Assembly: GCA_900095095.1 (NCBI GenBank)
Contig: FMBT01000599.1
Coordinates: forward strand, 1-39,367
Length of the DNA: 39,367 nt
Reading direction: 5' to 3'
DNA from: Fragilariopsis cylindrus CCMP1102
Lineage: Eukaryota; Bacillariophyta; Bacillariophyceae; Bacillariales; Bacillariaceae
Both the position numbers and the translations under genes were made by a program. Every line of letters begins with the position of its first letter. Positions within the stretch are counted from its first letter, which is position 1. Below the pieces are notes generated by a model. It ran no database searches. It was not told the origin of the DNA and saw nothing but the letters and a program-made list of their open reading frames with translations. Of this stretch, positions 1 to 39,367 are shown in pieces.

Positions 1-1929
1 TTTATAAGATTGGTTGACCTCACTCGCGGCATATTTGTATACTTAAGTTAGCCGCTGTTATCATTATATTTTAAATAGGGCTATAGTTACAATTTTTATA
101 AATGTTATTTTTGCCGTTACAAAACAACCACGCACAAGCCAACGAGGAGGATGTCAAGTCAATCATTACAAGAAAGAAGAAACAATTTTAAAAAATGAAA
201 TTATTTGACGTCATACAGTAATACTGTACTACTAGGTAACGTTACGCGCGTGGAAAATTTACGGTACGGTATGTGCAACAACAACAAAAATAGTGAATTA
301 TTCTGCCTAGAAGAATGCAATGATGAGCAGCTAGCAACAATACTACAATAGACAAAAAATGCTTTGCTTTGCTTTGCTTTCATCATCATGAGTACTATGA
401 TATACTATACATGTTATAATAACTACTAACAACTTGTAAGTATAGTAGGACTAGTACATTATAGTAGGGCCTTGCATTGAATTTGCCCAGTTTAATAACA
501 ATTAGCTTTCGGGACTTGTTATGATGTTGTCACCCTATTAGAAGAACAAACTGTTTGATGATTTGATATTATAATTTCTAAGATTGTTCTCTTCTTCCTT
601 TTCTTATTCTTCTGCTTCCTATTCCTATTATTCTGTGTGTGTGTGTGCGTGTGTGCGTGCGTTAGCTATCCAGCTAGGCAACCAAAAAACACCAATACAT
701 GTAAATACACCTCCATGGCTGCACTAACAAGCTACATAACCAACAAGAAGAAGAAGAACACAAAGCACCAGATGGTAAGCAACAAAGCACTATAAACAAT
801 AATCAGACCATGAAATAACAATGGTAAAACAATATTTTGTAAGATAATATTTAAATTCAAGTGTAGTGTTAGTAAGAATGGTTCTCCTACAGCTATCTAA
901 AGCATTCCCTCACTACCCTTTGTTGAGGATGACCAAGGAGTTGCTCTTTGCTCTGTTGTGGCACTAGAAAAGCTACATGGGTACGATACAGTTGAAAGAT
1001 TTGAGTCTACAAAAGAATGCAGGATAAATTGGACTGACAGGATTTATGGATTGGTCAACCTAAATATGATAGATAAAACTAAGTAGGAGTGGATCCACTG
1101 GTGAAACGCCACTATTGTTGTCTTTTACCACAACACAATCTTTTTATCACTGCAACATTTTACAGGAAGTGCATAGCAAATAATGGTCACACAGCAGCAG
1201 TTCTTGTTGTTGTTTCACAACATCATGGGTTGACATGAATAGAGGTAAACCCGGCATGTGTCAGGCTTATGAGGAGTGTACGGAAATGGGTGATACTAAC
1301 ATACCATCACCTTATATATGCAACCAATAAGATAGTGGAATCACTACTATTAGCAACCGGGACTCAAGCCACCAGTACTAGCCAGTACAATAAGACTACT
1401 GCAGTCCAGCTTGACAGTTGCAGCAAGACAAGCCATACCAACTCACAACTAGCCTAGTCAAATAGATAGCTCATCATCACTATAGATATCACCTTGATAC
1501 TAAGCCACTGAAGTTTAAAAAAATTGAAGACACAAACAAAATAGGCAAACAAGCAAAGAGCCCAAACAGAAAGAAAACAGATCATAATATACGCAACCAC
1601 AAATACCACAAGTGAGAAAGAAAACAATCTAACAGACATCACCCGTAATGACAGCCTGCAACTGTTATCTGTAGCATTAAAACGAGAGGAGAAATTAGCA
1701 GAAAATTGTAAACAAGGGTCCTAGGTGCAGGTTCACAAAATATGATCATAGGCATTCATACGCTATATGGAACAACAGTAATTGGCTCAAAAAGAGACAG
1801 GTAATATCACAAATTATCCCACCAGCCAACCCAGGAGCACACAATGGGACAACATTTACAACAACAGCAACTAGAATACATTTCAACATCAACTAGAATC
1901 AGAAGTTCACAGAGCATCCAAACTAGTAT
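1..1929. other. AT-rich spacer without a recognised gene
   Basis: No reading frame here looks like a real protein; the few open frames of about 60 codons are low-complexity. There is a short (TG)n stretch near 633-655 and a GCTTT repeat near 361-379. The sequence from about 900 on may belong to the same decayed retroelement as the gag/protease relic that follows, but I could not identify a domain in it. Confidence 0.5.
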
Positions 1930-2800
1930 GGAACCAATACAAACTGGCAGAAGCAGCAACAAAGAAAAAGATCATGCATGCTTTCAGAGAATACCACTAC
2001 CTCAATTTACAGGATGATAATGGAGATGTAGTCAGATACACATCATCTAATGGGTGACCAGTATGTTCAGCCATAGGATGTAGTAGACCAAGTCACAGAG
2101 ATAGAAAAAACCTGGAACATGATTGTAGTCCAGTGTATAACAAAGTGGTACATAGGATGCAAGGACACACTCTAGACTTATTAAACAGAACTAATAATGA
2201 AGTAACATCAAACTCATCCACCATGGGTTAGACAAATTCAAAAAAAACCTCAACTTGAAATATATCACAAAGGCCATTAATGAGAATACAATTGATATAG
2301 AGACACTGAAAGCAGTTTTATTTGCTAGTGGAGTAAACACACAGGTGCATCAGAACAAAGAGAACCAACAAATTCTTGCACAGGCAACAGTTGAAGCAAA
2401 TGATAATATTGAACAATTGGAAAAATAACAAGCGCAATTATATGCAGCTCTAATGGCAAGTCAACCACGGTAGTCACCACTGCAAGATATGACAGTGGCA
2501 ACAAATTGTCTGAAAGTAGACGAGGAGGAAGTGGCAATAGCAACAAAGAAGGAGGCAAAAGCTACATCAGCAATGGAAAAGGTGGTTGGAGTCATGGCAC
2601 AATGATTGAAATAGTATAGAATAAAAATAATAAAGAAACTATTAGCAGCAAATCACAATGTCATTCCTTCAGCAATAAAACGCAATATAGGAAATCAATG
2701 TACGTAAAATACTAGAAAATGAAACTACAACTGACACTGTAGCGGATTCAGCAGCAACATGTCATTTCTTTCCAAATGAAAAAAAGAAGAACAAAAAACA
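1930..2800 (+). pseudogene. decayed Ty1/copia gag-protease relic
   Basis: Translating this stretch with several stops and frame changes gives pieces typical of copia Gag followed by protease. Around 1940-2040 there is a helical segment ending in YLNLQDD. Around 2300-2460 there is a Gln/Asn-rich coiled stretch. At 2510-2605 a Gly/Ser/Asn-rich tail ends in GGWSHG, resembling the Gly-rich, Trp-His-Gly end of diatom copia Gag. At about 2734-2787 comes VADSAATCHFF, which matches the copia aspartic protease motif (DSGAT-H) with Gly replaced by Ala. No integrase or reverse transcriptase follows, because the SANT gene begins at once on the other strand. It is unrelated in sequence to the younger copia element at 19652-29237. 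The call rests on motif resemblance only. Confidence 0.5.
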
Positions 2801-2941
2801 CAATCATCGAATCGAAGGAGGATATAGGACATATTTGGCTGTTTAGGTTGTATATTGAAGAAATCAAACTATTCTAAATCAGCATTGGTCTTTTCTATGT
2901 TTAAGTGAATGTAGCCTATCATTTCCGCTTCATTTACATAT

Positions 2942-5900
2942 TTATCGCTGTCGCACCATGACTAAATTGTGTTGTTGTGGGGTAAATAGTTCACAATGTT
3001 TCTTGACTTCACTGTTTTCTTTCATCTTGAGAAGCTGATTACTGTATATGTAATCATTGATCTGTTTGGGACTTCGAGTTTTGACATATCTAGATATTCT
3101 TGCGTACTTATCTTTTTCGTTTCTGTATAAGCCTATTCCCTCAATGATTAGCTTGCGTTCGTTTGCAGAATATGTACCGTACCGGAATTCATTGTCTTCG
3201 TCAAATTTTTCCTCGTCACTACTATCTGTATCTGAACCAGATGAATTACGATCTTGATCATCTGTACTTTCCTCTTTGTTTTTACCATTAAATTTTCTTT
3301 GGAATTTTACACTACGTGCATGGTCTCTTAACTTGTTAGCTGTCCGCCAAGGAAGCAGTTCGTCCCGGATTGTAGACCACCGATTTCCATATTTCTCAAG
3401 ACCTTGATGTAAAAGAGTTTGTTCTTTAGGAGTAAATTTTCCGTTGTTCACTTCTGGGAGATATGATGTAGTCGAAGTGGGTCGCTTTCCGTGGTTTCCT
3501 CCAGCATTGTTTTCATCATCTTCGTCGTCGTCATTGGACTTGAAATACCTATATCCGTACATCTTTGTTTGATCTATAGTACGGGTTTTAACAAATTCCG
3601 AGGTAATTTTCCTATAATTCTTCCCATACTTCTTCAAACCTTTTAGGAAAAGCGTTTGTTCAGCGGGAGACCTTTTACATTTGAATTCAAAGTAGTTTTA
3701 AATAATGAGGGAAATTGAAAGAATGAGAAACATGGAAAGTTTTGTTGCTGGGCCAATTTGAGTGCATCACAATTAATTTACGTACCATTTGCCTTGCTTC
3801 AATTGTCGATTGCTGGTCGACTGTTTTGTTATTGGAGTTATAGCCTTCTTACGACTTGATTTTGAGGGTCGCGTACTTTTCTTACACTTCGATTTTTATT
3901 GTCGTCCTGATGTTCGTCCGGTTCTTCGGTCTGCCAAGCCGGTCGTTTACGCTTTCGAGACCCAAATTGTTCTGTATCCCAGTATGATGAATCACCATTG
4001 TGACCTTGAAGTTCTTTTAACTTTGTCGATGAATCTGCATTATCCATCTCAGACGTAGATAAAATAGCAGTTGTCCTTATGCGTTTCTTTTTGCTTCGAC
4101 GTTCGTCAATCGGCTTATGAGGATTTTCAAAAAAGGTATGGGCATGATTAATAATCTGCCTAACCGTACGTGTCGGTAGAAGTTTATAGTATTCAATTTC
4201 GTTTCCAAAAGTATCTAAACCACGACGTGTACCTAATAACTTAATACCATCCAAGAAAAGTTCATGTTCTTCATAAGTAAACTCGCCTTCATTCAATATG
4301 CATCCATTATCCTTGAAATAAGCTTCCGCATGCTGTTGAACGATCTCGAGCATTTCAGAGTCCATCGCGCGACGATCCAATGATGTCTGTTCTATTGGAA
4401 GACTTCGAACCGTGGCGTCGTAGTTTTGTTTGATACAATCATTCTGCATAGTAGTTGCTTGTTTCTCAAAGTAATAAGATGCATAATTTAAAATTTGTTC
4501 CGCCGTACGGTTCATCAAAAGTTTTCTGTCATGCATCATCTTAGCAAAATCATTTTTTCCATCAATAGTTGGGTCCCAAAATAATTTAATTCCCTTCAGA
4601 AAACTACCCTTCTCGTAGTTAGTCCATGGATGTCCAATTATTTTTGGATCGTTCTTCTTTTTCCCGCGATTTCTACCCCTACTTGATACACGCCAAAGAA
4701 TTTCTTTATCAGTTTTGCTAGTCGTCATTGCAACGCCGCCATCGCCGTCGCAATCGCCATCACCGTGGTTGAGTAACGGAGTAGAATTCACAACTTTCTG
4801 CCTATTTTCGACTGTGACAAAGGAGTCGTCAGTATCGAGTGATTTCGTACTGTTTCTCATATCCTTTTGCGTATCGTCGACTGCAGTATCGAAACCTCCC
4901 ATACTTCTTCCTCGAGTGACCCCATCTCCGGTATTGATTTTTTCTTCCACATTTCTATCGACAGAATTAACGTCAGTATCATTTTTGATTAAACGACGCC
5001 GACTCTTGGCAGATCGATTCATAGATTTGAAAAGCAGTTTCATATTATCCTTTATCGTAGAAGTAGTGCTGTTACTACAATCGCTATTCTTGCTCTTTTC
5101 GCCATTTGCATAAACTTTTAGTCTTTTTGTTGGTGTACAAAACATGTTATAACGAGTGCCAGCGGCATTATTATTGACAATAGTTGCTACAACTTTTGTT
5201 TTGGTTGTAGTAGTCGTTATGTCCTGTCTTCTTCCTCGATTAGCCGCCGACATATATTCAGGGATTCTCGTCTTCGTAGTAGCAGTAGCAGTAGCAGTAG
5301 TATCGGCTTGTTTCACTTCTTGATATTTACAGATAGAATTGACTGTTGCAGCAGTGCTTACAGCAGCGCTTGCAACTTCAGGTGTTTTTTCCTTTATCTT
5401 GTTACTATAAGTATCATCTTGTCTCTTTCGTTGAGCATCGCAGTTGTTATCACTTTTTCGTTTCTGATCTTGTGTTTGTAACAAAGAAGCAGTATTGTTA
5501 AACGAACCCGTAGCGGGCGATGCCACAGCTTGTGAAGGCGGAGAAGTGACCGTACAAGCGATATTTTTATTACTATCAGCGTTAGTGCCACCCCCTCTAT
5601 TGTCACCATTACCAGTAGGAGCTGTGCTGTTGTTTGCCGAAGTACTTTCGTGTACTACTTTACCGTACCGCTTCAAAACACCATTACATTCTGTTAGTGC
5701 TTCTTTATAACCAGCAATATGCCTATTTTCTATGAGAATACGTTTGATATCTAGTCCATCCTTTACAAAGAAAACGTCATCGTAGTTGTATGGAATCACT
5801 CTATTGTTTTGTGTATATCCGAATAAAAATACCCCACAGCGTGACTCACTTATTGCTGCATTTGTACAATCTTGAATAAACAACCGACGATTCGCCGAAT

Positions 5901-6408
5901 CGTCATCGCTGTCGTCGCTGTCGTTGTTAGCATTTACGTTGATGTTACAAATACTATCATCTTTATTTTTACCACGACGAACAATATGAACACTTGATAA
6001 CAATGATTCTTCGTCGTTATTTTCAGCAGCATCTAAATCCCAACATTTCTGAAAATCGTTTATCATTATTCCGGGCCACGGAATACTACTACTACTACGA
6101 TCTTTCTGCTGGTGCTGCTGATTAGGATTACGATCGCTATTATTACGAAGTTGAACAAAACAAAATCGTTCCTTCGAAAAGAAGGATGTTTTTCGAATAC
6201 TTTTTGGAGGTTTGATTTTTTTCGGTTTCTTACTTATTATGCTATTATTCGTGCCTTTTTTAGTATTCGTCTCGTTTTCGTTGTTCTTATTTTGACTCGA
6301 ACTACGGGAATGATTACGACTACCATCATAACAATTTCGATTACAACGACTTCGATCGACTTGATCGTCGTCATTATTACGTTCGCGTTCGCGATCAGCA
6401 TGATCCAT
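2942..6408 (-). CDS. five-repeat SANT/MYB-like nuclear protein (two exons)
   Basis: Exon 1 runs 6408-3786 and exon 2 runs 3671-2942. The intron 3785-3672 (114 bp) has a GTACGT donor and an AG acceptor; joining them recreates one SANT repeat (GKW|SPAEQTLFLKGLKKYG), which confirms the splice. The predicted protein is about 1117 residues. The first ~590 residues are low-complexity, rich in Asn, Asp, Ser and Thr. Five SANT/MYB-like repeats follow at about 592-650, 706-764, 872-920, 951-1001 and 1039-1086. Each has the pattern F/W-T-x-x-E...L..G...YG and ends in a helix such as NYASYYFEK or NHAHTFFEN, recalling the SHAQKYF class. Basic Lys/Arg stretches suggest nuclear location. A single-base frame break lies at the A5 run at 3893-3897 (minus strand); one more A links exon 1 to the splice site in frame. 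DNA binding or chromatin role is inferred from the family; targets are unknown. Confidence 0.8.
3672..3785 (-). other. intron of the SANT/MYB-like gene
   Basis: The donor GTACGT is at 3785-3780 and the acceptor AG is at 3673-3672 on the minus strand. The exon before it ends two bases into a Trp codon, and the first base of the next exon completes it. The intron contains in-frame stops, so it must be removed to link the repeats. Confidence 0.8.
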
Positions 6409-7590
6409 TATTTACCTTTTTTCCTCTTACGATTTACGTACACTACTTTATTCCTTTATTCGTTCTCGAGACACTGCTACTCGGTAATATATCGGGACAG
6501 TGTAATGCACCACGTTTTGTTGGTTGAGTTGAATGATTGTATGCCTCAAATCAGTCGATGGCCATGATGATGTTTGACTTCGTTCTTCCACTTCTTATTC
6601 GGATGTTCCGCCTCTCTTTGCTTTTGTGTACGTGTGGTGACTAAAAGAAAAGGTTTCGATCATTATTTATCTCTCTATTATTTACTGGTGTTGGGTGCGG
6701 TGACGGGGTCACTTTCTTCACGTAAATACACCGCACTTTTTTGCTTGGAAAATGAAAATCAAGCAAATGATTTTGGAACGTGAATGAAATATTTTAGTCC
6801 CCAGAATAGCATGCGCGCAACTAATTGGTCGCGCAACCAAGACCACAGTGCTGGGCTCGTGAATCGAAGCTCAATCACTCTCATCTTTTATTGGACTAAT
6901 TACTTTTTGTTTTCTTTTGTTGGAATTACATACATTGAAAATCATGATACCGTGCGGAGACAAGTTCTCAGAATTGATCAATGGAAATAGATATCTGCAG
7001 CATAACATATATACAACAAGTGGAAGACGTAGGAGTATACTTCATGTACAGTATCGTGATATTTTATTATACCGTAGTCTCTGCATTATATTATGTGCTA
7101 CAGTATAATATTAAAATCATCCAAGAATTTGTGTAGCGTGATATTATATATAATTATAATTGCGTGTGGTGTCTTTTTTCTCCAGTGTACTGTGCTACAC
7201 TGTCGACGATATTGACATTTTCTTACCTGGTAGCTTTTTATAGTTTAAATTTGAAAAATAATTGGATACACTTTAATTTTTTTTAAAGTTTGTCTTTTAA
7301 TCTAGTTACACTACACTACGCACTAATATATAAAACATCAACCTATAAGAAAATCCTGGAGGTACTTGAACATGTTACTATCGACAATTTCAAAGCCACC
7401 GCATTGCATACGTCTTCTTCGTCTTCTTATCGATTTTTCGTCGTGATTTCCGCACCAATATATGGATTTTCTGTCGTGATTTTGTTTCCCGAATATATGG
7501 CGCGCCTCAATTCCAGTATCGCGACGAGCTTATGAAGATCGCTTAACTGCACGATACTATAATAGTGCTCCCAGAGAAATAGAACGGGGG
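6409..7590. other. divergent intergenic region
   Basis: This spacer separates the start of the SANT gene (minus) from the membrane protein gene (plus), so it probably holds the SANT promoter. It is AT-rich. The open frames in it are short and unlike known proteins. I see no RNA gene or clear promoter motif. Confidence 0.5.
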
Positions 7591-7840
7591 GTCGATCCAT
7601 TGAAAAGGCAAGTGAAGGAATGAATCAATCCTCATTTTCAGACGATCCATTAAAAAGGCAAGTGAAGGAATGCATCAATCCTCATTTTCGAACGATCCAT
7701 TAAAAAGGCAAGTGAAGGAATGAATCAATCCTCATTTTCGGACGATCCATTAAAAAGCCAAGTGAAGGAATGCATCAATCCTCATTTTCGAACGATCCAT
7801 TAAAAAGGCAAGTGAAGGAATGAATCAATCTTCATTTTCG
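7591..7840. repeat. five 50-bp tandem repeats with a 100-bp higher-order period
   Basis: Five head-to-tail copies of a 50-bp unit start at 7591, 7641, 7691, 7741 and 7791. Units 2 and 4 share two variants (GACG start, TGCATC middle) and units 3 and 5 share the alternatives (AACG start, TGAATC middle). The array therefore also repeats with a 100-bp period, as expected if a dimer was duplicated. No open frame runs through it and no function is evident. Confidence 0.9.
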
Positions 7841-8235
7841 AAATACTGCTTATACGAGAATAACATTACAGGCAAAGATGTGGGTATCGTAAATTGCTCC
7901 TTAAAAAGTGTTAAAAAAATCCTAACGTCGCATGTACACTGCATATAAACGTTTTAATTTGCAATAAATCGGAAGTTGATGGCATGATTGCCAAACGCAT
8001 AATATTCGTTCTCGTTGCTGATGAAAACTCATGGCGCGTGCATGCGCGACCACATCCGCCACAACAACAAACAGTATACAGTAACGTGTAGCGCACCCAG
8101 TCAATAAGAATGTAGTTTTCTATCCCTTTATTTCTTTTCTCATAAAAATAAAAACACTCCTCGAAACAAAAACGAACGAACGAACGAACACAGAAACATA
8201 AATCGAATTATACAAATAAAATACTACAACTCAAT
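7841..8235. other. upstream region of the membrane protein gene
   Basis: About 400 bp between the tandem array and the ATG at 8236. It contains an (AACG)n run at about 8171-8189 and A-rich sequence directly before the start codon, as often seen in 5' untranslated leaders. No coding signal is seen. Confidence 0.4.
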
Positions 8236-9066
8236 ATGAACAATCAAACAACATCAACCCAAAACGTAGAAGTCGAACAAGGCGAATGCAAAATTAATAA
8301 TCAGACAGTAGACACTCCAGTACTCGATGTCCTCGTGAAAATTGCAAGTTATTCATCAATTTTACCTGTAATCCCATTATTGTTTCTCAGTAATTATATC
8401 AAGATAGGATACTTACTTACTTTCATCATTGCAGCTACCTGTATGGCTTTAAATTTGGTCCTATATAAATTTAACAAGACAAAATCTCCTTTTAAAACGT
8501 TGGACGTCATGTTCATTATCATTGGTGGAGCATTGACAATCGCAGCATGGACATTCCCCGAAAAAAATGGTCTTTTTAAGAATTGCAGTGGTATTATTAC
8601 GAACTCATGTTTAACTGTCGGAGTCGGTGTTAGTTGGCTATTAGGTCATCCATTTGTTAAAGATATAGTTGCAGATAAAATCGACGACCCGATTAAGATG
8701 ACACATCCTATGACGAAGTTCGTCATTCATGCTCTTACCGGTATCTGGTTTATCATTTTTATCCTCCTCACTCTAGTCAGTATCCCAGACGCAGTTGTCT
8801 ACCTAAACAGCGGTGATAAAGCTGCTGGAACTTTATACATAGTAACAACCATTCTTGGTATTGCCATACCACTGTCGGGGCCAATTTGGATGAAACTTTT
8901 CTTCCGTTACTTTAAAGCAAACAAAGAAAACATTGCTGAACGGTATTACAAAGTAGAAATCGATGAATGGAATACCAGATATCCGGACCATGAACTAGCA
9001 GGAGCTTACACATCAAACAGTAATGGGGTCGTTGATGAAAATGCAGACGAGAATGTTACTGTTTAA
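8236..9066 (+). CDS. six-helix integral membrane protein of unknown function
   Basis: The product is 276 residues and uninterrupted. Residues 1-35 are polar and probably cytosolic. Hydrophobic segments lie near 38-52, 56-78, 88-106, 118-137, 164-184 and 198-218. A polar C-terminal tail (225-276) contains the acidic end GVVDENADENVTV. The loop after helix 4 carries LLGHPFVKDIVADKI. A similar G-x-PF motif after a helix, followed later by a Trp-containing helix (TGIWFI here), occurs in a little-studied family of bacterial and algal membrane proteins distantly like intracellular septation protein A. I recognise that only as a resemblance. No catalytic residues are evident. The ATG is the first in frame and is preceded by an A-rich leader. 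The gene appears intact and intronless. Confidence 0.7.
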   Translation: MNNQTTSTQNVEVEQGECKINNQTVDTPVLDVLVKIASYSSILPVIPLLFLSNYIKIGYLLTFIIAATCMALNLVLYKFNKTKSPFKTLDVMFIIIGGALTIAAWTFPEKNGLFKNCSGIITNSCLTVGVGVSWLLGHPFVKDIVADKIDDPIKMTHPMTKFVIHALTGIWFIIFILLTLVSIPDAVVYLNSGDKAAGTLYIVTTILGIAIPLSGPIWMKLFFRYFKANKENIAERYYKVEIDEWNTRYPDHELAGAYTSNSNGVVDENADENVTV

Positions 9067-9730
9067 AGATATCGTTCACTTTTATAGCTGATTGATATTA
9101 CATTCGAATCGTGATAGTCATTCTATTTCTACATAAAAAAGATCAGAATCATTTAAAATTATGATTATTACTCATATGTTAGTAGTAGTAGTAGTAGCCT
9201 TACTAGCAGTAGCAGTAGTAGTTCTGATAGTAAGCTCCTGGTCCCACAAAGGTTCCTCATATATACCGAAACTAAGTTGCAAGTTTTATAGGGATTGGGA
9301 TATTTTCTTCTAACTGTAAACTAGTGTAGCTAGCTAGCTATCTAGCAAGCTCTATTAGTGCGCAGCAAATCTAACGCAGTGAAAATTTTAGTATTTGAGA
9401 ATCAATCAATCGACAATACTTTTTTTCTATTTTTGTTGGAACTTTGAACAGAAATTGCTAGAAATGGCTGCATGCGCATCTGCCAGGTATAAGATATTTA
9501 CATAGGCTGTACTGTACGCAGTACAACTAACAAATAATGGCAACAAAACATTTCTCCATTATTCCGAAGAAACATCGCTGACGTTAAGTAACTGTAACAC
9601 TGTTTATTATTATATTATACAATACTGTTTGTACGTATAATAATAATTTCTTCGTCAAACATAATAATCAAATCATAATATCATTCTAACCTGGGTGGCA
9701 CTACACTGCATTGCTTTACTGTTCAGATCC
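9067..9730. other. intergenic region
   Basis: Spacer between the membrane protein gene and the DUF202 gene. It contains short AGT/AGC triplet runs at about 9180-9225 and TA-rich sequence. No gene is seen. Confidence 0.4.
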
Positions 9731-9800
9731 AATTCAAATTCAAATTCAAATTCAAATTCAAATTCAAATTCAAATTCAAATTCAAATTCAATTCAAATTC
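9731..9800. repeat. (AAATTC)n hexanucleotide repeat
   Basis: About eleven tandem copies of AAATTC, with two interruptions, lie just upstream of the DUF202 gene. It creates a Gln-Ile repeat open frame that I regard as spurious. It probably lies in the promoter or 5' untranslated region. Confidence 0.85.
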
Positions 9801-9858
9801 CAGACGACCAATATAACACCAACGATCGACTGTCGTGACTATCAACCAAAAAAGATAT

Positions 9859-11393
9859 ATGATGAAAACTGTGACAATTGTAATTCCTGGTAATAATAAT
9901 GCTAATAATCCAACAAATCCAACATTATGTACAAGTAATAGTAATAGTAGTGTATCATCATCATCATCATCATCATTCCGTTTAGCATTATTCGATGGAA
10001 CAGAACCATCTGCATTAATTCAGGCTGTTGCATCGCGTATATCTGCTACAACTACTGCTACTGGTAATAATGGTAATACTGGTAATAATAATGGCAATAA
10101 TGAAGATTATGGTAGTAGTTTTTATTTTACGTTAGAAGCACCAAAATATAGAAATTGCAACAACAAAAAAGAAGAAGAAGAAGAAGAAAGGAATGAAGAA
10201 GAAGCCGTGACAACGAATAACGTCGTAAATGAACAAAAAGTCAGTGTTGATGACAACGATGATGGTGATGATGGTGATGATGGTGATGATGGTGATGATG
10301 GTGATGATGTTGATGATGATTACGGCGTTGACGGCGTTGACGGCGTTGACGGCGTTGATGACGATGACGACGACGATGATGATGATGATGCTTTAGTGAT
10401 TCCATTAACATCCAATCTTCCTGATGGAATGACATTGTATTTACGACGAGTAGTATTAAAGAAAAAGGTATCAATTAAGATTCCACCAGAAGAACGTCGT
10501 CGTCGTCGTCGTCGTCGTCCTACAGATGATGATCAAACTGAGTATCGTCATTTACCTGAAGATTATTCATTATCAAATCCAAATCCAGATCCAAATTCAA
10601 ATCCAAATAATACAACAACTACACAATCACAAGAAGCATTAGATGATTTTTTTGGTAGTAATAACAGTAATAATAATAATAGTAATAATAATAATAATAA
10701 TGATAATAATGAAAAAGATCAAGGTGATGAATCATTAGATGATGATAAAAATGGTATTCAACATCCAAGTCAAAGAAGGGATAAATATAATAATAGTTTA
10801 AAAACGAAAAGAAAGGAAAAATTTGCGAGGTCACATGTCTTAAAAGTGTTGGATCCAACAGCACGACCTATCCTATCCAGATTTCAGGATTATTTTCGTA
10901 CCAAAGTTATGAATCCGCTCAGTAGTAGTAATAATGATAATGAAACATCTACTACACAAAATAATAATAGTGGTAAAAAAGCAATTGGACAAATATTAGC
11001 CTATAATATGTTAGGTACCGATTTAGCCAATGAACGTACACTATTAGCCTGGACACGAACAATGTTAGCAATTATACGTACAGCATTTGCGTATCAAAAA
11101 TTATTTCCAATAGATCTACCCAGAATTAATGAACCAAGTTTATTACTAGCATCCATACTCATTGTCACATTAATGATGACGTCGAGTATATATGGTGCAC
11201 AACGTTATTATAGTGTCCGTAATATGATGTTACTATCCACAACAACAACAACAACAGAAACTAAAAACAAAGATAAGAATAAACCACCACCAGATACATA
11301 TAAAAAATTACTGTTATGGCCATTTATATCATTATGTGTTATCTATTATCAATATTAACAGGTATTGTGACATTAACAGTTGGATGGTGGTAA
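9859..11393 (+). CDS. DUF202-domain membrane protein with a possible ubiquitin-like N-terminus
   Basis: The start is taken as the first ATG of the ATGATG pair at 9859. The C-terminus (from about 10990) has the DUF202 hallmark DLANERTLLAWTRT followed by hydrophobic helices near 11047-11096 and 11134-11190. DUF202 is also the membrane part of the yeast VTC polyphosphate complex (Vtc1), but no SPX domain is present, so polyphosphate synthesis is not implied. The N-terminus has strand-like pieces (KTVTIVIP, FRLALFDGTE, FYFTLE, VIPLTSNLPDGMTLYL) that together look like a ubiquitin-fold domain. It is interrupted by Asn-rich, Glu-rich, Gly-Asp and poly-Asp inserts. An early stop at 11356-11358 cuts the last helix. 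One missing base just before it (about 11340) opens a frame ending ILTGIVTLTVGWW at 11393, giving the expected third helix. The fold assignment of the N-terminus is inference. Confidence 0.75.
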
Positions 11394-11521
11394 AACAATC
11401 ATAACAACATGTCATCATCATAATCATAAATCATACTATATAATAAAGAACAGGAAAGAAGATGAAGAGGTACAAGTAGTGATTTGAAATAAAAGTAAAA
11501 TTTAATCTAATTTAATTTAAT

Positions 11522-12212
11522 TTAATTTAAAATAAAATCAAGATCATTCTCATTATTGTCTAATATACGTTGAATACATGTTTTTTCTGTCATTGTTGGA
11601 AATTTTGATTTCAATAATGGTTTATCACGACAATTACTTAACGCACGACGTTTTCGTGATTTCAACGATTCATTGATTAAATCTTTTTTATCAAAATTCC
11701 CACCACCACGTCCTGCTTGAAAAATTTCCTCTTTCGACATAGTTGACATTTGTTGATAGCGTGCTTTCCATTCCAATTTCCAATCCACCTCCTCCTCCAC
11801 AGCAACATTATTTATATCTTCCACATAATCACCAGTTTCTTCATCTAAAATCCATTTTCCATAGGCTGGTTGGGACGAAGCAATAGCAATAGCAATAGTA
11901 GTAGTAGTAGTAGTAGCAACGATAGATGATAGAAATGATCTTCGGTTATTAAAACTACTACCCTCATAATAATCGGCGTTGTTGTTGTTTTCTTCTTGAT
12001 TTGTTGCTTTTAATTTAAGGAAATTATGTGACGGATGATTTTCTATTCGATAATGACGAATAATAAGAAGACGACGACGATGACGTCGTCATCGGCACAA
12101 ACGCATTAACTACGGCTTGTGTCATCGTCATCGCCGGACTACTGTCATTGCCATTATTATACGTCATCATCGTTGTGAACAACAACAATGATGCCACACA
12201 TAATTTTATCAT
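11522..12212 (-). CDS. predicted plastid thylakoid-lumen protein, unknown function (one frame break)
   Basis: The N-terminus has a hydrophobic signal peptide core (KLCVASLLLF), then AVVNAFVP, which fits the diatom ASAFAP-type cleavage motif for complex plastids, then a Ser/Thr-rich transit segment. Further on, NNRRSFLSSIVA followed by a Thr/Ile/Ala-rich core and ending SQPAYG looks like a twin-arginine thylakoid signal. The mature part (about 115 residues) starts near KWILDEETGDY, contains EIFQAGRGGGN and KSRKRRALSNCRD, and has two cysteines. I do not recognise a domain. The two halves are in different frames. The break lies at the A4 run at 12039-12042 (minus strand), and dropping one A joins them into about 229 residues. 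The downstream half would otherwise lack an ATG. It is convergent with the DUF202 gene and divergent from the glycosyltransferase-like gene. Confidence 0.7.
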
Positions 12213-12877
12213 TTTCGTTTCGTCGTCGATGCAGTGGTGGTGGTGGTGGTCGTCGTCGTTTTGGCAATTAATAAGAATTGTCGTTATTAATTAATAGTGT
12301 GATGCAGCTTTTCTCCTGTTGTTGAAAGTTGAAAAGTAGTGTAGCAAAAAAAATAACTATGCATGATAATGATAATGTCGATGACGATGATGATGTGCGT
12401 CGACTCAATGAATCCATCATCCATCCCCCTTTTAATCAAAATAAATCAAATCAACCCCCCCGAAATAAATTGCCGCAACAACCAGCGACTGGAGGGAATG
12501 AAAAATAGATCTTCCATAGCTAAGTTGTCACGTCCTCTCAAAATACACATCGGCAGCAATCGAAACACACAAACAATCACATGAAACAATATGGATAATA
12601 GCCCTTTTAAAAGTAGGGCATATATTTCGTCGCTCATAAACCCGAAGGAATGATGAAATCGTCACAGCATTTGTCGAAAACACACAACAAGGATAATTAT
12701 TAGACGACACAACAATAATACAATAGATAACACAACCACACAACGTAATAACCGCCGACACAAGACTTCAGTCTACTGTATCATTAAGAATAGGACTATA
12801 CAGTACCCCCCCATAAGTTATACTGTAATCAATTCAAAAATTGAAATTTGAATACTAGTACTGTAGATAGATGACTG
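12213..12877. other. divergent intergenic region
   Basis: About 665 bp between the starts of the lumen protein gene (minus) and the type II membrane protein gene (plus), so both promoters probably lie here. It has a GTG/GTC triplet run at about 12230-12260 and no convincing open frame. No specific motif could be assigned. Confidence 0.45.
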
Positions 12878-14443
12878 ATGACTGCTATCGAAATTAGAGG
12901 AGAAGGTAACGGTAGTAACAATTCGACATCGCTGTGGACATATCCGTGGCGGACAACACAGACACAGACACAGACAACACAGAACTACAACAACAGTAGT
13001 AGTAAGAGTAGAAATAATACGAGTAGAAGTGGTAGTATGACGATGATTAAACAACGTTCATCAATTCCAAAGGGGATGATTATGTCAATGCGTAATGGAA
13101 GTTTATTGATTTTATGTTTATTTATCACAATATCAATATATTTATTTCGTCAAATGGATGAAAATATGCAGACCTATTTAGTTGATTTGACCGTTGACGT
13201 TAACGTTGCTACTACTGTCGTCGAGACGAAGAAAAGCAACAGTAATAATAATAAGAATCTGAAATTAGCTGTCTTAGTGGCAGGATCCACACAACGTTTC
13301 TTATTTGATTCCTTTGTGGAACATGTGGTGAAACCGAATAGTAATAGTAATAGTGGAAGTGTAGCAGTAGATATCGATTATTTTGCTATATTGACATTAA
13401 AATCAGGACCAGCATTTCGTCAAGAGGATGGATATATGAATCATTTAACTGGTCATGATAAAATGTTTACGGGTATCAATTTTAAGAATAATAGTGTAGA
13501 AAGTATACAAAAATCAATGTATGATACAATGACAAATGCAATTAATGATGTACAAACGAAAGTGAAAGGGACAGTAACTAATTCAGGCGGTACTACAGGC
13601 GGTACCACAACTTTACGTGCATTGCGTTTATTAGAAGCACCAATCGAAAATTCTGCAATACTGGAGGATGTTACTATACGTGAAAGGAAGAAATGGAATG
13701 AAAATGGTAATGCTAAAGATAATGATTTATATGATTTATATGCACACTTTCCAATGAAAGATTATCGTCCCAAAGCGATGGTACGAACAAAAGCAGGGAA
13801 TAAAAATATGATACGTTTATTTTTAGCATTAGAATCCTTATATGAGAATGAATTTCTACAATATGAAAAAGAAAAAGAAACCACAAATTACTATTATGAT
13901 TATGTCTTAATACTAAGAGATGATACATTATGGTTAACTGATTTTGATTTGCAGGCCGTCATACAATCAGATCCAACTGCGGATGCGTATATATTAAGTT
14001 GTAATGGTCGTCAACCACCAATGTTAATTCCAGAAATGAATGATCATGGGATACTAATCAAAAGAAATAAAGCGAATATTGTGGGTAAATATATGACCTC
14101 ATTATCAGAATATCCAAAAATTAATTTAAATGAATGTCATACTAGTGTGGAACAATACATGGGTAAAAATAATGGAGATCGTGGTTGTAATAGTGAAATG
14201 TTATTAAAATTTATATTAGAAAAAAATAATATCAATGTCAAATTAGTGGATCAATCATTATTACCATTTCAACGTTCGGTATTAATACATAATCAAGAGA
14301 AAGAGAATGAAGACAACGACAATGACAATGACAATGATAATGAAAATAATGATTATTATTGTTATCATAAATTTTGTCAAAGTATTGATAATCCATTACA
14401 GTTACCAAATAATATTAAAAAATGTAAAGAATTACTATTTTAA
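12878..14443 (+). CDS. type II membrane, glycosyltransferase-like protein
   Basis: The product is 521 residues, intronless and uninterrupted. Residues 1-74 are polar and low-complexity (Gln-Thr and Ser-rich). One transmembrane helix lies at about 75-90 (SLLILCLFITISIYLF), giving the N-in, C-lumenal layout of Golgi glycosyltransferases. A variable Asn-rich stem precedes a folded domain that starts with KLAVLVAGSTQRF. It has YDYVLILRDDTLWLTDFD, where the Arg-Asp-Asp after a hydrophobic strand is a plausible metal/nucleotide-sugar (DxD-like) site, then DAYILSCNGR and a late Cys-containing region. The tail has an acidic Asp-Asn repeat. I cannot assign a CAZy family or a substrate; similar orphan GT-A-like proteins occur in stramenopiles. 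A second ATG at residue 54 could also be the start. Role inferred: glycosylation of secreted or cell-wall polymers. Confidence 0.6.
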   Translation: MTAIEIRGEGNGSNNSTSLWTYPWRTTQTQTQTTQNYNNSSSKSRNNTSRSGSMTMIKQRSSIPKGMIMSMRNGSLLILCLFITISIYLFRQMDENMQTYLVDLTVDVNVATTVVETKKSNSNNNKNLKLAVLVAGSTQRFLFDSFVEHVVKPNSNSNSGSVAVDIDYFAILTLKSGPAFRQEDGYMNHLTGHDKMFTGINFKNNSVESIQKSMYDTMTNAINDVQTKVKGTVTNSGGTTGGTTTLRALRLLEAPIENSAILEDVTIRERKKWNENGNAKDNDLYDLYAHFPMKDYRPKAMVRTKAGNKNMIRLFLALESLYENEFLQYEKEKETTNYYYDYVLILRDDTLWLTDFDLQAVIQSDPTADAYILSCNGRQPPMLIPEMNDHGILIKRNKANIVGKYMTSLSEYPKINLNECHTSVEQYMGKNNGDRGCNSEMLLKFILEKNNINVKLVDQSLLPFQRSVLIHNQEKENEDNDNDNDNDNENNDYYCYHKFCQSIDNPLQLPNNIKKCKELLF

Positions 14444-14968
14444 CTATAATATAATAGAATACGGTAAGTTATATAGAAGTTTTTTTCTGGTGTGGAAAAG
14501 AAAGAAAGAAAGAAAGATCTGAATGAATCTAGTTAGTAGTAGAATCGAATCTAGAATCGAGTCAAGAATCGAATCGAATCTAGAATCGAAATCAATAATA
14601 TTCATACATATTACAAATTTAATATTATACCGTACAAGTTTAGGAACTAATAACTCATGCTCGCCGTAGAAACGTACCAACGCGCTACGACGAAAAAATG
14701 TCTAATTAGTTCTAGCCTTTTTTACAGAGCATCGGTTACGCGTGTAACCGACGCTAGCACGATACCTCGCGACAAAATTAAATGGAAAATTCCTTATTAA
14801 CGCATGAAAATGGGAATGTATTGAATCGAACCTCCATGGGTATCGGTCTATTTAACGTAAGCTTATGAGACGAAATATAGTGTATCATTCTGTGCTATTA
14901 TAATGACCGGTGAGTACGCTATTAGACCAATTTAAGACCGCATTCTAGTCGATGCTCTATTGAAGTAG
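14444..14968. other. spacer with small repeats and a hairpin
   Basis: It contains imperfect GAATC/TCTAGAATCG repeats at about 14540-14592. A hairpin at 14729-14754 has TCGGTTAC and GTAACCGA arms around GCGT, extended by three more bases with one mismatch. The 15-bp sequence AGTTTAGGAACTAAT at 14637-14651 recurs inverted beyond the piggyBac element at 18535-18549. No gene is seen. Confidence 0.5.
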
Positions 14969-14972
14969 TTAA

Positions 14973-14987
14973 CAGGATTCCTGTTAT
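14973..14987. repeat. left terminal inverted repeat of the piggyBac element
   Basis: CAGGATTCCTGTTAT, the exact reverse complement of 18445-18459. It is preceded by the TTAA target duplication at 14969-14972. Confidence 0.9.
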
Positions 14988-15134
14988 AAGGATTTTTTCG
15001 TCTTTTTATTAAAAAAATTGCTAGTTAAAACACGTGTTATTTTTCCAAAAAAAATAATTTAACTTAGAGAATATTGCTAATTTTCACTGGTTGATTGCTA
15101 GATAAAGACATAATCATTCAGCCTGTTAGTTTGC

Positions 15135-15205
15135 GCTAGATCGACTCGAACCAGTGACCTCAGTTAATAATATTATCTTTTCAACCAGTTCAACCAAGAT
15201 AGTAG
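15135..15205 (-). repeat. tRNA-like / SINE-like fragment with A and B boxes
   Basis: On the minus strand there is an A-box-like TGGTTGAACTGG (15196-15185) and a B-box-like GGTTCGAGTCG (15152-15142), spaced as in tRNA genes. The flanking acceptor and T-stem bases do not pair well, so this is not a functional tRNA by eye. It could be a tRNA pseudogene or the head of a SINE carried within the piggyBac element. Confidence 0.35.
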
Positions 15206-15417
15206 AGCAGATTGAGTATATAAACCATAAAGCGCGCTAAATTAACACGCGCTAAATACAGTGATTTTCGTTCGAATCAAGATTGATAATGGGAAATATA
15301 CGAGTATCAACACACATGCTAATAGTATGTGGTCTTCCTCTCAACTACAGTAAAAAAGAAGGTAACGGACATGATCTCCATTAAACAGAGGTTATATATT
15401 ACCTGGTTAAGTATCTA

Positions 15418-17816
15418 CTACTCTGTTAGCTCGGAAGCAACAGTACTAACACTAACACTACCTGTTGCTGTTGTCTCATATAATTTCTTTTCCACATGAT
15501 ATGCTGTGTGACAATCAACGACTACCAAATTTCCATCCACATCCTTGGTTGAATTACAAAGGAAAAAATCGATTCCCTTCTCCAGACTACACTCTTCACA
15601 TACATACTTTGACCTGTAGGCTCTTTTTCTCTTTGATCCAGTATTCTTACCAGGACAGTTGTGGTACTTGCAATAAGCTGTAGCCCTATTCTTCTTAACA
15701 ACCACCGGTACAGATATATGATTTCTTCCAGGCTGGCGTTCCTTTCGAAGCTTACAAGAAGCTTTACGATAACGAAGAGCCCGACCAGTAAGATCAGATA
15801 CTGGTGTTTGAGGAGTTCCAGTGTGTACTGTAGGGGAGGTAAAATGTTGTCTAAATGCATCAGATCGAAGTTTTCTTCCATCCAAAGAAGATGAGGTAGT
15901 AGTAATATCCTTTGTAGCACTTGGAGTATCTCCAAAGCCTCTAGTCCGAATTTCGGATCCTTGTTGCAGTAGTGAATGAGTCAAATCGTTGATACATGAT
16001 CTCATTATCATTGGGGTCCTATCAGGATGGTACTTGGTGTAAAGGTACTTGTAGATGTTGTAGGCATTGTTAAGATTCATATTGAAAAACCTAGATGCTA
16101 ACTTGGGGGACCAACCATGCAGATGTGATTCAGTTGATAGGTCGTACTTGGCTTCACTTCCATTCCCTTTATCAATCAAATGATATGTTTGACAGTACAC
16201 CCACTGTTGCTCAGGGCAATCGACATCAGTGAAGTCCTTGTTCCTCCTGTGTGTTACTGGATCCCTCAGCTTTCTCTGAATTCCTCCTCTTAGAAGATTA
16301 GGACCATGAAAGTTAGAAAGCGTCTTGACATAGTTGTTATCAGCCCAAATAGCATAGGTAATGGGCTTGTCCTTGTGTTGATACATAACTGATTGATGTG
16401 TACCAACCTTGATTCCTCTTGCAGCGACAGTTGCCTTACCAAGACTACCAGCACCAGTACGATTGGTTTGACAAGTACCCACCATGTTGATCTTCCATTC
16501 TTCTCTTCCAACTTGACACATGGCATCACTCATGTAAGCAGAATCCATGACAACACAATGACCCTTATGCTTGAATGGATCAAGCATAAGGTCATAGAGA
16601 GAGATCATCTTGTATTTTCCATAATCATTGATCTCTGGAATATCTTCATCGAATTGACCACCATAGACTCTAGCAAACAACTTGAATGTACTGAGAGGAC
16701 CTGTAGTGATACAGACAGTATGAATAGTAGCTCCAGTTCGAATTGGTTTTGGTTCAGGTCCAATTGTCATACAGCTATGATACCAGCCACCAACTCTACT
16801 TTCATCTGTAGTAATCCACTTGCCAAAGTTGACAATAGCTCGCCATCGCTTGTAAGAAGAAGAAGAAGAAGGAAGGTATGTGTTAGTAATCGATTCGAAA
16901 CAACAACAACAACAACAACATATACAGTACATACCTTATTATACCCATCTTCCAATAGACCATGTTTCAATCGATGCTTTGCAGTGCCTGGTGGTCCAAC
17001 AACTTTTGGATCATCATATATGTCATCCCAATCACCACCACACTCTGGATCCCAATCGTCACTGTAGTGCAAGCATGTAGTAAGATCCTCCAAACAAGCT
17101 TTGGTCATTGATTCTCTAATCGATGGTACGGCATCCATGATCTCTCTTGTTGAAAATATCTGATCAATCGATCTTCCTCCATGAATCATTCTACATAGAC
17201 AAGCACCATAGAAACGAGCCACATGGTCTCCAGTTATCACTTTATCTCCTGTATAGTACCTTGGCTTGTAACCATTTTCAAGAACTCGCTTCCTCATATA
17301 GTTTCGCATCCTAGCAGCTTGAAATTCAAACAGAGTTTGATCATCGTCATCTCCAAATCTGGGAAGGCACCATTGGAAGACCTTCTCAAACCTGATCTCT
17401 CCATCAATGTCCCTTAATGAAGCTAACTCTTCATCAGTTATCTTAACAGTGAACTCTTCATCTCCTTCCCATGCAAGTGGTTCAATCGGACGACCACCAG
17501 TATCAGTATCACCATCTTCAATAACAACCTCATCCCATTCCTCAGCTTCTGTTCTAAAATATTTTTTTGTTTCTGTTTGTATCTCATCATCACCATCACG
17601 AATAGGTTGTTGTGTTAGTTGGAACTCGTTGTAAGTGGAGGAATCGAAGTCTGCATATTTATAGATAGCCTCATATGCCATGAGGTAGAGAGCATCATCT
17701 TCTTTAGTATCTAATAATAAATTCCATCTTTGACTGATAGGACAATATGAATCGATTCTTCCATCACAGAGCTTGTGACTCTTGTAACCGGGCCACCAGG
17801 ACTCAGGGACCTTCAT
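15418..17816 (-). CDS. piggyBac-like transposase (DDE_Tnp_1_7), two exons
   Basis: Exon 1 runs 17816-16935 (294 codons) and exon 2 runs 16848-15418. The 86-bp GT-AG intron is in phase 0 (GTATGT donor, TTACAAG acceptor), giving about 770 residues. Candidate catalytic aspartates are D309 (WITTDES), D396 (CVVMDSAYMSD) and D504 (TDVDCPEQQ), at spacings usual for the family. The helix after them (RFFNMNLNNAYNIYKY) matches the conserved end of the catalytic core. At about 690-755 a Cys/His-rich domain (CKYHNCPG, YVCEECS, FFLCN, VDCHTAYH) is the C-terminal zinc-binding domain that recognises the transposon ends. The first ~100 residues include VPESWWPGYKSHKL and an acidic region. Upstream of the ATG the same frame stays open for 16 codons and reads like protein (SSEWAESLVGLS), so a further 5' exon is likely. 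Confidence 0.88.
16849..16934 (-). other. intron of the piggyBac transposase
   Basis: On the minus strand it begins GTATGT and ends TTCTTACAAG, with a GTT repeat and a pyrimidine-rich CTT tract between. Removing it joins ...GYNK to RWRAIVNFGKW in frame, immediately before the first catalytic Asp. Confidence 0.85.
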
Positions 17817-18425
17817 AGACAGTCCTACTAATGATTCGGCCCATTCTGAACTGATTGGGCGTGTTTAAGGAGCCATTCTACTCCAAATATTTTGATTATA
17901 TTTCTTATTGGATTGTAATATTATGAAAATCCGGAAAATGCGTGGTAAAGTTACTAAAACAGCTAGTGACTAAAATATTTTTACTAGTAGTTAGTTAGTA
18001 TGAAAATTTGAAATATTTAGTTGAAAAAAAGGATTTGTTAGTAAATTTTGCTAGTTATTTTCCCAAAAGTTAACAAGACTGACCATTTGACTCATATTTT
18101 TGATGCGTTGACTCCTTCTTTTTTTTAAAACTTGGTTCATTTTTCAAATTTTGAATCTTGGGTGTGAGTCACATAATAATATTGACCAAAAAGAGGGTTG
18201 CCCGGCACGTTTTTCGACTCTCTATATTTGAACACATGCTCTTCCAAATTTTATTTAGGACTGCAGCTGCCGGAGTAGTAACCTCCCATACATAGTGACC
18301 GGGAGTTATTTCAACTTAGTAAGAAAGCACGTGCCTTTGAACGGAGATGTACTGTGTCTCAATAGGGGGGTGTAAGTCCGATTTTTGAGGGAAATATGCC
18401 CCTACAAAAAATAGACCCCAAAAAG

Positions 18426-18445
18426 TGGCGCCCCACTGGGCGCCA
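18426..18445. repeat. GC-rich subterminal hairpin of the piggyBac element
   Basis: Perfect 8-bp arms TGGCGCCC and GGGCGCCA surround CACT, abutting the right terminal inverted repeat. Subterminal repeats bind the transposase in other piggyBac elements. No matching copy is found at the left end. Confidence 0.6.
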
Positions 18446-18459
18446 TAACAGGAATCCTG
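18445..18459. repeat. right terminal inverted repeat of the piggyBac element
   Basis: ATAACAGGAATCCTG, followed by the TTAA target duplication at 18460-18463. It is the exact reverse complement of the left terminal repeat. Confidence 0.9.
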
Positions 18460-18463
18460 TTAA

Positions 18464-19645
18464 GTAATTTAATTATTGCAGTAGTTAACTAGTTGAATTA
18501 TTAGGCTCATATCCCGAGCAAAAAAAAGTGTGCCATTAGTTCCTAAACTGGTATATCACATCCATAAATAATTAGAACTAATTTTTGTGTGTCGCTCAAA
18601 AACATGGTCAATGTACTAGTCTAAATAGAAGAATAGTAACGCAAACACTGTAGCATAGCAAGGCTATAGTACTGTGGGTGACGCATCGATTCATTCATTC
18701 ATTCATTCCTTCACGAGTGGGAATGTGCCATATGAAATGCTACAGAGTATTGCATCAAACGCGGCCTTAACTTCTCCGACCAATATCACAGCATTATTGA
18801 GGGAAGCAGATTAATCAGGGCATATAAATTTATATCCTTGTATTGGATATCTTTTCGGCGCGCCTCTTTTTCCAAACAAGCAAGTACGTACTCGCGAATT
18901 CTCAATATATGAACTAAATCATGCCCAAATTTTACCAGTATTTGTTAGTCTAGTATATAATAACAACTTTAGCATCAAGTATATACACCTAAAAGGTCAT
19001 TTTTTTGGAAAAATAAACAGTGAAGTTTACAATTGACCTATTTAATGGAAAACTAGTATATTCCTTAGTCTTGTAAGCCTACTGGTATCTCACAATGTAG
19101 GCTCACGCACAGTACACATCAGCTTTTTATGAGATATCTTGTTCAGGACACAAAGCAGGGTAGAACTTCCAAGAAGATGCTTCTTTTTGGTCAGAGAGGG
19201 TTCCTTTACCTTACCATGTGTATAATCAATATTGGTTCAAAAAGATGTTGTAGGCGCTCCTTCAATTCATGCACACATGCATGTACATTGACTAGCCTTT
19301 AAGACACCATGTTACTAGATAATTTCTTGCAGCTAATATTTTTTCTTGAAGAACTTTTTTTCCAGATAATAAAGTCATGTAGCCCATTATATGTTTAATC
19401 TTTATAGGTCTACACGACAGCATTGTTGAACAGAGGCTTACCTGCTTTGTGAAGGGCAAAAACCCTATTTTTAACCTATATTAGCTAAAATCCGCAAAAA
19501 TTTATCTTGCACAAGCTGTACCATTTGGACCAGAGGCCCTATTAGTGGGGGCTTTAGGCGGGTTAGTTTATTGTATGAGTATTTGTGTGGATTTTCCTGT
19601 CAAAATTGGTGTTGGAGCATTTTCTAACCAACAGTGACTATTTTA
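18464..19645. other. spacer between the two transposons
   Basis: AT-rich DNA without a credible reading frame. It contains an (ATTC)n run at about 18690-18709, and ATTAGTTC/GAACTAAT arms about 48 bp apart (18535-18583) that could be a small foldback element. No gene or RNA was recognised. Confidence 0.45.
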
Positions 19646-19651
19646 AATAAA

Positions 19652-20454
19652 TGTTAAATTATACATAGTACTCGATGTAGGAGTCATATGTCGTACATAA
19701 GCCCCGCGGAGTAGAAATACAAGCGCGATCAGATTAGTGTGGAGAAATGCACGTGTATGCATTATTGAGATAAAAGAGAACCGAAAGTTAGCTAAAAGCC
19801 AACATCGTACTGTTGGAGTTGAAGTGACCTTGTCGAAGCCGTTGTCGAAGCAATTGGAACCGAGCGCAAATAAGAGAAGTGCTTAGGTATATTTATACAA
19901 ATCGGAACACGATTAGGAAGAGTGTCCGAATACATAGAACACGATTATGAAGAGTGTTATACATATGGAAATCGAACAGATGTCGATGTCCACCTTTGAA
20001 CCGCTAATGCGATATATATGCATTGAGGCGAAGTGAGTTAGGAACAGAAAGTTGTATGCAGGGTTACTGGAAACCGCAATACTAAAATACGAAGAAAAGA
20101 GCAGAATTACCTCGATTACGAGAAATGAACAATTACTGTCTTTTATTGTTGAGAAATTGTAATAACCATAGACTAAATAAACAAGTGTGTTAATAACAAC
20201 TTTTGCGTTTGAACATCATCGTTAGTATCGTACGACGTTACTATAGATATATCTACAGAAAGTTACGCCATTCTTCTAGGGAAGTTTCGCTGACAAGAAG
20301 GGGTTAGATATCCTGGTAGAACAACCGTGAGTAGTCTTTCAATATAAGGGTCAAGAGTATCAACCCTTCCAGCTTTAATAGAATCTTACAAGACCGAAGA
20401 GTAAGACTATTATAATCCTGTTTCACCAATCATCGATTGTCTGTGAAACGTACA
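19652..20454 (+). repeat. 5' LTR of the copia element
   Basis: 803 bp, TG...CA ends. It should hold the promoter and polyadenylation signals of the element. It is 801/803 identical to the 3' LTR by direct reading. Confidence 0.93.
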
Positions 20455-20646
20455 AGATTAACAGTCGCACGGTTTATCCTATAAACGTGCTGATCAACTT
20501 TCTTTTTAGTTCATCTGAACGACAAAAGGACCGGAGATCCAATTATATTTAATTGTAATTATTGAATTAACGATCTCGAAAGAAGTCTAAATTACAATAA
20601 CCTCAAGTCTTAACAAATAAGAACTAGAGAAGCCATTCAACTGTGA
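20455..20646 (+). promoter_or_regulatory. untranslated leader and primer-binding region of the copia element
   Basis: The sequence right after the 5' LTR is AGATTAACAGTCGCACGG. It is not the usual plant/animal copia sequence complementary to the 3' end of initiator tRNA-Met (TGGTATCAGAGC). A different tRNA or an internal tRNA fragment must prime, as in some Ty1/copia groups. The leader continues to the ATG at 20647. Confidence 0.5.
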
Positions 20647-22383
20647 ATGAGCCAGCAAGAAGAACAAGAGGATACTAACGAAACACTACCTACTGAAGGA
20701 AGTGATAACGATAGTAGATCCACTTATTCCGAAGCAACAAGTGGAAACCAAGCGCCCGAAGCGTTAGGTGAAGGAACTCGTAGTCCCCCTTTTTGGGCAG
20801 ACGCTAACCATCGGACTGAACTAACCTCTCTAGGTTATAACGTTCACACACCGAACCCGCGCAGAACTACTCGTTCAAGAGCTCCGACTATTAGATATAC
20901 ACCATCTGGTGATACTAATCAAGAGGAAGCCGATATAGAAAATAATCTTTTAAATATCCAGGTAGAAGTAAACACAGCTAGAGAAGAAGACGAAAGCACA
21001 GCAAGCGCTTATAGCGGCTTACGCCCCGGCGATCCACTCTACGTCTCTCCGCCTAGACTACCTCTACCAGATAGTTCAAGTACAGATACATCTAGTGTTC
21101 CGGAACGTCCCAGTCCACCTGAACCTATTGAAGAAGTCATTGATACGTCTTTTACGCTCGGAACATTTCCAACAGTACACGATCCTTACGTAAAAGGTTA
21201 CGAAATTACTGCCAGAAATCCAGTTCCTATTAACGTACCTCTACCTTCTCTTCCAGAGACTCCACCTTTACCTTCTCTTCCAGAGTTACCGTTAACAGAA
21301 CGCCTTGATACATTGCTAACCGAGATCTGCAATTTCAGAGTCCGTAACTTAACAACTCGACGTGCATTTGCTACTAACATTACGCCTAGTAATACTAGCT
21401 CACCCACGATGGCGACCACTCCTTTCGATGCGGAACTCGAAGTCCTCTTGGTGAATATGTTGAAATGTACGACGGCAACAAATCCGATATACCTTGTGTT
21501 AGATCAGAACCACATCCACACATTTGAACAATTTCGTTCTATTGAAATTGATGATTTGCCAACGTTTAAATACAAAAGCCAACCACTGCAGGCACCGAAG
21601 AGACTCTCCATATAACACCACTCAAGGAAGTACAAAACTGTGTACACTTTGTTGTTATCTGAGACCGCTGCTGCCGTTGCTCTTGCTGGTGGAGTCATCG
21701 ATTGTGACGATCCGTCTACATGGGATTATGCGGATATGTTAAACTGGAAACGTGCAATAACTGGTAAAGCTACATATCTTCGAACGTTAGTTATACCAGC
21801 AACGACTACAACAGGTGCTCCTGGCTCACCAACAATGATAGTTTCAGGCCCTATCACTTTAAAAGATGATGAAGCCGCACTTATCAGTTGGAATCGAAAG
21901 CCTCGAGATCCTGTAAAATACCCGACCATCAACAACGATGCTTTCTATCAAGATTGGAAACTAAATTTTAAAAGACAAATTATCCAAGATACATTGGAAA
22001 GAGTATTGGATCCTAATTTCAATCCCGATCTTCGATCATCAACATGCTCAGTACGTAGTGGACCCGATGCAGAACTAGCAAGACTTCAAGTTAATTACTT
22101 CGCTCAAATCTTGTGTGTAGTTCTTAAGAACCCCGAAGGTCTAGGTCTTCTTATGGTCCGTCCAGACGATCCGTTATATGTATGGAGAAATCACGAAGAT
22201 CATCAGAATGACTCAGATGCAGCTCAGATAGCTTCAACCACACTGATGAAGAAATTAATTGCATTGAAATTCAGCGATTTCAACACAAGACATGAATTTC
22301 TTACTTCATTTCAAGATACCTCCAGACGGTACGATCAACTAGCTACTAACGTCATGGATGATTCGGTAAAGATAACATTATTG
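20647..22383 (+). CDS. copia Gag region (split by frame breaks)
   Basis: It starts at ATG 20647 (MSQQEEQEDTNETLP). The first ~200 residues are acidic and Pro/Ser/Thr-rich, with repeated PSLPE motifs near 21245-21290. The capsid-like part follows: IEIDDLPTFKYK at 21540-21575, then LHITPLKEVQNCVHF in another frame at about 21594-21657, then back to the first frame for DPSTWDYADMLNWKRAITG and the helical Gag body up to about 22383. A stop at 21613 is explained by a one-base loss near 21592 (a GG that would be GGG) and a one-base gain near 21658. Gag forms the virus-like particle that packages element RNA. Confidence 0.7.
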
Positions 22384-24390
22384 CAACAGCAGTCATGACC
22401 GATTCCGCGTTAATTAACTCCTGGCAATCATGTCAAGATAGTAAACGAGGAAGCGCTTTAGCTGGATCTTCTAGACCTGTTACGTATCATGAGTACATCT
22501 CGTTTCTTATCAAATCAGCCAAGAATCATGATCTATATACGCCATACAAGAAACCATCCCGTCAAGCTCATCAAGCTACATCAGAATCATTTTACAATGA
22601 AGAAATGAATGTAGACTATGGCGACACTGACGATGGCATTGACGAGTTCTTAGCTCATATGTCCGTATCCAACGAACCTATGACCGAACACGCTGAAAGT
22701 ACAATGCAAGCCTATGCAGCATTCCAGAAGAATCGTCGTCCTCCTCGTGAGAGAGACCCTGACACTGAAATACCGAAACCAATCTTCGAAAAGTGTCCAA
22801 GAGATTTACGGATTGCATGGAGTAAGGCACCCAATGATATTAAGAAACAGATTCTTAAAATCAAAAACCATCCCACTAAGCAAGGTGCTAAGAAAAATAG
22901 TGAGTTAGGTGTCTACATTAGCGATTTTGAAGGATATGACTCCGACGCATCCGGCCAATCAGAGCATACCTACGTATACGACGCTGATGATGCTGACGAT
23001 ACATCTGTCATAGAAGCAACTGATTTGACGGCAAATGCAGCAAGACGAAGACAGCCCAATCAAGGTATACTCAAGAAGAAGGAATTACCAAGGAAGACTG
23101 AGCTGCCTTTAGCCGATCCACGTCGATTCATGGCCAACAAAACCACACCAGTAATAGGTAAAGATGGTAAAGTTGTTGGTCATATCGCATATACGGCAGC
23201 TATGGCTAAAATCAATCATCGTTTTGATCAAGTCGATTGTCATCTACCAAATACTTCCAAAGACAACTACGTCGTCTCCGTTAATGCAACGAAATTCTTT
23301 AATGAACCACTCGCATTAATGGATGGCGGAGCTAATGGTGGAATTGGAGGCAGAGATATGAGACTCATGTCTTACAATGCTGACGGACGACGTGTCAATA
23401 TAGGTATTGCAGGTGATCATCAAATGACTGGCAAGAGACTTGGAACGTTTTGTTCTGTAATTGTTACAAACAGAGGCAAGATTCTAGCCATATTTCATCA
23501 ATATGCTCATGTACCTGAACAAGAAAAATCGATCCATTCGAAATGTCAGTTCCAAGCGCATAATAATCTCGTTGGAGATACAGCGACAGCCTATGGCGGA
23601 CCACAACGTATTCAAACTGCAGACGGATATCAGTTACCTTATCTATACGCTCTGGATTACCGTACATTCGCCAAACGTATCCTACCAATGATGAAATTAA
23701 AGAGCTTACACATGTACAGTTTACTTCACCTGCGGAATGGAATCCTAATCTGAATGACGATAGCCGTACACCTGAAGAAATGCTCAAGCAATTTCCTCCT
23801 ATGCCACGTTCCGCTATCAACGAGTTCTACGATCAAGAAGGTAATATTAATTACGACTATCTTTCTAAACAAGAACATAGACCAATACGTGCAACAGTTC
23901 AAACCGTTGAAATTGAACATGATGATGATGACAGTGTTGGATCTATGCCTGGTTTACAATGTCGAGCTCAAGAAGAAGATTCCTCAGGTGATGAAGAAGA
24001 TTCCTCAAGTGATGATGAACCTGTAGTTAATAAATTCAAGCAACCAACTACAATTGTATGGAACGATCCAATCGATGACTCCAATGGGGAGAAAATTGAA
24101 TGTCCTCGACTTAGAAAAAGTAAGCTCAAACGCCGTATCCGAATCAAAGAGAAACGACTCAAAGCTGCAGCCTCTAAACAAGAACTGATTGATAAGAAAC
24201 CATCTGCTGTTACAGCTAATGATTTACCAATCCCAATTATTGATAATATGGTCAATGATAACGAATCCCCTACAATGGTAGACGGCATCGAGTTCTTTTC
24301 AACGGATCCTCATCCACTTCAACCTAATATCATCGACGACGTTATTGAAGAAATGAAGATGGATGATCTACTATTCTACGATTCAGTAGA
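22384..24390 (+). CDS. copia Gag end and aspartic protease region
   Basis: The frame resumes at about 22384 (NIIATAVMTDSALINSW) after a one-base loss in an AAA run. It runs through an acidic stretch (DADDADDTSVIEA) to the protease motif LALMDGGANGGIGG at about 23315-23356, which is the D-x-GANGG form typical of diatom copia elements. GIAGDHQMTG follows. A second break lies near 23672, where one base is missing by an AAA run. The frame then reads PTNDEIKELTHVQFTSPAEW and continues as a highly charged spacer until a third break near 24391, again at AAA. The protease cleaves the polyprotein during particle maturation. Confidence 0.7.
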
Positions 24391-26540
24391 TAAACCCAGG
24401 ACTCAACAGTATTCGTAGATACAAAATCAGACACCTCGTATCTTGATGACTTATCTACCTTCAGACCAACTGAACACGAATACTGGGAAGACTTTTTAAT
24501 GGATGAATCTACTCAACGTCTAATCTATCAAGGAAGACTCGATTATTATGAACAATATGACATTAATGCTACCGACATTGCTAATGTAATGAATCCTCTT
24601 ACACCAAGATATTCTGTACCCACGGTCATCGATTATGAATCCAAAAGGAAGTACTTTGCACATCTACCTGCTTCTGTTGTTAAAGCTACCTTCAAGCATA
24701 CAACTCAAAATATGAAACTACCCCCAGCCTCATATCTGCACAAGATGTTCAAATCACCTAATCCTTCTGCGAATCTCAAACGCCGTGATGAAGACGATGC
24801 CACCGACATGATCTATTCAGATACTCCTGCATGCAACGGTGGTGAGAAATGTGCACATATCTTCGTGGGACGAAAATCGAAACTCACCGATGCATATAAA
24901 GTCAAACATCAGAATGCTGAAGACTTTCTACTTTGCTTCCAAGATCGTGTCCGTCAAAGAGGATGTCCCACTGGACTAGTAGCAGATAATGCTCCTATGT
25001 ATCGAGGATGGAAAAAACGCAGTGTACCTTCGAGACATTTGTATTTCACTATGGCAATGCGAATCCAAATATCAGCACCAAAACTATGCTGAAAATCGAT
25101 GGCAAACCGTCAAACGGTACACGAACCGAGTAATGGACCGCAGCGGTTGCCCTCCCTACGTTTGGTTTCTAGCATTATCCTATGTTATATTCTGTCTCAA
25201 CAATTGTGTTGATCCAACCATCGGAGAGGGAAACAAGAGCCCACTACAAATCGCAACATTTCAAATGACTGATATTAGCCCTCTGCTATACTTCTATTTT
25301 TGGGAACCTGTCTATTATCTCGTTGATGAATCAGAACAGCATTTCCCAAGTAAGTCCAAAGAAATGAGAGGTCGATGGGTAGGAATCTCTGAACATATAG
25401 GTAACAAGATGACCTACAAAATCATTTCCGATACAACTGGAAACGAAATTTGTCGTTCAGCCATACGTACTGCACGGGACAATACGATGAAGAACCTACG
25501 CGAAGATCCTGTCACGGTAGACAAAGATCTATTCAATGTTGAAACTATCCTTTCTCCGGCAGAAGATATTGCTAACAATAAGTTAAAAGAAGTAACCTCG
25601 GGAAATACTTTTAACGATTTTGATGAATCAGCAATATCCAAGGATATCGACATTCAACTCCAGGCAGAATTAGATGCAAGATTTAACGACTCGAATGAAC
25701 AGCAGACTGGTCATTTTAAAACGGCGTCGCCAAAACGTGCATCTCCTACTGGACCACAACGTCATGTAAAACAGAAGCGTTTAAGCGACTTAAATCCTCT
25801 GGATAAAACTAAGGATAAAGGTTTACGACGTAGTTCACGACATAAACCCCTTCAAAACTTAAACGTTAAAGGAGTTACCACACTATTGACCCAAGTCAAT
25901 AATACTGATATCAACCATCCCACCAACCCACAGCCGTCTACCGCAACTCGTCAACAAGTCCTCAAGCAACGTGACACATCTATCAAGGAACAGCTAGATT
26001 CATTTGTCTATCTTCGAGAAAATGGGGAGAATGAATATCTTTTGGGAAAAGAATTTGAGTTTCCTCTTAAAGACGAAAATGGCAACGCGATACTCGGAGA
26101 CGACGGCAAACCGTTGGTAGCAATAGCGCCCCCACCAAGTGATCTAGTAGGAAGAGTTTTCCTAACCAAACCCGACGAGAGAGGTGAAGTTAATAGAGCA
26201 CGAGTTGTAGAACTTATCAAAGACTTTGAAGGCAAAGTTGAAAAGGATATGAATCTAATCAAGTTCAAGCTAAACTATGATCACAGTTCCCAAGAAGACA
26301 TCATGTCGTACAACGAAATTCTGGACTACATCGAAAGAGAACAGAACAATGAAGACGGACATCATTGGAAATTTCGTACTATCTTAGGACACGTACATAC
26401 TCCTGTGGGACACAAGGATAGAATGGGGAGTGACTACAACGTCAGAACAGCTTGGGAAACGGGAGCAATTTCGGTTGAACCATTGGACTTCCTTGCTAAG
26501 GACATTCCTGTTGATCTTGCTATCTATGCCAAGAAATTGA
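24391..26540 (+). CDS. copia integrase region
   Basis: After a short lead-in (TVFVDTKSDTSYLDDLS) the integrase domain gives the DDE set: Asp in TDMIYSDTP (about 24806), Asp in GLVADNAPMY (about 24980) and Glu in NYAENRWQTV (about 25086). A frame change at the A6 run near 25011 separates the second Asp from the Glu; removing one A gives a smooth join. The C-terminal part has RGRWVGISEHIGNK and, after a charged linker with DLNPLDKTKDKGLRRSSR, the segment FRTILGHVHTP...YNVRTAWETGAISVEPLD. That segment resembles the Trp-Glu-x-Gly module found before reverse transcriptase in diatom copia elements. Integrase inserts the cDNA into the genome. Confidence 0.75.
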
Positions 26541-28440
26541 CCTACTCGAATTGGAAGGATGGAAACGCTTTAAAAGAATTGCTAACCGAGATAAGCATAT
26601 TCGACGACTTGTGAAACAAGCCAAGCTACGATCCTTCCGTGTTACTCCTAAGTACAAGTATGGATTCTCTATACCGCGTAACTACAAGGAAGCCCTTGAG
26701 TTTGACGAAAGGAACGGTAATCATAAATGGCAAGAAGCAAATGTATTGGAACATGCACAATTAACGGATTATGCAGTATTCAAGAACAAGGGAGAATTCC
26801 ATGATGCAAAGATACCAGAAGGTTATCGCAAGATCAAAGTTCATACTATCTTTGATGTGAAACACGATGGCAGGCATAAAGCTCGAGTTGTAGCTAATGG
26901 TAACCTAACGGATACGCCACTCGAATCTGTTTACTCAGGTGTTGTTTCATTACGCGGATTACGTACATGCATATTCTTAGGAGAACTTAACGGCATGACC
27001 CCATGGGCTACTGATATTGGAAATGCTTATCTTGAAGCAAAGACCACCGAAAAGGTATGCATCAAAGCAGGGCCAGAATTTGGGGAGCTACAAGGAAACC
27101 TTCTTATCATCGATAAGGCTCTTTACGGATTAAGACTTAGCGGAAAAGCATTCAACATTTTGCTATCTGATTGTCTACGCGACCTAGGATTCTACCCATC
27201 CAAAGCAGAATCAAGTATTTTCATGAGAAAATGTCCTACAAGAGACGTGTACGAATATGTGGCCACATATGTTGATGACCTATGCATTGTTATGGAGAAT
27301 CCTAGGGAGTTCCTAAACCAGCTGTCGTCAGCACCGTACAACTTCAAACTGAAAGGTTCAGGAGAAGTTAACTTCCACTTAGGTTGTGGATTTGAGAGAG
27401 ACTCTGATGGAGTATTATGTATGGACCCAAGCCGGTACATAGACAAGATGGAAGATGCCTACAAGCAATATTTCAAGGAATTGCCTAACCAGAAGCACAG
27501 ATCACCGCTAGTGAAGGGAGACCATCCAGAACTTGATGTAACCGAGTTTCTTGACCAAGACGGTATTGAAATATATCAATCCTTAATAGGAGCTATGCAA
27601 TGGGCAATCTCTATTGGACGATGGGATATACAATCCGCAGTAATGAGCTTATCAAGCTTTAGAGCGCAACCACGAAAGGGACATCTTGAAAGAATCAAGC
27701 GTATCTACGGATTCTTATGCAAGTTCAGGCATTTCAAACTACGGTTTCGAGTTGATGAACCAGATTATTCCGGTATTCCACCAATGCCACCCTACGATTG
27801 GAGCCATTCTGTATATGGAAACCCAACTGAAGACATCCCTAAAGATGCACCAACTCCACTGGGAAAACGAATCGTTTTGACCCATTACTTCGATGCAAAT
27901 CTAATGCATGACGTACTATCAGGAAAAGCAGTTACAGGTGTAGTTCACTTCTACAACAAGACTCCCGTTGATTGGTATTCCAAGAAACAATCTACCACGG
28001 AAACCGCAACGTACGGATCTGAATTCCTGGCATGTCGAACCTGTTTCGAACAGATCATTGATCACCGACAGTATCTACGATACCTTGGAGTACCAGTAGG
28101 AGATGAAGACTACGCATGGGGAGACAATGACGCGATGATCAATAGTGCAACCATACCGGACGCAAAGTTACATAAACGACATAACATTCTGTCATTTCAC
28201 TTTGTTAGAAGCTTAATTGCAAGTGGTTTCATTAATCTGCAACATATTAAATCGGAAAGTAATATTGCAGATATACTTACGAAACATTGGGGTTATCAAA
28301 GTACGTACGAATTGATCCGCCCAATCTTTCATTTTGGAGGTAACACGGCCGCGTTATATTTTGATGATACATTAGAAGTCGATCGCCACATTACTGAATC
28401 AGAGTTAGCAGAAATCGTTACGACCAATGGGGAGTGTTAA
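26541..28440 (+). CDS. copia reverse transcriptase and RNase H
   Basis: This is the longest uninterrupted piece. Reverse transcriptase motifs include DVKHDGRHKARVVANG (about 26856), WATDIGNAYLEA (first catalytic Asp), DKALYGLRLSGKAF and the catalytic YVDDL at 27268-27282. RNase H follows with Asp in YFDAN (about 27890), Glu in YGSEFLACR (about 28018), Asp in WGDNDAMINS (about 28121) and NIADILTKHWG (about 28261). The frame joins the integrase frame after a one-base loss near 26552, in the TGGAAGGATGG stretch. The stop codon is inside the LTR: the last two codons, TGT TAA, are the first six bases of the 3' LTR (28435-28440). Confidence 0.9.
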
Positions 28441-29237
28441 ATTATACATAGTACTCGATGTAGGAGTCATATGTCGTACATAAGCCCCGCGGAGTAGAAA
28501 TACAAGCGCGATCAGATTAGTGTGGAGAAATGCACGTGTATGCATTATTGAGATAAAAGAGAACCGAAAGTTAGCTAAAAGCCAACATCGTACTGTTGGA
28601 GTTGAAGTGACCTTGTCGAAGCCGTTGTCGAAGCAATTGGAACCGAGCGCAAATAAGAGAAGTGCTTAGGTATATTTATACATATCGGAACACGATTAGG
28701 AAGAGTGTCCGAATACATAGAACACGATTATGAAGAGTGTTATACATATGGAAATCGAACAGATGTCGATGTCCACCTTTGAACCGCTAATGCGATATAT
28801 ATGCATTGAGGCGAAGTGAGTTAGGAACAGAAAGTTGTATGCAGGGTTACTGGAAACCGCAATACTAAAATACGAAGAAAAGAGCAGAATTACCTCGATT
28901 ACGAGAAATGAACAATTACTGTCTTTTATTGTTGAGAAATTGTAATAACCATAGACTAAATAAACAAGTGTGTTAATAACAACTTTTGCGTTTGAACATC
29001 ATCGTTAGTATCGTACGACGTTACTATAGATATATCTACAGAAAGTTACGCCATTCTTTTAGGGAAGTTTCGCTGACAAGAAGGGGTTAGATATCCTGGT
29101 AGAACAACCGTGAGTAGTCTTTCAATATAAGGGTCAAGAGTATCAACCCTTCCAGCTTTAATAGAATCTTACAAGACCGAAGAGTAAGACTATTATAATC
29201 CTGTTTCACCAATCATCGATTGTCTGTGAAACGTACA
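28435..29237 (+). repeat. 3' LTR of the copia element
   Basis: 803 bp, same ends as the 5' LTR, preceded by the polypurine tract AATGGGGAG. The AATAAA duplication follows at 29238-29243. Confidence 0.93.
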
Positions 29238-29245
29238 AATAAATG

Positions 29246-29790
29246 TCTCATATAAAATGGTTGCAGAGGACAACACCAGGTAAATTAGTTGCACAATCAT
29301 CTGCATAGTGTACTAGAACATTATGAGTGCCTCCTACAATTTTCTGTTCCTGTGGTTGGGGAATAAAATACATTTTGTTGTGATGGTAGGCACACAAACA
29401 ATAATATGATTTTCAATCAACAATGAACAACAAAATATCTCATATAAAATGGTTGCAGAGGACAACACCAGATGGGTTAGGTGCACTAACATCCACATAG
29501 TGTACTAGAACATTGTGTGTGCCTCCTACCAGTTTTCTGTCCCTGTGGTTGCAGAACGAAATTCATTTTGCTGTTGTGGAAGGCATAAAAACAAAACAAC
29601 AATATGATTTTTGACCAGAAATGAACAGCAAAATATCTGATATGAAGGGGATACAGAGGACAACACCAGATGGGTCAGGTGCACTGACATCCACACAGAG
29701 TAACTTCCCTGTTCCTGTGGTTGAGGAATAGAATTCTTTTTGCTGTTGATGCATGCACAAAAAACCCTGAATGTACACACGTACACAACA
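29246..29790. repeat. three direct repeats of about 195 bp
   Basis: Units begin at 29246, 29438 and 29636 (spacing 192 and 198 bp). They share CTCATATAAAATGGTTGCAG, GAGGACAACACCAG, AGTGTACTAGAACATT, TTCTGTTCCTGTGGTTG and other blocks, with increasing divergence in the third unit. The copia element is inserted right at the left edge of this array. No reading frame is conserved between units. Confidence 0.8.
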
Positions 29791-29812
29791 TCATGACACA
29801 ACAATGATTGAA

Positions 29813-30070
29813 GATGTAGGGTTAATGACTTACGGAATGAAAAGACTACATAATTACTGGTACCTCTTGTACTGCACCTAACCTACATAAAGGTAAAAAA
29901 CATACATTAACTGCAGGATAAAAAACTAAACAAAAGTAAAAACTTGTGCTGATGTAGGGTTGGTGACTTACAGACATAATTACCAGTACCTCTCGTACCG
30001 CGCCTAACCGGCACATTAAATGCAAGATAAAAAAACTAAACAAAAGTAAAAGCTTGTGTCGGTGTAGGGT
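29813..30070. repeat. second direct repeat family (about 110-140 bp)
   Basis: Units start at 29813, 29951 and 30061 with (G)GTGTAGGGTT or GATGTAGGGTT, then TGACTTAC, ATTACYGGTACCTC, CTAAACAAAAGTAAAA and CTTGTG. The third copy is cut off after about ten bases. Confidence 0.7.
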
Positions 30071-30104
30071 TTGCATTACATTTTACTGTGTGCCTGCCAT
30101 GACA

Positions 30105-30245
30105 GCGAAATGTGTTTTATTCCACAACCACAGGAAGAGAATAGTTGAAGGAGGCACATACAATGTTCTAGTACACTATGTGGATGTTAATGCACCCGAC
30201 CCATCTGGTGTTGCCATCTGTAACCACTTTCATATGAGATATGTT
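30105..30245. repeat. inverted copy of the 195-bp repeat
   Basis: This segment reads as the complement of the 195-bp unit: AGGAGGCACATACAATGTTCTAGTACACTATGTGG... corresponds to the reverse of 29490-29525, ending in a TTTCATATGAGATA that matches the reversed unit start. The cluster therefore has foldback geometry. Confidence 0.75.
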
Positions 30246-32656
30246 CTACTATACAAAAATATGTCATTTTGTGTGTGCGGTGCTGTGTAGTGTGTGAGCC
30301 TACAGTGTGATGCCGGGTGCGTCTTGGGCCTATGGCATATATGATTGCTCAATATAACTAATCAAAAGTTAACTCTATACTAAAACAATCAGCAAAAATG
30401 ATTGATTAGGTGTACATATTTGTTGTTTAAGTTACTACTAAATACTACTACACTCACAAACACTGTATAGGAAGAAATGGACATGATTATTTGGTTGTTA
30501 TTGGTGTAAAAGATCTTTTTAATCGTAGCTTGGATTTTTTTTGAATCAAAATTTCGGCTGTCAGGCTCAGAAAATTACTTATTGGTCAGGAAAATTCAAA
30601 AAATCTCATCGCATACTACGACAAGAGGTGTGCATAAAAATGAAGAATTTTAACATTTGAATGCAAGTGAATTATTTATTATTCCCTCACTTTAATGTCG
30701 ACAAACAATACAATAACAACAAACACAACCGCACACTACCGATCCTGTAGCTACTGTACAAGTACAAGTACAAGTACAAATACAAATAGGGATGAAGACG
30801 CCACCATGACATGAATGGTATGCTCCAATCTAATCTAACCAAATCATCTAATTAATCCTTTTGCTTTTTGTTTATTATGTATTCCTCTCTTTCCATTGGT
30901 GACGGCAGCAGCAATGCGTCAGCAATTATTATTGATATAGAATAATAAATTCGAAATGAATATAATAACAGCAACAACAACAACAGCAAATACTGATGGT
31001 GGTGATGGTGGTGTTGATGATGAATCATGATAATGCAATAATTATTGGTTATGATAACGGTATGGATTAATAAATAATTAGAAAAAATGAATTAGGATTT
31101 CGAAACCAAAATTAGAACTAACAACAAAGAACAATAATTGTATAACAATTATAAATAATACAATATCGTAATCAACTAAACCAACACGTAAACAAAATAA
31201 AACTCAATTCGATGACTACTCATTAGATTTTAGATTATCCATTCAATAAAATACAATACAATACGATACGATAAGTATTATTAGCTAATCCATTCAGTAC
31301 AATACGATACAATACGATACAATACAATACAATACGATACGATACGATAAGCATTATTAGCTAATCCATTCAATACGGTGCAGTACATACAAAACTGTAC
31401 AGTACGATACAGTACCTTAGAACGTTAGATAAGATAATTACTACTACTACTATAGCAAATCGTTTTCTTATCACACCTCCAATCCTTTTCAAATAGTTTT
31501 AAATTCCCGTAGCCCACCTATAAATCATACAACCTTCCTATTAGTTTAGAATGTTGTTCTTTGTGACGAGGTAGCAGCCATTTGGTTGGTTAATAGATCG
31601 TATTGTGATTGGTTGATTTTTGCTGCGTTGTCCCTCAATTGTTCTCTAATGTTCTCCTCAATGGAGTTCTTCCAATACTTTTTGGGTACCTCAAAATCAC
31701 CACAATTCTCCAGGAGAACAGTAAGTTATTTGTTAAAAATAATAAATTGGTCATTAAAAGTCTTTTGGAAACGATTCATTCAATTATTATGCCTCAAATA
31801 ATCAACTTTATTACAATAAATACATCATCTACGGTATTAATATATTTACTCGCGTAAATTTATCATAATAGAACACTATCAACAAAACTCTCCAGGAGAA
31901 CAGTAATTTATTTCGATCTAAATAAAATATAATACTATATTGTCATATAAAAGTACCATAAGTGATATAAAATATATCAACAACAAAGAATCTGACTTAC
32001 TCATTGGGTGGAGCATCCATACTGGTACATCCAGAGAGAGACGTCGCATAATTCGCAAATTTCTTTCTAATCGCGTCGACGCTTTTTATATAATCTTATA
32101 TTATTTTACCGTAAGTACGGATTTTGGCATAACGGCTCAAATATTGGGCTGTTGAACAATATAAAAATATTGCGTTAAATTTTAAATCCTGCCATGAAAC
32201 ATTTAACGTAGCTTCGTATCAGCGCATGTAGATTTGATTTTTCACGTACTTACTTACCACATGTAAGATAAAAATAGAACCTCATAGTACCATAATATTT
32301 AGAAGCTACAATAGTTCAAAAACGCATGCAATGATCACCGTTTGTAAAATATCTCTCACTAGATAATACCAGAAGAAACGGTACTTTTTTTTTTAGTCTT
32401 CAAAAAGCTCACTTTATTTTTTCGATACAATCTTGAATTTAAAGACAATTCAACTACAAAGAGAAAAGAAAATACACACCAGAAAAACGTAAGTACTGTT
32501 GTGCTGCTGCTTTGTTGCGTTGTTGTCTTGTTTGTCCTGTCGTTGTATATTGACGCTTCTATTGTGGTGGTAGTAATATTGTGATAACTGTACCGTATGA
32601 CACGTTCTAATCTTTTAATATTATAATTTATATGTTTCTTTGATCTTTGTTCTTTT
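30246..32656. other. AT-rich spacer with microsatellites
   Basis: No convincing gene. ATACG/ATACA pentamer repeats lie at about 31246-31410, including two copies of a block containing TATTAGCTAATCCATTCA. TACAAG repeats lie at about 30754-30785. CTCCAGGAGAACAGTAA occurs twice (about 31709 and 31890). The last few hundred bases should contain the promoter of the adhesin-like gene. Confidence 0.45.
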
Positions 32657-33228
32657 ATGTTTAGAAAAATAGAAAGAAAAATCTACTATAACAGCATCAT
32701 TACAATGATTGTTGCCATTACTTCCGTGAAGAAATGGGATGCGATTTGTTGTGTCCTTCTTATTGCATTATTGTTTGGATATGTGAGTGCAACTGGACAC
32801 AGCAACAATGAAAAGAAGGACCGTAGAAGAACTAAAAGATTTACTTATCCCGTACCATCACCAACGTACAGAACACCATTTCCTACACTTAGACCACCAA
32901 CTGAATGGCCAACTACACCTACATTACCGCAAAACCAAACTGTACGTCCTCCGCCGTATCAGAATCTGAGTCCAACTCCGAACTCGCCGTTACCAAAAGC
33001 ATATGTTGAGGATCCGTACAATGAAGATCCATACCATGATGATCCGAGTTCTATATATGAATTCCTATTTCTGAAACCTCGTGCAGCTCTTGAACCTCCC
33101 CAAAGTCCAACTATGAACCCATCATCAGGAGAACCATCATCAGGACCAAGTCTTGGACCATCACTAAGTCCAACAACTACTCCGACAGCTACCCCTATAG
33201 TCACGGTTCGTAAGTGTAATAATAAATG

Positions 33229-33260
<32 letters not shown>

Positions 33261-36200
33261 ATGTCGTTCCTTCTCTTGTATAATTGATAAATCTATCATC
33301 ATATTCCATACATATAATATATATAGGAGGGCGATTCAGATGATACGGGAATTTTGTCAAGCGAAACAGGATTTTTGCGTTTTACAAAACCCAAATTTGT
33401 GCTGCGTTTTGACGGTCTAGTGTACAAAAGAACGCAACAACAAATAATTCTGTGACATTCAACGTAGATACAATTCCCGTATCACCCGAGTCGCACTCCT
33501 ATATATAATATATACATATTATATATTATTATTATTTCTATGTTTCTACTGTCTCATCATCTATTATTGTTATTATTGTTATTATACTCATCATTATCGT
33601 CATCAACAACTACAACAATTATATATAGTTGATATCGTTTGCTCAGAGGAAAATGTGGATGTACTCAGTTTCTTCTGTAGAGCAGTACGTTTTGTTGGTT
33701 ATGATGAAGTATTGGACATCATTAGACTGTCAGAGTCACCAACTACATCACCGTCAGAGTCTACATCACCGTCAGAGTCTCCAAGTACATCACCGTCAAA
33801 TTCAACAACGTCAGAGTCACCAAGTACATTCGGTGTTGGAAATGGATTGAATGAAATTTTTGGTGGTGTTGCATCTAATTCTAGTCTTGATGTTGCTGCA
33901 GCTTCTATTGTTTCAACAACATTAAGTATTTTAGGTCTACCACAGCCAACAAGGCGAAGACTACATCTGGACGAAAATGAAAATGGAATTGATTTATCGT
34001 CTGCATTTGTTACTATCAATTCACGTGCATTAACTGATAAGGAACTACATGATCGTCAATTGGTACGGAATCCGTTACATGATCATCGTGATTTAGAAGT
34101 TACGCAATCAGTTGAAACAATTATTGGAGGTGTTACTAGTCAAATTAATATCACATGTGATGTATTAGAAATATCATGTATCAGTCTTGATATATTTGAT
34201 GGTAGATTTTCATGTATTAAAATTAATTTGGAAGGTACTATTGAACCTGGTAGTCAGGAATATATTAATAGTGCAAATGATCTAATTAATTCTACGATCC
34301 TTGAGGGTAAATATTCAAAAGATGCTGGTATTAATGTTTTCTCCTATCAAAATAGGCCATCAACAACGTCCACACCAACTGATAATCCTACTGATACACC
34401 GACTAAATCACCGACTAAATCACCGACTAAATCACCGACTAAATCACCGACTAATTCACCTACTGATAATCCTTCTGAAACACCTACTGATTCGCCGTCT
34501 CAGTCACCGACTAATTCACCTTCAAGTTCACCTACTGTTAATCCTTCTGATACACCAACTGATTCGCCTTCTAAGTCACCTACTAATTCACCTTCAAGTT
34601 CACCAACTAGTGTACCTTCTGATACACCGACTGATTTGCCGTCTACGTCACCTACTAATTCACCTTCAAGTTCACCAACTAGTGTACCTACTGATACACC
34701 GACTGGTACACCGACTGGATCACCTAGTGAACCCCCTAGCGGATCATATTTCCCTAGTTCAGCTCCAAGTTATACACCTACAAATAGTCATGTTCCAAGT
34801 GTCTCACCTAGTTCTAGTCCAACTGTGTCACCAAGTACATCTCCAACTTCTATTCCAAGTTCCTCTCCTAGTTTTAGTCCAAGCATATCACCAACTTCTG
34901 TTCCAAGCTCTAGTCCAAGTTCTAATCCTATCGGTGTACCAAGTGGTGGACCAACTTTTTCACCTTCTGCATTTCCAAGTGGTTTACCTACTGATTCACC
35001 AAGTAATGTGCCTAGCACTGCTCCTAGTATTTGCAATCAGAGTGTCGTGGACCTGGGTGAGATCAGCTGCAACAACACCAACCCGACCTTAACCGGCAAC
35101 ACAACAACATCTTGCAGCCAATATGGCAATGAGGCACCCGAAGACATCTTTGCCTTCACCGTTGGCGTCACAGAAACCTTAACGTTCAACTCTTGCGGCA
35201 GCACCTACAATACCTATCTCAAGGTTTACGACAAGGATTGGGTCCAGATTAACGGTTACAACTACGGGCCATGTGGCGGAGAATATATTACGCTGGATTC
35301 CGGAACATACTTTCTGGTGGTCGAAGGATTTTTCGAATGCATTGATGGAGACTGTGATTACTCTAGCGGTGAATACGTTGTTGTGATTTCTGCGGAATGT
35401 TCACCTACTAGTTCTCCTTCAAGTTCACCTAGTATTTGCAATCAGAGTGTCGTGGACCTGGGTGAGATCAGCTGCAACAACACCAACCCGACCTTAACCG
35501 GCAACACAACAACATCTTGCAGCCAATATGGCAATGAGGCACCCGAAGACATCTTTGCCTTCACCGTTGGCGTCACAGAAACCTTAACGTTCAACTCTTG
35601 CGGCAGCACCTACAATACCTATCTCAAGGTTTACGACAAGGATTGGGTCCAGATTAACGGTTACAACTACGGGCCATGTGGCGGAGAATATATTACGCTG
35701 GATTCCGGAACATACTTTCTGGTGGTCGAAGGATTTTTCGAATGCATTGATGGAGACTGTGATTACTCTAGCAGTGAATACATTGTTGTGATTTCTGCGG
35801 AATGTTCACCTACTAGTTCTCCTTCAAGTTCACCTAGTATTTGCAATCAGAGTGTCGTGGACCTGGGTGAGATCAGCTGCAACAACACCAACCCGACCTT
35901 AACCGGCAACACAACAACATCTTGCAGCCAATATGGCAATGAGGCACCCGAAGACATCTTTGCCTTCACCGTTGGCGTCACAGAAACCTTAACGTTCAAC
36001 TCTTGCGGCAGCACCTACAATACCTATCTCAAGGTTTACGACAAGGATTGGGTCCAGATTAACGGTTACAACTACGGGCCATGTGGCGGAGAATATATTA
36101 CGCTGGATTCCGGAACATACTTTCTGGTGGTCGAAGGATTTTTCGAATGCATTGATGGAGACTGTGATTACTCTAGCGGTGAATACGTTGTTGTGATTTC

Positions 36201-37974
36201 TGCGGAATGTTCACCTACTAGTTCTCCTTCAAGTTCACCTAGTATTTGCAATCAGAGTGTCGTGGACCTGGGTGAGATCAGCTGCAACAACACCAACCCG
36301 ACCTTAACCGGCAACACAACAACATCTTGCAGCCAATATGGCAATGAGGCACCCGAAGACATCTTTGCCTTCACCGTTGGCGTCACAGAAACCTTAACGT
36401 TCAACTCTTGCGGCAGCACCTACAATACCTATCTCAAGGTTTACGACAAGGATTGGGTCCAGATTAACGGTTACAACTACGGGCCATGTGGCGGAGAATA
36501 TATTACGCTGGATTCCGGAACATACTTTCTGGTGGTCGAAGGATTTTTCGAATGCATTGATGGAGACTGTGATTACTCTAGCGGTGAATACGTTGTTGTG
36601 ATTTCTGCGGAATGTTCACCTACTAGTTCACCCACTGTTTCTCTTAGTGGTTCACTTACTGGTAATCCATCCAGTATTCCTGGATCTGAATCACCTGGTA
36701 CTGGTATTCAATCATCTACACCTACGGCAATTAGTATTATGCCTTCCAGTATTCCTGGATCTGAATCACCTGGTACTGGTATTCCATCATCTACACCTAC
36801 GGCAATTAGTATTATGCCTTCCAGTATTCCTGGATCTGAATCACCTGGTACTGGTATTCCATCATCCACTACTACAACTACACCAGTACCTACGGCAGTA
36901 CCTACGGTAGTACAAACGGCAGTACCTACGACAGTACCTACGACAGTACCTACGGCTGTACCTACGGCTGTACCTACACCAGTACCTACACCAGCACCTA
37001 CACCAGCACCTACACCAGCACCTACACCAGCACCTACACCAGCACCTACACCAGCACCTACACCAGCACCTACACCAGCACCTACGGCTGTACCTACGGC
37101 TGTACCTACGGTAGTACAAACGGCAGTACCTACGACAGTACCTACGGCTGTACCTACAGCAGCACCTACACCAGTACCTACAGCAGCACCTACAGCAACG
37201 TTTGTGGAGGAAACCGCCGAACCAAATTTTTTTGTTTTAAATCCTTTTCGTAATCTGATTGAAGGAGAAGACGAAGTGGAAGAAACATTTCAATCTACTG
37301 ATTTGCCATCTAAGGAATCAGCGTCAAATTCGCCATCTAATCCACTAGCAATGTCTTCTGCTACTGATAATAGTCTTAATGATACGACCTCATCAACAAT
37401 TCAATCTTCTGCTGATTTGCGGTCGTTGCAGTCTAGTAGACCTTAGTGGGAGGTATTGGAGCAGATCGTTTTCCACTCTACATATCTTCAGATAAAATTA
37501 TCCGGTACACAATATTTGCTCCTACCAATGCAGCATTTGCTCTATTAGATGAAGAGACATTAGATAATTTTTTTACAGAGGATGGTAAGGAAGGATTAAA
37601 ATATATTTTAGGTATCATTTAATCAGTCATGACAGTATTAATTTTCAAAAATTAATATGTGGTTTTCCTTACGAAATGGATAATGGTCAAACAAGTGAAA
37701 CAAAATGTGATGGTCGTGGTAAAAAATACCAAGTCGGAGCTGGTAATACGATATCTACAATGAACCAGAAATTGAGAATGGAAATGAAATTGGTGACAAT
37801 GGTGTAGTGCATGTTGTGAATAGATTTCTTATACCACCTGTTTTACTCCCATCATCAGAACCATCATCACGACCATCATCATCATCACGACCATCAGCAT
37901 CATCACAACCATCATCATCATCAGGACCATCATCACGACCATCATTAAGACCATCATTAGGAACAAGTAAATAG
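32657..37974 (+). CDS. secreted mosaic adhesin-like protein: mucin-like, 4 x PPC-like, FAS1
   Basis: Exon 1 runs 32657-33209 and exon 2 starts at 33647. The splice joins c|ag into a Gln codon, in phase. An ATG at 32705 gives a clean signal peptide (AICCVLLIALLFGYVSA) and may be the true start. Then come a Pro/Thr-rich part, an unrecognised region at 33830-34350 (with RRRLHL, a possible dibasic cleavage site), a long Ser-Pro-Thr mucin-like stretch (34350-35025), and four PPC-like beta-sandwich domains of 135 residues with eight cysteines each. Pro/Thr/Ala/Val repeats follow. A stop at 37444-37446 ends the long frame. A fasciclin (FAS1) domain follows in shifted frames (TIFAPTNAAFALL at about 37507, NGVVHVVNRFLIPP at about 37800), then a Ser/Arg tail to the stop at 37972-37974. 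The architecture fits a cell-wall or adhesion protein; function is inferred. Confidence 0.72.
33210..33646 (+). other. intron of the adhesin-like gene
   Basis: The donor is GTAAGT at 33210-33215 and the acceptor is TTTGCTCAG ending at 33646; length 437 bp. It carries a (TA)n run at about 33233-33260 and a MITE-like element. Without splicing the signal-peptide exon would end at a stop after the TA repeat. Confidence 0.8.
33325..33500. mobile_element. MITE-like element inside the intron
   Basis: The 176-bp sequence has imperfect 29-bp terminal inverted repeats, about 24 of 29 positions matching. The left end starts AGGAGGGCGATTC and contains GATACGGGAATT; the right end is the complement of AGGAGTGCGACTC...GATACGGGAATT. 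It has no coding capacity. Both flanks are TA-rich (ATATAT), so the target duplication (TA or a longer TATA) cannot be fixed. The autonomous partner is unknown. Confidence 0.75.
35026..36624 (+). repeat. four 405-bp repeats encoding PPC-like domains
   Basis: Copies begin at 35026, 35431, 35836 and 36241, exactly 405 bp apart. I see copies 1, 3 and 4 as identical over the domain; copy 2 differs at two positions (Gly to Ser in YSSGEY and Val to Ile just after). Each encodes VVDLGEISC, TTTSCSQYG, FTVGVTETLTFNSCG, STYNTYLKVYDKDW, CGGEYITLDSGTYFLVVEGF and EYVVVISAEC. This is the pattern of the bacterial pre-peptidase C-terminal (PPC) fold. A Ser-Pro-Thr linker separates the copies. Confidence 0.93.
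37441..37974 (+). pseudogene. FAS1 domain segment with three frame breaks
   Basis: Three reading frames carry consecutive parts of one fasciclin domain. The first runs 37443-37610 (GGIGADRFPLYISSDKIIRY, then TIFAPTNAAFALLDEETLD and EGLKYIL). The second runs 37613-37749 (YHLISHDSINFQKLICGF, YQVGAGNT). The third runs 37750-37974 (NGVVHVVNRFLIPP and a Ser/Arg/Pro tail). Each transition needs exactly one extra base. Either the gene end is decaying or three single bases were lost in the assembly. FAS1 domains mediate adhesion in many extracellular proteins. Confidence 0.7.
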
Positions 37975-38159
37975 ATAGTTTATATTATATTTGATTATAT
38001 TCCTTTGAAATGTTTGTTTGCTTTTGTTGAATTAGGATTATATTATACTTACAGTATCACCTCTAAATTGAATGAAAAAAGATAAATTATAGTCTCTATC
38101 TTTGCCGTCAACTAATTCTGTAGAAGCACGATCGAACCGGACCAATTTTAATTTTATCC
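37975..38159. other. 3' flank of the adhesin-like gene
   Basis: AT-rich region after the stop; probably the 3' untranslated region and terminator. No specific signal is certain. Confidence 0.35.
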
Positions 38160-38530
38160 TTTAAAATAGTCCGTAGTTGGTGGTGGTGACAAAGAAAAAG
38201 GTCGTACACTGAAGTTCGATATCGAATACAGGAAAGTTCGACCAATGGTATTCTTATTGCCGAACTGTGATGATATGCTATCGATAAGAGGGATCCGCAT
38301 CACAAGCAACTATAGAAAACAAATAATAAGAGCATACCGTCAAGCTCGAGTCCAGTGGTCAAATGAAATCATCGGGACAACATCTTGGAAATGTCTCTCC
38401 CATGCAATATAACGGATTAACAGAGACATTCTAAAAATGAAAGTCAGAGACATTCTAAAAATGAAAGTCAATGCCGAATAGGAAGTCGATACAGATGAAA
38501 CAACAACAGATGATTCTTCCTTCTGATTTA
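38160..38530 (+). pseudogene. decayed coding relic, probably transposon-derived
   Basis: One frame reads as protein for about 120 codons with two internal stops: FDIEYRKVRPMVFLLPN, IRGIRITSNYRKQIIRAYRQ, ARVQWSNEIIGTTSWKCLSH, then INRDILKMKV. A 24-bp block encoding RDILKMKV is duplicated in tandem (about 38421-38470). The composition and the WKCL...INRDIL pattern recall repeat-derived proteins of diatom genomes, but I cannot name the family. There is no start codon or partner domain. Confidence 0.35.
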
Positions 38531-39289
38531 AAAGCGGCATAGCTATCAATGATCATCACGACAATTATAACGATTACGTTCAAAATGATGTCGAGGGTGA
38601 GGAGCTAACGTAATTTACTGTTCGAACGACCAAGAAATATTATGGCTACAATGATTGCTACGAACGACAATGAGGAGGATGAAGAATGGGTGGGCGCGTC
38701 CATTGGTACCGTTCACTGGAAGTACTCCACAATTAATGATGATCACAAAAGAACCATTGAATGATATGCAACAACATTCACTATTCTAGGACGACGTCCA
38801 GTCCATTCGTTATTTATCTGGTGCTGTTTATTAGATACATAGCGTGCCTTGCCTTTTCAATGCCAAAGGTGGTTTGGAAAGAAAAAAAGATGGAACGCGT
38901 ATAATAACTGCATCAAAACAACTATGGCAGAAAATCGCCATCAAATCTGTACGTCTCTGTGGATTTTTTTCTCGATCGATATATAAATATTTCTCATAAC
39001 CTTCGAATGCACTCACCAATCTCACTTTCTCTTTCTCTCTTCTCTTCTCTTTTAGTGGGGACTATTGTTTTATGGTGGCCGGAACAGAATACTTGAAAAT
39101 TTAATCAGTGAGTCCTATCACTCCATCAAGAGCATAGCATTCGATTGGTAATACAATACATTGCTATTCGTTTGTATGTATGATACTGTGGCATATAACA
39201 CGTGTATTATAATATATTGTATCATTTCTGATATGAAAAGAATTAATAGAAAATGGATAGAATTTATTTACGTTTCATTACATTACATT
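38531..39289. other. intergenic region, no gene recognised
   Basis: No long reading frame and no recognisable RNA. A CTCTTTCTCT tract lies at about 39025-39052. Confidence 0.4.
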
Positions 39290-39367
39290 TTACATAACTC
39301 CAAAAAAACGTCGTGCATCTTCTTCGGCTTCAGCATTATCCTCAGCATCCATCGTCGTCTTCATCAT
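39290..39367 (-). CDS. 3' end of a gene leaving the window
   Basis: On the minus strand the last 25 codons before a TAA at 39292-39290 read MDAEDNAEAEEDARRFFGVM in an open frame that continues beyond the window edge. The acidic, Ala/Glu-rich tail looks like the C-terminus of a real protein, and an AT-rich 3' flank follows. Too little is present for a function. Confidence 0.4.
   Translation of the reverse strand: MMKTTMDAEDNAEAEEDARRFFGVM

Follow-up and report, generated by a model that had tools for sequence, protein, structure and literature searches.

Introduction

Diatom adhesion proteins and DUF285 proteins are the described systems closest to the gene reported here. A study mentioning Craspedostauros australis describes CaTrailin4 and Ca5609 as large modular adhesive-trail proteins and CaFAP1 as mucin-like (PMC11420354), and a title cited there gives bacteria as the source of trail proteins, through horizontal transfer. 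Several members of the diatom adhesive-trail proteins contain a GDPH or vWD domain, according to another report (PMC7335047). FAS1 domains are recorded from about 140 diatoms in a third study, with evidence of bacterial acquisition and a presence in adhesion trails (PMC10939406). Six frames with DUF285/PARCEL modules have been reported in Phaeodactylum tricornutum (PMC2996958). In the open-licence literature searched, we found no report of fasciclin together with DUF285, nor of diatoms with a pre-peptidase C-terminal (PPC, PF04151) domain.

We analysed a stretch of 39,367 nucleotides from Fragilariopsis cylindrus CCMP1102 (the window), which carries a gene with Ser/Pro/Thr-rich stretches and four PPC-like units. 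We propose, with a probability of roughly 0.68, that this gene is a dispersed duplicate of a paralogue on contig C500 of the same genome (hereafter C500), built on a shared framework in which a different, PPC-like cassette was amplified to four and the FAS1 frame was lost, and that it probably encodes a secreted mucin-like protein.

Gene structure

The features of the gene are listed below in window coordinates.

32705..33209, + strand: exon 1, a hydrophobic leader (MIVAITSVKKWDAICCVLLIALLFGYVSATG) and a Pro/Thr-rich stretch; ATG and splice donor conserved in C500
33210..33628, + strand: GT-AG intron joining exons 1 and 2 in frame; both splice sites align with C500
33325..33500: MITE-like insert within the intron, missing from the C500 alignment
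33629..37446, + strand: exon 2, the main open frame up to the stop TAG at 37444-37446
33829..34356, + strand: N-terminal framework domain, 77-82% identical to C500, C595 and C598
34357..35025, + strand: Ser/Pro/Thr-rich mucin-like stretch (S 30.9%, T 17.5%, P 25.1% over 223 residues)
34970..36663, + strand: central cassette, the PPC array; DUF285 in C500, at 91213-90108
35026..35430, + strand: PPC-like unit 1, 8 Cys; profile and profile-profile matches
35431..35835, + strand: PPC-like unit 2, differing from units 1 and 3 at 2 of 405 bases
35836..36240, + strand: PPC-like unit 3, identical to unit 1
36241..36639, + strand: PPC-like unit 4, with 8 differences from unit 1, all within the last 16 of 405 bases; 133 residues aligned
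36640..37443, + strand: Ser/Thr/Pro-rich tail with tandem repeats of 75 bp and 12 bp
37447..37847, + strand: FAS1 relic, out of frame (PF02469 at 26.8 bits for the first part; three single-base losses relative to C500)
37848..37973, + strand: former C-terminal Pro/Ser tail, beyond reach of the main frame; aligned with the C500 tail
37974..38215, + strand: 3' flank homologous to C500 and end of the duplicated unit (blastn, 37304-38215 to C500 89869-88935)

The best gene model joins the two exons across the GT-AG intron and is open over 1440 residues. The exon 2 frame alone runs for 1332 codons without a break, in agreement with the long open frame up to 37446 that had been annotated. We accept the splice of the leader exon to the main frame because C500 has an intron at the same position with aligned splice sites. 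The first-pass annotation had proposed this join with an acceptor edge at 33647 and a gene start at 32657; the intron instead ends at 33628, and the start common to C500 is the ATG at 32705.

The leader, annotated as a signal peptide, is also common to C500, and we judge it by this conservation rather than by a signal-peptide predictor. The 139 residues following it are 22.3% Pro. The annotated Ser/Pro/Thr-rich stretches are evident as well, with these three residues making up 73.5% of the 223-residue mucin-like stretch. A leader and long Ser/Thr/Pro-rich stretches, the features of a mucin-like secreted protein, are both found here. The annotated reading of a mucin-like protein that carries a leader together with PPC repeats is supported, here for a diatom. 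The product is probably secreted, O-glycosylated and located at the cell surface or in the extracellular matrix. The N-terminal domain matched no family among the Pfam or NCBIfam profiles and had no relative in viral contigs, and its structure model was too poor to use (pLDDT 31).

The insert within the intron is bounded by inverted ends of 28-29 bases (86%), and contigs C411, C642, C90 and C70 carry inverted copies of it in pairs. Short open pieces after an AG made 33326-33500 a candidate lost exon, which the inverted ends and the inverted copies elsewhere ruled out.

A different cassette on a shared framework

The C500 paralogue is one frame of 1673 residues, which matches DUF285 at 309.4 bits and, in frame, FAS1 at 50.2 bits. 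It shares with the window gene the leader, the start, the intron position, the N-terminal domain (82% identity), the Ser/Pro/Thr flanks, the FAS1 DNA (89% identity in the first part) and the Pro/Ser tail. C500 differs from the window gene in carrying DUF285 repeats where that gene has its PPC array, in having FAS1 in frame and in lacking the MITE-like insert. DUF285 was absent from the window frame in the Pfam search. By blastn, the cassette is flanked by matching DNA on both sides (34716-34969 to C500 91467-91214, and 36664-36876 to C500 90107-89895), and upstream homology stops at 32680, a short way before the start codon. The idea of a framework combining PPC with FAS1 fits the family, where C500 has FAS1 with DUF285 at the position of PPC, better than it fits the window copy.

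The genome contains at least 150 FAS1 matches and at least 180 DUF285 matches. It also has 27 matches to the silicon-transporter family PF03842, which mark it as that of a diatom.

Dispersed duplication probably placed the window and C500 genes on one framework, after which the central cassette would have come to differ, with DUF285 repeats in C500 and a Cys-rich PPC-like domain in the window gene. Recombination through the Ser/Pro/Thr repeats is a candidate route for this exchange, which could have been a gain on either side. The PPC unit was probably then copied in tandem to four.

The repeated units as probable divergent PPC domains

PPC domains have a jelly-roll beta fold, and their usual bacterial setting is the C-terminal part of a secreted peptidase. 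No peptidase family was among the Pfam matches of the window frame. The four Cys-rich PPC-like repeats of the first-pass annotation were confirmed as tandem 405-bp units (starts 35026, 35431, 35836 and 36241) of about 135 residues each. A PF04151 profile search matched the whole frame at 44 bits, against a Pfam gathering cut-off of 25.9, a score summed over the four near-identical units; one unit alone failed at 20.1 bits (E 0.0012). Since a single unit falls below the cut-off, the PPC call needed a profile-profile comparison with bacterial PPC. For this we used an alignment of seven bacterial PPC sequences, which replaced an earlier, too narrow alignment of three stretches. In hhalign, the window-unit profile matched it at 95.9% (E 6.3e-9, 72 columns), and none of 100 column shuffles reached the score of the matching PPC run. 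These comparisons support the assignment of the units as putative divergent PPC domains.

Other searches gave weaker matches or none. The best match of the PPC-like profile in the PDB was a metalloprotease (E 0.083), and a PDB sequence search with one unit returned five matches of unrelated kinds (best E 0.27). The Pfam PF04151 model had no matches in a search of the genome, and one window unit matched nothing in NCBIfam or in plasmids.

A second PPC gene, on contig C395 of the same genome (hereafter C395), has a frame of 3623 residues in which 15 units recur every 705 bp. Like the window gene, it has PPC-like units (42% identical to those of the window) with Ser/Pro/Thr stretches between them; unlike it, each unit has 6 Cys, counted by eye, rather than 8. 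Genome searches with FAS1 and the N-terminal domain gave no match at C395. Its unit had no match in phages and viral contigs, while in plasmids it had two weak Shinella matches, including the PPC domain of a metallopeptidase (E 0.05). An alignment of the window and C395 units found no relatives in genome contigs or viral contigs.

We consider it improbable that the units are another Cys-rich beta domain resembling PPC by chance. The profile-profile match and the shuffles argue against this, as does the C395 unit, since the Shinella metallopeptidase domain that it weakly matches itself passes PF04151. A chance resemblance would nevertheless be consistent with the single-unit score below the Pfam cut-off, with a BLASTP comparison of the window unit to the Shinella PPC domain that was not significant (E 0.29), and with a single-sequence structure model that gave no confident fold (pLDDT 44). 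It would also fit the PEGA family exceeding its cut-off on the whole frame (23.6 bits against 20.8, with no stretch alone above it) and the C395 unit, which has no PF04151 match and whose sole Pfam match, Y_Y_Y, is under the cut-off. On the whole window frame, Y_Y_Y scored 25.2 bits against a cut-off of 26.6.

Third-position GC of the PPC domain was 0.551 in the window and 0.542 in C395. It was 0.116-0.231 in 30 FAS1 domains (strand checked), 0.131 in the N-terminal domain, 0.295 in the DUF285 part of C500 and 0.236-0.373 in seven other frames. In third-position GC, the PPC units therefore stand apart from every other domain and frame that we measured. Because both PPC genes share this high value while being just 42% identical, codon selection is as possible an explanation as transfer. 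The near-identity of the arrays, including that of C395, where 13 of the 14 full units are identical over 705 bases, suggests that they expanded or were homogenised recently.

The FAS1 frame is broken in the assembly

The annotated FAS1 domain is present as DNA, since PF02469 matched 37440-37619 above its cut-off (26.8 bits against 22), but its place as a translated part of this gene's protein is not supported. Relative to C500, three single bases are missing, one near 37443, one near 37612 and one near 37748, and the stop lies at 37444-37446. The predicted product of this broken frame ends at 37446, which is the outcome that the first-pass annotation had itself set against its proposal of one protein joining PPC and FAS1. 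Rescue by one intron was ruled out: with the whole protein examined, none of 2012 single GT-AG introns of at least 50 bases with donors at 36651-37443 kept both FAS1 motifs in frame (92 kept the first and 51 the last).

Apart from the losses, FAS1 differs from C500 by 15 substitutions in 134 codons, with a dN/dS of 0.32. This value suggests a sequence still under constraint and fits a very recent loss or an error, not old decay. Since there is a single assembly and FAS1 lies near the contig end (1.5-1.9 kb away), the breaks could be local errors in the assembly consensus, in which case the real protein would have FAS1 in addition to the leader, the mucin stretches and the four PPC units. We regard this as rather unlikely. 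The near-identity to the intact C500 copy at a dN/dS of 0.32 would be expected of such errors, as would the fact that all three events are one-base losses, yet the three fall within 137 FAS1 codons. The 394 codons aligned further upstream, from exon 1 and the beginning of exon 2, show no such loss, and the 1332-codon frame is unbroken. Were three losses scattered at random along these 1593 aligned bases, the probability that FAS1 received every one would be about 0.017. Nor are the sites long homopolymers, and a run of 7 T in FAS1 is intact. Contig C723 equals 38419-38990 without difference, its discrepancies being confined to the final ~375 bases of the window. At the third loss site, the only one that it covers, a third fragment, on contig C108, matches C500. 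From the sequence at hand, the window copy has apparently lost FAS1, and its product would now end at 37446.

A related question is whether the gene as a whole died after its duplication, so that even the frame ending at 37446 is out of use. The truncated product suggests this, as do dN/dS values against C500 of 0.51 in exon 1 and 0.59 at the start of exon 2, the MITE-like insert in the intron and the end of C500 homology at 32680, near the start codon. However, 1440 codons are still open, the two genes are in the same frame wherever C500 aligns ahead of FAS1, the splice sites are retained, and the PPC units were amplified without a frame break. We therefore think a dead gene unlikely.

Possible function and cassette exchange

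If the duplicate is functional, glycosylated stalks may display an extracellular series of compact beta domains, possibly with disulphides, and additional PPC copies would make the protein longer and add binding sites. The protein may act in binding or adhesion.

More tentatively, diatoms could hold constant mucin-like frameworks, each made of a leader, an N-terminal domain and Ser/Pro/Thr flanks, and swap bacterial-type central cassettes (DUF285, PPC) by recombination through flanking repeats, then amplify the new cassette in tandem, as a permanent means of altering what the cell surface or its adhesive binds; we see this as possible rather than probable. If true, the third-position GC of 0.54-0.55 would mark the PPC units as imported parts, and cassette exchange would link diatom surface properties with fast gene remodelling. 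Sister genes that differ at one central block, with the rest of their frames homologous, offer a concrete instance in which the exchange of domain cassettes of bacterial type among eukaryotic surface proteins can be tested.

Comparison with known systems

The vWD family of diatom trail proteins was not among the Pfam matches of the window frame. The large modular trail proteins and the mucin-like CaFAP1 of C. australis can be likened to the window gene by description. Compared with diatom FAS1 proteins, the window gene differs in its broken FAS1 frame. Compared with DUF285/PARCEL systems, it differs in the cassette itself, carrying PPC, not DUF285, at the same position.

Gene structure

The window, which is one entire contig of the 67.9-Mb, 818-contig Fragilariopsis cylindrus assembly, contains the following features:

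2942-6408, minus strand: two genes encoding DNA-binding domains of the Myb type
7593-7842: 50-bp tandem repeat, five copies, 94% match
15418-17816, minus strand: DDE_Tnp_1_7-type transposase, next to a second, overlapping frame that matches no family
20647-28440: Copia-type retroelement with an RVT_2 match, whose coding frame is divided among several overlapping pieces
35026, 35431, 35836 and 36241: starts of PPC-like units 1-4 of the mucin-like gene, from direct comparison of the copies

The mucin-like gene has a single long frame of 1332 codons (33448-37446, stop to stop) and an upstream frame that carries a hydrophobic leader. An intact relative on contig C500 was located through the N-terminal domain (82% identity) and was also matched by the first FAS1 part (89% identity). 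In a DNA alignment, both copies share a start codon at 32705, a splice donor at 33209/33210 and an acceptor at 33628/33629. Joining the exons gives an open frame of 1440 residues, and the frame is kept between the two copies over 394 aligned codons, which cover exon 1 and the first part of exon 2. The start at 32657 proposed in the first-pass annotation is absent from C500 and is replaced here by 32705. The intron carries a MITE-like insert (33325-33500) with 28-29-base inverted ends, and related inverted pairs occur on contigs C411, C642, C90 and C70.

At the end of the window, 38419-39359 overlaps positions 1-948 of contig C723 at 99%, which makes a join between these contigs probable. No differences were found over 38419-38990, and the mismatches are confined to the window's final ~375 bases. 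Across the genome, PF03842 (silicon-transporter family) gave 27 matches, which represent exon pieces and not genes; they identify the organism as a diatom.

A central cassette of PPC-like units

The difference between the window gene and its C500 paralogue is bounded by flanking matches, at 34970-36663 in the window and 91213-90108 on C500. Within these bounds C500 contains DUF285 repeats (309.4 bits), whereas the window contains a PPC array. The cassette is flanked by Ser/Pro/Thr repeats, which would offer recombination an easy substrate. A near-identical gene pair on contigs C595 and C598, possibly two haplotypes, matches the window gene solely through the N-terminal domain and then diverges.

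Tandem Repeats Finder reported the array as a 405-bp unit in four copies with 99% match. Units 1 and 3 are identical, unit 2 differs by two bases and unit 4 by eight, all within its last 16. A full unit contains eight Cys residues, as counted on unit 1. The whole frame scored 44 bits against PF04151 because the four unit scores sum; one unit alone reached 20.1 bits, short of the 25.9-bit cut-off. The frame as a whole passed for PEGA too (23.6 bits, cut-off 20.8), with no stretch passing alone, and came near the cut-off for Y_Y_Y (25.2 versus 26.6 bits). Given these single-unit, PEGA and Y_Y_Y scores, homology was checked by another route. The PPC-like unit of a second gene, on contig C395, is 42% identical to the window unit and weakly matches a Shinella M10 metallopeptidase (E 0.05), in which the matched stretch passes PF04151 at 39.1 bits. 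A BLASTP comparison of the window unit with this Shinella stretch was not significant (E 0.29). Compared with an alignment of seven bacterial PPC stretches, the diatom units gave a probability of 95.9% (E 6.3e-9); a separate run with other settings gave 88.2% and a score of 38.7, the highest of 100 column shuffles being 19.6. The structure model of the unit (pLDDT 44) was too low in confidence to judge the fold. The whole-frame score and the bacterial comparison bear out the four PPC-like domains of the first-pass annotation, and the sequence comparisons support a divergent, Cys-rich PPC-like domain.

Genome searches with both unit types found only two such genes, with four units in the window and 15 in the following frame:

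C395, 69839-58971, minus strand: 3623-residue giant frame in which a PPC-like unit recurs 15 times, spaced 705 bp apart

Thirteen of its 14 full units show no base difference from one another; very recent expansion, homogenisation or an artefact of assembly would account for this.

The PPC block is compositionally odd in both genes. At third codon positions its GC fraction is 0.551 in the window (35026-36639) and 0.542 on C395. The N-terminal domain, by comparison, has a value of 0.131 and the DUF285 part of C500 one of 0.295; seven other frames range over 0.236-0.373 and 30 FAS1 domains over 0.116-0.231. This composition fits an imported part; codon selection, rather than import, is the rival explanation for the same values.

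A split FAS1 domain

The FAS1 domain annotated at first pass is recognizable, its first part scoring 26.8 bits, but it does not lie within the main frame. C500 has FAS1 in frame (50.2 bits); relative to it, single bases are missing from the window at three places, near 37443, 37612 and 37748. As a result, the main frame ends at 37446, with FAS1 distributed over different frames. Contig C108 holds a further, fragmentary copy, which spans the third site only and matches C500 there, so that this loss belongs to the window. Trying 2012 single GT-AG introns brought the first FAS1 motif into frame in 92 cases, the last in 51 and both in none. FAS1 substitutions relative to C500 still look constrained (dN/dS 0.32), so the loss is either recent or an error. 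A real loss is taken here as more likely than an assembly error.

Predicted function and relation to known surface proteins

The leader, Ser/Pro/Thr richness and Cys-rich domains suggest a secreted glycoprotein. An adhesive role may be inferred from likeness to published diatom surface and trail proteins. Our searches of one open-licence paper collection found none that mentions diatoms together with the PPC terms used, and none that mentions fasciclin together with DUF285. Passages in earlier reports associate FAS1 proteins of diatoms with adhesion trails and with acquisition from bacteria (PMC10939406), and describe very large modular trail proteins in a diatom (PMC11420354). Others present DUF285/PARCEL as modules set in framework sequences of surface proteins (PMC2996958), and name DUF285 as a diatom family that is highly transcribed but has no known role (PMC11992049). 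The parts of the window gene are of known kinds; what is new is the cassette difference within one framework, together with the PPC arrays.
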